DNA of 64,000 nucleotides from the NCBI RefSeq assembly GCF_000688335.1, contig NZ_JHZX01000001.1, positions 2,294,001 through 2,358,000 of the forward strand. The letters are read 5' to 3'. Below, piece after piece: positions 1-64,000 of the stretch (its first letter is position 1; every line of letters starts with the position of its first letter). Source of the DNA: Sediminibacter sp. Hel_I_10 (GTDB lineage Bacteria; Bacteroidota; Bacteroidia; Flavobacteriales; Flavobacteriaceae). The translations under genes and the position numbers were made by a program. Under the pieces are notes generated by a model, which ran no database searches, was not told the DNA's origin, and worked only from the letters and a program-made list of their open reading frames with translations.

Positions 1-130
1 TATAGACTCTTGCTATTTGTGCTATACGACCTACATTTTGAAACACTAGGTTTAAGGCATCCTGAAGATATTTCATTCGGTCGCCTTTATTGCTGCCAAG
101 GGCAATATAAACAAGGTTGGTTTCTTCCAT
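1..130 (-). CDS. folK: HPPK (6-hydroxymethyl-dihydropterin pyrophosphokinase), N-terminal fragment
   Basis: Reading from the complementary ATG at 128-130, the frame stays open to the left edge (43 codons). It begins MEETNLVYIALGSNKGDR and continues with a helix ending in a RIAQIARVY segment. The GSNxGDR loop right after the first beta strand is the N-terminal signature of HPPK, which transfers pyrophosphate from ATP to 6-hydroxymethyl-7,8-dihydropterin in folate synthesis. The active-site remainder lies outside the window. It is divergent from the transporter gene that starts 70 bp away. The identification rests on one motif and the family fold order, but the match is good. Confidence 0.8.
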   Translation of the reverse strand, partial: MEETNLVYIALGSNKGDRMKYLQDALNLVFQNVGRIAQIARVY

Positions 131-199
131 AATTTGGATCAAAATAACTAAAAGAATACCACTTTCCCTTATCTTTAGCATAACTATTTATTCACATTT

Positions 200-904
200 A
201 TGACCCTTAAAGACAAACTCGCCGCTCAAAAGATCTATCTTTTTCTGGCTGCGCTGTTTATCACTTCATTAGTGGTGTCTAATTTGATTTTTCAGAAGTT
301 TTTTTATTGGTATCCATTTGATATTGAAATTTTCGGAACCAAACTGTTTGAGATTTCTGTAGGTGTTTTGCCTTATCCCATTACGTTTCTCATTACAGAT
401 TTAATTAGTGAGATTTACGGGAAGAAACGAGCCAATCAAGTGGTTATTGCTGGGATATTTGCCTCATTGTTTTCACTGTTGATCATACTTGTGGCCAACC
501 ATGCCCCGGCAACGTCATGGTCTTATGTTGATGATGCCATGTTTACGACGGTATTTGGCAACTCGGCAATTGCTGTTTTTGCTAGTATGATTACCTATTT
601 GTTTGCTCAATTTGTAGACATTCAGATTTATCACTTCTGGAAACGTGTGACCAATGGCAAAAAATTGTGGCTCAGAAACAATTTTTCAACGTGGTTTTCA
701 CAATTTGTAGATACCTTTACCATTCTCTTGTTGTTGTGTTCTTTTGGGATTATTCCCTGGGAAAATTTCAAGGGACTTTTGATAAGCGGTTTTTTGTTTA
801 AAGTGATTATTGCTCTTTTAGATACGCCGTTTTTGTATTTGGGCGTGTTTATTTTCAAGAAGCGTTTTCATTTAAGAACCAATGAGGAAATAGAGCTTAT
901 ATAG
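200..904 (+). CDS. Queuosine precursor transporter, YhhQ/DUF165 (VUT) family
   Basis: This 234-residue integral membrane protein has about six hydrophobic segments (near residues 12-32, 48-72, 80-102, 115-140, 168-190, 195-222). Family marks seen are ITDLISEIYGKK after the second segment and NNFSTWFSQFVDT before the fifth; the FST-Q-VDT pattern is typical of YhhQ/DUF165 proteins. These carriers import queuosine precursors such as preQ0/preQ1 across the inner membrane for tRNA wobble modification. Size is normal for the family. It is a single gene between divergent folK and asmA-like, with no queuosine gene beside it to confirm the substrate. Confidence 0.85.
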   Translation: MTLKDKLAAQKIYLFLAALFITSLVVSNLIFQKFFYWYPFDIEIFGTKLFEISVGVLPYPITFLITDLISEIYGKKRANQVVIAGIFASLFSLLIILVANHAPATSWSYVDDAMFTTVFGNSAIAVFASMITYLFAQFVDIQIYHFWKRVTNGKKLWLRNNFSTWFSQFVDTFTILLLLCSFGIIPWENFKGLLISGFLFKVIIALLDTPFLYLGVFIFKKRFHLRTNEEIELI

Positions 905-933
905 TCTGAAATGCAACGGCTTGACCATCGGTT

Positions 934-956
934 AAAGTTTTATTAAACTTTTGTTT
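934..956 (+). terminator. Weak possible terminator after the queuosine transporter
   Basis: A 7-bp AT-rich inverted repeat (AAAGTTT/AAACTTT, loop TATT) is followed by TGTTTT, 30 bp after the transporter stop. The stem contains only two GC pairs, so it may not terminate efficiently. Confidence 0.3.
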
Positions 957-1070
957 TAAATCAGCTAAAAATATATCCTTTACGTAACTATTTAACAAAC
1001 CAGAACATTTCCGAAGAGATACGTGTTATAGCCAAAACAGGAATTTTTAGAAATTGTAAATTAATTTTAG

Positions 1071-3764
1071 ATGAAAAAAGTATTCAAAATATTAGGGATA
1101 ACCATTGTCGTTATCTTTTTACTTTTAGTGATTGTACCATTTGCGTTTCAAGGTCAAATTAAAGACTTGGTTAAAAAAGTCATTAATCAAAACTTGAATG
1201 CCAATGTGGAGTTTAGCGATGTGAATTTGAGTTTTATTCGCAGTTTTCCGCAGGCACATGTTAATGTTGATGATTTGGTGATCACCAATTTTGAGCCTTT
1301 TAAAGGAGAAACTTTTATGAGTGCTAAAAATATCGCTTTCACTATGTCTATTAAAGAACTCTTTAAAAATGCAAATGAGGAGCCAATTATAGTAAACTCC
1401 ATAGAAATTGACGAAGCATTATTGACCTTGATGACCGATTCTTTTGGAAACAGTAACTGGGACATCACCAAAGAAACCACAGCGCAAACGTCTTCAACCT
1501 CTACAGATGCCAGTGGCAGTTTCTCTTTTGATATTGAAAAATATGCTATTAATAATAGCGCGCTCACCTATATAGACGAGGTGTCTCACATGCAAATGTA
1601 CGTTACAGAGCTCAACCATTCTGGGAAAGGAACGTTCTCTGCAGAAACGTCACAATTGGACACGAAATCGAGGGCTAACGTGAGTATGACTATTGATAGC
1701 ACGCAGTATTTAGACAATAATAAGGTAACTTTAGATGCCTTGATTGGTCTTGATTTAGAGAATCAAAAATATACCTTTATGGATAATAGAGGTTATATTA
1801 ATAAGCTGCCCTTACAATTTGAGGGTTATGTACAGATTATAGAAGAAGGTCAAGATATGGATATTACCTTTGAGAATCCAGAATCTTCGTTTAAGGATTT
1901 CTTGGCCGTGATTCCTGAGAGTTATTCAAAAAACATTGAGAATGTTGAAACTTCTGGTGATTTTAAAGTCCATGGGATTATTAAAGGCAAGGTTACCGAG
2001 ACCACCATACCTACATTGGATATTAGTATCAAGTCTAATAATGCCTCGTTCAAATATCCCGATTTACCTAAAAGTGTAAATAATATAACGATTGATACTG
2101 CTATAAAGAATACAACTGGCAATGTTGATGATACCTTTGTTGAGATCAAAACATTGGATTTTATGATTGATCAAGATGTGTTCAAATCTTCGGCAACCAT
2201 TAAAAATTTGACTAAGAATATGTTGGTAAGCGCCGATGTTGATGGGACGCTTAATCTTGCCAATCTCTCTAAGGCTTATCCTATTGATTTGGAAAAAGAG
2301 CTAAGCGGCATACTCAAAGCTAAACTGAGTATGGCATTTGATATGGATGCGATAGACACCAATGCTTATGACCGTATTAAGGCTAGTGGGACCATGAACT
2401 TGAGTGATTTTTTGTTTTCTTCGGAAGCCTTAGCCAGTCCCTTGCAAATTAGTAAGGCAGATATGAATTTTAATCCCTCTACCGTCACCCTAAATAGCTT
2501 TGACGCCAAAACGGGTAGTAGTGATTTTAAAGCGACGGGTACCATTAATAATTTGCTCGGTTTTATGCTAAGTGATAAAAAGCTTCAAGGAAACTTTAAG
2601 GTCGACTCCAACAATTTTGTGTTGGCCGATTTTATGGCAGCATCAGAAGCCTCTACATCTGCAGCAAATACAACGGAGCAGGAGCAGAACACAAGTGCCA
2701 AAAGTGCAGAAGCGTTTAAAATTCCAGACTTTTTGGATTGTACGATCAACGCCAACGCAAAAACGGTGGTCTATGATAATCTTACCCTTAAGAATGTTAC
2801 AGGTACCTTAGCCATAAAAGATCAAGAGGCAAATTTGCAGAACTTGACCTCTAATATTTTTAACGGTGTCTTAGCGCTTACGGGTAAAGTGTCAACAAAG
2901 ACAGATACGCCTGTATTTAATTTAGATTTGGGTGCTGATGGGTTTGATATCGCACAATCTTTTCAGCAAATGGATTTGCTTCAAAACTTGGCGCCAATTG
3001 CTAAAGTGCTTCAAGGAAAACTAAATACCATTATAAGTCTTCAAGGAAGTCTTAATAACGAAATGTCACCAAACTTAAGTTCTATCTCTGGAACGGCTAT
3101 GGCTGAATTACTAACAACAAACATAAATCAGGAGGAAGGCTCATTATTGAGTAAACTAGATGGTGCCTTAAATTTCATTGATTTCAGTCAATTAAATTTA
3201 GACGATTTAAAGGCCAACCTTGAATTCGCGAATGGACAAGTGAACGTGAAACCGTTTACTATTAACTATAAAGATATTGATATGGTAGTCTCTGGCTCAC
3301 ATGGCTTTGATAAAACACTATCTTACAATGCCGTTTTTGAAGTGCCAGCGAAGTATTTAGGCGGTGAGGTCAACCGATTAATAGGAAAGATAAATGATAG
3401 CGAGGTGAATAATATCACCATACCTGTAACGGCAAATATCACAGGTACATATACAAGTCCTCAAGTAAAAACAGATTTAACTAGTGGTGTCACTAGTTTG
3501 ACTAAACAATTGATTGAAATAGAGAAGCAAAAACTTATTGGTCAAGGAACCGATAAGATAAAAGACCTGTTAGGAGGGTTTTTGGGCGGTAAGACCACTA
3601 CCCCAAATTCTCCACAAGATCCTAAAACAACAACAGATTCTACAACCGTAAAAACCGATACGCTTACCACTAAAACAGATCCCGTAAAAGAAGATGTTAA
3701 GAATGTTTTGGGTAATCTTTTAAAGAACCGTAAGAAGCAAGCAGATACCACTAAAAAGAACTAA
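1071..3764 (+). CDS. AsmA family protein (large, N-terminally anchored)
   Basis: This 897-residue protein has one N-terminal membrane segment (about residues 6-28) followed by a long beta-rich region of the AsmA type. The segment after the anchor (LVKKVINQNLNANVEFSDV) is typical of AsmA-like proteins, which are thought to bridge the envelope and move lipids between inner and outer membrane. A Ser/Thr/Glu-rich linker sits near residue 530 and interrupts the repeats. The last 60 residues are a Thr/Pro/Lys-rich, probably disordered tail. It is monocistronic by position. The family call is secure; the cargo is not known. Confidence 0.8.
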   Translation: MKKVFKILGITIVVIFLLLVIVPFAFQGQIKDLVKKVINQNLNANVEFSDVNLSFIRSFPQAHVNVDDLVITNFEPFKGETFMSAKNIAFTMSIKELFKNANEEPIIVNSIEIDEALLTLMTDSFGNSNWDITKETTAQTSSTSTDASGSFSFDIEKYAINNSALTYIDEVSHMQMYVTELNHSGKGTFSAETSQLDTKSRANVSMTIDSTQYLDNNKVTLDALIGLDLENQKYTFMDNRGYINKLPLQFEGYVQIIEEGQDMDITFENPESSFKDFLAVIPESYSKNIENVETSGDFKVHGIIKGKVTETTIPTLDISIKSNNASFKYPDLPKSVNNITIDTAIKNTTGNVDDTFVEIKTLDFMIDQDVFKSSATIKNLTKNMLVSADVDGTLNLANLSKAYPIDLEKELSGILKAKLSMAFDMDAIDTNAYDRIKASGTMNLSDFLFSSEALASPLQISKADMNFNPSTVTLNSFDAKTGSSDFKATGTINNLLGFMLSDKKLQGNFKVDSNNFVLADFMAASEASTSAANTTEQEQNTSAKSAEAFKIPDFLDCTINANAKTVVYDNLTLKNVTGTLAIKDQEANLQNLTSNIFNGVLALTGKVSTKTDTPVFNLDLGADGFDIAQSFQQMDLLQNLAPIAKVLQGKLNTIISLQGSLNNEMSPNLSSISGTAMAELLTTNINQEEGSLLSKLDGALNFIDFSQLNLDDLKANLEFANGQVNVKPFTINYKDIDMVVSGSHGFDKTLSYNAVFEVPAKYLGGEVNRLIGKINDSEVNNITIPVTANITGTYTSPQVKTDLTSGVTSLTKQLIEIEKQKLIGQGTDKIKDLLGGFLGGKTTTPNSPQDPKTTTDSTTVKTDTLTTKTDPVKEDVKNVLGNLLKNRKKQADTTKKN

Positions 3765-3845
3765 AAACAAGGGTAAACGTTAATAAAAGCCTAAAAGTTC
3801 GTTCTTTTTAGCTGATTTTTGTAAATGAATGGGCTTTTATTTGCT

Positions 3846-3877
3846 TTTGTCAAAATAAAAGTTACATTATACTCTTG
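3846..3877 (+). promoter_or_regulatory. Possible rpoD-rpsU promoter
   Basis: TTTG at 3846-3849, a 20-nt spacer and TACTCTTG at 3870-3877 resemble the Bacteroidota TTTG/TAnnTTTG promoter, with one mismatch in the -7 box. Placement about 28 bp before the rpoD start codon is reasonable. Confidence 0.4.
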
Positions 3878-3904
3878 CAAACATTTTAAAACAAGATAGA
3901 ATAT

Positions 3905-4768
3905 ATGAGGCAGTTAAAGATTACAAAGCAAGTTACCAACCGTGAATCCAAATCACTAGATAAGTATCTACAAGACATTAGCAAACTCCCAATGATTACC
4001 GCCGAAGAGGAGGTAGAGTTAGCACAGCGCATTAGAGAAGGAGACCAGCAGGCTTTAGATAAGCTTACTACGGCCAACTTACGTTTTGTGGTATCTGTAG
4101 CCAAACAATATCAAAATCAGGGATTAACACTTCCAGATTTAATTAATGAGGGTAATGCAGGTTTAGTAAAAGCAGCCAAGCGTTTTGATGAAACACGTGG
4201 TTTTAAATTTATATCTTACGCCGTTTGGTGGATTAGACAAGCAATTTTACAAGCTTTAGCTGAGCAATCTCGTATAGTTAGATTACCTTTGAACAAAATT
4301 GGTAGCATTAATAAGATTAACAAAGCGTTTTCTTATTTAGAACAAGCTCATGAACGCCCGCCAAGTCCGCAAGAAATTGCAAAGGAGTTGGATATGACGG
4401 TTTCCGAAGTGAAACAATCCTTAAAAAATTCTGGGCGCCATTTATCTATGGATGCACCATTAAAGGAAGGAGAAACGTCAAGTTTATATGATGTTGTAAA
4501 ATCTGGTGAATCACCAAACCCAGATAGAGAATTAATGTTGGAGTCCTTAAATGTGGAAATCAATAGAGCGCTAGATACGCTATCACAAAAAGAAAGCGAT
4601 GTTATTCGTTTAAATTTTGGTTTAAGTAATGAGCCACCAATGACCTTGGATGAAATTGGTTTAACCTTTGATTTAACGCGGGAACGAGTAAGACAAATTA
4701 GAGAAAAAGGCATCAAGCGTTTACGCCAAGAGTCTAAAAGTAAAATATTAAAAACCTATTTAGGATAG
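3905..4768 (+). CDS. rpoD: Primary RNA polymerase sigma factor (sigma-70, Bacteroidota short form)
   Basis: A 287-residue sigma factor that directs core RNA polymerase to housekeeping promoters. Regions are clear: 1.2 ([20 protein letters not shown], about residues 17-36), 2.2-2.4 with [17 protein letters not shown] and [13 protein letters not shown], region 3 with [14 protein letters not shown], and 4.2 with the helix-turn-helix [20 protein letters not shown]. Region 1.1 is absent, which is the usual state of the Bacteroidota primary sigma (about 287 residues). rpsU follows 28 bp downstream and is probably cotranscribed. Confidence 0.96.
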
Positions 4769-4796
4769 ACCTAAATCTATAACCATTAGAAGTATC

Positions 4797-4991
4797 ATGA
4801 TTAAAATTTTAGTAAAAGATGGCGAAAGTATAGAACGTGCTTTAAAACGCTATAAGAGAAAACATAGAAATGTAAAGACGATGCAGAACATTCGTGAAAA
4901 CCAGTTTTTCACTAAGCCATCTGTAAAACGCAGACGCGAAATTCAGAAAGCTGGATATATCCAAAACTTGAGAGATCAAGAGGATATATAA
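4797..4991 (+). CDS. rpsU: 30S ribosomal protein S21
   Basis: A 64-residue basic protein beginning MIKILVKDGESIERALKRYK with the KPSVKRRREIQKAGY segment, both typical of bS21. It is the small-subunit protein near the anti-Shine-Dalgarno region of 16S rRNA. In Bacteroidota bS21 helps hide the anti-SD, consistent with the lack of Shine-Dalgarno sequences in this window. It lies directly behind rpoD and ends before a strong hairpin terminator. Confidence 0.97.
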   Translation: MIKILVKDGESIERALKRYKRKHRNVKTMQNIRENQFFTKPSVKRRREIQKAGYIQNLRDQEDI

Positions 4992-5014
4992 CGAGTTCTT
5001 GTTTTAATATATGT

Positions 5015-5045
5015 AAAAAGCACATCTAAAGGATGTGCTTTTTTT
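5015..5045. terminator. Bidirectional intrinsic terminator between rpsU and the DUF2797 gene
   Basis: A 12-bp perfect stem (AAAAAGCACATC with GATGTGCTTTTT), 5-nt loop, flanked by A- and T-tracts. It sits between two convergent genes and can serve both. Confidence 0.85.
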
Positions 5046-5063
5046 ATGTGTTGATGTTGGGGT

Positions 5064-5858
5064 TTAGTCTATTGTAATTTTTACAACCAAGCCTTCATTG
5101 CCTCTAATGTTAAATACAGTATCATCTTCAAAGATGAGGTATTGTCCCTTTATGCCAACTAACCTTCCTTTAAAAGATGTTTCTTTTTCAAGATTTAAGC
5201 TTTTGGGTTTTTCCGGATAATGATTCACAGGAAAAAGAATATTGGTTTCGGTATTGGAAGCGATAAAATAATCAAGTGCTTCATCAGGGATGAACTGCTT
5301 TAATTTTTCCCGCCACTCTACTAAATTTTCATCCTCAATATCATTTTTGAGCATTTTGCGCCAATTGGTTTTGTCTGCAACGTGATCTTTAAGAGCAACT
5401 TCAGTAATCCCCGCAAGATAGCGGTTTGGGACTTCAACAATTTCAATAGCTTCGTGTGCACCTTGGTCAATCCATCTGGTAGGAACTTGTGTCTTTCTCG
5501 TCACACCAACCTTAACGTTACTGGAATTGGCTAAATAGACCACATGGGGTTGTAGCTGCACCTTTTTTTCATACTCCAAATCTCGATCTTCTTGATCCAG
5601 GTGTGCCGTGCTTAATTCTGGTCTCATAATCCAATCTGCAGCTTGAGGAATATCAAAAAAACAGCTTTTGCAAAAGCCTTGTCTGTAGATGGGTTTGTTT
5701 AATCCACAATTGAGACATTGATGTTTAATGAACTCTAAAGACAGCGTTTTGCCCAATATTTGGTTAAGGTTCAGGAAGTCATTTTCCAATATTAAAAAAT
5801 ATTGAATGGGCTCTGCGAACTCCGTTTGCATCTTTCTTAAAACGCCTTGATAGTACAT
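5064..5858 (-). CDS. DUF2797 family protein
   Basis: About 264 residues from the ATG whose complement is at 5856-5858. A longer reading to 5930 is possible but would run through the start of the divergent gene, and its extra 24 residues look non-conserved. Four cysteines in a CxxC-11-CxxC arrangement (C48, C51, C63, C66) form a likely zinc site. The middle (VYLANSSNVKVGVTR, WIDQGA, NRYLAGITEVALKDHVADKTNWRKML) is the DUF2797 signature and resembles GIY-YIG-like folds. No biochemical role is established for the family. It converges with rpsU. Confidence 0.8.
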   Translation of the reverse strand: MYYQGVLRKMQTEFAEPIQYFLILENDFLNLNQILGKTLSLEFIKHQCLNCGLNKPIYRQGFCKSCFFDIPQAADWIMRPELSTAHLDQEDRDLEYEKKVQLQPHVVYLANSSNVKVGVTRKTQVPTRWIDQGAHEAIEIVEVPNRYLAGITEVALKDHVADKTNWRKMLKNDIEDENLVEWREKLKQFIPDEALDYFIASNTETNILFPVNHYPEKPKSLNLEKETSFKGRLVGIKGQYLIFEDDTVFNIRGNEGLVVKITID

Positions 5859-5910
5859 AGGGAAAAAAGTGTTATTTTTATTGAACTTAAAAGTTAAAGA
5901 TACCAAAATA

Positions 5911-7437
5911 ATGCCGATTCCATTAGTCAATTCAATTGCTTCATGGTTTTTGAAAAAGCGGTTTCACCAAATCGATTTATTTTTAAAATACCCGAATGAA
6001 GTACAAAACGAGTTGCTGTTTCACCTGCTATCAAAAGCAAAAGATACTGAAATTGGCAAGCAATACGAGTTCAGTTCCATTTCTAGTTATCGTGAGTTTT
6101 CTCAACGTGTTCCTGTTTCCAGTTATGAAGATTACCAGAATGTTATTGAGCGTTCTAGGAGAGGCGAAAACAATATCTTTTGGCCACATCCTATCAAGTG
6201 GTTTGCCAAATCCAGTGGCACCACCAACGCCAAGAGTAAGTTTATACCCGTAAGTTCAGAGTCTCTAGAAGATTGTCATTATGCGGCAAGTAAAGATTTG
6301 CTGTGCATGTATTTAAGCAATAATGAAGATTCTCAACTGTTTACAGGAAAGAGTCTGCGTTTAGGTGGTAGCAAGGAGCTGTATAAGGAGAATGGCACCG
6401 CATTTGGAGATTTATCTGCGATTCTTATTGATAATATGCCCTTTTGGGCAGAGTTTAGTAGTACGCCAAGCAGTCGTGTTTCCTTAATGAACAATTGGGA
6501 AGAAAAGATGCAGGCAATTGTTGAGGAGACGAGATATGAAAATGTCACAAGCCTTGCCGGCGTTCCTTCTTGGATGCTCGTGCTTTTGAATAACGTTTTA
6601 GATGCTACGGGTAAAGACAGCTTGTTTGATATTTGGCCAAATCTAGAAGTTTACTTTCATGGTGGTGTGAGCTTTGTGCCTTATCAAGATCAATACGAAG
6701 CTATTTTACCTCGGAATAATTTTAGGTATTACGAGATTTATAACGCTTCGGAAGGATTTTTCGCTATTCAAGATCGAAACAATAGCAGTGAGTTATTGCT
6801 TATGTTGGACTATGGGATTTTCTATGAATTTATTAGTATGGATGCTTATGGGACTTCAAATCAAAAAGTAATCCCACTGAGTGAGGTGGCTTTAGATACT
6901 AACTATGCTGTCATCATTACCACCAATGCAGGGCTTTGGCGCTATAAAATTGGCGATACCGTAAGATTTACCTCGATTAACCCATATCGTATTAAGGTTT
7001 CTGGACGCACAAAACATCACATTAATGCCTTTGGCGAAGAACTCATCATTGAAAATGCTGAGGATGCCCTTAGAAAAGTGTGTGCCATTACTAATGCCGA
7101 AATTGTAGATTACACGGCTGCTCCCATTTTTATGAAAGGAAAAACGAAAGGATCTCATGAATGGCTTATTGAGTTTAAGACCGAGCCTAAAGACTTGGAA
7201 GCATTTAATGCGCTTTTGGATCAGACACTGCAATCCATCAACTCTGATTATGAGGCGAAACGCTTAAATGATATGACGCTTGTATTGCCGAAAGTGCATG
7301 CTGCAAGATCAGGATTGTTTTACGATTGGTTAAAACAGCATGATAGAGTTGGAGGTCAACATAAGATTCCTAGACTTTCTAATAGCAGGGAATATCTTGA
7401 TGAGCTATTGGTGTTAAATACTGCGCAGGTTCTATAA
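5911..7437 (+). CDS. GH3-like acyl-adenylating enzyme
   Basis: A 508-residue protein from the ATG at 5911; an earlier in-frame start at 5869 would overlap the divergent DUF2797 promoter region. It carries GH3-superfamily features: KWFAKSSGTTNAKSKFIPVS (phosphate-binding loop), GVPSWML, YEIYNASEGFFAIQ (adenine/acyl contacts), LWRYKIGDTVRFT and the hinge SGRTKHHINAFGEELI. Plant GH3 enzymes adenylate hormones and conjugate amino acids. In Bacteroidota the homologues are widespread with unproven substrates, so only adenylation or ligation of a carboxylate can be suggested. A bidirectional terminator lies before clpX. Confidence 0.85.
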   Translation: MPIPLVNSIASWFLKKRFHQIDLFLKYPNEVQNELLFHLLSKAKDTEIGKQYEFSSISSYREFSQRVPVSSYEDYQNVIERSRRGENNIFWPHPIKWFAKSSGTTNAKSKFIPVSSESLEDCHYAASKDLLCMYLSNNEDSQLFTGKSLRLGGSKELYKENGTAFGDLSAILIDNMPFWAEFSSTPSSRVSLMNNWEEKMQAIVEETRYENVTSLAGVPSWMLVLLNNVLDATGKDSLFDIWPNLEVYFHGGVSFVPYQDQYEAILPRNNFRYYEIYNASEGFFAIQDRNNSSELLLMLDYGIFYEFISMDAYGTSNQKVIPLSEVALDTNYAVIITTNAGLWRYKIGDTVRFTSINPYRIKVSGRTKHHINAFGEELIIENAEDALRKVCAITNAEIVDYTAAPIFMKGKTKGSHEWLIEFKTEPKDLEAFNALLDQTLQSINSDYEAKRLNDMTLVLPKVHAARSGLFYDWLKQHDRVGGQHKIPRLSNSREYLDELLVLNTAQVL

Positions 7438-7662
7438 TTTTCTGAAATAGTTTTTTACTCTTTTTCCCGACGAATGTATTATTCACATACCTGATAACGA
7501 GTATTTGTGATCTTTTGTCCAAAACTGTTAAAATGCGTTTTTTTTATTAAAGAATGCATCTATATTAGCAGTATAGATATCAAGTAGCAGACTAATCCTC
7601 CCTCATTTTTTACTTGGTCTGCGACCAATTAATAGCAATATTAGTTCTTAATCCAGCTAAAA

Positions 7663-7698
7663 AAAACCACTCTGTAAAAGAGTGGTTTTGCTTTTTTA
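7663..7698. terminator. Bidirectional terminator between the GH3-like gene and clpX
   Basis: 11-bp perfect stem (AAAACCACTCT/AGAGTGGTTTT), loop GTAAA, A-rich on one side and GCTTTTTT on the other. The convergent genes end 226 bp (GH3-like) and 19 bp (clpX) away. Confidence 0.85.
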
Positions 7699-7716
7699 AA
7701 TACTTAGTACTCTTAG

Positions 7717-8949
7717 TTAGGAGACCGCCTTCAACTTCTTCAACGTTGTTTTGGTCAACTTATCTTCTGCATAAGATTTAGTGACATTAAGTTTTTTCTC
7801 ATCACCACTAGGGAGATCATACATAGCATCGGTCAAAATATCTTCACAGAGCGATCGTAATCCTCTTGCGCCTAATTTATACTCAATAGCTTTGGTAACT
7901 ATATAATCCAATGCTCCATCTGTTATAGAGAATTCAACATCATCCATTTCAAACAGTTTTCTGTATTGTTTGATAATGGCGTTTTTAGGCTCTGTTAAAA
8001 TAGCTCTCAAGGTTTTGGCGTCTAAAGGATCCATGTAAGTTAGTACAGGGAGACGACCAATGATTTCTGGTATTAATCCAAAATCTTTTAAATCCTTCGG
8101 AATAATGTATTGCAATAAATTATCTAGGTCTACAGCATCATTATCGTGAGCGGCCTTATAACCTATAGCAGAAAGATTAAGGCGTTTGGATATTTTTCTA
8201 TCAATACCATCAAAAGCACCACCTGCAATAAACAAGATGTGTTCTGTATTGACTTCAATAAATTTTTGATCTGGATGTTTACGGCCTCCTTTTGGCGGTA
8301 CGTTTACTGTAGTACCTTCCAACAGCTTTAATAAAGCTTGCTGTACGCCTTCTCCAGAAACGTCACGTGTAATGGATGGATTGTCACTCTTACGGGCAAT
8401 TTTATCAATCTCATCTATAAATACGATGCCTTTTTCAGCTTTTTCAAGATTATAATCGGCAGCTTGCAATAATCGGGTCAAAATACTTTCAACATCTTCA
8501 CCAACATAACCCGCTTCGGTCAATACCGTAGCATCCACTATTGCTAAAGGAACGTTAAGCATTCTAGCGACCGTTTTAGCCATAAGGGTTTTACCGGTAC
8601 CGGTTTGCCCTACCATGATGATATTACTTTTTTGTATTTCGATATCATCATCAGATGCTGGCTGTAATAAACGTTTGTAATGATTATATACTGCTACAGA
8701 CATCACTTTTTTAGTATATTCTTGACCAATAATATATTCGTCAAGAAACCCTTTGATTTGCTGAGGTTTTCTCAACACCAATTCTGAAGACAGATCGGCA
8801 TTATCACTTTGTTTAGATTCCTCTAAAACAATACCGTGTGCCTGCTCGATGCAACGATCACAAATATGCGCATCTAAGCCTGCAATCAATAAATTGGTTT
8901 CTGGCTTTTTCCTACCACAAAATGAACATTCTAATTCTTCCTTTGCCAT
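7717..8949 (-). CDS. clpX: ATP-dependent Clp protease ATP-binding subunit ClpX
   Basis: A 410-residue AAA+ unfoldase that feeds tagged proteins to ClpP. Seen in order: N-terminal zinc-binding domain with C8, C11, C30 and C33; Walker A GQTGTGKT (114-121); pore loop GYVG (147-150); Walker B FIDEID (177-182); sensor regions and the LGARGLRSL sensor-2 motif near the C terminus. Length is normal. It lies downstream of clpP on the same strand with 150 bp between them, the usual tig-clpP-clpX order. Confidence 0.97.
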
Positions 8950-9099
8950 ATTTTAATTTCAATGTTGCGTTTCAAACTTCAAAATTCAGTTGAAATTCAA
9001 AGGCTTGAGTGCAACGTGTTCTCATTGTTGTTTAATCACGGGTTGTACGCCTCTTAACGTAAATTTCAGATGGCTCACATTTCCGTAGTTAATTGATTT

Positions 9100-9777
9100 T
9101 TAGGCGTCACGAGATAATACCTCGTCTATCATACCGTAATCTTTAGCTTGTTGTGCTTTCATCCAATAATCACGATCACTATCATCGTAGACTTTATCGT
9201 AATCTTGTCCAGAATGCTTAGCAATTATTTTGTAAAGCTCTTCTTTTAGGGTGACAATCTCGCGTGCTGTAATTTCTATATCACTCGCTTGACCTTGAGC
9301 ACCTCCTAAAGGTTGGTGAATCATAACACGACTATGGGTTAAGCCACTGCGCTTTCCTTTTGTGCCAGCACATAATAAGACGGCACCCATAGATGCTGCC
9401 ATACCTGTACAAATGGTAGCAACGTCTGGCTTGATCAGTTGCATGGTATCATAAATACCCAATCCTGCATAAACACTACCTCCTGGTGAGTTGATGTAAA
9501 TTTGAATATCTTTTGCAGCATCTGTACTTTCTAAAAACAAAAGTTGTGCTTGTATAATATTAGCGACTTGATCGTTAATGCCTGTGCCCATAAAGATGAT
9601 GCGATCCATCATAAGACGTGAAAACACATCCATAGCCACCGCATTCATTTGACGCTCCTCAATAATATTTGGAGTCAAATTTGTAGGGTACATGCTGCTC
9701 ATGATCTTGTCATAATAGGTACTGCTGATCCCTTGATCTTTTATTGCGAATTTTTCGAATTCTTTTCCGTAATTCAT
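9100..9777 (-). CDS. clpP: ATP-dependent Clp protease proteolytic subunit ClpP
   Basis: A 225-residue serine peptidase subunit. The catalytic triad is visible: Ser129 in GMAASMGA, His154 in MIHQPLGGAQGQ, and Asp203 in DRDYWM. The first 35-40 residues extend beyond the E. coli mature start and may be a propeptide, as usual for the family. It forms the chamber served by ClpX, whose gene follows. It is separated from upstream tig by a strong hairpin, so it may have its own promoter. Confidence 0.97.
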   Translation of the reverse strand: MNYGKEFEKFAIKDQGISSTYYDKIMSSMYPTNLTPNIIEERQMNAVAMDVFSRLMMDRIIFMGTGINDQVANIIQAQLLFLESTDAAKDIQIYINSPGGSVYAGLGIYDTMQLIKPDVATICTGMAASMGAVLLCAGTKGKRSGLTHSRVMIHQPLGGAQGQASDIEITAREIVTLKEELYKIIAKHSGQDYDKVYDDSDRDYWMKAQQAKDYGMIDEVLSRDA

Positions 9778-9812
9778 AAATTGATATTATCGTTTATTTT
9801 TCTAAAACAAAA

Positions 9813-9839
9813 GAGCGTAAAACTGTTTGTTTTACGCTC
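9813..9839 (-). terminator. Hairpin terminator between tig and clpP
   Basis: 11-bp perfect stem (GAGCGTAAAAC/GTTTTACGCTC on either strand), 5-nt loop, followed on the minus strand by TTTTGTTTTAG. It lies 27 bp after the tig stop codon. Confidence 0.7.
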
Positions 9840-9846
9840 AAATATA
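9839..9846 (-). promoter_or_regulatory. Possible clpP -7 element
   Basis: The minus strand reads TATATTTG here, an exact TAnnTTTG box, 62 bp before the clpP start codon. No clear TTTG is seen at the expected -33 distance. The box touches the base of the tig hairpin. Confidence 0.35.
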
Positions 9847-9865
9847 CTAATTATTTAGTCGAATC

Positions 9866-11188
9866 TTAGCTGTAAAACTCTTTTACAAAATCATCGTAAG
9901 TTATTTCTTTTGTCTTTAAATTAGCTTCTGCTTTGTAAAGGTTTAACAGTTTGGTGCTCATTAATTGCTCAGACAAACGTTTTACTTCATCTTTATTAGA
10001 CAAAATTCTAGCGGCAATGCCTTCTAGTTCCTCATCGCTAGGGTTCATTTGACCAAACTGTGCCATTTGCGTTTTGATCATTTCTGTAGCGTGAGCTTTT
10101 AAATCTTCAAACTTAACCTGTAAATCATGCTTCTCAATAAGTTTACCTTCTATAAGTTGGTAACGCATGCTTTTTTCAGACTTTTCGTATTCTTCTTTAG
10201 CTTGATCTGCATCAATTTGCTCTTCACCGGCAGTCTGCATCCATTTTTGTAGAAAAGATGCTGGTAGGTCAAATTTGGTGTTATCTACTAAATATTCAGT
10301 CACATCATTCAGTAACTTTTGGTCACCTTGTTGCTTGAACTGCTTCTCAGAATCTTCCTTGATTTTTTCTTTGAGTTCGGTAACAGAGGTTACTTCGCCT
10401 TTTCCAAACAATTTATCAAAAAGCTCTTGGTCTAAATCTGCCAACTCACGTGTGTTGATTTCGTTGATGGTAAAGTTGACGTCAATATCTAAACCGTGAA
10501 CATCATCATGAGACACCTTTAGAAAGGTCATCAAATCATGATCATCGTTAAACAATTTCTTAGTGTTAAGTGTGATCACATCACCAACTTTAGCGCCAAT
10601 AAATTGTTTTTCTGTTGTTTTCCCTTTGAATTTATCTAAGGTAATGGTTGTAGAGTTGTTAATCTCTTTCTCTTCATTTTCAAAAACTCCAGTAATTTCA
10701 GAATCTTTGGTTACTGCATCTTGAGAGATTATTTTTCCGTATTGTTTTCTAATCTGCTCTACTTGGTTGTCTAGCATCTTGTCATCTGCCACAATATTGT
10801 AGTGCGTGATTGCTTTTTTGCCTTTTAAGGTCACCTCAAATTCTGGGGCTAAGCCTAGTTCAAACTCAAAAGAAAACGCATCAGAATCCCAATCTAGATC
10901 ATCTTGAGGCTTAGGGAGTGGGTTTCCGAGAACGTCCAATTTCTCTTCAGTAAGATACTTGTTAAGTGCATCTTGAAGTAATTTGTTAACTTCATCTACC
11001 AAAACAGCTTTACCGTACTGCTTTTTAACCATGGTCATTGGTACATGGCCTTTTCTAAACCCAGGGATATTGGCCGATTTACGGTAATCGATTAATATTT
11101 TTTCTACCTTATCGCTATAGTCTTCTTTAGCGATATCTACTTTTACCACAGCGTTTAGCTCGTCTATGTTTTCTCTAGTGATGTTCAT
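9866..11188 (-). CDS. tig: Trigger factor (ribosome-bound chaperone)
   Basis: A 440-residue protein starting MNITRENIDELNAVVKVDIA, with the ribosome-docking segment NIPGFRKGHVPMTMVKKQYG (GFRxGxxP type, about residues 40-60). A diverged peptidyl-prolyl isomerase domain follows (about 150-245) and then a helical C-terminal chaperone domain. The weak PPIase conservation is normal for Bacteroidota trigger factors. It heads the tig-clpP-clpX group, linking folding and turnover of new proteins. Confidence 0.93.
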   Translation of the reverse strand: MNITRENIDELNAVVKVDIAKEDYSDKVEKILIDYRKSANIPGFRKGHVPMTMVKKQYGKAVLVDEVNKLLQDALNKYLTEEKLDVLGNPLPKPQDDLDWDSDAFSFEFELGLAPEFEVTLKGKKAITHYNIVADDKMLDNQVEQIRKQYGKIISQDAVTKDSEITGVFENEEKEINNSTTITLDKFKGKTTEKQFIGAKVGDVITLNTKKLFNDDHDLMTFLKVSHDDVHGLDIDVNFTINEINTRELADLDQELFDKLFGKGEVTSVTELKEKIKEDSEKQFKQQGDQKLLNDVTEYLVDNTKFDLPASFLQKWMQTAGEEQIDADQAKEEYEKSEKSMRYQLIEGKLIEKHDLQVKFEDLKAHATEMIKTQMAQFGQMNPSDEELEGIAARILSNKDEVKRLSEQLMSTKLLNLYKAEANLKTKEITYDDFVKEFYS

Positions 11189-11213
11189 TGTTTCTCAAAT
11201 CAAAATTGGGCTG

Positions 11214-11245
11214 CAAAAATAAGATATTTTTTACAACCCAACAAT
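11214..11245 (-). promoter_or_regulatory. Probable tig promoter
   Basis: The minus strand has TATTTTTG (complement of 11214-11221), an exact TAnnTTTG -7 box. GTTG lies 17 nt upstream and ATTG 20 nt upstream as -33 candidates. It ends 25 bp before the tig start codon. Confidence 0.5.
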
Positions 11246-11268
11246 TATTTAACTTACTGAATGTTAGT

Positions 11269-11616
11269 CTATTTTTTCTCGTCATTCAAAAGAGAATAGG
11301 CCACAGATTGGCAAATGGACAATAAGATGCTAAACAAAAGCGCAATCCAAAACCCGCTCACTCCAAAACCGTCTATAAAGGCATCTGCCAATAAAATTAT
11401 CAAGGCGTTAATAACCAAAAGGAAAAGGCCTAAGGTCACAATGGTAATAGGGATGGTCAACACCACTAAGATGGGCTTTACTATGGCGTTGAGTATGGCA
11501 AGAACGATGGCTACGATGATTGCGGCGCCAAATCCGCTCACTGCAACTCCAGGTAAAAAATTGGCTAATAATACAACGAGTACTGCCGTTATGAGAAGAC
11601 GAATGATGAGGTTCAT
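11269..11616 (-). CDS. Small membrane protein of the phage holin superfamily IV type
   Basis: 115 residues that are almost entirely hydrophobic, with four membrane segments (about 3-22, 28-52, 57-80, 85-108) and Gly/Ala-rich helices. The pattern VLLANFLPGVAVSGFGAAII followed by AIVLAILNAIVKPILVVLTIP is typical of the chromosomal 'phage holin family' (DUF360/YvlD-like) proteins. These are common outside prophages and their function is not established. No phage gene is nearby. Confidence 0.75.
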   Translation of the reverse strand: MNLIIRLLITAVLVVLLANFLPGVAVSGFGAAIIVAIVLAILNAIVKPILVVLTIPITIVTLGLFLLVINALIILLADAFIDGFGVSGFWIALLFSILLSICQSVAYSLLNDEKK

Positions 11617-11707
11617 GATATTGTATTTAATTGGATTACGTTGTCTAATATACTTAAATAAGTGTCTTTTAGAAAAAGCTTATGACATAACCTGAGCGGG
11701 ATGTCGT

Positions 11708-12475
11708 TTATTTTTGAATAAAATTTATGACGGCATCGTAAAAATCATCAGGATTTTCAGCATGTAGCCAATGGCCAGCATTACTTATGGTTTCAATAGA
11801 CGCTGATGGAAAATGTTGTTTAATGAGCGTTTCATCACTTGGCATCACATATTCGCTTTTGTCTCCTTTTAAGAACAAGGTAGCCTTCTCAAACCTGGCA
11901 TGAATGGGCAATGCTTCTCCAACTTCGGAAACATTAGCTTTTAAGGCTTCTAGGTTTAAGCGTAAGGCCAATGTTCCTTTCTCGATCCAATATAGATTTT
12001 TAAGTAAAAAGAGACGGGTTCCAGTATCTGATATATAGTGCGCTAGTTTTTTATCTGCCGAGCCTCTACTTTTTAGGGTTTTGAAATCAAGACTGCTTAA
12101 ACCCTCTAAGATGGTATCATGGTGCACTGGGTAATACCGCGGCGTGATATCTGCCACCATTAATTTAGAAACCAATTCTGGATACAGACAAGCAAAAAGC
12201 ATGGCGGTTTTTCCTCCCATAGAGTGTCCTAATAGTAAGACGTCTTTGAGTTGATGTGTGTCGCAATAGGATTTTAGATCTTCGGCCAAGACCTCGTAGT
12301 TAAAATGATCATCATGAAAACTTCGGCCGTGGTTACGTTGGTCTATCAAGTGCATCTCAAAACCAGCCTCACTAAACTTATTACCTAGTGTTTTCCAGTT
12401 ATCGCTCATGCCAAGAAAGCCATGAAGAATGATAAATGGTTTGCCTTTACCTAATATTTGAGAGTGAAGTGTCAT
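11708..12475 (-). CDS. Alpha/beta hydrolase, YbfF-like esterase
   Basis: A 255-residue single-domain hydrolase. The oxyanion region ILHGFLGMSDNW (17-28), RNHGRS (48-52) and nucleophile elbow GHSMGGKT with Ser85 are present, and a histidine in NAGHWLHAENP near the C terminus completes the triad. The RNHGRS motif and size match the YbfF-type acyl esterases (short acyl-CoA or ester substrates in E. coli). The physiological substrate cannot be read from the sequence. It lies between the holin-like gene and pdxJ on the same strand. Confidence 0.85.
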   Translation of the reverse strand: MTLHSQILGKGKPFIILHGFLGMSDNWKTLGNKFSEAGFEMHLIDQRNHGRSFHDDHFNYEVLAEDLKSYCDTHQLKDVLLLGHSMGGKTAMLFACLYPELVSKLMVADITPRYYPVHHDTILEGLSSLDFKTLKSRGSADKKLAHYISDTGTRLFLLKNLYWIEKGTLALRLNLEALKANVSEVGEALPIHARFEKATLFLKGDKSEYVMPSDETLIKQHFPSASIETISNAGHWLHAENPDDFYDAVINFIQK

Positions 12476-12561
12476 GTATTGATATGTATTAAACGATTTA
12501 GATTTCCGAAGCAGTTGTGAAGCTATTAAAAACCGATTGGATTGCTGCCTGTTACTATTAC

Positions 12562-13275
12562 TTATTTCAAACGGTGTAAATACATTTGAATAACGTTTTC
12601 TATACCAAGATATAAACTTTCTGCAACGAGAGCATGCCCTATGGAGACTTCTAATAATCCCGGGATATTAGCTTTAAAAAACTGAATATTATCTAAGGAG
12701 AGATCATGTCCGGCATTGATGCCCAATCCAATCTCATTGGCTATTTCTGCGGCTTTGATAAAAGGTTCTATAGCTTTTTGATTTCCTAAGCCATATTGAT
12801 GAGCAAAACTCTCAGTGTACAATTCAATTCTATCAGTTCCAGTGGCTTTGGCATGTTCTATCATGTGCACATTGGGATCTACAAAAATAGACGTTCTGAT
12901 GCCATTTGCTTTAAACTCTGAAATGACCTCGGTTAAAAATGCTTTATGCTTAACGGTGTCCCAACCTGCGTTAGAGGTAATGGCATCTTCTGCATCTGGA
13001 ACTAAAGTCACCTGGGTTGGTTTTACTTCTAGTACCAAATCCATAAATGAGGTTACGGGATTGCCCTCAACATTGAACTCTGTGTAGACTTCTGGCTTTA
13101 GGTCCCTAGTGTCTTGATATTTAATATGGCGTTCATCTGGTCTTGGATGTACGGTAACGCCTTGCGCACCAAAACGCTGAACATCTTTAGCAAACTGCAC
13201 AACGTTGGGGGTATTGCCACCTCGAGAATTTCTAAGCGTGGCGATTTTATTAATATTTACACTTAATTTGGTCAT
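12562..13275 (-). CDS. pdxJ: Pyridoxine 5'-phosphate synthase
   Basis: 237 residues from the ATG complementary to 13273-13275, giving MTKLSVNINKIATLRNSRGG. An upstream start at 13314 would add 13 poorly conserved residues that cover the promoter. PdxJ condenses 1-deoxy-D-xylulose 5-phosphate with 3-amino-1-hydroxyacetone phosphate in vitamin B6 synthesis. The motifs GAQGVTVHPRPDERHI, TEFNVEGNP, GINAGHDLS and VSIGHALVAESLYLG are the active-site strands and loops of this TIM barrel. It is divergent from the CBS gene. Confidence 0.96.
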   Translation of the reverse strand: MTKLSVNINKIATLRNSRGGNTPNVVQFAKDVQRFGAQGVTVHPRPDERHIKYQDTRDLKPEVYTEFNVEGNPVTSFMDLVLEVKPTQVTLVPDAEDAITSNAGWDTVKHKAFLTEVISEFKANGIRTSIFVDPNVHMIEHAKATGTDRIELYTESFAHQYGLGNQKAIEPFIKAAEIANEIGLGINAGHDLSLDNIQFFKANIPGLLEVSIGHALVAESLYLGIENVIQMYLHRLK

Positions 13276-13295
13276 AACCTTCTTGGTTTTGTTCA

Positions 13296-13303
13296 CAAAA
13301 ATA
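13296..13303 (-). promoter_or_regulatory. Possible pdxJ -7 element
   Basis: The minus strand reads TATTTTTG, an exact TAnnTTTG box, 20 bp before the chosen pdxJ start. The -33 box is unclear. Its position supports the shorter protein start at 13275. Confidence 0.35.
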
Positions 13304-13353
13304 CAAAGTAGCACATGCTTTGAACTGGTAATTTTTAATTAATTTGCAAAGAA

Positions 13354-14022
13354 ATGACAGTACGCATGCCACTACAAGAATACTTGATTAATGACATAAA
13401 GCCATTGAACATCAATGATAAGATCAGTGACTTAAAAATGATGTTTAATGAATTGACTTACTCACATATTCCTATTGAAAATAATGGGGTGTATATGGGA
13501 TGTATTTCTGAGACCGATGCCCATTGCTTTGAAAGCCATAAAACGATTATTGACTGCGGTCATGCACTCGAATCTTTTTTTGTTCGGATAGATACCAATT
13601 GGTTGGATGTGCTCGAAACATTTGCTCAAAATTCCTGTAACATCATGCCTGTTTTAGATCGGGAAAATGTGTATTGCGGTTATTATGAGCTCAACGATAT
13701 TATTGGCCTTTTTAATCAAACCCCTTTCTTTGCTGAGCCTGGTGGTGTTTTAATTTTAGAAACAGGAGTTCAGGATTATTCCTTTAGTGAAATTAGTCAA
13801 ATCGTAGAATCAAATGACGCCAAGATTTTGGGCGCTTTTGTTTCAAAACTAGAAAAAGATATTATTCAAATTACCTTGAAAATTGGAGTTTCTGGACTCA
13901 ATGACGTGATACAGACCTTTAGAAGGTACAGTTATAATATTATTTCGGGACATGAAGAAGATACCTACGTTGAAAATTTGAAGGAACGATCAGAATATCT
14001 TAAAAAATACCTAGACATATAG
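13354..14022 (+). CDS. CBS-domain protein with C-terminal ACT-like region
   Basis: 222 residues. Residues 5-125 form a CBS pair (PLNINDKISDLKMMFNELTYSHIPI, then TNWLDVLETFAQNSCNIMPV), usually a sensor of adenine nucleotides. The last 90 residues look like an ACT-type fold. A promoter-like TTTG-N16-TTAATTTG ends 8 bp before this ATG, so translation may start at the next ATG (13366). It is followed at 5 bp by nadK and is a conserved neighbour of nadK in Flavobacteriaceae. A role in sensing for NAD metabolism is only inferred from this. Confidence 0.75.
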   Translation: MTVRMPLQEYLINDIKPLNINDKISDLKMMFNELTYSHIPIENNGVYMGCISETDAHCFESHKTIIDCGHALESFFVRIDTNWLDVLETFAQNSCNIMPVLDRENVYCGYYELNDIIGLFNQTPFFAEPGGVLILETGVQDYSFSEISQIVESNDAKILGAFVSKLEKDIIQITLKIGVSGLNDVIQTFRRYSYNIISGHEEDTYVENLKERSEYLKKYLDI

Positions 14023-14027
14023 CAGTT

Positions 14028-14903
14028 ATGAAAGTTGCGGTTTATAGTCAATACTATCCAGAGAAATCTACTGAGTATTATGAAGAATTGATTGAAATTC
14101 TTTTAAAGAATAACGTTTCTGTTTTTGTTGAATCTAATTTTCATTCCAAGATTGAAACAAATAATCCTGCTTTAGCAAACCTGCAAACGTTTACTGAGCT
14201 AGATAAAAGTTTTGATTTATTGATAAGTGTTGGAGGCGATGGTACCATCCTAAGGGCAATAACCTTTATACATGATTTCTCTATACCAATTGTTGGGGTC
14301 AATACGGGGCGTTTGGGTTTTTTAGCTACCATTCAAACAACAGATGTGGAAAGTGCCTTAAAACATATACTGAATGGAAACTATAAAATTTCAGAACGAT
14401 CGGTGTTATCTGTAGAAACCCACCCAGAAAACAAACTGCTTCACGAAAGTAATTTTGCACTTAACGAGATTACCTTAAGCCGAAAAAATACAACGTCAAT
14501 GATTTCTGTAGACACCCATTTAGATGATGAGTTTCTCACTTCTTATTGGGCAGATGGGTTGATTGTATCTACACCTACAGGATCTACAGGGTATTCTTTG
14601 AGTTGTGGAGGACCTGTTATTACACCTAATGCCAAGAGTTTGGTGCTTACGCCTATTGCGCCTCATAATCTTAATGCGAGACCTTTGGTGATACCCGACG
14701 ATACCGTTGTGACCTTAAAGGTAAATGGAAGGGAGGACCATTATTTAATGTCTTTAGATTCTAGAATTGTCACTTTGCATAATGACACTACCGTAATTAT
14801 TAAAAAGGCTCACTTCAAAATTAAGATGGTCGAGCTACTAGATGAAAGCTTTTTAGACACCCTCAGAAAAAAAATGCTTTGGGGCGAAGACCGAAGAAAT
14901 TAA
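14028..14903 (+). CDS. nadK: NAD kinase
   Basis: A 291-residue cytosolic enzyme that phosphorylates NAD to NADP. The invariant GGDGT motif (residues 69-73) lies in SVGGDGTILRA, followed by GVNTGRLGFLA, NEITLSRK, and the glycine-rich TPTGSTGYSLSCGGP. Length matches the family. It sits 5 bp after the CBS gene in a probable operon. Nothing unusual is seen. Confidence 0.97.
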   Translation: MKVAVYSQYYPEKSTEYYEELIEILLKNNVSVFVESNFHSKIETNNPALANLQTFTELDKSFDLLISVGGDGTILRAITFIHDFSIPIVGVNTGRLGFLATIQTTDVESALKHILNGNYKISERSVLSVETHPENKLLHESNFALNEITLSRKNTTSMISVDTHLDDEFLTSYWADGLIVSTPTGSTGYSLSCGGPVITPNAKSLVLTPIAPHNLNARPLVIPDDTVVTLKVNGREDHYLMSLDSRIVTLHNDTTVIIKKAHFKIKMVELLDESFLDTLRKKMLWGEDRRN

Positions 14904-14977
14904 ACAATAAATCCTCACTAAAACTGTTTATTGCAATGACTAATGGCCACATCTTACGACGGTCACGTCATAATTGT

Positions 14978-14985
14978 TATATTTG
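14978..14985 (+). promoter_or_regulatory. Possible -7 element upstream of the DUF6089-uppS-bamA group
   Basis: TATATTTG, an exact TAnnTTTG box, lies 17 bp before the ATG of the DUF6089 gene. No good TTTG is found at -33. Confidence 0.35.
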
Positions 14986-15002
14986 CAAACTTTTAAAAAT
15001 CT

Positions 15003-15692
15003 ATGAGGTATTTAATCTTGTTTTTATTAAGTATATGTTTTGTGCCATTAAGTAGGGCGCAAATCTATGAGGTCGGTATTTTTGCTGGAGGCAGTAATTT
15101 TATTGGTGATGTTGGGGCTACTAACTATATCTCACCAAATGATGTGGCACTGGGTGCCATATTAAAATGGAACAGAAGTCCTAGACACTCATGGAGATTA
15201 TCTGTTATTTATGCAGATTTGGAAGGGGTTGATTCAAAGTCTGATGATCCAAGACGAAACGAACGCGATTATAGTTTTGACACCAACCTTTTGGAAATCT
15301 CGGCAGGGATGGAATTTACTTTTTTTGATTTCAACTTGCATGAGTCTGGTACTAAATTTACGCCCTATATGTATACTGGGATTAGTACGGCATTACATGA
15401 TAATTATTATTTTGAGGCAGATGGCACTTATACTAATGAAGGTACTGAAAGTTGGGCCTTTGGGATCCCTATGATTTTGGGGGCTAAGACCAACATATCA
15501 AATCACTTTATATTGGGTTTTGAGGTTGGAGCGCGTTATACGTTTTCAGATGAATTAGATGGTAGTGTGCCAGATGACCCCAACATAGAGAGTCTGAGTT
15601 TTGGTAATACCAATAGTAATGACTGGTATGTGTTTACCGGTTTTACCTTAACCTATACATTTGGCCAAAGGCCTTGTTATTGCAATTTCTGA
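15003..15692 (+). CDS. DUF6089 family outer-membrane beta-barrel protein
   Basis: 229 residues with a cleavable signal peptide (about 1-19, ending SRAQ). The rest is made of alternating beta strands: YEVGIFAGGSNFIGDVG at the start and WYVFTGFTLTYTFG near the end, the pattern of a small outer-membrane barrel. DUF6089 proteins sit upstream of uppS-bamA in Flavobacteriaceae, which suggests an envelope-assembly link, but no function is proven. Its TGA stop overlaps the uppS ATG by one base, so the two are translationally coupled. Confidence 0.8.
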   Translation: MRYLILFLLSICFVPLSRAQIYEVGIFAGGSNFIGDVGATNYISPNDVALGAILKWNRSPRHSWRLSVIYADLEGVDSKSDDPRRNERDYSFDTNLLEISAGMEFTFFDFNLHESGTKFTPYMYTGISTALHDNYYFEADGTYTNEGTESWAFGIPMILGAKTNISNHFILGFEVGARYTFSDELDGSVPDDPNIESLSFGNTNSNDWYVFTGFTLTYTFGQRPCYCNF

Positions 15693-16432
15693 TGGATTTT
15701 AAAACACAAATAAAAAACGACAAATTGCCACGTCATCTCGCCATCATCATGGATGGTAATGGACGTTGGGCAAAACAGCAAGGTTTACTAAGAGTTGTTG
15801 GTCATGAAAGTGGCACCAAATCTGTGCGTGAAGTTGTTGAGGCTTGCGCCGAAATAGGAATCAAACATCTCACACTTTATGCCTTCTCTACTGAAAACTG
15901 GAAACGACCAAAATTAGAGGTGCAAACCCTAATGAAGTTGTTAGTAAAAAGCTTGAAAAAGGAAATTGCCACATTACAGGACAATAATATTAAACTAGCG
16001 GCCATTGGTAACCTTCAGGATCTTCCCAAAAAAGCCCATACCGAACTCTTAGAAGTCATCGAAAAAACAAAAAGCAACGGCCAAATGACCCTTACTTTAG
16101 CCTTGAGCTATGGCTCTAGGGAAGAGATCGTTTCTGTTGTAAAACAATTAACAGATAAAGTTAAAAATAATATAATTTCCGTAGAAAGCATTGACGAATC
16201 GATTATTAATAAGCATCTTTACACGCAAAATTTGCCAGACGTCGATTTGTTGATTAGAACTAGCGGAGAGCATAGAATAAGCAACTTTCTGCTATGGCAA
16301 ATAGCCTATGCCGAGCTTTATTTTACAAATATTCTTTGGCCTGATTTTACTAAGAACGATCTCTATGAAGCTCTAATTAATTATCAAAATAGAGAGCGAC
16401 GTTTCGGAAAAACAAGCGAACAGATTAGCTAA
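15692..16432 (+). CDS. uppS: Isoprenyl transferase (undecaprenyl diphosphate synthase)
   Basis: 246 residues from ATG 15692, which overlaps the previous stop. A TTG six codons upstream is a less likely start. It makes the C55 lipid carrier for cell wall synthesis. The catalytic Asp21 lies in IIMDGNGRWAK, with HESGTKSVREVVEACAEIGI, LTLYAFSTENWKRP and the C-terminal RTSGEHRISNFLLWQIAY (substrate-binding Arg/Ser) all typical of cis-prenyltransferases. It is coupled to the upstream DUF6089 gene and to bamA 10 bp downstream. Confidence 0.96.
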   Translation: MDFKTQIKNDKLPRHLAIIMDGNGRWAKQQGLLRVVGHESGTKSVREVVEACAEIGIKHLTLYAFSTENWKRPKLEVQTLMKLLVKSLKKEIATLQDNNIKLAAIGNLQDLPKKAHTELLEVIEKTKSNGQMTLTLALSYGSREEIVSVVKQLTDKVKNNIISVESIDESIINKHLYTQNLPDVDLLIRTSGEHRISNFLLWQIAYAELYFTNILWPDFTKNDLYEALINYQNRERRFGKTSEQIS

Positions 16433-16442
16433 AAATTTACTT

Positions 16443-18989
16443 TTGAAAACATACATCCAATCTTTACTTATTGCAGTTGCCCTTATTTTTTCTAGTGTTG
16501 CATTTGCTCAGCAATCTGATTTTAATAAAGGTAAAACCTACATCTTAGAAGACGTTACCGTAACAGGTAATACCAATTTTAGTCCCGCTACTATTATTTC
16601 TTTTTCACGACTTAAAAAAGGAGAGGAAATAGTGATTCCTGGGGAAGATATCAGTAAGGCCATCAAAAAATTATGGGACTCTAATCTGTTTAGTAGTATA
16701 GACGTTTACTTGGCAAAGGTAGAGGGGAATAAGGCCTATCTGGAAATCAATCTTTTTGATTTGCCAGAATTACGCGATGTCACTATTGAGGGCATAAAGA
16801 AAGGAAAGCACGAGTCTATTATAAAAGATAATGGTTTAACAAAAGGGACCAAGGTTACAGAGAACTTGATAACCACCACTAAAAACTATTTGACCAATAA
16901 ATATAAGAAAGACGGTTTTCTAAAGGCTAAAGTCAACGTTAATACGAGAGAAGTTAAAGATGACTCTATTGAAAAGAGTCGTGTAGACATGCTCGTCTAT
17001 ATTGATAGAGGCGAAAAGGTAAAAATTAAAGAGATTGTTTTTGATGGTAATGAGAAGATTTCTGACAAGAAATTGAGAAAAGCCATGAAAAACACGAAAC
17101 AGAAAAATATTTTCAGAATTTTAAAACGCTCTAAGTACATCAAGCAAGATTATAAGGAAGATTTGGTGAACGTTATTGATAAGTATAAGGAAAACGGTTA
17201 TCGAGATGCTCGTGTCATTTCAGATTCAATTTCCTATATTGATGATAAAACCATTGCACTTAATATTAAAGTTGAGGAGGGTGAGCAGTATAAATTTGGG
17301 AAAATCACCTTTGTTGGAAATAGTGTGTACACAGATCAACAGTTAAAATCTGTTTTAAAAATTAACGAAGGGACGACCTATAATGGTGTGGAACTTCGTA
17401 AAAGAATTGCTGATGACACCAAGCCTGATGCCTTAGATTTAACAAATTTGTATCAGGATAGCGGTTACTTGTTCTCCACTATTAACCCCGTGGAAGTTAG
17501 TGCAGAAGGTAATGTGATTGATCTTGAAATTAGAATTTCCGAAGGTAAACCGGCATATTTTAATCAAGTTTCGGTATCTGGTAATGATAAAACCAATGAT
17601 CACGTCATTTATCGTGAATTAAGAACAAAACCAGGTCAGCTTTATAAAAAGAGTAATGTCATTAGAACCATTAGAGAGCTTGGTCAGTTAGGATTTTTTG
17701 ACGCACAACAGCTTACCCCTAACATGAAAAATTTCAACACTCAAGACGGTACGGTTGATATCGAGTATGAAGTTGTAGAGCGTGGGTCTAGCCAAATTGA
17801 ACTTCAAGGAGGTTATGGTGGCGGTGGCTTTATTGGTACACTTGGGTTGTCATTTAACAACTTTGCCATAAAAGACATTTTTAATAAAGAAGCTTACAAG
17901 CCAATTCCTGCGGGAGATGGACAGAGTTTAGCCTTACGTTTACAAGCATCACGTTTCTTTCAGACTTATAGCTTTTCATTTTCAGAACCTTGGTTGGGAG
18001 GCAAGCGCCCTGTGCAATTTTCGACCTCTATATCTCATACCAAACAGTTTCTTTACAACGCGCAGACTAGAGATGCTGATAAAGATAAACGTTTTAACAT
18101 CACAGGGATCTCGGTAGGTATTGCAAAACGATTGAAAGTACCAGATGATTATTTTCAATTGTCCCAATCGATAGGTTTACAGCATTATGATTTGAAAAAT
18201 TATAATACGGGCTTGTTTACGTTTGGAAATGGATATTCTAATAACCTATCTTATACAGTTGGTTTGACTAGGAATGATACGAGAACGGATCCTATTTATC
18301 CAACCGCAGGATCTAACTTCTCCGTAAGTGCTAAGTTGTCGCTTCCATATTCTCTTTTTAATTCTGTAGATTATGAAGGATTGAGAGAGGAGCGAAACAA
18401 CTTAGATAGAAATATACCTGAAGAAGCTGCTCGAGTTGGGGAGATTGACCAAGAGTTCTATAAGTGGTTAGAATTCTATAAGATTAAATTTAAAGGTGAC
18501 TGGTATACTAACCCGATTGATAAATTGGTATTAAAATCAGGTTTAGAATTTGGTTTCTTAGGGGCTTATAATCAAGATCGAGGTATTATACCTTTCGAAA
18601 GATTCTTTTTAGGGGGTGACGGTCTTGGTAATTTCTCTTTGGATGGACGTGAGGTTATCCAATTGAGAGGTTATCCAAATCAATCCTTGTCTTCACAAGA
18701 TGGTGGTACTATATATAATAAATTCTCATTAGAGTTGCGTTATCCTATAACGCTTGGTGCACAAGCTAAAATCTACGGACTCACATTTGCTGAAGCTGGA
18801 GCTTCTTTTGATAATTTCAGGGATTTTAATCCGTTCAATTTAAATCGTTCGGCAGGAGCAGGTATTAGAATTTTTATGCCAGCCTTTGGTCTTTTAGGGA
18901 TTGATTTTGGTTATGGATTTGATGCACTTCCTGGTCAAACCGGCAGCAACGGATTGGAAACACACTTCATTATCGGACAACAATTTTAA
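16443..18989 (+). CDS. bamA: Outer membrane protein assembly factor BamA
   Basis: 848 residues starting at TTG 16443; this start is needed to include the signal peptide (about 1-22, ending SVAFAQ). Five POTRA-type repeats follow, e.g. YILEDVTVTGNTNFSPATII and VKIKEIVFDGNEKISDKKLR, and then a 16-stranded barrel from about residue 450. The lid-lock type motif appears as LRGYPNQSLS, and the protein ends with a C-terminal Phe. BamA inserts beta-barrel proteins into the outer membrane. It is followed by two OmpH/Skp-type chaperones, the classical arrangement. Confidence 0.95.
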   Translation: MKTYIQSLLIAVALIFSSVAFAQQSDFNKGKTYILEDVTVTGNTNFSPATIISFSRLKKGEEIVIPGEDISKAIKKLWDSNLFSSIDVYLAKVEGNKAYLEINLFDLPELRDVTIEGIKKGKHESIIKDNGLTKGTKVTENLITTTKNYLTNKYKKDGFLKAKVNVNTREVKDDSIEKSRVDMLVYIDRGEKVKIKEIVFDGNEKISDKKLRKAMKNTKQKNIFRILKRSKYIKQDYKEDLVNVIDKYKENGYRDARVISDSISYIDDKTIALNIKVEEGEQYKFGKITFVGNSVYTDQQLKSVLKINEGTTYNGVELRKRIADDTKPDALDLTNLYQDSGYLFSTINPVEVSAEGNVIDLEIRISEGKPAYFNQVSVSGNDKTNDHVIYRELRTKPGQLYKKSNVIRTIRELGQLGFFDAQQLTPNMKNFNTQDGTVDIEYEVVERGSSQIELQGGYGGGGFIGTLGLSFNNFAIKDIFNKEAYKPIPAGDGQSLALRLQASRFFQTYSFSFSEPWLGGKRPVQFSTSISHTKQFLYNAQTRDADKDKRFNITGISVGIAKRLKVPDDYFQLSQSIGLQHYDLKNYNTGLFTFGNGYSNNLSYTVGLTRNDTRTDPIYPTAGSNFSVSAKLSLPYSLFNSVDYEGLREERNNLDRNIPEEAARVGEIDQEFYKWLEFYKIKFKGDWYTNPIDKLVLKSGLEFGFLGAYNQDRGIIPFERFFLGGDGLGNFSLDGREVIQLRGYPNQSLSSQDGGTIYNKFSLELRYPITLGAQAKIYGLTFAEAGASFDNFRDFNPFNLNRSAGAGIRIFMPAFGLLGIDFGYGFDALPGQTGSNGLETHFIIGQQF

Positions 18990-19165
18990 CTTTGGCACGA
19001 TATTTTCTAACTGATATATCAACAATAAGACGATTAACATTGTTGTGTTAAAATTTTTCAGAATATATTTCGTTAATTTGAAAACTCTAATCAATGGCAG
19101 TATCGTAAGTTACGTATGTCATTTTGAAATTAGGGATAAGATCAATAAAGCATAAAACGAAACAG

Positions 19166-20197
19166 ATGAAATCTAAAGTTCTTTTTATAATGTTCTTGCT
19201 AGGTTTAACTAGCATTGCCAGCCATGCACAACGGGGTGTTAGAATTGGTTATATCGATACCGAATATATTTTACAGAATGTTCCTGAATATCAAGAAGCT
19301 TCCAATCAATTAGATCAAAAGGTCCAACAATGGAAAGCCGATATCGAACAGCGTTTAGGAGTGATTGACACCAAAAAGAAACAACTCAACAATGAGCGTA
19401 TCTTATTAACTAAGGAGCTTTATGAAGAGCGTCTAGAAGATATTTCTTTTGAAGAGGCAGAGATCTTAGATTATCAGCAAAAGCGTTTTGGGCCTAGTGG
19501 TGATTTAATGATCCAAAAGCAGCAGTTAATGCAACCGATCCAAGACCAAATCTTTGCAGCGGTTCAAGAGATTGCCGGTAATAAAAAATATGATTTCATT
19601 TTTGATAAGTCGGCCGATGTGGTGATGTTGTACTCTGCAGAACGATATGATATCAGTGAGTTGATCATTAGAAGCATCACACGTTCATCAAAACGAACTC
19701 AGGCGAATACAAGAGAGGAGCGTAAAGCAGCTAATGAAGAAGACGTGGTACCAGAAATCAATGAAGAGTTAGAGGCTCGTGAAAAGGCTATTGAAGAAAA
19801 GCAATCTGCGCGTCAAAAATTAATTGAAGAACGTCGCGAAGCACAACAGAAACGTCGTGACTCATTAAAAGATGCGGCCGAGGCAAGACGTCAAAAAATT
19901 CTTGACGAACGTGAAGCAGCTAAGACTGATCGCGATAGTGCCCAAGGAGGAACTCAAGATAGAAAATCTGATGTTTCAAAAGAGCCTACAGATGATGCCA
20001 AAGATAAGACGCCAGACTCAGAGAAAACACCAGAGCAAATTGCTGAAGAAAAACGTCAGGCAAAATTAAAAGACAGAGAAGAACGTAAAAAAGCGCTTGA
20101 AGAGCGCAAACAAAAAATATTAGAAGCACGTAAAAAAGCGAAAGAAGAACGGGAAGCCCAAAAGAAAGAAAACGATTCAGTTCCCGAGAACAACTAA
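19166..20197 (+). CDS. OmpH/Skp-family periplasmic chaperone with long charged C-terminal extension
   Basis: 343 residues from ATG 19166; an earlier in-frame ATG at 19124 would place 14 charged residues before the signal peptide. The signal peptide (1-22, ending SHAQ) is followed by a Skp/OmpH domain: GYIDTEYILQNVPEYQEA, a coiled-coil arm, and YDFIFDKSADVVMLY. From about residue 180 on, some 160 residues are almost purely Glu/Arg/Lys/Ala/Gln, probably a long single helix or coiled coil. OmpH proteins carry unfolded outer-membrane proteins to Bam. The extension is not part of the core fold. Confidence 0.88.
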   Translation: MKSKVLFIMFLLGLTSIASHAQRGVRIGYIDTEYILQNVPEYQEASNQLDQKVQQWKADIEQRLGVIDTKKKQLNNERILLTKELYEERLEDISFEEAEILDYQQKRFGPSGDLMIQKQQLMQPIQDQIFAAVQEIAGNKKYDFIFDKSADVVMLYSAERYDISELIIRSITRSSKRTQANTREERKAANEEDVVPEINEELEAREKAIEEKQSARQKLIEERREAQQKRRDSLKDAAEARRQKILDEREAAKTDRDSAQGGTQDRKSDVSKEPTDDAKDKTPDSEKTPEQIAEEKRQAKLKDREERKKALEERKQKILEARKKAKEEREAQKKENDSVPENN

Positions 20198-20230
20198 AAA
20201 CAATAATTATAACACGTAACAAATTGAAAA

Positions 20231-20740
20231 ATGAAACATTTTAAGACACTATTATTTGCAGCCATACTCTTTGTTGGTACAACTAGCCTTGCAACAGCAC
20301 AAAGTAAAATCGCGCATATCAATACTACAGATTTGGTGCAAGCCATGCCAGAAATGAAAACTGCACAAGCTGAGATCGAGAAATTGACCAAGACTTACGA
20401 AGCAGACATCAAAACAATGGCAACTGAGCTTCAAACAAAAATTAAGCAATACCAATCTGAGGTAGATACTAAAACCGAAGAAGAGAATACAGGTAGAGCT
20501 CAAGAGGTACAACAAATGGAACAAAGCATCCGTCAGTACCAAGGTCAAGCACAACAAGATCTTGCTAAAAAGGAAGAAGCGTTGTTAAAGCCTATTTTTG
20601 AAAAAGCAAAGATGGCTATCCAGAAGGTTGCTAAAGCACAAGGATTTCAATACGTTTTAGACTCAACTCAAGGTGGAGGTGTATTGGTTTCTGACGGTAA
20701 AGACCTTATGGCAGACGTCAAAAAAGAATTAGGATTCTAA
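20231..20740 (+). CDS. OmpH/Skp-family periplasmic chaperone
   Basis: 169 residues: signal peptide (1-24, ending ATAQ), then KIAHINTTDLVQAMPEM, a long Gln/Glu-rich coiled-coil arm (about 40-110), and the closing strand GFQYVLDSTQGGGVLVSDG. Size equals standard Skp. It is a paralogue of the longer OmpH gene 33 bp upstream, and both follow bamA. The role is holding outer-membrane proteins in the periplasm. A hairpin terminator follows. Confidence 0.93.
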   Translation: MKHFKTLLFAAILFVGTTSLATAQSKIAHINTTDLVQAMPEMKTAQAEIEKLTKTYEADIKTMATELQTKIKQYQSEVDTKTEEENTGRAQEVQQMEQSIRQYQGQAQQDLAKKEEALLKPIFEKAKMAIQKVAKAQGFQYVLDSTQGGGVLVSDGKDLMADVKKELGF

Positions 20741-20764
20741 TTCTAATTAAAAAATAATTTTCAC

Positions 20765-20800
20765 AAGGAAGCCACTTTTATAAGGTGGCTTTCTTATTTT
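20765..20800 (+). terminator. Intrinsic terminator after the ompH pair
   Basis: An 11-bp stem (AAGGAAGCCAC/GTGGCTTTCTT, one G-U pair), 9-nt loop, then ATTTTT. It ends 23 bp before murI, so murI probably has separate expression or read-through. Confidence 0.7.
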
Positions 20801-20822
20801 TAGTCAAGCCTAAACCGTATTT

Positions 20823-21602
20823 ATGAAGGAAAGTCCAATTGGTATATTTGACTCTGGTATTGGAGGGACGTCTATTTTTAAAGAAATTAGAACACTGCTG
20901 CCTTACGAGCACTCGATCTATTTAGCAGACAGCGCCAATGCTCCTTACGGGATTAAAAGCAGGGAGGCCATTATTGCATTAAGCGTTAAGAATACAGAGT
21001 TTCTTTTAGAGCGCGATTGTAAGCTTATTGTGGTTGCTTGTAACACTGCCACAACCAATGCCATAAAAACCCTTAGAGAACGCTATGATGTGCCGTTTAT
21101 AGGTATTGAACCGGCCATTAAGCCTGCTGCACTCAACACAGCCACCAAAGCTGTTGGTATTCTTGCTACCAAGGGCACACTGTCAAGCGAATTATTTCAT
21201 CAAACTACAGATTTGTATAGTAAAGATATCGCTGTTATTGAGCAGGAGGGTCAAGGTATTGTGGAGTTGATAGAAGCTGGTGAAACCAATTCTTCGGCAA
21301 TGGAAGCCCTTTTAAAAGAGTACTTAAAGCCTATGATAGCGGCAAATATTGATTACTTGGTGCTGGGCTGTACGCATTATCCCTACTTGATCCCAATGCT
21401 GTCTCAAATGCTGCCCAGCCACGTTAAGATTATTGATTCTGGCCAAGCAGTGGCCAAACAAACCAAGGCTGTTTTAGAACAGCGCCAATTATTGAACATA
21501 AACAACGAGACACCAAAACAGCTCTTTTATTCCAACGGAAATGTAAAGGTTTTGGATGCTATTTTAGAGCATCGTTATGCCGTAAATTATTTAAATTTTT
21601 AG
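20823..21602 (+). CDS. murI: Glutamate racemase
   Basis: A 259-residue cytosolic enzyme that makes D-glutamate for peptidoglycan. N-terminal IGIFDSGIGG is the substrate loop. The two catalytic cysteines are Cys73 in VACNTATT and Cys183 in LGCTHYP. DSANAPYG (residues 36-43) completes the signature. It closes the conserved uppS-bamA-ompH-ompH-murI block. Confidence 0.97.
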   Translation: MKESPIGIFDSGIGGTSIFKEIRTLLPYEHSIYLADSANAPYGIKSREAIIALSVKNTEFLLERDCKLIVVACNTATTNAIKTLRERYDVPFIGIEPAIKPAALNTATKAVGILATKGTLSSELFHQTTDLYSKDIAVIEQEGQGIVELIEAGETNSSAMEALLKEYLKPMIAANIDYLVLGCTHYPYLIPMLSQMLPSHVKIIDSGQAVAKQTKAVLEQRQLLNINNETPKQLFYSNGNVKVLDAILEHRYAVNYLNF

Positions 21603-21636
21603 TTGTGATGTTTTTTTTGTTTATACTAAGGCCCTT

Positions 21637-22015
21637 ATGAGGTCACTTTTATTCATCTACAATGCAAATTCTGGTTTGGGAAATACCATTCTTGATATTT
21701 AGGGTACAAATTATTTAGCCTCAAGTAAGTCTGCATGCCATCTTTGTGATAGGACTTATGGCATTTTTACTGAAAATGAAGCTTGGAAAAAGTTCAGGCA
21801 ACTTACAGCTCTTGATCTTCAATTTTATCATATTGACGAATTTGAACGGGTATTTCCAAAACAATCTTTCGAATATCCTATACTATTAACTTCGGAAAAC
21901 GGACAATTAAAGTCATTTCTCAGTGCTAAAGAGATCAATCAACTTAAAATATTTCGAAGCATTAATTGATAGCATAGAAACTCAATTTTCCGAAGAAAAG
22001 ATTAACGATTTATAG
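21637..22015 (+). pseudogene. Broken small conserved flavobacterial gene (CxLC-motif protein)
   Basis: An ATG at 21637 opens MRSLLFIYNANSGLGNTILD and meets an in-frame TAG at 21700-21702. The frame then continues as coding-like sequence: GTNYLASSKSACHLCDRTYG, TENEAWKKFRQL and HIDEFERVFP, up to a TGA at 21967. A +1 frame reads on from 21962 (LIDSIETQFSEEKINDL) to TAG at 22013-22015. The YNANSGxGN start and the CxLC segment match a small conserved hypothetical protein of Flavobacteriia. One nonsense mutation plus one frameshift indicate a decayed copy. Family recall is from memory. Confidence 0.65.
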
Positions 22016-22034
22016 ATTGAATTAGGGCTAGATT

Positions 22035-22547
22035 TTACTTGAGCCAGCTACTGTAGGTGACGTAATTGTCTGCAATACGATGAATTTCATCTGTTAAAAG
22101 TTCTTGGCTAATGTCTTTTACTTTCTTTGCGGGAATGCCTGCATAAATACTTCCAGAAGCCACAACGGTATTTTTTGTAACTACTGCACCCGCAGCGATA
22201 ATGCTGTTGCTTTCAATAATACAATCATCCATAACAATACTTCCCATACCAATAAGCACATTGTCATGCACCGTACAACCATGAACTATGGCATTGTGGC
22301 CAATAGAGACATTATTGCCAATAGTGGTTGGTGATTTTTGATAGGTTGCGTGAATTACAGCCCCGTCTTGCACGTTGACTTTATTGCCCATTTTGATAAA
22401 ATGCACATCGCCTCTAATCACAGCATTAAACCAAACGCTGCAGTGGTTGCCCATAGTAACCTCACCAATGATGGTGGCATTTTCGGCGATAAAACAATTT
22501 TCAGGAATTTGTGGGTGTTTTCCGTTGACGGGTTTTATTATGGGCAT
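22035..22547 (-). CDS. Gamma carbonic anhydrase family protein
   Basis: 170 residues built of hexapeptide repeats (NATIIGEVTMG, NNVSIGHNAIVHGC, DNVLIGMGSIVMDD), folding as a left-handed beta helix. The three metal-ligand histidines are in place: His66 (AVIHAT), His84 and His89 (GHNAIVHG). Arg45/Asp47 (VIRGDV) and Gln60/Asp61 (VNVQDG) also match. Catalysis would be CO2 hydration, although several family members (YrdA, PaaY type) have no proven activity. The gene stands alone on the minus strand, converging with the broken gene. Confidence 0.88.
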   Translation of the reverse strand: MPIIKPVNGKHPQIPENCFIAENATIIGEVTMGNHCSVWFNAVIRGDVHFIKMGNKVNVQDGAVIHATYQKSPTTIGNNVSIGHNAIVHGCTVHDNVLIGMGSIVMDDCIIESNSIIAAGAVVTKNTVVASGSIYAGIPAKKVKDISQELLTDEIHRIADNYVTYSSWLK

Positions 22548-22656
22548 AGCTTGATTTTAAAAATTGAAACTTTTATTTGAAATTATGAGTTATGTTGAAT
22601 TGGATGTCAACAGCGATCGTATTGTTTAAATGAAAATCCTTCCACTTGAAAATGTA

Positions 22657-23391
22657 TCATTTAAAATAAGAGAGTAATCCTGATTTTTTTGAAGCAGAAA
22701 CCATGATTTCCTTACCATTGCTTAAAATAACGCTGCCACCTTTGCCCTTAACATATTTGGTGATTTCATTAACATTCACCAAATAGCTTTTATGCACTCT
22801 TGCAAAACCCCTTTCGGTCAGGGCATCTTCAAAATATTTTAAGGTTTTGCTAACAAGCTTCTTCTTTTGGTTGTTGAGGTAGATCTCGGTGTAATTATCA
22901 TCAGCTTTACAATATAAAATATCAGCAGTTTCTAAAACATCAAAACCATCCTGTTGGGGGATGGTGATTTTACCATGTACACCAGCCGTTTTGGGAACCA
23001 GCACTTCGTCTTGAAGCGCATCTTCTTTAATTCGTGTTTCAGTCACATAATCCACCGCCTTTATAAGCTCATCTATAGAAATAGGTTTCATTAAATAGTA
23101 AGAAGCGTGAGCATTCAAGGCTTCAACGGCATAATGGTTATAAGCGGTTACAAAAACAGTTTCAAAATTAATATCTCCTACCTTATCTAAAAGGTCAAAG
23201 GCGTTACCATAAGGCATTTCAACATCAAGAAACACAAGATCGAGCTCATTGTTTCTAATGAGCGTGAGCGCTTCGTCTACATTAGCAGCTTCCCCTAAAA
23301 TATCGACATTAGGACAGTATTTTTGAAGATAATTCTTAAGGATTTCCCTGCTGGTTTCTTCATCTTCAACAATGATAGATTTTAACTTCAT
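22657..23391 (-). CDS. LytTR-family response regulator
   Basis: 244 residues. The N-terminal receiver domain (1-120) has the acidic pair at residues 9-11 (VEDEE), phospho-acceptor Asp56 in LVFLDVEMP, Thr82 and Lys102 (LMKP). The C-terminal LytTR DNA-binding domain (about 140-244) has DILYCKADDNYTEIYL, FARVHKSYLVNVNEI and VILSNGKEIMVS. Such regulators usually pair with a membrane histidine kinase of the LytS/His_kinase type. None is adjacent here, so the partner is unknown. Confidence 0.92.
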   Translation of the reverse strand: MKLKSIIVEDEETSREILKNYLQKYCPNVDILGEAANVDEALTLIRNNELDLVFLDVEMPYGNAFDLLDKVGDINFETVFVTAYNHYAVEALNAHASYYLMKPISIDELIKAVDYVTETRIKEDALQDEVLVPKTAGVHGKITIPQQDGFDVLETADILYCKADDNYTEIYLNNQKKKLVSKTLKYFEDALTERGFARVHKSYLVNVNEITKYVKGKGGSVILSNGKEIMVSASKKSGLLSYFK

Positions 23392-23458
23392 TTAGCTTTC
23401 GATTTTGGGTTTCGCCTGTTGTTGGGATTATTTATAAAATGCGATTTTAAATAGACCT

Positions 23459-24025
23459 TTAGTGCTTCAACTTAGTAAAAATATCCCAAACCACAACACC
23501 GCAACTCACTGAAATATTTAGAGAATGTTTGGTACCATACTGCGGTATTTCCAGAACCAGATCACTGTTGTTCACAACATCTTGAGCCACCCCTTTTACT
23601 TCGTTACCAAAAACGAGCGCATAGGTGTGGTTGGGATCTGGTTTAAAATCATTGAGCATAGTGGCGTGTTCTGCTTGTTCAATGGCTATAATTTTTATAT
23701 CTTTTTCTTTCAATTGATTGATGACGTCCATCGTGCTTTCAGCATATTCCCAAGCCACGGTCTCGGTACTTCCCAAGGCCGTTTTTCTAATATCATTGTG
23801 GGGAGGTGTTGCCGTAATGCCGCAGAGGTATATGTTTTGAATAAGAAAAGCATCACTCGTTCTAAAGACAGAGCCAATGTTGTTAAGACTTCTAATGTTG
23901 TCAAGAATGATAATAATAGGGGTCTTCTTAGCGTCTTTAAAGGTTTCGGGATCTAAACGATCCAATTCGCTATTTTTAAGTTTTCTGGTCACAGGTGTTC
24001 CGTTTTTGTCGATATGCGCATTCAC
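23459..24025 (-). CDS. TrmH/SpoU-family RNA 2'-O-methyltransferase
   Basis: 188 residues of the SPOUT (trefoil knot) class. Motif 1 is NIRSLNNIGSVFRTSDAF, motif 2 ALVFGNEVKGV, and motif 3 IPQYGTKHSLNISVSCGVV. The conserved Asn and Arg of motif 1 and Ser/Asn of motif 3 are present. It transfers a methyl group from SAM to a ribose 2'-OH, probably in tRNA; the exact position is not readable from sequence. The divergent mutS starts 168 bp away. Confidence 0.9.
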   Translation of the reverse strand: MNAHIDKNGTPVTRKLKNSELDRLDPETFKDAKKTPIIIILDNIRSLNNIGSVFRTSDAFLIQNIYLCGITATPPHNDIRKTALGSTETVAWEYAESTMDVINQLKEKDIKIIAIEQAEHATMLNDFKPDPNHTYALVFGNEVKGVAQDVVNNSDLVLEIPQYGTKHSLNISVSCGVVVWDIFTKLKH

Positions 24026-24192
24026 TTGATGCTGTCTTCGCCTATATAGGCTTAATCAAGATTAAATATGCGTATTAATTATTAACAGTTGTAGATAACT
24101 TATGAAGGTTGGGTTTTAAAAAACTTCAAATTATAAGTACCTTGTGCTGGTTGAAATTACGACTGTTTTCCTAACAAAAATACACAATTCCC

Positions 24193-26805
24193 TTGGCTAA
24201 AAAAGTAAAAAAGGAAACCCCTTTAATGAAACAATACAATGCCATCAAGGTGAAATATCCTGATGCCCTATTGCTATTTAGAGTAGGTGATTTTTACGAG
24301 ACCTTTGGAGAAGATGCCGTAAAGGCCTCAAAAATTTTAGATATCATTCTTACCAAACGAGGAGCTGGTAGTGAAACAGAGACCGCGCTTGCTGGGTTTC
24401 CGCACCATTCTTTAAATAACTATTTGCCAAAATTGGTAAAAGCCGGTTGCCGTGTGGCCATTTGTGATCAATTGGAAGATCCAAAGCAAACCAAGACCAT
24501 AGTGAAACGTGGCGTTACCGAGTTGGTAACACCAGGAGTGGCGCTTAATGATGATATCTTAAATTCTAAGACCAATAACTTTTTAGCTGCTGTTGATTTT
24601 GGGGCTCAGCTTATTGGCGTCGCCTTTTTAGATGTCTCTACCGGTGAGTTTTTTATGTCTCAAGGTCAAGCAGACTACATAGATAAACTGCTACAAAACT
24701 TTAGACCCAGTGAGGTATTGGTCTCTAAGCCAAATAAGCAAAAATTTAACACCCATTTTGGTAAAGACTTTCATGCTTTTTTTCTGGAAGATTGGGTGTT
24801 TCAAGATGATTATGCCAATGAGACCTTGCTTAAACATTTTAATACCAAAACCTTAAAGGGTTTTGGTGTAGAAGATTTGTATGAGGGGATAATAGCATCT
24901 GGTGCCATACTGCATTATCTTGGAGAAACACAACATCACAAATTACAGCATATTACCGCTGTAAAACGTTTAAATAAGGGGGAGCACGTTTGGATGGATC
25001 GCTTTACGATCAAGAATCTTGAGCTCTACCAATCTACCAATGCCAATGCCATCACGCTCATTCAAGTTATTGATAAAACCATTTCTCCAATGGGTGGTCG
25101 TTTGTTGAAACGGTGGCTAGCCTTGCCTTTGATTAATTTAAAACAGATCAACCAGCGCCATGACGTGGTATCCTTTTTAAATAAAGAACCCCAATTACTT
25201 CATAAATTTCAGCATCAACTCAAACAAATTGGAGATATTGAGCGGCTCATTTCTAAGGTAGCAACGGGTAAAATCTGTCCGCGAGAGGTCGTTCAGCTTA
25301 AAAATGCATTAGATGCGATAGTCCCAATAAAAAGCTTGGCTTCAGAGTCTAAGGATCCTTCTTTAAACCTTATAGGAGACGCTATAGAAACCTGTGAAGC
25401 ACTGAGAGCGCGCATCAAAAAGACCATAAATGAGGAGGCTCCGGTTAATATCCTTAAAGGAAACACGATTTGTTCTGATTTTTCTTCGGAATTGAAAGAA
25501 TTACGAGATTTGTCTGCCTCAGGAAAGAGTTATTTAGACAATATGTTAGAGCGCGAGAGCAAGCGCACTGGAATTACATCTCTTAAAATTGCTTCTAATA
25601 ATGTCTTTGGGTATTACATTGAAGTGCGACATACCCATAAAGATAAAGTACCTGCAGATTGGATTAGAAAACAAACTTTAGTAAGTGCTGAACGCTATAT
25701 CACTGAAGAACTGAAGGAATATGAAACCAAGATCTTAGGAGCCGAGGAACGCATCTTATTGATTGAACAACAGTTGTTCGCGGAGTTGGTGAATGATATG
25801 ATGCGTTTTATTAAACCTGTACAGCACAATGCAGCCTTAGTGGCCGAGTTGGATTGCCTCTGTGGATTTGCACAATTGGCTACAGAAAATCATTATAGCA
25901 GGCCACAGATTAACGATGATCATGTTTTAGATATCAAAAACGGCAGGCATCCAGTAATAGAAAAACAGTTACCTCATGGCGAGCCCTATATTGCCAATGA
26001 TGTGTATCTCGACCGGGAAGAGCAACAAATTATAATGATAACGGGGCCAAATATGTCTGGTAAATCGGCCATCTTGAGACAAACAGCGCTTATCGTTTTG
26101 TTAGCTCAAATGGGGAGTTTTGTACCCGCAGAAGCGGCGACTATAGGATTGACCGATAAGATTTTTACCAGAGTAGGTGCCAGTGATAACATCTCGATGG
26201 GAGAATCTACCTTTATGGTAGAGATGAATGAGACAGCCTCTATTTTAAATAATGTTTCAGATCGAAGTTTAGTGCTCTTAGATGAGATTGGTAGGGGTAC
26301 CAGTACTTATGACGGGATTTCAATTGCGTGGGCTATTAGTGAATATCTGCATGAACACCCAAGTAAGGCCAAAACGCTTTTTGCTACCCATTATCATGAG
26401 CTCAACGAGATGTCGACCACGTTTAAGCGTATCAAGAATTTTAACGTCTCTGTAAAAGAATTAAAAGATAATGTCTTATTTCTTCGGAAATTGGTAGAGG
26501 GTGGTAGCGAACACAGTTTTGGAATTCACGTCGCTAAAATGGCAGGAATGCCGCAACAAGTGATTCATCGCGCCAATAAAATATTGAAGCAACTGGAGAA
26601 ATCACATTCTAGTGATGCGCTTACAGATAAGGTCAAAACTTTGGATAATGAGATGCAGTTGAGCTTTTTTAATTTGGATGATCCTTTGTTAGAGCGCATT
26701 AGAGAGGATATTGTAAATATTGATATCAATACTTTAACTCCTGTTGAGGCCTTGATGAAACTGAATGAGATCAAGCGCATGTTGCTTAAAAAGAAGCAAG
26801 CTTAA
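24193..26805 (+). CDS. mutS: DNA mismatch repair protein MutS
   Basis: 870 residues from a TTG start (24193) that gives [19 protein letters not shown]; an ATG 11 codons later is the alternative. The mismatch-binding Phe-x-Glu is in [14 protein letters not shown]. Walker A GPNMSGKS is at 618-625, followed by [16 protein letters not shown] and the ATHYHEL signature, with a helix-turn-helix near the C terminus. MutS recognises mispairs and recruits MutL. The standalone location is normal in Flavobacteriaceae. Confidence 0.97.
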
Positions 26806-26832
26806 AAAAACTCCAATTTTTCTTAAAAAGGC

Positions 26833-26862
26833 TTTGCGTTTCTGATAAAAATCTTAAATTTG
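26833..26862 (+). promoter_or_regulatory. Strong promoter for the tRNA-Gly/tRNA-Leu pair
   Basis: TTTG at 26833-26836, an 18-nt spacer, then TAAATTTG at 26855-26862. This matches the Bacteroidota consensus TTTG-N(17-20)-TAnnTTTG exactly. The predicted start is about 30 nt before the mature tRNA-Gly. Confidence 0.75.
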
Positions 26863-26899
26863 CCCTCGCAATTATTGCGAATGTTCTTATACATTTTAT

Positions 26900-26971
26900 G
26901 CGAAAGTAGCTCAGGGGTAGAGCATCACCTTGCCAAGGTGGGGGTCGCGGGTTCAAATCCCGTCTTTCGCT
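26900..26971 (+). tRNA. tRNA-Gly (anticodon GCC)
   Basis: 72 nt with a 7-bp acceptor stem GCGAAAG/CTTTCGC, T discriminator, anticodon loop TTGCCAA closed by TCACC/GGTGG, and a T arm with GGTTCAAATCC. CCA is not encoded. Confidence 0.96.
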
Positions 26972-27014
26972 CTTTAAAGATAAATTCCAATGTCATGCCG
27001 AAAGGCTTGATGAC

Positions 27015-27099
27015 GCTGAAGTGGTGGAATTGGTAGACACGTTGGACTTAAAATCCAATGTCCGTTTAGGACGTACGGGTTCAAGTCCCGTCTTCAGTA
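27015..27099 (+). tRNA. tRNA-Leu (anticodon TAA)
   Basis: 85 nt with acceptor GCTGAAG/CTTCAGT, anticodon stem TTGGA/TCCAA and loop CTTAAAA (anticodon TAA). The long variable arm, TGTCCGTTTAGGACGT, is typical of type II tRNAs, and the T arm is GGGTTCAAGTCCC. It lies 43 bp after tRNA-Gly in the same unit. Confidence 0.96.
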
Positions 27100-27103
27100 C
27101 TTA

Positions 27104-27137
27104 AAAAACCGAAACATGTATTTGTTTCGGTTTTTTT
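27104..27137 (+). terminator. Terminator of the tRNA unit
   Basis: 12-bp stem AAAAACCGAAAC/GTTTCGGTTTTT with a short loop and a run of T, 4 bp after the tRNA-Leu discriminator. Confidence 0.85.
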
Positions 27138-27408
27138 GTGTCTATATCCCAGTTATTTATCTCCTATTTCAAACAGATGTTTTAAGTTTTACTGATTTGA
27201 ATTTATCTATAAAATACATTTCACGAAGTTTTTTTAGTAAATTTCTGTAAAAAACGAGGTTTTTATGTTAAAATTTGATTATATTAACATATTGTTCTCC
27301 ACCATTAGTTTGTTGTATTGAAAGAGCCCTAAAAGCATTTTCAAAATAAATTTTTTAGCTCTTTTGATTGAGTTGAGTTCGAAGTTTAATTCGCAGAAAT
27401 ATCATCAA
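27138..27408. other. AT-rich leader of the sigma-54 activator gene, nothing else recognised
   Basis: 271 bp without a credible reading frame. No CGGT-type palindrome and no GG-N10-GC element of the kind found after the activator gene is seen, so the activator does not obviously control itself from this side. Confidence 0.5.
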
Positions 27409-30400
27409 ATGAGTTCCTCTAAAAATAATTCGGTACCACCAGATATAAGTTTATTCTCTTCTTCGGAAGGTATTTATGCTAAGGTTTTTTATAATAGTCC
27501 TATTCCTAAATCAATTTCCAACGATCAAGATCGAAGACTGGTTGATGTCAACCAGTCATGGGAGCGGTTCACGGGCTATAAGCGGGAAGAGGTATTAGGA
27601 AAAAAAATAGAAGACTTAAAATTGATCTCATTTAGCGAAGCAGATTCCATACATAGCATGCTTTCAAAAAAAGAGATTCTTCAATCTTATGAAATTAGAG
27701 TAAAAAGAAAAAACGGAAGGTCTGCTTTTGGTTTAGCTACATTTCAATTAGTGACCATTAATCATAATGTTTACATCCAATCGTCAATATTAGATATTAG
27801 TGAGCTTAAGAAATCTCAAAATGAACTTTCTATTGCTCAAAATTTTTCAAATCAGCTCATAGACAATATGCATGAGTCCCTTGTGGTTTATGATTTAGAT
27901 TTGAAATGCGTAAGGGTAAATAAAGCCTATTGCGACCTCACAGGATTTAAAGAGGCAGATATTGTGGGAAAAAAGCAACCGTTCCCGCATTGGCCACCAG
28001 AACATTTTGATGTTATCATGAGATATGTATCTCAAGGTGTAAAAAATGGCATCGTCAAAGATCAGTTGGTTTTCAAGAAAGCCAATGGCGAACGCTTTGA
28101 AGCAGCTATGGCCTCTACTAAAATAACTAATATAGAAGGCAAAACCATCGGTTTCGTTTCTACCGCTGTAGATATTTCAGAGAGGATTCAATTTCAGAAG
28201 AAATTAAAGCTGGCGTCCGAGAAAGCGATTGAAAAAAAAGAAGCAATATTACAATTAGTAGAGTTTGTAGGTCAGGATTTTGAAAAGGTTCTAAAAAAAA
28301 TCACAGCGATTTCGGCTAAGGTTTTAAATATCCCGAGGGTAAGTATCTGGCAGTTTAATAATGATCATACCCAAATCAATTGCCTAAATGCATATCACTT
28401 AAACCCTGACCAGTTTAAAAATCACACAACATTGAAAACTAAAAAATACCCTAATTACTTTGAGTCTTTTTATGCCAATAAGTTAATCAATGTTAGTGAT
28501 GTTAAGGATAGTTATTTGTCAGCTTCGTTTATTAAGGATTACTTAGACCCTCATGGTATCACATCACTTTTGGATATTTTTATTAAAGGGGTAGATGCTG
28601 TTTTTGGTGTAATCTGTTTTGAACATATTGGAGGACCAAGAAAGTGGACCGATGAAGAGGTTGAATTTGTGACCATGATTGCGAGCATTGTGTCTTTAGT
28701 GGTTGAAAATAATGAACGAAAGAAAATTCAAAAAAAGTTATTGCTTGAAAAAGAGTTTTCCGAAGAATTAATTGGTTCTATGCAAGAGGGCATTTCCATT
28801 GTAAATCCTAAAGGAGAAACCATACGGGTGAACGATGCCTTTTGCAAAATGACTGGTTTTACCGAGAAAGAACTGCTAGGAGAAAAACCGCCGTTTAAAT
28901 ATTGGCCACCAGAGCACGAGACTTCCATAAAAAAATCCTTTGAAGATCTTTTTCAGCAGAAAAAAGTCATTAATGAGTTGACGTTTATGACTAAAAAGGG
29001 GAAGCGTTTTCCTGTATCCTTAGCGCTCTCAACGGTGAAATCAAAGAAAGGAGCGCCAGTGGCTTATTTTACGACGGCTACAGACATGAGCCAAAGAGTG
29101 AAAAATGAAGCGAAACTCCAAGAACGTATACAGACGTCCCAAGAACGAAAGCGGGTTATTTCAGAATTGGTAACCTTAATAGGTCAGGATTATGATACCG
29201 TGATTAAACGAATAGCTAAGTTGTCTTCTGAAGCGCTTAGTGCAGATCGCGTAACCATTTGGAAATATGAAGGTGATGATTGTCATTTGTTTAAAAAACT
29301 TAGTTATAATATAAAGGATCAACGCTTTGAAAAGGGAGGTGCGGTAATAAACACAAAAGATTTCCCAGAGTATTTTGAGATTTTTAAATCTAAGTCGCTT
29401 TTAAATGTTCGCAATATTAAAAATCATCCCGCAAGGGCATTGTTAGAGCATCCTTCTGAAGTCACTTCTTGTCTTGATGCTGTAATTCATGGAAAAAACA
29501 GAGCCTATGGTTTGATTTGCTTTGAAGCCTCAGGCCCAGAAGTGGTGTATACCGATCAGGAAGAGAATTTTGCGGCCTCTGTGGCCACTATCATTTCGCT
29601 TATGGTTGAGGCACGAGATCGTATGGAGGCCGAAGACCGATTGATTAAAGCCAATGATAAACTGCTCAGCGTCAATGCCGAGTTAAATACGCTCAAAAAA
29701 GAGTTAGAGCAACAAAATGTTTATCTCAGAGAAGAAATTGGTTTGGCGTTTAATTATGAGGAAATGGTTTACAGTAGTGACGCCTTTAGCCAAGTATTAA
29801 CAAATGTGGAGACGGTGGCGCATACAAAGGCTACTGTTTTACTCTTAGGCGAATCTGGTACAGGAAAAGAATTGTTGGCCAGAGCCATCCACAACATAAG
29901 TGATAGAAATACTAAGCCATTGATAAAAGTCAATTGTGCGGCAATCCCTAGAGAACTTATAGAGAGCGAGCTGTTTGGGCATAAAAAAGGGTCGTTTACA
30001 GGTGCTTTTACTGATAAGCTAGGTAAATTTATGCTTGCCGATGGAGGCACATTGTTTTTAGATGAAATTGGGGAACTGCCCTTGGAGATGCAGCCCAAGT
30101 TGCTAAGAGCTATTCAAGAATCTGAAATTGAACAAATAGGGAGTTCTAAAATAGAAAAGGTAGATATCAGGATTATTGCAGCTACCAATAAGGATCTTAA
30201 AAAAGAAGTAGCACAGAAAAATTTTAGGGAAGACCTCTACTTTAGAATTAATGTTTTTCCTATACACATCCCGCCACTACGGGAAAGGGCAGAAGACATT
30301 CCTATCTTAATAGAGCATTTTGTAAATAAGTATAGCAAAGACTATAATAAGAAATTAAAATACATCTCTGAGGAAGCAAAACTAAATTTGCAAACCTATG

Positions 30401-30690
30401 CTTGGCCAGGCAATGTACGCGAATTGGAAAACCTCATACAGCGTGCCGTTATTTTGTCTAAAGAAGATCGTCTAGAATTACCCGATATCGGTTCTTCTTC
30501 AAGTGAACAACTCATCTCGTCAACGACGTTAACTCTAGATGAGGTACAACGTTTGCATATTTTGAAAACGCTTCAAAAGTGTAAGTGGAAAATTGATGGT
30601 ACCGACGGCGCTGCGCAAAGTTTAGACTTAAAGCCCAGCACACTTAGAGATAAAATGAAAAAACTTCAAATTGTAAGACCGTCTAACTAA
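27409..30690 (+). CDS. Sigma-54-dependent transcriptional activator with PAS-PAS-GAF-PAS-GAF sensor
   Basis: 1093 residues from ATG 27409; a TTG at 27364 is possible but less likely. Order: PAS (about 25-140), PAS (145-265), GAF (285-430), PAS (450-570), GAF (590-735), coiled coil (740-785), AAA+ sigma-54 interaction domain (790-1010), Fis-type helix-turn-helix (1040-1093). Walker A GESGTGKE is at 814-821, the sigma-54 contact loop GSFTGA at 861-866, Walker B is TLFLDEIGELP, and the R-finger region FREDLYFRINVFPI. There is no receiver domain and no membrane segment, so it senses a cytosolic ligand or redox cue through PAS/GAF. It probably activates the operon just downstream (see the sites at 30690-30845). 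Confidence 0.93.
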   Translation: MSSSKNNSVPPDISLFSSSEGIYAKVFYNSPIPKSISNDQDRRLVDVNQSWERFTGYKREEVLGKKIEDLKLISFSEADSIHSMLSKKEILQSYEIRVKRKNGRSAFGLATFQLVTINHNVYIQSSILDISELKKSQNELSIAQNFSNQLIDNMHESLVVYDLDLKCVRVNKAYCDLTGFKEADIVGKKQPFPHWPPEHFDVIMRYVSQGVKNGIVKDQLVFKKANGERFEAAMASTKITNIEGKTIGFVSTAVDISERIQFQKKLKLASEKAIEKKEAILQLVEFVGQDFEKVLKKITAISAKVLNIPRVSIWQFNNDHTQINCLNAYHLNPDQFKNHTTLKTKKYPNYFESFYANKLINVSDVKDSYLSASFIKDYLDPHGITSLLDIFIKGVDAVFGVICFEHIGGPRKWTDEEVEFVTMIASIVSLVVENNERKKIQKKLLLEKEFSEELIGSMQEGISIVNPKGETIRVNDAFCKMTGFTEKELLGEKPPFKYWPPEHETSIKKSFEDLFQQKKVINELTFMTKKGKRFPVSLALSTVKSKKGAPVAYFTTATDMSQRVKNEAKLQERIQTSQERKRVISELVTLIGQDYDTVIKRIAKLSSEALSADRVTIWKYEGDDCHLFKKLSYNIKDQRFEKGGAVINTKDFPEYFEIFKSKSLLNVRNIKNHPARALLEHPSEVTSCLDAVIHGKNRAYGLICFEASGPEVVYTDQEENFAASVATIISLMVEARDRMEAEDRLIKANDKLLSVNAELNTLKKELEQQNVYLREEIGLAFNYEEMVYSSDAFSQVLTNVETVAHTKATVLLLGESGTGKELLARAIHNISDRNTKPLIKVNCAAIPRELIESELFGHKKGSFTGAFTDKLGKFMLADGGTLFLDEIGELPLEMQPKLLRAIQESEIEQIGSSKIEKVDIRIIAATNKDLKKEVAQKNFREDLYFRINVFPIHIPPLRERAEDIPILIEHFVNKYSKDYNKKLKYISEEAKLNLQTYAWPGNVRELENLIQRAVILSKEDRLELPDIGSSSSEQLISSTTLTLDEVQRLHILKTLQKCKWKIDGTDGAAQSLDLKPSTLRDKMKKLQIVRPSN

Positions 30691-30740
30691 CGGTATACCG
30701 TGTAATTAAAAATGAGGCAATATAAGCTCGCGGTTAACCG
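30690..30740. promoter_or_regulatory. Two palindromic upstream activator sites, 40 bp apart
   Basis: ACGGTATACCGT (30690-30701) and CGGTTAACCG (30731-30740) are perfect palindromes sharing CGGT-2-ACCG, with centres exactly 40 bp (about four helical turns) apart. A half site ACGGTAT follows at 30754. Neither has a T-tract, so they are not terminators. They lie about 120-160 bp before the predicted sigma-54 start site, the usual place for enhancer sites of a Fis-type activator. Confidence 0.55.
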
Positions 30741-30829
30741 TGGGATCAATTCTACGGTATGAATTTCTTCTGTTTTTAAACCTCTCGGCAATAGCTGTTT
30801 AAAATAGTTTTTGATGATTTTAAAAGATT

Positions 30830-30845
30830 TGGCATGTAAATAGCT
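30830..30845 (+). promoter_or_regulatory. Probable sigma-54 promoter
   Basis: TGGCATGTAAATAGCT fits the consensus TGGCAC-R-N4-TTGC. The obligatory GG and GC are present with exactly 10 nt between them, with TTGC changed to TAGC. The predicted start is near 30856, directly at the first ATG of the next gene. Confidence 0.55.
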
Positions 30846-30869
30846 CTTCCAATCATGGCGCAAAAAGCT

Positions 30870-31316
30870 ATGCTTATGGAAGATGAACGTATCATTGAAT
30901 TTAATCACGCTAAATTTTGGTGTAGTAATGATATTCTTTTTTGTGAGTTTAAGGATTCAGCAGTTGGCTGCACTTTAACTAAGGAAAGGGCAGAAGCTTT
31001 TATAAAAGCGATTGATAGTCTTACTGAAAAAGTACCAATGCCATTTTTAATAATTGTAAATGGTGCTTTGGGAAGTTTTACCTCAGAAGCTGCTACACTG
31101 TTTGCTACCAGTCCTATTTTAAAAAACGTAAGAATTTGTGAAGCCTATCTAATTAAGAAGATAAATGGTAAGCTCATTGTTAATTCTTATAAGCGGCTCT
31201 ATGAGCCTAAAACCCCATTTCACTTTTTTAATAACCTAATTGATGCCATGCAATTTTGTATGGCATCAAAAAATGATTTTTATGCAAGTCCCAAAGCTTC
31301 AAAACGAGAATTTTAA
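30870..31316 (+). CDS. Small DUF7793/STAS-like protein
   Basis: 148 residues if translation begins at ATG 30870. The first ATG at 30855 coincides with the predicted sigma-54 transcription start; 30876 is a third option. Seen: ERIIEFNHAKFWCSNDILFCEF, a helix with LTKERAEAFIKAIDSL, then MPFLIIVNGALGSFTSEAATLFA. This beta-alpha pattern is that of the DUF7793 group, which resembles STAS or SpoIIAA-like folds. No catalytic residue is evident. It overlaps the following kinase gene by 35 nt. A role as a regulatory partner of the kinase is inferred from position only. Confidence 0.7.
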   Translation: MLMEDERIIEFNHAKFWCSNDILFCEFKDSAVGCTLTKERAEAFIKAIDSLTEKVPMPFLIIVNGALGSFTSEAATLFATSPILKNVRICEAYLIKKINGKLIVNSYKRLYEPKTPFHFFNNLIDAMQFCMASKNDFYASPKASKREF

Positions 31317-33147
31317 AAAACAGAAACATGACTTATTTAATTCCCTTGACAACCAGCTAACCATTTCTGTAAATGATAAGTATGGTAGAATAACCTACGC
31401 TAATACTAATTTTTGCAGGTTATTGGGAGTTAAGCTAGAGTTCTTAATTGGTGAGACCAATGAGCTGCTAAAGTCGCATTTACATACTGATGGGATTTAC
31501 AGAAATTTATGGTCTACCATTCGAAAAGGTGGAAATTGGGAAGGCGTGCTCTTTTATAAGAAATCTGAAATCAATTTTTATTGGTTAAAAACAACCATTA
31601 CACCACTACGGGATGCCGTTGGGACTATTACTGGGTATCTTTCAATATATCATGATATCACAGATTATTATCAAAAGGAAATTACCGACGATACCGTCGT
31701 GGTAGGAGAAAGCACCTCTTTAAAAGCTATTACAGATGTTATATTATCTATAAACCAAAGAGGAAAAATAATAAAGGCCATTGGTGTTGAGAATCAAAAG
31801 AATTATGATAATCTCATCGGTTCTTACGTGTATGATTTTATTGATTCTGAGTATCATCAAGGAGCAAAACATAAGATCAAAGAGGTTTTTCAAGATGGCA
31901 ATATTGAGGAGTTTCAGTTTATGTCCAGTCCAACTGATGTGGAGCGCGCTTTGTTTATTTCAACAATAAGCCCTGTGGCCAACAGCTTTGAAGAGGTTAG
32001 TTTCGTTAATATTTCAACCGAAAGAAAAACCAGTGATATCGAAACGTTTAGTGAGTTGAAAGCTGTAGAAACAAAGTATAAAACTATTTTTAAATCCATT
32101 AGCGCTGGCGCTATCGTGATCACAGATCATGTAGGAACTATTGTTGAATGGAATAAGGGCGCCGAGTTGACCTTTGGGTATACAGAAGCTGAAGTTTTAG
32201 GTCAATCCCTGGCTATCCTAATCCCAAACCAACATATCGATAAGGGAAAAAAGGAACTGTTTCGAATCAAGGAACGTATTAAAATGAATAGCGAAGAGGG
32301 GTCGTTGGAAATTTTAGGTCTAAAGAAAAATGGAACTGAGTTTCCTTTAGAATTTGCTGGTAGTAGCTGGTTTTGCGGCAAAAATAGATATTACTGTGCG
32401 ATGATGTTAGAAACAACCAAACGTAAGAGTTTAGAAAATAAACTAAAACAAAAAACAATAGATCTAGAAACATTTTTGTACCGCTCGGCTCATGATCTTA
32501 AAGCACCTTTAACTTCTGTTGAAGGCTTGCTTAATCTTTTGAGGGATGATGTCATAGATGAGCAATTGGCTTCTGTGATTGATATGTTGGATATAAGTCT
32601 GGAAAAGGGAAAACTGATGTTGGATAACCTTGCTTTTGCCTCTAGAATTTCGCAACATAAAAAACGGGTGTCTGTCGTAGATTTTAAAAGCGAATTAGAA
32701 ACGGCGCTTCAGGTTTTAAGCAACTTGGAAAAATTTGAGGACATTGAATTTCGTATTCAAATTGATCAAGCCATATCCTTTTGCTGTAATGTAACCCTAA
32801 TACGTGCCATATTTCAAAATATTATTAATAATGCGATTATCTATAGTAAACCCTTAGCTCAAAATCACAAACCCTTTATTTCTGTTGAAATAGAACAGTA
32901 TCCAGATAAAGTTGAAATTCTAATTTCGGATAACGGGTTAGGCATTCGAAAAAAACATATCGATAAAATTTTCAATCTTTATTATAGAGCTAGTAATGAA
33001 GGTGGTCAGGGCTCCGGTCTAGGTTTGTATATCGTTAAATGTATTGTGGAGGATTTAAATGGAACCATAACCGTATCCAGTAAATTACACAAAGGCACAG
33101 AGTTTAAAATAGAATTACCCCATCTCCCTAAAACAGCGACACTATGA
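31282..33147 (+). CDS. Soluble PAS-domain sensor histidine kinase
   Basis: 621 residues from ATG 31282 (an upstream ATG at 31240 is possible). Three PAS-type domains (about 20-125, 140-255, 265-385) precede a dimerisation helix with phospho-acceptor His404 in RSAHDLKAPLTSVEG. The ATPase domain follows with the N box NIINNAIIYSK and the G boxes DNGLGI and GSGLGLYIVK. No membrane segment or signal peptide is seen, so sensing is cytosolic. Its stop overlaps the response regulator ATG (ATGA), so the pair is almost certainly a cognate two-component system. Confidence 0.92.
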   Translation: MQVPKLQNENFKKQKHDLFNSLDNQLTISVNDKYGRITYANTNFCRLLGVKLEFLIGETNELLKSHLHTDGIYRNLWSTIRKGGNWEGVLFYKKSEINFYWLKTTITPLRDAVGTITGYLSIYHDITDYYQKEITDDTVVVGESTSLKAITDVILSINQRGKIIKAIGVENQKNYDNLIGSYVYDFIDSEYHQGAKHKIKEVFQDGNIEEFQFMSSPTDVERALFISTISPVANSFEEVSFVNISTERKTSDIETFSELKAVETKYKTIFKSISAGAIVITDHVGTIVEWNKGAELTFGYTEAEVLGQSLAILIPNQHIDKGKKELFRIKERIKMNSEEGSLEILGLKKNGTEFPLEFAGSSWFCGKNRYYCAMMLETTKRKSLENKLKQKTIDLETFLYRSAHDLKAPLTSVEGLLNLLRDDVIDEQLASVIDMLDISLEKGKLMLDNLAFASRISQHKKRVSVVDFKSELETALQVLSNLEKFEDIEFRIQIDQAISFCCNVTLIRAIFQNIINNAIIYSKPLAQNHKPFISVEIEQYPDKVEILISDNGLGIRKKHIDKIFNLYYRASNEGGQGSGLGLYIVKCIVEDLNGTITVSSKLHKGTEFKIELPHLPKTATL

Positions 33148-33584
33148 TTTCAAACATTATGATTATTGACGATAATAAAATTGATTTATTTATAGGTCAA
33201 AAAATTATTGAAAAGTACAATCCAGAGATCCAGGTAAGGAGTTTTAATAATGCTATTTCTGCACTGAATTTTTTAAAAGTATCAGCACTAAAAAACTGCT
33301 CAAAAACCATTTCACCGCCAGATTTAATTCTATTGGATATCAACATGCCCCAAATGGATGGTTTCGAATTTATGGAGGCCTTCAAAAAGATGAAGCTTAT
33401 GGATGCGGCTATAAAAATTGTGGTGCTCTCATCATCGCTTTGTCATGATGACTTGGACAAGGTCAAAAACGAGCAACATTGTTTAGGTTATGTCTCAAAG
33501 CCCATAACTGTAGATAAATTGAGAGATGTTATTGAGAAAAAATCACATAATCATGACAATGACATTTCTGGAACATTTTTTTGA
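33144..33584 (+). CDS. Single-domain response regulator (CheY-like)
   Basis: 146 residues consisting only of a receiver domain: Asp9/Asp10, phospho-acceptor Asp65 in LILLDINMP, Ser96-region LSSSL and Lys in YVSKPI. There is no DNA-binding output, so it acts by protein interaction or as part of a phosphorelay. A 19-residue insertion-like stretch (around residues 45-58, Lys/Ser-rich) lies before the active strand. It overlaps the kinase gene by 4 nt. Confidence 0.92.
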   Translation: MISNIMIIDDNKIDLFIGQKIIEKYNPEIQVRSFNNAISALNFLKVSALKNCSKTISPPDLILLDINMPQMDGFEFMEAFKKMKLMDAAIKIVVLSSSLCHDDLDKVKNEQHCLGYVSKPITVDKLRDVIEKKSHNHDNDISGTFF

Positions 33585-33691
33585 GTATAGTCTAAAATCT
33601 GCTTAAAATTTGATGAGTATCCAAATCATTTTGTACGCTTTAATACTAACATATAGCAATACCAAATCTATCAAAATCCTAACACACAATT

Positions 33692-35146
33692 ATGAAAAAA
33701 AAGAAATCAATTATTACAGTCGCACTAGTTTTATGCCTTTTTCATGTAGGATATAATTCTTATTCACAAGTAGGAATAGGCACTGCCACACCAGAAGAAT
33801 CTTCTGCCTTAGACATTAGCTCAACCTCAAAGGGTCTACTAGCTCCAAGAATGACTACCATACAGCGCGTTGCGATAGACACTCCTGCAAATGGACTTCT
33901 TGTATATGACATCACTGAAAATGCATTTTACTTTTATCAAAGCAGTGCATGGATCAGGATGGAATCTGAGGTAAGAGAGAATTTTAAATTGATAAAATCT
34001 GTATCAGACCTTAGTGAGGAGCTTACCGCTGGGGGAGGTTCAAAATATTTACTCAGCACTAATAAAGTTTATGAAATTAACGGGGTCATTAATTTAGCGC
34101 ATCCCATAGATTTAAATGAGGCCTATCTGACTGGGGTTGATTCTAGTGATGATATTCTAGTAAAATCAGGAGGCACCTTATTTGAAGGATCTAAGGGTGG
34201 GCTTATTAAAAATTTAACGATATCCGCCTCAGGAGCTACTGTATTCAATTTGTCAGGTTCAGGAAATCTAGTTATTAAAGACACTTATATTGCAAACTCT
34301 AATGCTGTTGGAAGTATTTCCGATTTTGATTTGGTGTATTTTAGTGTTGTTCAATACGTCAATAATACAGATGGAATTTCATTTAGCGATATTGGGAATT
34401 TGCTTCTTAGTAATACCGCTTGGCAATCTAGTAATTCGGGGACGTATGAAACGTTTTCAGGATTATTTAATTTGATTCAGAAACAGGGCGGCTTTATGGA
34501 GGTTGATGGATCTGCTGTTGGTATTGATGTTAGCGCAAACCCAACGCCAGCCAAAGCGGTGTTGACGGGTGCTAATTTTGCAGGAAGCAGCATACAATAT
34601 ATCAATAAGTATACCTCGGGAACGTTTCCAAATTATAACTTTACAAATGTATGGACAGTTAATTGTCCTGGTATTCCTGTAGAATCTGATGAAGCCAGCA
34701 CGGGCAATATTTATTATAACGGAAGTATCACAGCGGGTTTCGTTCAATCTATAACTAGTAATAGTCCAGTTAATTTATCAGGGTCTAGTAACACTAACAC
34801 AACCACTGCGGTGAATTTGTTGAGAACCTCTTCTCCTCAAAATAACCGTTTGACTTATAATGGTAAAAAGACAAAAACATTTCAGGTCAATGCATCATTA
34901 TCTGTTCGAGGCAATTCTGGAACTGGGGATTTTTATGCCTTCTTTATTCGGAAAAACGGAAATACAACCTTGGTAGAAACAAACTCCTTATTACGAGTAA
35001 ACAATACCACAGATATTATAAATAACGCAATTACTGGAACCGTAGAGTTATCACCAAACGATTATATCGAGGTTTGGGCACAACGCTTAACTGGTTCTGG
35101 TACCACCTCTATTGCTGTGTTTTCATTAAATTTAAATATTAAATAG
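33692..35146 (+). CDS. Secreted surface protein with flavobacterial N-terminal motif and fibre-like C terminus
   Basis: 484 residues: signal peptide (1-25, ending NSYSQ), then VGIGTATPEESSALDISS and KGLLAPRMT, a segment seen at the N terminus of many Flavobacteriia exported proteins. A beta-rich middle follows (about 100-370). The final about 100 residues (TFQVNASLSVRG ... DYIEVWAQR) look like a jelly-roll of the C1q/phage-fibre kind. No T9SS tail or lipobox is seen. The function is unknown, and adhesion is only a guess. A strong terminator follows. Confidence 0.65.
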   Translation: MKKKKSIITVALVLCLFHVGYNSYSQVGIGTATPEESSALDISSTSKGLLAPRMTTIQRVAIDTPANGLLVYDITENAFYFYQSSAWIRMESEVRENFKLIKSVSDLSEELTAGGGSKYLLSTNKVYEINGVINLAHPIDLNEAYLTGVDSSDDILVKSGGTLFEGSKGGLIKNLTISASGATVFNLSGSGNLVIKDTYIANSNAVGSISDFDLVYFSVVQYVNNTDGISFSDIGNLLLSNTAWQSSNSGTYETFSGLFNLIQKQGGFMEVDGSAVGIDVSANPTPAKAVLTGANFAGSSIQYINKYTSGTFPNYNFTNVWTVNCPGIPVESDEASTGNIYYNGSITAGFVQSITSNSPVNLSGSSNTNTTTAVNLLRTSSPQNNRLTYNGKKTKTFQVNASLSVRGNSGTGDFYAFFIRKNGNTTLVETNSLLRVNNTTDIINNAITGTVELSPNDYIEVWAQRLTGSGTTSIAVFSLNLNIK

Positions 35147-35175
35147 CGGATAGAACAAGAGTGATTCTAGTATTT

Positions 35176-35206
35176 AAAAAAGCCCTGGAATTCCTAGGGC
35201 TTTTTT
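35176..35206 (+). terminator. Intrinsic terminator after the secreted protein gene
   Basis: AAAAAAGCCCT pairs with AGGGCTTTTTT across a 9-nt loop that contains the palindrome GGAATTCC. A T-run is present. Confidence 0.85.
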
Positions 35207-35493
35207 AAACACTAGAATTCAAATAATTTTTTAAAAACTAAAATAATGAATTGTTGTTATTTTAGTTTGTTATCAACGTTCTATCCTATTATCTGGTAAC
35301 GTAAGAGTACCACTTTTTGAATTGTTTTATTTTAATAAAATTTTAAGTATTTTCTAATGTCGTTTCAATATATTCTTCCAATTTTTAAAAACAGATATAA
35401 ATTTCTACGGATATGAAACGATTTATGAATCTAGCAAAAAACAAAGCCTAAAATTCATAATAACAAAATATTAGATTTCTATTTATTTATTTT
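35207..35493. other. Intergenic region upstream of the pectin operon
   Basis: 287 AT-rich bases between the terminator and the kduI promoter. No frame, RNA gene or repeat is recognised. Confidence 0.5.
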
Positions 35494-35501
35494 TATATTT
35501 G
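35494..35501 (+). promoter_or_regulatory. kduI operon -7 element
   Basis: TATATTTG is an exact TAnnTTTG box. TTAG at 35471-35474 is the best -33 candidate at 19 nt. The LacI operator begins at the very next base, so bound repressor would cover the transcription start. Confidence 0.6.
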
Positions 35502-35515
35502 TGTAATCGATTACA
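35502..35515. promoter_or_regulatory. LacI-family operator upstream of kduI
   Basis: TGTAATCGATTACA is a perfect 14-bp palindrome with the central CG typical of LacI-family operators. Four close relatives occur upstream of other genes of this locus. It lies 14 bp before the kduI start codon. Confidence 0.8.
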
Positions 35516-35529
35516 ATAAAATTATTCTT

Positions 35530-36369
35530 ATGGCAATTTACGAGACAAGATACGCGTCTAACCCAGAATCAGTTAAAGCAGCTGACACTCAAAAATTACG
35601 GGATGAGTTTTTAATTCAAAACGTTATGAAACAAGACACACTAGAATGGGTATACACTCATTATGATCGGTTTATGGTTGCTGGTGTGGTGCCCGTGGAT
35701 AAGTCAGTGTCATTAGTTACAATTGACCCTCTTAAAGCTGGTTATTTTTTAGAAAGAAGAGAATTAGGAATTATAAATATTGGTGGAACAGGTAGCGTTA
35801 CTGTTGACGGAACAACTTATGAGCTTCAGCACAAAGAAGCACTTTATGTAGGTCAAGGCAATAAAGAGGTTGCATTTTCTAGCGAGTTTGCTAAAAGTCC
35901 AGCACAGTTCTATTTAAATTCTACACCTGCACACCAATCATTTCCTACTAAAAAAATAGGTACAGATGATGTTGAAGTGATAGAATTAGGAGCACCTGAA
36001 ACCGCAAATGCAAGAACCTTAAGAAAGTACATTGTGAACAGTGTGGTTGATGTTTGTCAATTACAAATGGGGATGACTTCTATAAAAACAGGAAGTAGTT
36101 GGAATACAATGCCAGCTCACGTTCATGATAGAAGAATGGAAGTGTACTTCTATTTTGAAGTCCCAGAAGATCAAGCGGTTTGTCACTTTATGGGGCAACC
36201 TCAAGAGACCCGCCACATTTGGATGGCAAATAAAGAAGCTGTAATTTCACCACCATGGTCCATTCACGCAGGATCAGGAACCTCAAATTATTCATTTATC
36301 TGGGGAATGGCTGGAGAAAATTTAGACTATGGAGACATGGATGTCTGTAAAATAAACGAATTAAGATAA
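35530..36369 (+). CDS. kduI: 5-dehydro-4-deoxy-D-glucuronate isomerase
   Basis: 279 residues, the usual size. KduI converts 5-keto-4-deoxyuronate (DKI) to 2,5-diketo-3-deoxygluconate (DKII) in the breakdown of unsaturated galacturonate. Cupin metal ligands are visible in MPAHVHDRRMEVYFYFEVP, and the N-terminal YETRYASNPESVKAADTQKLR is the family signature. No signal peptide is present, so it is cytosolic. First gene of the nine-gene uronate operon, 7 bp before kduD. Confidence 0.97.
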   Translation: MAIYETRYASNPESVKAADTQKLRDEFLIQNVMKQDTLEWVYTHYDRFMVAGVVPVDKSVSLVTIDPLKAGYFLERRELGIINIGGTGSVTVDGTTYELQHKEALYVGQGNKEVAFSSEFAKSPAQFYLNSTPAHQSFPTKKIGTDDVEVIELGAPETANARTLRKYIVNSVVDVCQLQMGMTSIKTGSSWNTMPAHVHDRRMEVYFYFEVPEDQAVCHFMGQPQETRHIWMANKEAVISPPWSIHAGSGTSNYSFIWGMAGENLDYGDMDVCKINELR

Positions 36370-36376
36370 ACAGCCG

Positions 36377-37162
36377 ATGAACTTATTCAATTTAGAACAT
36401 AAAAGAGCTTTGGTTACAGGTGGTACGCACGGTTTGGGTATGGCTATGGCCGAGGGGCTTGCCAGTGCAGGAGCCGAGTTGATCATTACCAGTACAACAC
36501 CATCAAAATTAGAGGAAGCTTTAGATTACTATAAAGGAAAAGGCTATAAGGCTTCAGGCTATATTTTTGATGTAACTGATGAGGCTGTTGCAAAAGAAAA
36601 AGTAGCTTTAATTTCTAAGGAAATTGGAGATATTCACATTCTCGTAAATAATGCTGGAATCATAAAGCGTGAATCTGCTTTGACCATGCCGGTTGAAGAT
36701 TTTAGACGCGTGATTGATGTTGATTTAGTTGGCCCATTTATCATGGCTCAATTAATTGGCAAACAAATGGTAGAGCGCAAAGAAGGTAAGATCATCAATA
36801 TTTGCTCAATGATGAGTGAATTAGGTAGAAACACAGTAACAGCATATGCGGCTGCTAAAGGCGGATTAAAAATGTTGACGCAGAATCTGGCAACAGAATG
36901 GGCCAAACATAATATTCAAGTTAATGGTATTGGTCCAGGATATTTTGCGACGTCACAAACCGAGCCTATACGAGTAGATGGACACCCATTTAACGACTTT
37001 ATAATAAACAGAACTCCTGCAGCACGCTGGGGAAACCCTGAAGATTTACAGGGAGCAGCCGTGTTTTTGGCCTCTAAGGCAAGTGATTTTGTTAACGGAC
37101 AAGTGATTTATGTAGACGGTGGCATCCTCGCTACTATTGGGAAACCTACTAACGAAGATTAA
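36377..37162 (+). CDS. kduD: 2-deoxy-D-gluconate 3-dehydrogenase / 2,5-diketo-3-deoxygluconate reductase
   Basis: 261-residue short-chain dehydrogenase. TGGTHGLGMAMAEGLA is the cofactor loop, NNAG the support motif, Ser near residue 140 (ICSMMSELG), and YAAAKGG the catalytic Tyr/Lys. KduD reduces DKII to 2-keto-3-deoxygluconate (KDG) with NADH. Order with kduI is the standard one. It ends 16 bp before uxaC. Confidence 0.94.
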   Translation: MNLFNLEHKRALVTGGTHGLGMAMAEGLASAGAELIITSTTPSKLEEALDYYKGKGYKASGYIFDVTDEAVAKEKVALISKEIGDIHILVNNAGIIKRESALTMPVEDFRRVIDVDLVGPFIMAQLIGKQMVERKEGKIINICSMMSELGRNTVTAYAAAKGGLKMLTQNLATEWAKHNIQVNGIGPGYFATSQTEPIRVDGHPFNDFIINRTPAARWGNPEDLQGAAVFLASKASDFVNGQVIYVDGGILATIGKPTNED

Positions 37163-37178
37163 TTTTATACATTATTTA

Positions 37179-38582
37179 ATGAGCTCAAATTTTATACACG
37201 ATAATTTTTTATTAGAAAATAAATACGCTGAAGAATTATATCATAATTATTCTAAGCATCAGCCTATTATAGATTACCACAATCATCTTTCACCTAAAGA
37301 AATTTTAGATGATCAGGTTTACAATAATTTAACAAAGGTCTGGATCAACGGAGATCATTATAAATGGCGCGCCATGCGTACTTTGGGTGTAAACGAGAAG
37401 TTTATTACTGGAGATGCATCAGATAAAGAGAAGTTTATGCACTGGGCCAAAACGGTGCCTTATACTATGCGTAATCCTTTATATCATTGGACGCATTTGG
37501 AACTGTCTCGCTATTTTGACGTTAATGACTTATTAAATGAAAAATCTGCGGAAAAGATCTATGCAGAAACTTCAGAAAAATTAAGTAGTGCCGATTACAG
37601 CTGTAGAAATTTATTGAGAAAAGTCAATGCAGAACTCGTTTGTACCACCGAAGATCCTATAGATAGCTTAGAACATCATCAAAAACTAGCAACATCTGAT
37701 TTTGAAGTTAAGGTGAGTACCGCGTTTCGACCAGATAAAGCCATTTTAATTGCTAACAGTAGTTACAATGACTATATAGAAAGCTTAGGTAAAGCAGCAG
37801 ACATCACTATTGAATCCTACCAAGATTTAAAAGATGCTCTAAGGAGCAGGATTGCATATTTTAATACCAACGGGTGTAGATTGTGTGATCATGGGCTAAA
37901 TCAAATTTCATTTGTTGAGTTTACCGAGAGCGAAGTAGCAACTATTTTCAAAAAGAAACGTAACAAAGAGATCCTTTCCGACGAGGATGTTTTAAAATTT
38001 GAAACGGCAATTCTTCTGTTTTTAGCTGAAAGCTATCACGAATTTGGATGGGTGCAGCAGTTTCATTTAGGTGCACTTCGTAATAATAATGCGCGTATGC
38101 ATAGTATTTTGGGTCCAGATACGGGCTGGGATTCTATAGGAGATTATCCGCAAGCTGAAAAATTATCTGCATTTTTGAATGCATTGGATAGCAAGAATAA
38201 ACTAACCAAAACCATTATTTATAACTTGAATCCGTCTGATAATGAAGTTATGGCAACCATGATTGGCAATTTCAATGATGGAAGCGTCAAAGGAAAAGTG
38301 CAGTTTGGTTCTGGATGGTGGTTTCTAGATCAAAAAGATGGTATGACCAAGCAGTTAAATGCTTTGTCAAATATGAGCTTGATTAGTTGCTTTATTGGGA
38401 TGCTTACAGATTCTCGTAGTTTCTTGTCATTTCCAAGACATGAGTATTTTAGAAGAATTTTGTGTAACCTTGTAGGTGAAGAAGTTAATAGAGGTGAATT
38501 GCCAAAAGAAGAAATGGAATGGATTGGTAAAATAGTAGCAGATATTAGCTACGGCAACGCCAAGAACTATTTTAATTTTTAA
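37179..38582 (+). CDS. uxaC: Glucuronate (uronate) isomerase
   Basis: 467 residues from ATG 37179; a longer start at 37119 would overlap kduD. It isomerises D-galacturonate to tagaturonate and glucuronate to fructuronate. The amidohydrolase-type metal site HNH is in IIDYHNHLSPKEI (residues 30-42), with the long TIM-barrel sequence including GWVQQFHLGALRNNN and DSRSFLSFPRHEYFRR typical of UxaC. It opens the branch for saturated galacturonate, completed by uxaB and uxaA downstream. Confidence 0.97.
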   Translation: MSSNFIHDNFLLENKYAEELYHNYSKHQPIIDYHNHLSPKEILDDQVYNNLTKVWINGDHYKWRAMRTLGVNEKFITGDASDKEKFMHWAKTVPYTMRNPLYHWTHLELSRYFDVNDLLNEKSAEKIYAETSEKLSSADYSCRNLLRKVNAELVCTTEDPIDSLEHHQKLATSDFEVKVSTAFRPDKAILIANSSYNDYIESLGKAADITIESYQDLKDALRSRIAYFNTNGCRLCDHGLNQISFVEFTESEVATIFKKKRNKEILSDEDVLKFETAILLFLAESYHEFGWVQQFHLGALRNNNARMHSILGPDTGWDSIGDYPQAEKLSAFLNALDSKNKLTKTIIYNLNPSDNEVMATMIGNFNDGSVKGKVQFGSGWWFLDQKDGMTKQLNALSNMSLISCFIGMLTDSRSFLSFPRHEYFRRILCNLVGEEVNRGELPKEEMEWIGKIVADISYGNAKNYFNF

Positions 38583-38593
38583 ATTAAGTTTTT

Positions 38594-38938
38594 ATGATTG
38601 AAAGGGCTGTTTTCTTTGAAACAAATAAGCAGGAGTGGGAGGCCGTTGAAGATAAAATCAAAAGGCAAATTGTAGGATATGATGATACGATGATGATGGT
38701 GAATGTACGCTTCGAGAAGGGCGGCATAGGTCAATTACACCATCACATTCATACACAAAGTACATTTATTTCCGAAGGTAAGTTTGAAGTGACTATTGGC
38801 GTAGATAAAAAAATCTTAAAAAAGGGCGATTCTTTTTTTGTTCCATCAAACACACCTCACGGCGTTATTTGTATTGAAGAAGGCATGTTGGTTGACGTTT
38901 TTACGCCTATGCGTAAAGACTTTGTAGTCAAAAACTAG
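38594..38938 (+). CDS. kdgF: KdgF-type cupin, unsaturated uronate ring-opening enzyme
   Basis: 114-residue single cupin. The metal ligands appear in GQLHHHIHTQSTFISEGKFE and in NTPHGVICIEEG. KdgF proteins linearise 4,5-unsaturated galacturonate monomers (made by pectate lyases) to DKI, the substrate of KduI. Size, motif and position within a kdu operon all agree. No signal peptide, so cytosolic. Another small cupin role cannot be excluded from sequence alone. Confidence 0.88.
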   Translation: MIERAVFFETNKQEWEAVEDKIKRQIVGYDDTMMMVNVRFEKGGIGQLHHHIHTQSTFISEGKFEVTIGVDKKILKKGDSFFVPSNTPHGVICIEEGMLVDVFTPMRKDFVVKN

Positions 38939-39022
38939 TCCCTATAAAATGTGATTAACAATTAACCATAACGAGTAAGATGGTTTTACGATATAGTTTT
39001 AATTACAAGTAATTCAAAAAAG

Positions 39023-40006
39023 ATGTTCAAATCAATTATTAATAAGATAGCACCTGTTTTTATTGCAGCATTGATTTTTGGATGCAGTGAAATTGAGGAC
39101 GGGCGAACCTTAAAACTGGCTCACAGTTTAGATGTCAATCATTCTGTTCATAAAGCTATGATGAAGATGGGAGAGGATCTGGTCGAAATTTCCGGTGGAA
39201 AATTGAAACTTGAAATTTATCCGAGTCAGCAATTAGGTACAGAACGTGAATGTATTGAGCTTCTCCAAATAGGAAGTTTAGACATGACCAAAGTTTCTGT
39301 TGGCGTGATGGAGAATTTTGCGCCAAGAATGAGAGTGTTTGGTCTTCCATATTTGTTTGAAGATCGGCAACATGCATTTGATGTGCTAGATGGCCCTATT
39401 GGTCAAGAACTTTTAGATGAAGGCACGCAATATTGGATCAAGGGTCTAGGCTATTACGATGCGGGTAGTAGAAGTTTTTACACTAAAGACAAGCCCATCA
39501 ATACGCCTGAAGATTTGGAAGGCCTTAAGATTAGAGTCATGGAGAGTGTTACGGCAATGGACATGGTAAAGAGCTTAGGTGGCTCACCTACACCTATTTC
39601 TTGGGGAGAGCTATATACCTCATTGCAACAAGGTGTTGTAGATGGTGCCGAAAATAATGCGCCTAGTTTTTATCTATCTCGGCATTATGAGGTTTGCAAA
39701 TACTACTCTTTAGACGAGCATACCGTTTTGCCAGATGTTTTAATTATTGGAACGCACATATGGGAAAAATTATCTGCTCAAGAAAAAGAGTGGCTACAAG
39801 AAGCTGTAGATAAGTCGGTGATATACCAACGTACATTATGGGCAGACGCAGAAAATGAAGCTTTAGAAGAGGTGCAAAAGGCAGGAGTAACTGTATTAAG
39901 ACCAGATAAAAAAGCATTTTCGGATAATGTAGAAGGGGTTTATGATGCTTATAAAGATGATAAGGATATGCTAGATTTGATTAAGCGCATAAAAAAGACG
40001 AATTGA
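39023..40006 (+). CDS. TRAP transporter solute-binding protein (DctP family), lipoprotein
   Basis: 327 residues. The lipobox LIFGC gives a lipidated Cys21. Then the DctP fold: KLAHSLDVNHSVHKAMMKMG, GKLKLEIYPSQQLGTERE, and the substrate-site helix region GLKIRVMESVTAMDMVKSLG, GVVDGAENN. It captures an acidic sugar in the periplasm for the dctQM permease that follows directly. The location between kdgF and uxaB points to galacturonate or its unsaturated form. Lipid anchoring is unusual for DctP proteins of proteobacteria. Confidence 0.92.
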   Translation: MFKSIINKIAPVFIAALIFGCSEIEDGRTLKLAHSLDVNHSVHKAMMKMGEDLVEISGGKLKLEIYPSQQLGTERECIELLQIGSLDMTKVSVGVMENFAPRMRVFGLPYLFEDRQHAFDVLDGPIGQELLDEGTQYWIKGLGYYDAGSRSFYTKDKPINTPEDLEGLKIRVMESVTAMDMVKSLGGSPTPISWGELYTSLQQGVVDGAENNAPSFYLSRHYEVCKYYSLDEHTVLPDVLIIGTHIWEKLSAQEKEWLQEAVDKSVIYQRTLWADAENEALEEVQKAGVTVLRPDKKAFSDNVEGVYDAYKDDKDMLDLIKRIKKTN

Positions 40007-40007
40007 T

Positions 40008-40469
40008 ATGGCATTAAGAAAAAAGATAGACGGTATTTTAGGCAATCTTCTTGTCCTGATTATGGGCGTGATGGTCATCAACGTGATTTGGCAGGTGTTT
40101 ACAAGGTTTATTGTAGGAACTCCCAGTTCATTTACAGACGAGTTGGCTCGTTATTTAATGATTTGGTTAGGTATACTTGGAGCTGCTTATGTGTCTGGTA
40201 AAAATATGCACGTGGCTATTGACGTATTACCTCAAAAAGCTTCAGCTAAAACCCAAAAGAAATTAAAACTCATTGTGAGCGTGCTTATTATTTTATTTGC
40301 AGTGCTGGCAATGGTTATTGGAGGTAGTCGGTTAGTCTATATTACATATGTACTAGATCAGCAATCACCTGCTTTACAAATTCCTTTAGCTGTGGTATAC
40401 TTAGCAATTCCCTTAAGCGGATTGCTGATTACCTATTATAAAATTTCAGATATCTTAAATATCGAGTAG
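40008..40469 (+). CDS. TRAP transporter small permease subunit (DctQ)
   Basis: 153 residues with four membrane helices (about 12-34, 48-68, 85-108, 125-147) and the DctQ signature FTDELARYLMIWLGILGAAY. It joins the solute-binding protein and the large permease in an ion-driven importer. It starts one base after the dctP stop and ends two bases before dctM, clear operon spacing. Confidence 0.93.
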   Translation: MALRKKIDGILGNLLVLIMGVMVINVIWQVFTRFIVGTPSSFTDELARYLMIWLGILGAAYVSGKNMHVAIDVLPQKASAKTQKKLKLIVSVLIILFAVLAMVIGGSRLVYITYVLDQQSPALQIPLAVVYLAIPLSGLLITYYKISDILNIE

Positions 40470-40471
40470 CC

Positions 40472-41767
40472 ATGGATTATATCCCAATTTTAGTATTAGT
40501 AGTGAGTTTTATTGGTTTACTTTCTATAGGAACACCAGTTGCTTGGAGTATTTCTATTTCATCTGTCTTAACGATGCTTGTGAGTATTCCTGCATTGCCA
40601 GCATTTACAACGGTATCCCAACGTATGGGTACGGGTTTAGATAGTTTTGCATTGTTAGCCATTCCATTTTTTATTCTCTCAGGACAATTGATGAATAAAG
40701 GGGGCATCGCTCATAGACTTATCGCATTTGCCAAAACCTTGGTGGGATCACTTCCAGGAGGTTTGGCCTTAATTAACGTTATTGGAGCGATGTTGATGGG
40801 GGCAATTGCAGGTTCTGCTATGGCTTCTGCATCTGCCATGGGCAGTATTCTTGGACCAGAAATGGAAAAAGAAGGCTACTCAAAAGAGTTTGGAGCAGCG
40901 GTAAACATTACCTCTGCCACTACGGGATTAATCATTCCCCCGAGTAATGTATTAATCGTTTACTCTTTGGCAAGTGGTGGGGTTTCCATTGCAGCACTCT
41001 TTTTAGCAGGATACATCCCAGGAATTTTGACGGGATTGTTTTTGATGATCGTGGCATCTTTTTGGGCTAAAAAGAAAAAGTATAAACTTGGAGAACGAAG
41101 TTCTCTTAAAGAAGTGTTTAAAACATTTATTGACGCGGTGCCGAGTTTGTTTCTTTTGATCATTGTGATTGGAGGGATTGTAACTGGCGTTTTTACAGCT
41201 ACAGAGGCGTCTGCTATTGCAGTGCTATACACGCTTGTTCTTGGCTTTATATACAAGGAAATCAATACAAAATCCCTCCCTGAAATTTTGTTAGACTCCT
41301 CGATCACTACTGCCGTAGTTATGTTGTTGATTGGTGCCTCCATGAGTATGTCTTGGGTGATGTCTTATGAAAATATTCCACAAGATATAAGTTCCTCGTT
41401 ATTGGCGATAAGTGATAACAGAATTGTGATTCTACTCATCATTAATCTCATCTTATTGTTCGTCGGTATTTTTATGGATATGACGCCTGCAGTATTAATT
41501 TTTACACCAATATTCTTACCAGTAGTCGTTGGTTTAGGTATGGATCCCGTTCATTTCGGAATCATTATGGTCCTTAACTTATGTATAGGTCTCTGCACAC
41601 CACCCGTGGGCTCAGTTCTCTTTGTGGGTGTGGGTGTTGCCCAAACCACTATTCAAAAAGTTATGAAACCCTTGTTGCCCTTATTTTTGGCAATGGTTAT
41701 CGCTCTGTTTTTAGTGACTTACATACCTGAGTTAACCCTTTGGTTGCCAAGTTTATTCAACCTTTAA
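40472..41767 (+). CDS. TRAP transporter large permease subunit (DctM)
   Basis: 431 residues, about 12 membrane segments. Typical signatures: LDSFALLAIPFFILSGQLMN, GSAMASASAMGSILGPEM, and the hairpin region SATTGLIIPPSNVLIVYS, repeated later as LNLCIGLCTPPVGSVLFVG. It carries the substrate with Na+ across the inner membrane. Sited in a uronate operon, so uronate import is inferred; no MFS hexuronate transporter is seen in the window. Confidence 0.94.
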   Translation: MDYIPILVLVVSFIGLLSIGTPVAWSISISSVLTMLVSIPALPAFTTVSQRMGTGLDSFALLAIPFFILSGQLMNKGGIAHRLIAFAKTLVGSLPGGLALINVIGAMLMGAIAGSAMASASAMGSILGPEMEKEGYSKEFGAAVNITSATTGLIIPPSNVLIVYSLASGGVSIAALFLAGYIPGILTGLFLMIVASFWAKKKKYKLGERSSLKEVFKTFIDAVPSLFLLIIVIGGIVTGVFTATEASAIAVLYTLVLGFIYKEINTKSLPEILLDSSITTAVVMLLIGASMSMSWVMSYENIPQDISSSLLAISDNRIVILLIINLILLFVGIFMDMTPAVLIFTPIFLPVVVGLGMDPVHFGIIMVLNLCIGLCTPPVGSVLFVGVGVAQTTIQKVMKPLLPLFLAMVIALFLVTYIPELTLWLPSLFNL

Positions 41768-41782
41768 TTAAATTAGAATCCT

Positions 41783-43243
41783 ATGTCTGCAACGTTAGAT
41801 AAAAAATTAAATAGGGCCAATCTTGGCTTAGAAAAAAAACTACCAATAAAAGTGCTACAGTTTGGTGAAGGTAATTTCTTAAGAGCCTTTGTAGATTATG
41901 CGCTTCAACAATTAAATAAGTCAGCAGATTTTAACGCTGGTGTGGCAGTTGTTCAGCCTATTGATCGCGGTATGGTTGACATGCTCAATGATCAAGACGG
42001 ATTGTATACTTTGTTTTTAAAAGGTATTCAGAAAGGTGAAGAAATTCAGGAAGCAGAATTGATTACAAACATTGTAAAAGGTGTTAATCCGTATTCAGAC
42101 TTTCAAGATTATTTAGATCTTGCAAAAGAAGAATCACTTCAATTTGTCATATCCAACACTACAGAAGCTGGTATTGCCTATGTTGAAAGTGACACTATGG
42201 ATATGAAACCACCAAGCTCATTTCCCGCAAAACTAACCTTATTGTTGCACGAACGCTTTAAGCACTTTAATGGGGCAGAAGATAAAGGGTTAACCATCAT
42301 TCCTTGTGAATTGATCAATCATAATTCTGAAACTCTAAAGGAGATCATCTTAAAATATGCGACCCTTTGGAAATTGGATAGCGCATTTACCGATTGGTTG
42401 TCTAGCAGTTGTTCTTTTCATAGTACTCTAGTAGACCGCATAGTGCCTGGTTATCCAAAAGATGATATTGAAGCTTATAACGCACAATTAGATTATAAAG
42501 ACAATTTAATTGTAGCGGCCGAAGTGTTTTTACTTTGGGTGATTGAAGGTGGAGATGATTTAAAGAAAAAATTACCATTTCATAAAACAGATTTAGACGT
42601 TAAAATTGTAGATGATATGCAACCCTATCGTACTAGAAAAGTACGAATCTTGAATGGCGCGCATACCTCTATGGTTCCTTTTTCTTTACTCTACGGAAAT
42701 GAAACGGTTAAAGAAACTGTAGATAATGAATTTACGGGAGCTTTCGTAAATAGGGCCATTTTCGAAGAGATTAATGATACACTTCCGATGGAAAAAGCAG
42801 AATTAGACAGTTTTGCTGAAGCCGTTTTAGATCGCTTTAGAAACCCATTCATCAAGCATAAATTAGCAGATATTGCCTTAAATTCAATTTCGAAATTTAA
42901 GGTGCGTGTATTGCCTAGTTTATTGGAATTTCAATCTAAAAACGGAAAGTTACCAACACACTTAACCTTTGCTTTAGCCTGTTTAATTAGATTCTATAAA
43001 GGCACATGGAACGGCGAGCAATTACCAATTAAAGATAGTGACGACATTGTTGCAGAATTTCAATCCATTTGGAAAGCAAACACGATGAAAGAAGTCGCCA
43101 CAGCAGCACTTCAAAATACAGAATTTTGGGATGAGGATTTAACCAAAATCAACACTTTGACCGAAGCCATTACATTGGCTTTAGATGAAATTGAAGCTAA
43201 CGGTATTGAGCAGGGTCTGGCCAATTTCAGTAAAACATATTAA
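41783..43243 (+). CDS. uxaB: Tagaturonate reductase
   Basis: 486 residues of the mannitol dehydrogenase-type long-chain family. Starts with KVLQFGEGNFLRAFVDYALQ (nucleotide site) and contains VKIVDDMQPYRTRKVRILNGAHTS, the conserved Lys/Asn/His active region of UxaB. It reduces D-tagaturonate to D-altronate with NADH. Lies 15 bp after dctM and 22 bp before uxaA. Confidence 0.96.
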   Translation: MSATLDKKLNRANLGLEKKLPIKVLQFGEGNFLRAFVDYALQQLNKSADFNAGVAVVQPIDRGMVDMLNDQDGLYTLFLKGIQKGEEIQEAELITNIVKGVNPYSDFQDYLDLAKEESLQFVISNTTEAGIAYVESDTMDMKPPSSFPAKLTLLLHERFKHFNGAEDKGLTIIPCELINHNSETLKEIILKYATLWKLDSAFTDWLSSSCSFHSTLVDRIVPGYPKDDIEAYNAQLDYKDNLIVAAEVFLLWVIEGGDDLKKKLPFHKTDLDVKIVDDMQPYRTRKVRILNGAHTSMVPFSLLYGNETVKETVDNEFTGAFVNRAIFEEINDTLPMEKAELDSFAEAVLDRFRNPFIKHKLADIALNSISKFKVRVLPSLLEFQSKNGKLPTHLTFALACLIRFYKGTWNGEQLPIKDSDDIVAEFQSIWKANTMKEVATAALQNTEFWDEDLTKINTLTEAITLALDEIEANGIEQGLANFSKTY

Positions 43244-43265
43244 ACCTAAGCACACACCAACCATT

Positions 43266-44879
43266 ATGCAAAACAAATTAATAAAAGTCAACCCATCAGA
43301 TAACGTCGCAGTTGCTTTAATCAACTTAGAGGCAGGGGAGGTGATTTCGTTTGAAAATGAAGACATCAAAGTCATGTCGGATGTCAAGGCGAAACATAAA
43401 ATCGCTTTAGATACGTTTAACGATGGTGATAAAATTTTTATGTACGGGGTGTTGGTTGGTAAAGCAAATCAAACCATTAAAAAAGGCGATGTACTTACCA
43501 TAGATAATGTAAAGCATCAAAGTGCAAAGGTGAGTCAAAAAACAGATACTATTGGATGGACTAAGCCAGATGTTTCTCAATGGGAAGATAAAACCTTTAT
43601 GGGGTATCATAGAGAAGATGGACAGGTAGGAACAGCTAATGTATGGTTGTTTTTTCCTTTGGTGTTTTGCGAGAACAGAAACATTGAGTTGCTCAAGGAT
43701 ATTTTTGAGAAAGAGCTTCTCACACAAAAATCCAGCAACCATAGAATGTTGCTTCGCTCTTTGGTTAATGAAGGGCAAGATGAGGTTCAAGTTGAAAAAG
43801 AACAAGCCACCAATGTTTTTGATAACATTGAGGTGAAATTTATAACCCATCCTGGAGGATGCGGTGGTATTCGTCAAGACTCTGAAAGTTTAGCACGATT
43901 ATTGGCGGGCTACGTTAAAAATCCAAATGTGGCTGGCGCAACGGTTTTGAGCTTGGGATGCCAAAACTTGCAAATAGATATATTTAACAAAGCTCTTGAA
44001 GCTATTAGTCCTGATAACAAAAAACCTGTGCTCATGTATGAGCAACAACAGATGGGTACTGTTGATGAAATGCTTGGCGCCATCATCAAAAATTCGTTTG
44101 AAGCCATAAAAGAAGCCAACAAGATTGAGCGTCAACCAGCACCCTTGTCAAAACTTAAAGTAGGTTTAGAGTGCGGTGGATCTGATGGGTTTTCAGGAAT
44201 TTCGGCTAATCCTACCTTAGGCTATACTTCGGATATGTTAGTGGCATTGGGCGGTACCGCAATCTTGGCAGAATTTCCAGAATTATGCGGCGTAGAACAA
44301 GAGCTGGTCAATAGATGTGTTCAAGAAGAAAAAGCAGATAAATTTTTAAGTCTAATGCAGGCCTTTGAAAAATCTGTAGTAGATGCCGGTTCGGGTTTTG
44401 ATATGAATCCTTCCCCAGGAAATATTAAAGACGGATTAATTACAGACGCAATGAAGTCTGCCGGTGCAGCTAAAAAAGGAGGGACTTCTCCTGTGGTAGA
44501 TGTTTTGGATTATGGGGAATATGTTACAGAACCAGGGTTAAATCTATTGTGCACACCAGGTAATGATGTAGAAAGCACTACGGCTATGGTTGGTTCTGGA
44601 GCTAATATTGTCTTATTCACAACGGGATTGGGGACGCCAACAGGAAACCCTATTACGCCAGTGATCAAAGTGTCTTCAAACTCTGAGCTAGCGGCTAAAA
44701 TGAGTGATATTATTGATGTAGATACTGGCGATGTTATAAAAGGAGAGAAGTCTATTGAAGAAATGGCGCAAACCATGCTTAATTATATTATTGAAGTGGC
44801 TAGCGGACGAATAAAATCTAAAGCGAGCTTATTAGATCAAAATGACTTTATCCCATGGAAACGTGGCGTTTCACTATAA
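43266..44879 (+). CDS. uxaA: Altronate dehydratase
   Basis: 537 residues from ATG 43266, just after the uxaB stop; an in-frame ATG at 43185 would overlap uxaB. N-terminal SAF domain (about 1-100) is followed by the UxaA/GarD catalytic region: MGYHREDGQVGTANVW, HPGGCGGIRQDSESLARLL, LGCQN, LECGGSDGFSGISANPTLG and PEDxGN-type NPSPGNIKDGL. It dehydrates D-altronate to KDG, where this branch meets the kduID branch. Last gene of the operon; no terminator precedes the convergent lacI gene 18 bp away. Confidence 0.96.
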   Translation: MQNKLIKVNPSDNVAVALINLEAGEVISFENEDIKVMSDVKAKHKIALDTFNDGDKIFMYGVLVGKANQTIKKGDVLTIDNVKHQSAKVSQKTDTIGWTKPDVSQWEDKTFMGYHREDGQVGTANVWLFFPLVFCENRNIELLKDIFEKELLTQKSSNHRMLLRSLVNEGQDEVQVEKEQATNVFDNIEVKFITHPGGCGGIRQDSESLARLLAGYVKNPNVAGATVLSLGCQNLQIDIFNKALEAISPDNKKPVLMYEQQQMGTVDEMLGAIIKNSFEAIKEANKIERQPAPLSKLKVGLECGGSDGFSGISANPTLGYTSDMLVALGGTAILAEFPELCGVEQELVNRCVQEEKADKFLSLMQAFEKSVVDAGSGFDMNPSPGNIKDGLITDAMKSAGAAKKGGTSPVVDVLDYGEYVTEPGLNLLCTPGNDVESTTAMVGSGANIVLFTTGLGTPTGNPITPVIKVSSNSELAAKMSDIIDVDTGDVIKGEKSIEEMAQTMLNYIIEVASGRIKSKASLLDQNDFIPWKRGVSL

Positions 44880-44897
44880 GAAAATTTGTATTAATAG

Positions 44898-45914
44898 TTA
44901 GTAAGTAGATTTAAGGGAGGACTGACGGATAATGAGTTCCGGATTTAGAACAATCTGTTCATTTTTGGGATCACTGTCGACCTCTCTTAAAAATACGTTG
45001 GCAGCTATCCTTCCCATTTCAATTGGTGATTGGTCTACAGAAGTAATAGAAAGTTCCATAAATCTGGTAAAAGGCTCATTACTAAAGCCAACAACACAAA
45101 TGTCTTCGGGAATTCTTAAGCCGTGCTCCTTAATTTCTTGAATGGCACCAAGTGCTGTAAAATCACTTGAAGAAAATATAGCATCTGGCGGATTCTTTAA
45201 ACTTAAGAGTTTTCTAGTTGCTTTTTTGCCTTCTTCTACTTTGCTAAACAACTCAATAACCAAGCTTTCATCAAACTCAATATGATGATCAATAATGGCT
45301 TGTTTGTAGCCTAAATAACGATTTTGAAAAATTTCTAAGGAACGATCATTAGAAAAATGGGCAATGCGTCTGCAGCCTTGATCAATCAAATGTTTTGTAG
45401 CGGCGTAAGATCCATTAAAATCATCTATAGTTACAGAGCTAACTCCTGCAATATCCTTTTTTCTATCAAAAAATATGAGCGGCACCCGCTTTTGAGATAA
45501 GGCACTAAATATTTTATTTTTGGTTTTTGAATTTGAGATGGACATTAAAATACCATCAACTTGAGCGTTCAATAGCGAGTTGATATTGCCCGTTTCCAGT
45601 TTTTCTTGATCATGTGTTTGGCAAACAATAACATGATATCCTTTTGGGTATAATTCTTCTTCAATACCGCGTATAACTGAGGCAAAAAAATTACTGTCCA
45701 TCCTAGGGACGACAACACCTACATTAAAGCTTTTACCGCTTTTAAGTGCGCGCGCAAGGGTATTTTGCTCGTAGTTCATTTCTATGGCCGTCTTTTGAAC
45801 AAGCGCTCTAGTTTTTTCGCTTATCTTAACATTATTGTTAAGGGCTCTAGAGACAGTAGCAGCGGTTAAGCCAAGCTTTTCAGCTATGTCATAAATCGTA
45901 GTCTTTTTCTTCAT
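44898..45914 (-). CDS. LacI-family transcriptional regulator of the pectin locus
   Basis: 338 residues: N-terminal helix-turn-helix TIYDIAEKLGLTAATVSRAL (5-24) with hinge helix NTLARALKSGKS (56-67), then a periplasmic-binding-protein-like effector domain. It is divergent from the PL9 gene, and the shared 111-bp gap holds one copy of the palindrome found before four other genes, so this protein is the obvious binder and may also control itself. The inducer is likely a late intermediate such as KDG, by analogy with KdgR-type control. That part is inference. Confidence 0.9.
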   Translation of the reverse strand: MKKKTTIYDIAEKLGLTAATVSRALNNNVKISEKTRALVQKTAIEMNYEQNTLARALKSGKSFNVGVVVPRMDSNFFASVIRGIEEELYPKGYHVIVCQTHDQEKLETGNINSLLNAQVDGILMSISNSKTKNKIFSALSQKRVPLIFFDRKKDIAGVSSVTIDDFNGSYAATKHLIDQGCRRIAHFSNDRSLEIFQNRYLGYKQAIIDHHIEFDESLVIELFSKVEEGKKATRKLLSLKNPPDAIFSSSDFTALGAIQEIKEHGLRIPEDICVVGFSNEPFTRFMELSITSVDQSPIEMGRIAANVFLREVDSDPKNEQIVLNPELIIRQSSLKSTY

Positions 45915-45971
45915 CTGAATTTGATTGGCATCAAGTCTGTAAATCTAGTTAATTATTTATAAATGCAGTTG

Positions 45972-45999
45972 TTTGAAGAATGAAATAATTGTACATTGT
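45972..45999 (+). promoter_or_regulatory. Possible promoter of the PL9 gene
   Basis: TTTG at 45972-45975, 16-nt spacer, then TACATTGT at 45992, which differs from TAnnTTTG by loss of one T. The operator starts immediately after, the same layout as at kduI and susC. Confidence 0.45.
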
Positions 46000-46012
46000 G
46001 CAATCGATTACT
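45999..46012. promoter_or_regulatory. LacI-family operator between lacI and the PL9 gene
   Basis: TGCAATCGATTACT matches the TGYAATCGATTRCA consensus with one end mismatch. It lies 13 bp before the PL9 start codon and within the divergent lacI gap. Confidence 0.75.
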
Positions 46013-46025
46013 TAAACTCTTTAAA

Positions 46026-47519
46026 ATGCTTAAATTATCAAATACCAGCCGTATGTTTGCTTACGGAATTACAATTATTTGTCTCTTTTTTATGTCTTGT
46101 AGTAGTGATGACTCAGACAGTCAAAATGATGACATTATTCAAGTGAGTTCTATTATCATTTCAGGATCAACCATAGAAGATGGAGGTTCGTCGCAATTAA
46201 CAGCGGTTGTAACTCCTTCTAATGCCACTAATGCTTCTGTTATATGGTCTGTGTCAGATGCTACAGTAGCCACCATATCAAGTTCAGGTTTACTTAGTGC
46301 TGTTTCTAATGGTTCGGTTACCGTAAAGGCTGAGGCCGAGGATAATTCGGGTGTTTTTGCAGAACAAACGTTTGCAATATCTGGTGTTGATTTTAATAGC
46401 GGAGCAACTACAGTTAATACGGCGCAAGATATATTGATAGCTATAGCTAATGCCAATCCCGGAGACATCATATATGTAAGTGGTGGCAATTATGTTTTTG
46501 GATCTACTATTACTATTTCAGGCAGTGGATTTAATGGCAATTTGGTGTATTTAATGGCAGATCCTAATGACACCGAAAGACCAAAATTTGATTTTTCGTC
46601 CATGTCTGAAAATTCATCTAACAGAGGATTGATTGTATCTGGCGATTACTGGCATATCAAAGGGATAGACATTTTTGGAGCGGGAGATAACGGCATGCTT
46701 ATAAGAGGAAACGATAATCTTATTGAATTCTGCACATTTAGTGAAAACAAAGATACGGGACTCCAAATTGGAGGAGGCGGTAGTAACAACACAATCTTAA
46801 ATTGTGACTCGTTTTTCAACGCTGATAGTTCATTGGAGAATGCTGATGGGTTTGCTTGTAAATTAGATGCAGGTTCCGATAATTCATTTATTGGCTGTAG
46901 AGCTTGGCAAAATTTAGACGATGGTTGGGATGGTTATTTAAGAGATAAAGATAATATTACCACCTATTATGAAAATTGTTGGGCATTTAAAAATGGCTAC
47001 CTCATGGACGGTACTGAAGGAGCAGGAGATGGTAATGGTTTTAAAACAGGTGGTAGTGATGATAAAGATCTAAGACATAATGCCGTATATAAAAACTGTA
47101 TAGCTGCAGGAAATATTTATGATGGTTTTGATCATAACAGCAATCGTGGTGATATAGAAATTTATAATTGTTCGGCTTACAGCAATGGTCGAAATTTCAG
47201 TTTTAGCTCCACCAATATTGCTAACGCTCTTGTTATTAAAAATTCGTTTTCTTTTGAAGGAACTAATAATGACAGCTACTCGGCTACTTCAACAGATATT
47301 ACCAATAACGGTTGGCAAAATGGTCTTACCACGAATGCATCTGACTTCGTGTCTCTGGATATGGAACTATTAGCTGCACCAAGAGGAGTAGATGGTAGCC
47401 TGCCTAATATTGATTTCTTGTTTTTAGTAGCGGGTAGCGATTTGATTGATGCAGGAATAGATGTGGGGCTTGAGTTCAATGGCTCTGCTCCAGATATAGG
47501 GGCTTTTGAGTTTGAATAA
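46026..47519 (+). CDS. PL9 family pectate lyase, surface lipoprotein with Ig-like domain
   Basis: 497 residues from ATG 46026. The lipobox FFMSC makes Cys25 the lipid anchor; the acidic SSDDSD that follows resembles a Bacteroidota lipoprotein export signal. A BIg2 domain (about 35-115) precedes a right-handed beta helix with PL9 marks: ENADGFACKLDAGSDNSFIG, RAWQNLDDGWDGYL, GNGFKTGG and GFDHNSNRGDIEIYNCSAY. PL9 enzymes cleave polygalacturonate by beta-elimination with a Lys base and calcium. Likely acts at the cell surface. Its 3' end meets the convergent PL1 gene after only 20 bp. Confidence 0.87.
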   Translation: MLKLSNTSRMFAYGITIICLFFMSCSSDDSDSQNDDIIQVSSIIISGSTIEDGGSSQLTAVVTPSNATNASVIWSVSDATVATISSSGLLSAVSNGSVTVKAEAEDNSGVFAEQTFAISGVDFNSGATTVNTAQDILIAIANANPGDIIYVSGGNYVFGSTITISGSGFNGNLVYLMADPNDTERPKFDFSSMSENSSNRGLIVSGDYWHIKGIDIFGAGDNGMLIRGNDNLIEFCTFSENKDTGLQIGGGGSNNTILNCDSFFNADSSLENADGFACKLDAGSDNSFIGCRAWQNLDDGWDGYLRDKDNITTYYENCWAFKNGYLMDGTEGAGDGNGFKTGGSDDKDLRHNAVYKNCIAAGNIYDGFDHNSNRGDIEIYNCSAYSNGRNFSFSSTNIANALVIKNSFSFEGTNNDSYSATSTDITNNGWQNGLTTNASDFVSLDMELLAAPRGVDGSLPNIDFLFLVAGSDLIDAGIDVGLEFNGSAPDIGAFEFE

Positions 47520-47539
47520 AAGTTATTTTCTAAACTTTT

Positions 47540-48859
47540 TTACAGACAAGACTTAAGCAATCCATTGGCATATACTTCTATGTTAGCATAATTCTCGTCA
47601 ATTGTTTTTAACTGAGAGTCTTCTATGATTGCGTCTAGGCCTAATTTCTTTTCCCAATTGTCTGGTATACCATCATTGTCGGTGTCTGTAGGTCTCTTTT
47701 TTGAGATGATTACTGGCCAACCGCCCACGTCGTTTTGTGAGTCGATGATACCATTTTTATAAAGAGGATTATTGGTTTTGATTGATTTAATAAGTCTAAC
47801 GTCTACATCATCTCGGTATAGGTTGAGACCTACAGATTTTAATACGCTTTTGTAAGCTTTTTTTGCACTGGAAGTAATAACATTATTTGAAATAGCAACG
47901 GGTTCTTTTAATCTCGCTAATTCAGGATTTTCGCATTGTACTCCACCGTTCCAATTATTGTCATTGATATCTTCATATCCATACACAAAATTTCCGTCGA
48001 TGTAAAATTGACCATAAGGTTCTGAAGGGCTTACAATTCTATCCAGTTTAGAAGATGTGGTAGCTGGCCCCGATTTAAAATAGTTGTTGATCATATTATA
48101 AGTGCCGCTCTCTCCTCCATAAATACTGTTTTCGCCCCAATTATAGATAACGTTGTTTCTAAAGTCTAAAAATTCACGTTTAGAATTCTCAGTAGTAGAA
48201 GACCCACTAAATCTAGGGTTTCTACTGTTGTTGCTCATTATCAAATTATGATGAAACGAAGCGTTGACACCGCCCCAAATCCCGCCGTAACCATGAGCGC
48301 CCTTTTCATGAACAGAGTTGTTTAAAGCTTCGGAAATGATGCACCATTGCAGTGTGAAGTTCTCGTTATTATAAAACGATGCATTCTCATCGGTTCCCCA
48401 ACTGATAGAGCAATGATCAATAATTACATTTTTAGTGTCTCTACACCCTAAAGCATCACCTTCAATACCATGAATATCTCCCATTCTAAATCTCAGATAT
48501 CTCATTATAACGTTATCTGATTTAATGGTCACGGGATATCCTTTGAGCGTTATGCCGCCTTCTGGAGCAGTTTGTCCTAAAATGGTTAAATCCCCTCGAT
48601 TAATGTCTAACTTAGACGTGAGTTCTATGGTGCCAGATACTTCAAAAACAATAATTCTAGGGCCTTTTTTTAATATGCCTTTTCTTAAACTTCCTTCGCC
48701 ATCATCACTTAGATTGGTCACTTTATAAACAATGCCATCTCTACCTCCAGTAGTATATTTTCCAAAACCTTCTGCTGTTGGAAAGGCCAAAGACTGAGCC
48801 ATAAGCATCGTGCTGGTTGCTATAAAGAAAATGACTAAGATGTATTTTAATTTTACCAT
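47540..48859 (-). CDS. PL1 family pectate lyase (Sec-exported, no T9SS tail)
   Basis: 439 residues with signal peptide (1-22, ending LMAQ). It starts AFPTAEGFGKYTTGGRDG and carries ILGQTAPEGGITLKG, NVIIDHCSISWGTDEN and NNSRNPRFSG, the calcium-site and catalytic-Arg regions of bacterial PL1 lyases (PL1_2-like). A calcium-loop-like DTDNDGIPDNWEKKLG lies near residue 400. No lipobox and no sorting domain, so a periplasmic enzyme finishing imported oligogalacturonides is likely. It lies downstream of the susCD operon behind a hairpin, with no promoter visible in the 93-bp gap. Confidence 0.87.
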   Translation of the reverse strand: MVKLKYILVIFFIATSTMLMAQSLAFPTAEGFGKYTTGGRDGIVYKVTNLSDDGEGSLRKGILKKGPRIIVFEVSGTIELTSKLDINRGDLTILGQTAPEGGITLKGYPVTIKSDNVIMRYLRFRMGDIHGIEGDALGCRDTKNVIIDHCSISWGTDENASFYNNENFTLQWCIISEALNNSVHEKGAHGYGGIWGGVNASFHHNLIMSNNSRNPRFSGSSTTENSKREFLDFRNNVIYNWGENSIYGGESGTYNMINNYFKSGPATTSSKLDRIVSPSEPYGQFYIDGNFVYGYEDINDNNWNGGVQCENPELARLKEPVAISNNVITSSAKKAYKSVLKSVGLNLYRDDVDVRLIKSIKTNNPLYKNGIIDSQNDVGGWPVIISKKRPTDTDNDGIPDNWEKKLGLDAIIEDSQLKTIDENYANIEVYANGLLKSCL

Positions 48860-48885
48860 GATTGTTGTTTAAATAAAAGTGATTT

Positions 48886-48920
48886 AAAAAAAAAAGAAGG
48901 CATGTTCTATTGAACATACC
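48886..48920 (-). terminator. Terminator or attenuator after the susCD operon
   Basis: On the minus strand: AAGGTATGTTC, loop AATA, GAACATGCCTT (one G-U pair), then a long T-run. The G-U pair is an A-C mismatch on the other strand, so it favours the minus direction. No promoter is seen between it and the PL1 gene, so partial read-through is likely. Confidence 0.75.
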
Positions 48921-48952
48921 TTTCTTTATAGACTAACTCATGCTCAAAAAAT

Positions 48953-50500
48953 CTACTGAAGCCAACGAGGGTCTCCAACATTATCGTCAATTAAAGATTG
49001 GTTTGCAACGCTAAAATCCCCATTAGCGACGTCAGTATATCCTGGATCTAATGTAGTAAAGGATGTAGAGTCATCATATCTTGCCACGGATGAATCGTAT
49101 AGGGTTGGTGCATTGAAATAGTTGTTATTTTGAAACGTAATGCTTTCATCTGTTGCACTGTTATCAGAATAACCCTCAATTTCAGTATCGGTAATTAAAT
49201 TATTTCTTGAGGTGATATCATTGGCGTCAAATCTCACATAAAATAACCTTCTACTACTAGAATTTGAGCAAGCATAAAGCGTACAGTTCTCTAATAAAAT
49301 GTTACAAGTAGCTAAACCGTTTGTTGTTCCTGAAGCATCAATTCTGAAAAAATCACGTCCAGGGGCACAGTTATTAAAAGTACTTGTTGTGAAATTCACG
49401 TTGAGAACATCTGAATTTCTAAAATCGAAGAAATCACCACCACTAGTTAAAACATTAGTGACTATGCTGTTTTCAACAGTGATGGTTTGAACAACCGCAT
49501 CGGTTTCATTACCTGCAATAAATGATCTGCCATAATCATGAACATTACACCCGCTCACTAATAAAGAGTTATAATTATCAGCGCCGGAATAACGCACCAT
49601 ATCGGTAAGTTCTAAATCGGCATCCCCAGTTAAGTCCAAATCTATTAGACTAACATCAGTAGCACCAGCTACTATAGAAATACTTAATTTTAACAAAGGT
49701 TTTTCGAAACTAAGTAAGCCTCTTAAAGTTAAGGATTTATCTATAACCAAAGTACCAGTTTGAGACGTGTAGTCACCTGACTCTAATACAAGAACATCAC
49801 CAGGAGCAGCATCGGCTACCATTTGAAATAAATCATCAGATGGTGTCACTAGAGTACCAGTGCCTATATCGATTCCAGTGGTAAAAAATAATACGCCTCT
49901 AATATTTGCGTTATTTAATATTTGAGCAGTATAATCTGTCTCTCCTGTAAGACCCGTTATTGTTGCAGAACCGGCGGCAATTTCCTCTTGGGTGAGATCA
50001 CGTACAATATCCCCCGGGCTTATAACAATTTGAGTGACATTACTATTAGGAAGCCAAGTCAGCGTTACTTGCGTGGCAAGTAAATCTTCAGGTTGAATAG
50101 GGAAGAATATTTGCTCGGTAAGCGTTTCAGCTGAGATGTACGCGTAAGTTGAATCATTTAGACCTCTCGTGCTAACAGTTTTTACTCTAGCATAATAAAT
50201 TGTTTCTCCTTCCAATTCAACTTGAATAGGGAGATCACTAGCGTTAACACTTAGAGATGTTGTGAGAGTATTAAATTCTGGATCTTCGCTAATCTCGAGT
50301 AAGTAAAGATCAATCTCATCTTCAGTTTGCCAATCAAACTCTAAAGTTGTTTGTGTTCTAATTTGCACAGACAAATCTACAGGAGCAAATTCTCTATCAA
50401 TTTGAAGTTCATTAATCAATTCTTCAGGACTATCGCAATTAGTGAACGTAGCCAATGTAAAGAGGAATATGAGCGATTTAAAGATATATTTTGTTTTCAT
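48953..50500 (-). CDS. DUF4957/DUF5123-like lipoprotein, probable surface pectin-binding protein
   Basis: 515 residues. Lipobox TFTNC gives Cys23. Two fibronectin-III-like regions (about 40-125 and 130-210) precede a parallel beta-helix part (220-515) with DNYNSLLVSGCNVHDYGRSF and FFDFRNSDVLNVNFTTST, as in DUF4957/DUF5123 proteins that accompany pectin SusCD pairs. The catalytic residues of lyases are not seen. As third gene of the operon, it is placed where surface glycan-binding proteins normally occur, but enzymatic activity is not excluded. Confidence 0.75.
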   Translation of the reverse strand: MKTKYIFKSLIFLFTLATFTNCDSPEELINELQIDREFAPVDLSVQIRTQTTLEFDWQTEDEIDLYLLEISEDPEFNTLTTSLSVNASDLPIQVELEGETIYYARVKTVSTRGLNDSTYAYISAETLTEQIFFPIQPEDLLATQVTLTWLPNSNVTQIVISPGDIVRDLTQEEIAAGSATITGLTGETDYTAQILNNANIRGVLFFTTGIDIGTGTLVTPSDDLFQMVADAAPGDVLVLESGDYTSQTGTLVIDKSLTLRGLLSFEKPLLKLSISIVAGATDVSLIDLDLTGDADLELTDMVRYSGADNYNSLLVSGCNVHDYGRSFIAGNETDAVVQTITVENSIVTNVLTSGGDFFDFRNSDVLNVNFTTSTFNNCAPGRDFFRIDASGTTNGLATCNILLENCTLYACSNSSSRRLFYVRFDANDITSRNNLITDTEIEGYSDNSATDESITFQNNNYFNAPTLYDSSVARYDDSTSFTTLDPGYTDVANGDFSVANQSLIDDNVGDPRWLQ

Positions 50501-50524
50501 AATTATAATATTTAATTCACTTTT

Positions 50525-52333
50525 TTAGTATCCGTAATCATTTTGTAATTGACCATTACTGGCATCTAAAAATACTTGCCAGATTGGCCAAAACTGTCTA
50601 TTATCTGGATTTACCCCAACTTGATAAACAGAGTTTATTTGATCATCTTCTAAGGTAATCCAATCGTAAGCCGAGTAATCTGGACCTGGTGATTCATTCT
50701 CATTTCTATTCAAACCATAGATGATTAAAAATTCTGATTCTTCACCTTCTATATCGGTTTCTTCATACTTAAAATATAAGGTTGTTGGCACATCGCTATA
50801 TTCACCAGTCCTGTTTTTTAAATTAAACAATTTCTCTTTAGTCTCGTCTAAGCTCGAGGCCAATCGATTCCAACGTATTAAATTTTGTTTACGAATCATC
50901 TCACCGGTAAACTCATATTTGTATTCTTCGATAATGGCATCTAGCATAGCTTCAGAGCTTCCAATACCATCAACATAAGCATCTACTTTTTCAGGATGTA
51001 CTGAAGATGGAAAAGCTCTACGTCTCACGTCTTTGAGATAGGGCTTGGCTGCTGCTGGTCCCTGTAATTGGTTCGCTGCTTCAGCTGCAATTAAAAGCAC
51101 CTCTGCATAACGCATATAGATTTTATTAAGGCCGTCATCGTTTGTAGAAGTAACACGTCTATCCATCCACTCATAGCGATATTTACCAAAGTACCATGTG
51201 CCTAAATTGGTCAATTCTTGCTGAGCAAATTCGTCTTCGTCTGGGTTTCCGTATTGATAAGGTACACAGGTAACATCCCTACGTAAGTCAGTTTCGTCAA
51301 AATCGTAAAACACATTAGGTTGAGGGCCTGCAGTACCACCTCTAGGTTGTTCAGTATGTTGATCTATGCCTCTATGTCTTACTGCGAATGAAAATGCAAC
51401 TCTACCACGGCCATCGGCAAAAGGAATTTCCCAAAGCGACTCTCTACCTGCAAAAATTTGTTCGGCATTATAGTTTCTCCAAAATTGTTCAAAAGATGGA
51501 TTTAAACTTGCTTTGCCGCTTTCGATGACGTCAGTAGCTTCATTTAAAGCAAGTGTGTACATGTTTTCAACAGAAAGCTCAGGGTCATTACTTCTTCTTA
51601 CACCGTCAGGATACTGTTGAAATCCGCTAGCTGCTAAAGCTAATCGAGCTCTAAAACTCTTTACAAACGCTTTATTGATACGCTCTGAGGTTGCAGTTTG
51701 GGGCGTGTCATTTGGCCACGCTACTAATGTAGCGGCTTCCCCTAAATCGGCTATAATTTGTTTATAAATGATATCTCTATTAGTTTTTTCAAGAAATACA
51801 GTTTCCTCAGAAATAGGCTCAAAGCGTGCTTGAACATCGCCCCAAGTTTTCAATAAATCGGCATAATAAATAGCTCGAAGCGTTAGGGCCTCACCCAAAT
51901 ATTGACCTAATACCGTTCCTGGTTCTGGATTGCCATAAAGCCTTAATCCTTCTATACACAAATTGGCGCGCTCAATGCCTGAGTACATCTGCCCAAAAAC
52001 ATTATTGTTTGTATTCATCTGAGGGTTCGTGGGCGTGGCGTCATAAATCATTAAAGCGCCTTGAGAGCTACCTGGCTGATCTGAGCTAAAATGATACTCG
52101 GTATCTGTATTGAAACCATACAATGGGATGTACCGACCACGATAAGAATTGGTCTGTCCCATAGGTTCTATAATACCATCAATTGCTCCTTTGGTTAAAT
52201 CTTCTGACGAAAAGATGACATTAGGTTCAAGTGCGGATTTTGCTGGACCTTCTAAAAAATCCTCTTCAAACTCTTGGCAAGAGTTGAAAAATGCAACACA
52301 CATAATTCCTGTTATAATTATTAGTTTTTTCAT
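50525..52333 (-). CDS. SusD/RagB family outer-membrane glycan-binding lipoprotein
   Basis: 602 residues. Lipobox FFNSC with lipidated Cys19, then an acidic EFEEDF. SusD features: YRGRYIPLYGFNTDTEYHFS, LTLRAIYYADLLKTWGDV (TPR helix), YMRYAEVLLIAAEAANQL and the C-terminal ENESPG/NPDNRQFWPIWQ segment. It binds oligogalacturonides and forms the lid of the SusC channel, whose gene is 11 bp upstream. Confidence 0.95.
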   Translation of the reverse strand: MKKLIIITGIMCVAFFNSCQEFEEDFLEGPAKSALEPNVIFSSEDLTKGAIDGIIEPMGQTNSYRGRYIPLYGFNTDTEYHFSSDQPGSSQGALMIYDATPTNPQMNTNNNVFGQMYSGIERANLCIEGLRLYGNPEPGTVLGQYLGEALTLRAIYYADLLKTWGDVQARFEPISEETVFLEKTNRDIIYKQIIADLGEAATLVAWPNDTPQTATSERINKAFVKSFRARLALAASGFQQYPDGVRRSNDPELSVENMYTLALNEATDVIESGKASLNPSFEQFWRNYNAEQIFAGRESLWEIPFADGRGRVAFSFAVRHRGIDQHTEQPRGGTAGPQPNVFYDFDETDLRRDVTCVPYQYGNPDEDEFAQQELTNLGTWYFGKYRYEWMDRRVTSTNDDGLNKIYMRYAEVLLIAAEAANQLQGPAAAKPYLKDVRRRAFPSSVHPEKVDAYVDGIGSSEAMLDAIIEEYKYEFTGEMIRKQNLIRWNRLASSLDETKEKLFNLKNRTGEYSDVPTTLYFKYEETDIEGEESEFLIIYGLNRNENESPGPDYSAYDWITLEDDQINSVYQVGVNPDNRQFWPIWQVFLDASNGQLQNDYGY

Positions 52334-52344
52334 TTTAATTTTTT

Positions 52345-55300
52345 TTAAAAGTTGAGGTTAAAACCAAATACCAGTTGTCTACTTCTTGGGTATGGAGAAT
52401 AGTCGACTCTTGGTGTTAACGGAGTGTTTCTTCTAGTGGAAACTTCTGGATCTAAACCAGAATAATTAGTCAATACAAACACATTGTTTGCTGTAGCATA
52501 AAATCTTAATTTATCTATTCCCATTTGAGAGACAAATTTATTCGGAACGGTATATCCTAAAGTTAATGTATTTAGTCTTATATAAGAACCATCTTCTACA
52601 GCCCAGTCAGTAAATGCATTTCTTTGCATAAATGGTGACCATAAGGTGGTATTTTCATTTAATGCAGCGAGCTGGGTAGGATCTGTTACTAGTTGCCCAG
52701 TATTAGGGTCAAGATTGGTCCATCTGTTTCCATCAGACATAATCGTACTTAAATTTCTATACTGACCGTTTTCTGTGGACGTGGTAAAGTCTATTTTATT
52801 GGCATTGTAAACATCAAACCCTACACTAAAGTTAAAGGCAGCAGAAAAATCAAATCCATAAGCGTAACCGCTTAAAATCACACCACCGATAAAATCTGGA
52901 TTAGCATCTCCAATAACCGTATTATCATCTTGATCAACTACGCCATCACCATTAGTATCTTTTAATTTCATACCTCCTGGAACAGGAAGCTGATTGAAAA
53001 CGCCCTCAGTACTAGCAATGCCTTCTTTTAAGGTATATTCCCCAGTAGTTGCATTATAGTTGAAATCGTCAACTTCATAGCGTCCATCGTTTTGATAACC
53101 GTACATTAATCCGATGGGGTCACCCGCTTTTACGATATAATCTGCGCCTATTTGAGATGATGCCCAATTGGTGTTTTGACGGATTTCATTTAACTCACCT
53201 AAAGAATTAACTTGATTTTTATTTGCCGATATATTGAAAGAAAAGTTGAGACCATAATTTTCTTTTTCTAATACAGCAACATCAAGAGTAGCTTCTACGC
53301 CTGTGTTTTGAAGTTCTCCAACATTTCTATATTGAGCTTCATAACCCGTGCCTTGGGTATTAAATAGTAATAATAGATCGGTGGTCACATTTTTATAAAC
53401 TTCAAAAGCTCCACTTAATCGCCCACCAAACAAGTTATAATCTAAACCAAGATTCTGAGAAATGGTAGTCTCCCATTTTAAGTTTGGATTTGCTAAAATA
53501 TCAGAGGGAGATATCACGCTGGTGATGTCATTCAAGTAATTGGTATTACTTGAGAAAAAACTTTGTACGGTTTGTCCCGTTGGAATGTTGTTGTTTCCAG
53601 ATTCACCATAACTTACTCTAAGTTTTAATGTGTTTATCCAATCTGCATTTTCCAAAAATTCTTCCTCAGAAAGTTTCCATGCAATAGCACCAGAGGGAAA
53701 ATAACCCCATACATTACTGCCTAAAAATCTACTCGAGCCATCAACGCGATATGTTCCAGTGAATAGATAACGATTCTTATAATCATAATTTGCTCGTCCA
53801 AAGAAGGATAATAGCTTGTCATCTGGGCTATAGAAATTATCAACAAAGAAGTTTTGACCTTGAGTGGTTAAGTTTAAAGCGGAGCTAAAACCAAAACCCC
53901 TAGGCAAACCTTGCACCTGACTAGTAACAGTATTATTTTTAGTGACGATCATCTCTTCTCCAACTAATAAATTTAAAGAATGATCGTCTCCTAAATACTT
54001 ATTAAAATCAAAATTCAAAGTATTGGCATTTCTGAAAGATTCATTTTTTCTGTCTCTAATTCTTAACGCTGGTTGTCCCTGTAAGTCTCCGGGAGGGACG
54101 TTGTTTGCAAAATACGTAGATCTACCAAAAAAGCGATAGTCTAAATCGTATCTTGTATTATATCCAAAATCAGATTTAAATTTTAGATTATCTAAAATCT
54201 TCCATCCAAAACTCCCCAACATATTTAAGTTAGTTCTTATTTGCTTTCTTTGGTTATCATCTGTAGCAACAAAGGGATTTATTAAATATCCGTTTAGAGC
54301 TTCATCTGTATTTGTGGTGACTAATTGTGGTATCGCAATAGGAGAATAAGCCACACTGTATTTCAGTCTTGAGTCTGCCGAAGACACTTCGTTCTGTTCG
54401 TTAGCACCTCCGCCATTAACTTCTTGGTCAGAATATCTTACTGTGAACGATAAATCTATTTTATCATTAACATCACTTTGAAGCGCAAGGGATAAATTAT
54501 TTCTCTTAAAATCTGAACCAATTTGTATGGCTTTTTGATCAAACAGCGCATAATTAAAGTTGAAGTTGATTTTCTCACTACCTCCTCTTATGGATAAATC
54601 GCGGCTCTGTACTTCCCCTGTTCTACCATAGATCTGCTCTTGCCAATTATTTCCTTCCATACCAACGTATTGGTCGTAATCTTGGTAAAGTCCAAAAATA
54701 TCTTCATAGGTTTCGGGTCTATCTCTTAAAAGTGCATATTCATACTGCCACTTCACATAATCCTCTGGGTTTAAAACATCAATTTTATTTGCAAGTTTAT
54801 TTACACCATAGAACATATTATAACTAACAGCAATTTTGCCAGTTTTACCGCTTTTTGTAGTAACGATAATAACTCCATTTGCACCTCTAGATCCGTAAAT
54901 CGCGGTTGAAGAGGCGTCTTTTAAAACACTAATATTTTCGATTTCTGTAGGTGAAATAGAACTGAGGTCAGCTACAGGAAAACCATCAACAATAATTAAT
55001 GGAGAACTGTCTTGTGTTAGAGAACCGGCACCACGAATTTGAATGTTCATTTCCGCATCAGGAGACCCCTCAGTAGAAAGGACCTGGACACCTGCCAAAC
55101 GCCCTGTTAAGGTTTCAGCAACATTTTGAATACCTTGTTCTTTTAAATTATCGCCACCTATGGTTACTACAGCACCTGTAAGATCAGATTTTCTCGCTGA
55201 TCCATAACCAATTACAATAACTTCATCGAGAGTTGCTAAGTCAGGCTTAAGGGTAACGTTTACAAATGATTTACCAGCAAGATTAATTTCTTGGGAAATG

Positions 55301-55605
55301 TAACCTACATAAGAAATTACTAATGTAGCATTAGGATCTTCAACGGTTATAGAAAAATTACCGTCAAAATCTGTTTGTGCACCTATAGAGGTTCCTTTTA
55401 CAACAACAGAGGCGCCTGGCAAAGGACCTTCTGGATCAGCGGTCACCACTGTACCGGTAACTGTTTTACTTTGAGCAAAACTAGTAGCTGAGGACAGTGT
55501 AAATATTGTTAGGACCATTAATGAAAATGATCTTATTGAAGAGGTACTTCTGGTTTTTCTTTTTTGAGAGCAGAAAAACACATATTCAATTAGATTGTTA
55601 CACAT
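52345..55605 (-). CDS. SusC/RagA family TonB-dependent outer-membrane transporter
   Basis: 1086 residues: a long positively charged N-region and signal peptide ending SFAQ (about residue 45), a carboxypeptidase-regulatory-like domain (VTGTVVTADPEGPLPGASVV), TonB box region LDEVIVIGYG, plug domain (SPLIIVDGFPV, ISVLKDASSTAIYGSRGANGVI), then a 22-strand barrel ending in RQLVFGFNLNF. It imports pectin oligosaccharides with energy from TonB. Its promoter is the clearest in the window and is flanked by a LacI operator. Start codon chosen as the first ATG 30 bp after the operator. Confidence 0.95.
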   Translation of the reverse strand: MCNNLIEYVFFCSQKRKTRSTSSIRSFSLMVLTIFTLSSATSFAQSKTVTGTVVTADPEGPLPGASVVVKGTSIGAQTDFDGNFSITVEDPNATLVISYVGYISQEINLAGKSFVNVTLKPDLATLDEVIVIGYGSARKSDLTGAVVTIGGDNLKEQGIQNVAETLTGRLAGVQVLSTEGSPDAEMNIQIRGAGSLTQDSSPLIIVDGFPVADLSSISPTEIENISVLKDASSTAIYGSRGANGVIIVTTKSGKTGKIAVSYNMFYGVNKLANKIDVLNPEDYVKWQYEYALLRDRPETYEDIFGLYQDYDQYVGMEGNNWQEQIYGRTGEVQSRDLSIRGGSEKINFNFNYALFDQKAIQIGSDFKRNNLSLALQSDVNDKIDLSFTVRYSDQEVNGGGANEQNEVSSADSRLKYSVAYSPIAIPQLVTTNTDEALNGYLINPFVATDDNQRKQIRTNLNMLGSFGWKILDNLKFKSDFGYNTRYDLDYRFFGRSTYFANNVPPGDLQGQPALRIRDRKNESFRNANTLNFDFNKYLGDDHSLNLLVGEEMIVTKNNTVTSQVQGLPRGFGFSSALNLTTQGQNFFVDNFYSPDDKLLSFFGRANYDYKNRYLFTGTYRVDGSSRFLGSNVWGYFPSGAIAWKLSEEEFLENADWINTLKLRVSYGESGNNNIPTGQTVQSFFSSNTNYLNDITSVISPSDILANPNLKWETTISQNLGLDYNLFGGRLSGAFEVYKNVTTDLLLLFNTQGTGYEAQYRNVGELQNTGVEATLDVAVLEKENYGLNFSFNISANKNQVNSLGELNEIRQNTNWASSQIGADYIVKAGDPIGLMYGYQNDGRYEVDDFNYNATTGEYTLKEGIASTEGVFNQLPVPGGMKLKDTNGDGVVDQDDNTVIGDANPDFIGGVILSGYAYGFDFSAAFNFSVGFDVYNANKIDFTTSTENGQYRNLSTIMSDGNRWTNLDPNTGQLVTDPTQLAALNENTTLWSPFMQRNAFTDWAVEDGSYIRLNTLTLGYTVPNKFVSQMGIDKLRFYATANNVFVLTNYSGLDPEVSTRRNTPLTPRVDYSPYPRSRQLVFGFNLNF

Positions 55606-55634
55606 GAAATTAGTTAGTTTAAAGTTAATTAAAA

Positions 55635-55648
55635 TGTAATCGATTGCA
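55635..55648. promoter_or_regulatory. LacI-family operator upstream of susC
   Basis: TGTAATCGATTGCA (minus strand TGCAATCGATTACA) starts directly after the susC -7 box, so it overlaps the transcription start. Confidence 0.8.
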
Positions 55649-55679
55649 CAAATGTATTATATATTTTGAAATGTGCAAA
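55649..55679 (-). promoter_or_regulatory. susC promoter
   Basis: On the minus strand TTTG (complement of 55676-55679), a 19-nt spacer and TACATTTG (complement of 55649-55656) match the Bacteroidota consensus in both boxes and spacing. Confidence 0.8.
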
Positions 55680-55897
55680 TATTTGACGTTATTTTTTTAG
55701 AATACTCAAAATAATTGCATTTAATAACGAAATTATTAGTTTTTAAAAAAAAGTCAGGTGCAAATTATGCGAATAAGTCTTTATCTATAAGGAATACCAC
55801 TCTTTTTTCTATTCAAAATAGCGACCGATTTTTTGCTTTTTTCTAATTAGGTCGATAAATAATTAAGAATATTGATGCTAATATAGCAAAAATATTA
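55680..55897. other. Divergent control region between susC and the PL1 gene
   Basis: AT-rich, no frame. It separates two LacI operators (55635 and 55904, centres 269 bp apart), which could allow looping between them. No other motif is recognised. Confidence 0.4.
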
Positions 55898-55917
55898 TAA
55901 TATTGTAATCGATTGCA
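55898..55917 (+). promoter_or_regulatory. LacI-family operator and -7 element upstream of the PL1-T9SS gene
   Basis: Operator TGTAATCGATTGCA (55904-55917) overlaps by two bases a -7 like TAATATTG (55898-55905). It is the same sequence as the susC operator, and ends 54 bp before the PL1 start codon. Confidence 0.7.
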
Positions 55918-55971
55918 TAATCTAACTTGAGTATGTAGTTCTTTTTCTTCTATTTAAAACTTGAAATTTAT

Positions 55972-57279
55972 ATGGCAAAACTCTACTCAATCATTTTGGT
56001 GTTTTATTCTTTAAGTGCCTTTGGTCAGACTTATTTTACAGCAACTCCTGAGGGTTTTGGCATGGCGACCACAGGTGGAGGAGACGGTCCACAAGTTACG
56101 GTCACTACGTATAATGAATTAAAAACACAATTGATTTTAGAAACGCCAAAGGTCATTTTGGTTTCAGGAGTCATTAATATTTCTGCCGGACAGCATATCA
56201 GCGAAGTGATTACTGATAAAACCATAATTGGGTTGCCTGGAGCAAGATTAGTAAATAACACACAGACCCAATCTGGATCAGGGATTTTAAATCTTCAAAA
56301 CGGCTCGAATAACATTATCATACGAAATCTAATATTTGAGGGTCCTGGTGCTTATGATACTGATGGGCGAGATAATTTAACAGCCGACGGGTGCACTAAT
56401 CTATGGGTAGACCATTGTGAGTTTCAAGATGGCGTAGATGGAAATTTTGATATCAAGGGGAATTCAGATAACGTTACCGTTTCTTGGTGCAAATTCACTT
56501 ACTTAAAACCACCAGTTGCTGGAGGTCCTGGCGGCTCTAATGATCATCGATACTCTAATTTGGTTGGTTCAAGTGATTCTCAATCCCCACCAGATGGACA
56601 TTACAGCGTGACTTTTCAAAACTGTTATTGGGCAGATGGTTGTAAAGAAAGAATGCCACGTGCAAGAAATGCCGAACTTCATATTCTGAACTGTTATTAT
56701 AACACGAATGTCTCCAGCTCTCGAGCATTAGGCTTTAGTGGAGGAATCAATTCCCTTTCCAGTTATGTCGAGAATTCAGATTTCGCAAATATTGGTACCG
56801 TTTATCAAAGTTATGGAGGTACGGTGTCCTTAGAATTTGAGAATTGTATTAACGGAGTCTCTAACTTGGGTTCAGTAGATGCGCCAACATATGATTATAG
56901 TGTTTTGCCAGTCGCGGAAGTCGCCTCCATTATTGGGGATACAGAATGTGGAGCGGGTGCAACATTGCAGGTTTCAAGTACAGGAGCAGTATCGTCTAGT
57001 TGCGATAACCTTAATTCTAATTCATTTGAGCTTTCGGCTATAGACATTTACCCAACGCTAATTGAAAATAGCATGAGTTTTAAATTTCCATCAGGAAATG
57101 TTAGTGACCTTTCAATATCTATTTATTCAATTAGTGGTCAGAAGATATTCTCTAATGTTATAGAGTATGAAGCTAATGAAGAGGTATCCATAAATTTGGA
57201 GCATTTTTCTCAAGGGGTCTATTTTGTAAAGCTTCTTTTTGAGAATACATATAGAACTATTCGGGTAATAAAGAAGTAA
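55972..57279 (+). CDS. PL1 family pectate lyase with T9SS sorting domain
   Basis: 435 residues. Signal peptide 1-18 (ending AFGQ). PL1 core: EGFGMATTGG, NNIIIRNLIFEG, CTNLWVDHCEFQDGVDGNFD, VTVSWCKF, NDHRYSNLVG and KERMPRARNAELHILNCYYN, where Arg227 fits the catalytic Arg and Arg232 the substrate Arg. The last 75 residues (AIDIYPTLIENSMSFKF ... GVYFVKLLFENTYRTIRVIKK) are a type A sorting domain, so it is exported by T9SS to the surface or medium. It cleaves polygalacturonate in front of SusCD. Divergent from susC. Confidence 0.9.
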   Translation: MAKLYSIILVFYSLSAFGQTYFTATPEGFGMATTGGGDGPQVTVTTYNELKTQLILETPKVILVSGVINISAGQHISEVITDKTIIGLPGARLVNNTQTQSGSGILNLQNGSNNIIIRNLIFEGPGAYDTDGRDNLTADGCTNLWVDHCEFQDGVDGNFDIKGNSDNVTVSWCKFTYLKPPVAGGPGGSNDHRYSNLVGSSDSQSPPDGHYSVTFQNCYWADGCKERMPRARNAELHILNCYYNTNVSSSRALGFSGGINSLSSYVENSDFANIGTVYQSYGGTVSLEFENCINGVSNLGSVDAPTYDYSVLPVAEVASIIGDTECGAGATLQVSSTGAVSSSCDNLNSNSFELSAIDIYPTLIENSMSFKFPSGNVSDLSISIYSISGQKIFSNVIEYEANEEVSINLEHFSQGVYFVKLLFENTYRTIRVIKK

Positions 57280-57333
57280 GCCTTAGGATTGGTTAATTTA
57301 ACTATTACAGCTTAAAATAATGTGGAACCATTA

Positions 57334-57347
57334 CGTAATCGATTGCA
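57334..57347. promoter_or_regulatory. LacI-family operator upstream of the CE8 gene
   Basis: CGTAATCGATTGCA keeps 13 of 14 bases of the shared operator. Unlike the others it has no recognisable -7 box just before it and sits 106 bp before the start codon. Confidence 0.65.
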
Positions 57348-57453
57348 TAGTTTCTCGCATTATGATGAGATTATAGGTTGAATTCATTTTGATTCATGTT
57401 TAGTCTTTTGCCAGGTAAAGTCAAGTACCAATAACCAAAATCAATTGTTAATT

Positions 57454-60400
57454 ATGAAAAAAAATTATTATTTCACATTCATTTTTATGCTGCTCTCTTG
57501 TTTTAGCATAAAAGCTCAAACATCGGGCGTAACCTATTCCTATGATTTCGCTGATGGATCTGTTTTTCCGCAAAACTCAACAACATACGATGATTTTGAA
57601 ACACCTGACGGGTTTTTAAGTATGAATAAGGGAGAAGGCTCTCAATTTTACTTTAACGATGCTACACATGGTGTTGATTTTAAAGATGGTAATTATTTTG
57701 AAATTATGGTTGCAGGAAACGCAACTATTACTTTTACTACCTGCCAATATAGTGCAGATGGAGGCGTGTTGACATTTACAGATGCTAATAACTCCGTTTT
57801 GGGAGTAATAGATGCGGAGGTCAATGGCGGCGTTGATGGTACACCTTTTAGTTTTAACTATGTAGGTGATTCGGCTATCATAACTGCGACTCTAACTACT
57901 TCGGGTTCCAATTATATTCATGGCGTTAACATTGCCAACGACCCAGAAGTAAATCCTGGAGAAACCTATGCTTATGATTTTGCTGATGGTACAGTGTTTC
58001 CTCAAGATGAAACGACTTACGACAGTTTCTCTACTGCTGATGGAGTTGTATATATGGATAAGGGAGAAGGTTCTCAATTTTATTTTAATGACGGTAGCCA
58101 TGGAGTCGACTTTAAAAATGGCAACTTTTTTGAAATTGCAGTTGCAGGAAATGCAACGATATCATTTACGACCTGTCAATATAGTGCAGACGGCGGTACT
58201 CTAACTTTTAAAGATAGTAACGAAAACGTTATAGGTGTTATTGATTCTGAAATTAATGGCGGTACAGATGGCACCGTTTTTAGTTTTGACTATATCGGGC
58301 CAGCCAGCACAATTACGGCAACTTTGGCAACTACTGGTTCTAATTATATTCATGGAATGAGCATTACTAATGATGAAGAGACGGTATCTAACGGTCTGGT
58401 CGATGTCTGGGATTTTGGTGCTGAACAATTAGATGCAGATACTTATAATAATAGGTTGACTGAAACCGAGATTAATGGATGGTATGATGAAGCAATTGCT
58501 CCGGGTACTTCAGGAAACATTATGCCTGCTACATGGACAGCGGGTCTATTAACTTGGGTTGGAGGATCTAATGATCGTTTGAGAACAGCCAATACAAATT
58601 TAACGCGTTATGATGAAAATCTAAGTGGCGTTTCTGACTATTCAGGCAGGCTTTATGTCAATGCAGGTGGAGCAACGAGTAGGTATATGAGCCTCACATT
58701 AAACGCAGATGACGAAGTCAAAGTTTACATGCTAACGCAATCTGGTACAGGAAATATTCATTTTGAAAATAGTAGTGAGGTAGAAACACAAGAAAACCAA
58801 ATAGCTGTAGGTAGTACGCTGCAAGAACTCAATTTTGTAGCACAACAGGCAGGTGTTTATCATATTTATGATGAAATTGATAAGCCTAGTTACTATAGAA
58901 TAGAAAGAAAAGATGCCACATATGTATCGCTTTCAGGACTTGTAGATGAAACTAGTGCCACTGGTATTTCAAATGGTTATGCTATTGGATTTACGAATGA
59001 AGCAGGAAAGGTTTTTACAGCTGCAGTAGAGAACGGTGCTTATAGTATTGAAGTGCCTGCTGGATATCTGTATAATCTTAGTTTAATTGATGCTAATGGG
59101 TTTATTATAAACAATGGCACAACACTCACAGTAGAGGAGACTACATCAAATTATAACATTGTTATATCCGCAGTAGAAATTTATAACCTAAGCGGTAATA
59201 TCACTGGTTTAGATAATTTATCCGGTCTTGGTCTGGCGTATACGCCAGACCCTTCAGTCAGTAGTGTTTATGTGCCAATTGTCTCAATTGATTTTGACAA
59301 TTCGACCTATAGCGTAGACTTAGAGCCAGGTGTTGCATATACCATTACGGCTACAGGAGTTAACGATTATGAAATTCCAACAAACACCGTAACTATTGGT
59401 GTAGCGTTAGAAACTCAGGATTTAGTTTTTATTCCAAAACCATTATATGATGTGGTTATAAATACCACAGGGTTGAATGAGGCACAACAGGATGCATTGG
59501 CACTTAGATTTATCAATTTGAATGAAGAAGGATATACTTATACCTTTTCAGATATTTCCAATGTGGCACTTAGAGATGGTACTTATACGGTTGAAAGTAG
59601 TGGTCTAGATTTGTATCCTTTAAAACAAGAATTAACCTCTAATCTTACGGTCAATGGGGCCAATACTTCTAAGGATATCGCTTATAATCCTATTACCGAA
59701 TGGTTGTTTAATGACAGGATTATTAACGCAGCCACTGCTTATGAAGGTCTGATATTTACCGGAAGCGTAAATGTAAGAGGAGCAAATGGAGATTTAAATT
59801 GTGGTTCAGGATCAACTGTTGCTATTCCTGTGCAAGTTGGAGATAAGGTCATCATTACAGATTACTATGCTTCGGAATATTCTGTAGAAGGCGAAGCAAC
59901 TGTTTCCAATACCTCTAACAGTACAGGTACAAATGTGGTTTCAGAATATGTCTATACAGGAACCTCAGAGGGTATGGTTACTATTTCTGTGATATCCACA
60001 TCTTATTTTGTGTCGTTCAAAGTTGTAAGTATCGTTCCGTACAGCCCAATTATCACTGTTGGTGTTGACAAAGATTATCAAACCATTAATGAGGCTTTAG
60101 ATGCGATTTCGAGAATGGACCGCCCTAATGATGAGCCTGTGTCAGTGGTTATAGATCCAGGGAATTATGAAGAAATGTTGGTGATAGAAAGTAACAATAT
60201 TACTTTAAAAAATGCGTCTTCAACACCAAGTATCGCTCTACTCAATCAAGGTGTGGATATAGATCCTAATGCCGTAAGAATTACATCGTATTATGGGCAG
60301 AAGTATAATTTCTATAGTCAAGGCACCAATAACAAATGGAGTGCAGAAGCATTAGCAGTTAATACAGCTAATGGTTATACAGAGTATATCAACCAAGAGG

Positions 60401-61506
60401 GCACAGGTGGTGGTTCATCATATTGGAATGCAACTATAGTGGTAAAAGCTATTGATTTTACCATGGAAGATATTATTATAGAAAATTCATTCAATCAATA
60501 TATTTCTTCTAAAGAATCTCAGGATGTTGTTCAAGCAAAAGCACTTAGTGAGCCAGTTAGGCCAAGTGATTATGGCAATACTTCTGTGCAGGATAGATCT
60601 CAAGGCTATGTCACGCAAGCTGCAGCTTTAGGTTTGGCCAGTGGAGCAGATCGTGTGTTTTTAGATGAATGTAGAGTTATTGGTCGTCAAGATTCGTTCT
60701 ATGGTGGGCAAGGTGTAAGGTTTGCTGCTTATAAAGGCGTCATGATGGGTGCAGTAGACTATATTTTCGGAGAAATGACCGCTGTGTTTTATGAGTCGGA
60801 TTTAGTATTAAACACCAGTGATTTCAGTAGTGATGCGGCTTATATTACTGCTGCAAAACAATCAAGCGGAAGAGGCTATTTGATGTTTGAGTGTCATGTA
60901 AAATCACCTATTGTAGGTTTAGAAACAGCTTCGACATTTGGATCTAAACCTGGCTATTTTGGCCGTCCGTGGGAGCCTAACACAAGTGAAGTGGTATTCT
61001 ATAATACCACAATAGATGAAAGCACTTATCCAGGATCAGAAGGATTATCATTGATATCTCCAGTAGGTTGGACAAGTTCGTTGGGTGGAGAATCAACGAT
61101 GATGTACGAGTATGGGACGATCGAAAATGCTATAGGTGTTGATAATGCTGCTGTTCGTGCGCCATGGTCCACCGTATTGACTTCGCCAACGCTTACAGAT
61201 GGTACTGAAATAAATACGTTTAATTTCACGAAGGGTAATGATGATTGGGATCCGTTTCAAGCCGTACTATCCGTAAATTATCCTTCAGATTTTGAATCTT
61301 CAGTGGTTGTGAAAGCATATGATCAACAAGTTCATGTATCCAACGTGCTTTCAAATACATCAATTAAAGTCTATAGTATAACCGGTGCTTTAGTGAAAGA
61401 ACTTGATTTGAGTGCTGACGCTTCTTTTGATATCGCTGATGGTATTTGGATTATTAAACTAAATTCTAAAGATGGAATCAAAGTGGTTAAACTATTGGTT
61501 CATTAA
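57454..61506 (+). CDS. Multidomain pectin methylesterase (CE8) with tandem N-terminal modules and T9SS tail
   Basis: 1350 residues from ATG 57454. Signal peptide 1-22 (ending IKAQ). Two tandem 144-residue modules (about 27-314), a third beta-rich domain starting VDVWDFGAEQLD, Ig-like or cna-B-like repeats (about 480-740), another WLFNDRI module, then the CE8 domain (about 865-1225). Catalytic Asp1080 (RQDSFYGGQ), Asp1102 (GAVDYIFG) and Arg1171 (YFGRPW) have the spacing of Erwinia PemA. The C terminus (VSNVLSNTSIKVYSITGAL) is a T9SS sorting domain. It removes methyl esters so that the PL1/PL9 lyases can act. The N-terminal modules are probably carbohydrate binding, which is inference. Confidence 0.88.
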   Translation: MKKNYYFTFIFMLLSCFSIKAQTSGVTYSYDFADGSVFPQNSTTYDDFETPDGFLSMNKGEGSQFYFNDATHGVDFKDGNYFEIMVAGNATITFTTCQYSADGGVLTFTDANNSVLGVIDAEVNGGVDGTPFSFNYVGDSAIITATLTTSGSNYIHGVNIANDPEVNPGETYAYDFADGTVFPQDETTYDSFSTADGVVYMDKGEGSQFYFNDGSHGVDFKNGNFFEIAVAGNATISFTTCQYSADGGTLTFKDSNENVIGVIDSEINGGTDGTVFSFDYIGPASTITATLATTGSNYIHGMSITNDEETVSNGLVDVWDFGAEQLDADTYNNRLTETEINGWYDEAIAPGTSGNIMPATWTAGLLTWVGGSNDRLRTANTNLTRYDENLSGVSDYSGRLYVNAGGATSRYMSLTLNADDEVKVYMLTQSGTGNIHFENSSEVETQENQIAVGSTLQELNFVAQQAGVYHIYDEIDKPSYYRIERKDATYVSLSGLVDETSATGISNGYAIGFTNEAGKVFTAAVENGAYSIEVPAGYLYNLSLIDANGFIINNGTTLTVEETTSNYNIVISAVEIYNLSGNITGLDNLSGLGLAYTPDPSVSSVYVPIVSIDFDNSTYSVDLEPGVAYTITATGVNDYEIPTNTVTIGVALETQDLVFIPKPLYDVVINTTGLNEAQQDALALRFINLNEEGYTYTFSDISNVALRDGTYTVESSGLDLYPLKQELTSNLTVNGANTSKDIAYNPITEWLFNDRIINAATAYEGLIFTGSVNVRGANGDLNCGSGSTVAIPVQVGDKVIITDYYASEYSVEGEATVSNTSNSTGTNVVSEYVYTGTSEGMVTISVISTSYFVSFKVVSIVPYSPIITVGVDKDYQTINEALDAISRMDRPNDEPVSVVIDPGNYEEMLVIESNNITLKNASSTPSIALLNQGVDIDPNAVRITSYYGQKYNFYSQGTNNKWSAEALAVNTANGYTEYINQEGTGGGSSYWNATIVVKAIDFTMEDIIIENSFNQYISSKESQDVVQAKALSEPVRPSDYGNTSVQDRSQGYVTQAAALGLASGADRVFLDECRVIGRQDSFYGGQGVRFAAYKGVMMGAVDYIFGEMTAVFYESDLVLNTSDFSSDAAYITAAKQSSGRGYLMFECHVKSPIVGLETASTFGSKPGYFGRPWEPNTSEVVFYNTTIDESTYPGSEGLSLISPVGWTSSLGGESTMMYEYGTIENAIGVDNAAVRAPWSTVLTSPTLTDGTEINTFNFTKGNDDWDPFQAVLSVNYPSDFESSVVVKAYDQQVHVSNVLSNTSIKVYSITGALVKELDLSADASFDIADGIWIIKLNSKDGIKVVKLLVH
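57532..58395 (+). repeat. Tandem duplication of a 432-bp module inside the CE8 gene
   Basis: Units 57532-57963 and 57964-58395 encode 144 residues each, both opening Y-x-YDFADG-x-VFPQ and containing KGEGSQFYFND, FTTCQYSADGG and GSNYIHG. They align without length change and remain similar at DNA level, so the duplication looks fairly recent. Confidence 0.85.
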
Positions 61507-61517
61507 TTAAAAAAAAC

Positions 61518-61547
61518 AAGAGGTCACCAGAAGAGGTGGCCTCTTCT
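61518..61547 (+). terminator. Terminator or attenuator after the CE8 gene
   Basis: Stem AAGAGGTCACC/GGTGGCCTCTT (one G-U pair), 6-nt loop, followed by CTTATTGTCT, a poor T-run. It lies between two cotranscribed-looking genes with no promoter in between, so it may only reduce read-through or stabilise the upstream mRNA. Confidence 0.6.
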
Positions 61548-61574
61548 TATTGTCTAATTTTAAAAACGTTAATT

Positions 61575-62402
61575 ATGAAAACAAAATTACTTTTATTGAT
61601 TTTACCAATGTTGCTTTTTGTAGCAACTGTACAGGCTCAAACTAAAGTTTGGGATTTTGGTGGTGATGCGACTTATACAAGTCCAGAACAAATTGCACTT
61701 TGGCCAGTAGTTGCTTTTAACGCAGCTGAAGGGGTCACCACGGAAAAAGACAATCTATTTATGGTTGGAGATAGTAGCGGCGATAAATTTGGTCAAATTG
61801 AAAATTCTGGTGGAGCTACTTGGGATGCTGGAACTGCTGATGAATATGCCGCCATTAACCGTTTTAAATTTAACGGAGGGTCAAATCCGGTTGATTTCCT
61901 ACCAAGTTATAGCTATGCGTATTTCCCTGTGTCTGGACCAGTTGAGGTAAAGGTTTGGTTCCGATCTGGTAGTGGGGATGATACCGAACGTATTCTTTAT
62001 ATCTCAGATGGTACTACTTTATTGAATTCTTTTCAAGCTGTTGGTAATAGCGATCCAGAAACCATAACCGCTAGTTATACTGGTACTGGTGGAAATATTT
62101 ACATCTATGATTCTAATTCTTTCAATCTTTATAAAATAGAAGTCACAGGCGCAGGAGCTGCAACACTAGGTGTTAGTGATTCTATATTAGCTTTTGAAAC
62201 TAGTGTGAAAGCAATTAATGATAGAATATACATTTCTAACGTAACTTCAAAGACTAAGGTTAGCATCTATAGTATAACAGGTGCCTTGGTAAAAACAGTT
62301 CATACCAATAATGACCTTGATTTTAGTTTCAATTCAGGATTGTATTTTGCTACTATCACCACTTCTGAAGGAGAAAATTCAGTAAAATTGTTAGTGCAAT
62401 AG
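61575..62402 (+). CDS. Small secreted protein with T9SS sorting domain, function unknown
   Basis: 275 residues from ATG 61575. Signal peptide 1-21 (ending VQAQ), then a single beta-rich domain beginning TKVWDFGGDATYTSPEQIAL and closing GGNIYIYDSNSFNLYKIEVTG. The last 65 residues (RIYISNVTSKTKVSIYSITG) form a T9SS tail very like that of the CE8 protein just upstream. The WDFG opening also recalls the third CE8-protein domain, so it may be a free-standing binding module for pectin. No catalytic motif is seen. Confidence 0.75.
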   Translation: MKTKLLLLILPMLLFVATVQAQTKVWDFGGDATYTSPEQIALWPVVAFNAAEGVTTEKDNLFMVGDSSGDKFGQIENSGGATWDAGTADEYAAINRFKFNGGSNPVDFLPSYSYAYFPVSGPVEVKVWFRSGSGDDTERILYISDGTTLLNSFQAVGNSDPETITASYTGTGGNIYIYDSNSFNLYKIEVTGAGAATLGVSDSILAFETSVKAINDRIYISNVTSKTKVSIYSITGALVKTVHTNNDLDFSFNSGLYFATITTSEGENSVKLLVQ

Positions 62403-62456
62403 AGTACCGTAGTCTTTAATTCTTACTGAACAAAAGAATAAGGAGGCGACGAAAAC

Positions 62457-62489
62457 AAAAAAAGCAGTGTGTTTACACTGCTTTTTTTT
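62457..62489. terminator. Bidirectional terminator between the small T9SS protein and the last PL1 gene
   Basis: AGCAGTGT/ACACTGCT stem extended by A- and T-runs on both sides (7 A, 8 T), 4-nt loop. Placed between convergent genes. Confidence 0.85.
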
Positions 62490-62534
62490 GTGATTATTTT
62501 GATAGAGAACAACTCACTACAATAATCAACCGAA

Positions 62535-64000
62535 CTACAATTTCAATAGCTTTCGCGATATACTACCTAAATCTGTTTTAACTTCTATCAAATAACTCCC
62601 GCTACCTAGACTGCTTAAATCCAGCGGTGTTGAATAGCCTTTAAAAGATTTAATGAGTTCACCTTTTATAGTATAAATGTAGATGTTTTCAATCTGCTGA
62701 TTGGGTAGTGATAGGTATAGAATATCCTTCACAGGATTGGGATGCATAATGATTTTTTGAACAGTAGAATTTCCATTAATCCCCAATGACGCATATGCCG
62801 TTTCCATATAATAAACGTTGGCTACATTTCCTTTCGTGATATTATGAGTGCCAATAGAGACATTGTCTATGGTTAGTACACCAGCGGTTGCATCATAGGG
62901 CACATTATCTAATTTTATAGTTCCATTAAATGTTGGGTCGAACACTAGCGTTAGCGTTGATGGGGCTGTTGATGTATATGCAATATTTGTTGTAGACTCA
63001 ATTTTTAAACGTTCTGTCAACGTGAGACCGTTATAGGTCGTAGATCCAGGGTTAGAGTTGATATTTGCATTGGTAAATGTATAGAAATTACTTTCTAATG
63101 CCGACGTGGTAAAATTGTGAATTTCATCGCCTGTTGCTAAGCCATTAATAAAAATACTTCCCGAGCCAGAGACCGAAGTTCCAGTATCACCAACGGTAGT
63201 AACAGTAAACGTCACGTTAGAGGTTGGTATTCCTGAAACCACGACGGTTTTTGCATTAGTATCTGTAATATAAGAAATTCCTGATGATGGCAATCCGGAG
63301 ACGGTTGCAGTTGTAGCGTCTCCACCCCATGTAAATGTCATTTCAGAAATCGCGTCTCCTTCATTAACATACTGTTCGTTATTGTCTGGTATGTCGAGTG
63401 TTTGTGTTGTTCCAGAACCATTTGATTCTCCCTGTACAAACACTAAGCTTGATGTATATGAGGATAAAACTTCTAATAATCCAACGTTAACGCCATAATC
63501 TGTATCGTCTATACTATTGTCAAAAGTCCAATCAATATCTCCGCCTGATACTCTCCCAGAGTAGGTCATTACATTGTCTTTAGCCTCAGTAGGGCTATCA
63601 ATGATTAGGGTGTTAATGTATAAATTGTCGTCAGTGTCAAAATTATTGTAAACGTTTCCGCCTTGATATGAGTTAATAGAAGCATCTAAATTTTCAGATC
63701 GAGTAGAAGCCAAATAAGCATCAAATTGTTCTGCAGCTGAAGTTGAATTATAGGGGATGAAAAGGGTTTCGCCTGTGATATAATTATCAAAGGCTTTTAT
63801 AATACCACCGTCTTCTCCAGAGAATGTGCCTTGAGAGCCATTGTAAACATCTGTACCTTGTTGAGAGATGAGCATGGGATATTTGCAATTTCTAAAATAG
63901 TTACCTTCAACAAATAGAGAAGAGCCATTTGTAGATCCAGATCCGTATTTTGCATTACCATCAAAGTAATTATTGTAGATATGGGCAGAATAGAATCGTA
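62535..64000 (-). CDS. PL1-type pectate lyase, C-terminal part with T9SS tail (runs off right edge)
   Basis: The frame is open from the right edge: 488 codons are visible and no start is reached; a Met at 63875 is internal. Upstream of that Met the frame still reads RFYSAHIYNNYFDGNAKYG and SLFVEGNYFRNCKYPMLIS, followed by GTFSGEDGGIIKAFDNYI. This is the late part of a PL1 beta helix. A linker with an Ig-like region (about 63400-63120) and a further beta domain follow. The end, IIMHPNPVKDILYLSL ... SISRKLLKL, is a type A sorting domain. Catalytic residues upstream are outside the window. Confidence 0.82.
   Translation of the reverse strand, partial: RFYSAHIYNNYFDGNAKYGSGSTNGSSLFVEGNYFRNCKYPMLISQQGTDVYNGSQGTFSGEDGGIIKAFDNYITGETLFIPYNSTSAAEQFDAYLASTRSENLDASINSYQGGNVYNNFDTDDNLYINTLIIDSPTEAKDNVMTYSGRVSGGDIDWTFDNSIDDTDYGVNVGLLEVLSSYTSSLVFVQGESNGSGTTQTLDIPDNNEQYVNEGDAISEMTFTWGGDATTATVSGLPSSGISYITDTNAKTVVVSGIPTSNVTFTVTTVGDTGTSVSGSGSIFINGLATGDEIHNFTTSALESNFYTFTNANINSNPGSTTYNGLTLTERLKIESTTNIAYTSTAPSTLTLVFDPTFNGTIKLDNVPYDATAGVLTIDNVSIGTHNITKGNVANVYYMETAYASLGINGNSTVQKIIMHPNPVKDILYLSLPNQQIENIYIYTIKGELIKSFKGYSTPLDLSSLGSGSYLIEVKTDLGSISRKLLKL

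Follow-up and report, generated by a model that had tools for sequence, protein, structure and literature searches.

A predicted sigma-54 switch with paired operator sites ahead of a DUF7793 signalling operon in Sediminibacter sp. Hel_I_10

We analyzed a stretch of 64,000 nucleotides from Sediminibacter sp. Hel_I_10, referred to as the window, in which a gene for a sigma-54 activator is followed by a gap with several candidate regulatory sites and then by a putative operon. The features are listed below with their positions in the window; the gaps mentioned are those between activator and operon in the sample described further on.

27364..30690, plus strand: activator (sigma-54 enhancer-binding protein, 1108 aa), predicted, with the TTG start as listed
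30690..30701, unstranded: putative operator (enhancer) site 1, ACGGTATACCGT; a like site in 22/22 protein-fetched gaps
30730..30741, unstranded: putative operator (enhancer) site 2, GCGGTTAACCGT; spacing 39-42 bp in 22/22 protein-fetched gaps
30788..30802, plus strand: position of the IHF-consensus site of relatives, not recognisable in the window
30830..30845, plus strand: predicted sigma-54 promoter (-24/-12), TGGCATGTAAATAGCT; element in 22/22 protein-fetched gaps
30855..31316, plus strand: DUF7793 protein with a STAS/SpoIIAA-like model; DUF7793 match 1.4e-9
31282..33147, plus strand: soluble PAS histidine kinase; PAS and HATPase_c, HisKA slightly below cut-off
33144..33584, plus strand: CheY-like single-domain response regulator, labelled in 16/20 relatives
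33692..35146, plus strand: secreted protein SEC; C1- or SEC-like genes follow in 9/20 relatives

The activator ends with the stop codon TAA at 30688-30690, the last base of which is the first A of ACGGTATACCGT; the inner 10-mer of site 2, CGGTTAACCG, occupies 30731-30740, and the centres of the two operators are exactly 40 bp apart. A sequence-only reading of this DNA had claimed such paired palindromes directly after the activator stop, which can be read directly in the sequence, as well as a GG and a GC ten bases apart, which are found inside TGGCATGTAAATAGCT at 30831-30832 and 30843-30844. The promoter had been placed about 120 bp further on; it does lie downstream, but the distance was loose, its start being approximately 95 bp from the centre of the second operator and approximately 135 bp from that of the first. 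The DUF7793 and kinase genes overlap by 35 bases and the kinase and regulator genes by 4 bases, an arrangement as in an operon, of which SEC, after a gap of 107 bp behind the regulator, is the probable last gene. Two tRNA genes, tRNA-Gly(gcc) and tRNA-Leu(taa), are situated between mutS and the activator (26900-27100), and a uronate-type sugar catabolism cluster (KduI, SDR, UxaC, cupin, TRAP transporter DctP/Q/M, mannitol dehydrogenase family), probably unrelated to the switch, is found downstream (35530-43243).

Pfam confirmed the earlier gene calls (PAS/GAF/AAA+ activator, DUF7793 protein, PAS kinase and CheY-like regulator). The activator comprises three PAS and two GAF stretches, the AAA+ domain Sigma54_activat (PF00158, E 4.4e-71) with AAA_lid_14, and a putative Fis-type HTH_8 at the C-terminal end; PAS and GAF score above the cut-off, and HTH_8 (E 9.6e-4, 19.3 bits) falls below its curated cut-off of 22. 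Since no receiver domain is present among its Pfam hits, the activator is classified as a one-component sensor. The AAA+ loop, which in sigma-54 activators is usually GAFTGA, reads GSFTGA here. The genome containing the window (G000, 4.1 Mb, one contig) has four strong Sigma54_activat proteins, the best match being the activator described here, and also carries rpoN (one match, 176.8 bits, 489-aa open frame), a gene whose absence the sequence-only reading had named as an argument against its proposal.

The DUF7793 protein is modelled with a STAS/SpoIIAA-like fold and would thus be placed by its predicted structure among STAS-fold proteins. Its identity to the STAS partner proteins SpoIIAA, RsbS and SiaC is 9-15%, and a phosphorylation site of the anti-anti-sigma type was sought in the alignment of DUF7793 relatives, which contains no invariant Ser/Thr column. 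The DUF7793-like gene is present as two consecutive copies in several genomes. Among the 20 fetched relatives, in which genes were labelled by BLAST with the window proteins at 1e-4 so that diverged genes can be missed, a kinase-like ORF was labelled in 17 and a CheY-like regulator in 16, and in nine the gene series continues with C1- or SEC-like secreted proteins. G049 (L188) passes from its DUF7793 genes to secreted C1 without a labelled kinase or regulator, which suggests that the two-component part of the operon may be dispensable. The earlier idea that one sensor activates another sensor system therefore holds insofar as kinase and regulator are usual, but describes only a part of the output, given the secreted proteins in nine relatives and the case of G049. 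SEC itself has, in a low-confidence model (mean pLDDT 64.7), a beta-helix-like middle and a C1q/TNF-like C-terminal head; in Foldseek this part of the same low-confidence model matches C1q/TNF-like trimeric surface heads (BxpB/ExsFA, Bdellovibrio Bd2734).

When only the DUF7793 protein was used as the query, matches were found in 22 of 299 genomes of the family Flavobacteriaceae (window included), that is, in 21 of 236 sampled genera; one of them, in G124, is weak (22% identity, E 7.7e-5). An activator homolog lies directly upstream of the DUF7793 gene in 21 of these 22 genomes, window included, the exception being G233, and its AAA+/HTH part is 64-78% identical in those fetched relatives (19 of 20) that have it directly upstream of the operon. 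G118 (L200) carries two consecutive copies of the complete unit (activator, pair, promoter, DUF7793, kinase, regulator). Forty six genomes were searched for the activator: the three with DUF7793 have a match of at least 67% and the other 43 have at most 57% among the matches listed. Two genomes of the genus of the window lack DUF7793 and have no activator match above 52% among the matches listed; hence, judged by these searches, the unit is patchy.

For comparison of the gap we used 37 gaps: 22 protein-fetched ones (from 21 genomes including that of the window, G118 contributing two) and 15 pattern-fetched ones with an activator-type HTH hit (Winogradskyella, Psychroserpens, Olleya, Bizionia, Muricauda, Robiginitalea and others), the latter providing no evidence for the pair. 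L049, L052, L062 and L082, which come from the same genomes as G008, G130, G108 and G172, were left out, as were loci of other phyla. Two ACGGWATWCCGT-like sites, defined by at least five of the six CGG/CCG bases and three of four A/T in the centre, were found 39-42 bp apart, most commonly 40, in all 22 protein-fetched gaps. After dinucleotide shuffling of the 35 promoter-bearing gaps, on average 0.005 of them contained the pair, compared to 34 observed; as 13 of these 35 were fetched via the pair pattern itself, the unbiased count is the 22/22 of the protein-fetched gaps. L057 is without a pair only through an activator stop call that runs on. The positions flanking the sites are rich in A+T and much more variable than the sites themselves. 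At site 2 the centre is NATN in approximately 34 of 36, compared to TTAA in the window.

The window genome (4.1 Mb) contains a single occurrence of CGGTWWACCG-N18..48-CGGTWWACCG and none of the reversed pattern, and a single ACGGWWWWCCGT is found at five places, with 12 for the reversed control; single sites are thus not rare, and it is the pairing that counts. The strict form ACGGWATWCCG-N27..34-CGGWATWCCG was identified in ten of the 299 family genomes, at one place each and always in the activator-operon gap (reversed control 0/299); it misses weak pairs such as those of G168 and of the window, where site 2 has the centre mentioned above. One operator combined with the promoter gave 12 matches in 24 genomes, 11 of them at the activator-operon locus, with none in the control. 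Because nearly all hits of both scans fall at this locus, it seems, within the reach of such patterns, that the activator acts on one main target. The twelfth match of operator plus promoter (G163:C15:13269-13376, L225) is located away from the activator-operon locus and is possibly due to chance.

The sequence-only reading had proposed to look for the palindromes and for TGGCA-N7-GC in the same gap of related genomes. A GG-type -24/-12 element, TGG[CT]A[CT]-N5-[TA][TAG]G (TGGYAY-N5-WNG), is present in 22/22 protein-fetched gaps, 139 to 156 bases after the activator stop in each of them, and in 13/15 pattern-fetched gaps. The pattern is thus found in 35/37 gaps (shuffles: mean 0.52, maximum 3). 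Over these 35 gaps it resembles TTTGGCAY-N2-C-N-ATTG, where TGG, the next A and the last G are partly fixed by the search pattern. The stricter TGGCA form was recovered in 20/22 protein-fetched gaps; the GC of the -12 element, which had been called invariant, is kept in only three of 22, the window included, and a C follows the last G in 14% of the 35 gaps. Relatives mostly have GG-N10-G, as ATTG, at the position where the window reads TAGC.

This departure of the window from the consensus of its relatives, together with a weak sigma-70-like match overlapping the -24/-12 element, could be taken to mean that the operon has a housekeeping promoter and that the -24/-12 match arose by chance in a gap rich in A+T. 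The number of sigma-70-like matches (one found, 1.1 expected) is that expected by chance, so a sigma-70 promoter was rejected; an accidental -24/-12 element is rejected by its conservation in every protein-fetched gap, far above the shuffles, and the element stays with the operon in G233 (see below). We regard this explanation as scarcely credible. Transcription from the predicted sigma-54 promoter would start at approximately 30856, 12 bases after the -12 element; this start, if used, makes ATG 30855 unusable. The DUF7793 gene probably starts at ATG 30876 (MEDERIIEF...), which corrects the listed start, and the N-terminus encoded from ATG 30876 is closer to those of relatives than the one encoded from ATG 30855.

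Between operators and promoter, many relatives have a third element. The IHF consensus, WATCARNNNNTTR, is matched without a mismatch in 11/22 protein-fetched gaps and in one of the 13 pattern-fetched gaps with the promoter, and all 12 of these sites start 40-42 bases before the TGGCA of the promoter (shuffles: mean 0.125 of 35, maximum 1). The consensus in the reverse orientation was found in 3/35 gaps, and perfect matches at other offsets are present in L034 and L078. The best match in the scanned stretch of the window has three mismatches and lies at another offset; the element escaped the sequence-only reading because the IHF-like site is degenerate in the window. Two HU/IHF-family proteins are encoded in the window genome, both scoring under the cut-off of every IHF and HU model.

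A hairpin with a T-rich tail that includes an operator was observed in 10 of the 37 gaps (L014, L015, L016, L023, L025, L030, L034, L035, L075 and L094) when a stem of at least seven pairs followed by at least five T in nine bases was required. Site 2 is involved in eight of these gaps and site 1 in three, and the stems of L023, L025 and L034 have 22-26 pairs. Such hairpins would be expected if the palindromes were simply the transcription terminator of the activator gene with no role in protein binding. The other 27 gaps, including that of the window, fail the same test, and a terminator has no need of the nearly fixed CGG/CCG bases and the spacing that both sites have in common.

A clear case is G233, in which the operon DUF7793-kinase-regulator-SEC is found without an activator alongside. 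Upstream of this operon, ACGGTATACCGT is followed at a spacing of 40 bp by a second site, ACGGTATTTCGA, and then by TGGCATACCCTTTGG; the activator homolog (68%) is encoded on another contig, and no operator was found in the 300 bases after its stop. This separation shows that the sites belong to the promoter of the operon and not to the 3' end of the activator gene. Given G233 and the gaps failing the hairpin test, the terminator-only reading was rejected and is, in our opinion, very improbable. In the hairpin-bearing relatives one sequence apparently serves both as DNA operator and as RNA terminator, judging from the predicted stems, so that double use is possible in some species, where the hairpins could shield the operon from read-through. 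A second natural separation was observed in G168, where a pair of secreted-protein genes, C1-SEC, lies far from the operon and is preceded by ACGCTATTCCGT and ACGATATACCGA, 39 bp apart, and by TGGCACTCCTTTTGG. These sites are degenerate, five sites of such quality being present in a 12-kb stretch, and G168 is therefore weaker evidence than G233.

Sites and promoter might still serve another regulator or another sigma-54 activator, with the adjacent activator acting elsewhere, since its binding is predicted and three further strong AAA+ activators are encoded in the window genome. We consider this improbable: the adjacent activator co-occurs with the operon even in the unlinked case of G233, the strict pair was found nowhere else in the 299 genomes, and the same pair stands near a sigma-54 activator in most of the listed gammaproteobacterial loci. 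The latter come from a wider scan with the pair pattern, which yielded at least 117 stretches, 80 loci being listed, many of them without an activator hit in the DNA around the locus. Nine of the listed loci are gammaproteobacterial, and seven of these (Woeseiaceae and others: L048, L051, L055, L059, L077, L104 and L115) have the ACGGWATWCCG pair near the coding region of a sigma-54 activator AAA+ domain. Six of these have an activator ORF that begins at the pair or within approximately 35 bases of it; the ORF of L104 is not listed. At L088, one of two listed loci from Deltaproteobacteria, an activator domain lies approximately 560 bases from the pair; the distance between pair and activator gene is approximately 2.5 kb in Pseudodesulfovibrio (L119). 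The HTH is 30-39% identical to that of the window in five gammaproteobacterial loci where it was aligned and 46% identical in L119. The distribution of the pair suggests an operator recognition code shared across phyla. One Spirochaetaceae MAG has the pair pattern on five listed contigs (L056, L090, L098, L101 and L121), and the two occurrences in L121 fall inside an ORF built of SAPRPPV repeats; its matches are probably repeats and not operators. When the DUF7793 alignment was used to scan the phylum, with at most 10 candidates scored per genome, 7/395 genomes matched, all but that of the window weakly, and the search to a distance of approximately 1.5 kb from the seven weak DUF7793 loci yielded neither an activator, a kinase or a regulator nor a CGGWWWWCCG site.

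Taken together, we consider it highly likely that the locus works as a sigma-54 switch dedicated to one main target, in which the adjacent activator, the two operators and the -24/-12 promoter drive the DUF7793 operon. The earlier claim of a self-contained unit of activator, paired enhancers, promoter and operon is supported by its conservation in relatives. Genes, sites, spacing, conservation and the site-operon linkage in G233 were observed computationally; activator binding, looping, sigma-54 dependence, a single transcript, a signal and the roles of the products are proposed by analogy with established sigma-54 systems. The cytosolic PAS/GAF activator would sense a signal, and its Fis-type C-terminal domain would bind, as dimers, the two ACGGWATWCCGT-like operators, whose separation corresponds to about four helical turns. 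Looping of the DNA over approximately 95-135 bp, which an IHF/HU-type bend would assist in many relatives, would then allow the AAA+ ring to open, via ATP hydrolysis, the complex of RNA polymerase and sigma-54 waiting at TTGGCAY-N5-TTG. The transcript is predicted to encode one or two STAS-like DUF7793 proteins, usually with the PAS kinase and the CheY-like regulator; secreted proteins are added in a sizeable minority of relatives and probably in the window. Against this interpretation stand the window copy, a weak member of the group with TTAA in the centre of site 2, the IHF-like element missing and TAGC at -12, as well as the HTH_8 score below the Pfam cut-off, the GSFTGA loop, the patchy distribution of the unit and the match away from the locus in G163.

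A more extended interpretation is held tentatively, at slightly less than even chances: a Flavobacteriaceae circuit with one main target in which the large cytosolic PAS/GAF activator commands STAS protein, kinase and regulator along with exported, T9SS-sorted, trimeric-fibre-like surface proteins through a two-site ACGGWATWCCGT code used across phyla, with a bend site in many members.

In systems of the NorR-norVW, FhlA/HyfR and NifA type, a protein with a sensor part, an AAA+ domain and a Fis-type HTH acts from palindromic upstream sites, with a bend site, on a -24/-12 promoter, and the activator adjoins its target. The unit in the window is similar in these features, except that its Fis-type HTH scores below the Pfam cut-off and that the IHF-consensus site is found in part of the relatives and not in the window. 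In sigma-54 systems such a bend site is frequent without being required. It differs in that the activator has a PAS/GAF array of approximately 800 residues and reaches the cut-off of none of the equivalog models (nifA 375.7 of 528.85 bits, FhlA 368.2 of 830, NorR 354.7 of 476), that the operator is ACGGWATWCCGT-like, and that the target is an operon for signalling and secreted proteins. The architecture is therefore the classical textbook one and is new in detail, not in kind.

The sequence-only reading knew of no description of this arrangement, and our search of open-licence PubMed Central papers likewise found none. Little was found in the open-licence literature on sigma-54 control in Flavobacteriia, and no paper on DUF7793. 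Predictions of sigma-54 regulons that include Flavobacteriia place promoters in Bacteroidota at TonB, GrpE and protease genes (PMC12316311), and the accessible portion of that paper mentions neither a DUF7793 operon nor an operator or activator of this kind. The accessible main text on the Desulfovibrio sigma-54 regulome (PMC4641369) contains no CGG or CCG. One of the operator 10-mers is contained in 25 open-licence papers, and no title among those listed is about such an operator; one of these papers deals, by its title, with RpoN in Bradyrhizobium (PMC13207237).

The analysis ties DUF7793, an uncharacterised family, to a modelled fold, a predicted promoter and candidate partners, and from phylogenetic footprinting alone it proposes a DNA-binding specificity for a Fis-type domain. 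For sigma-54 control in Flavobacteriia, it offers a complete predicted promoter with a candidate activator and what appears to be one main target.
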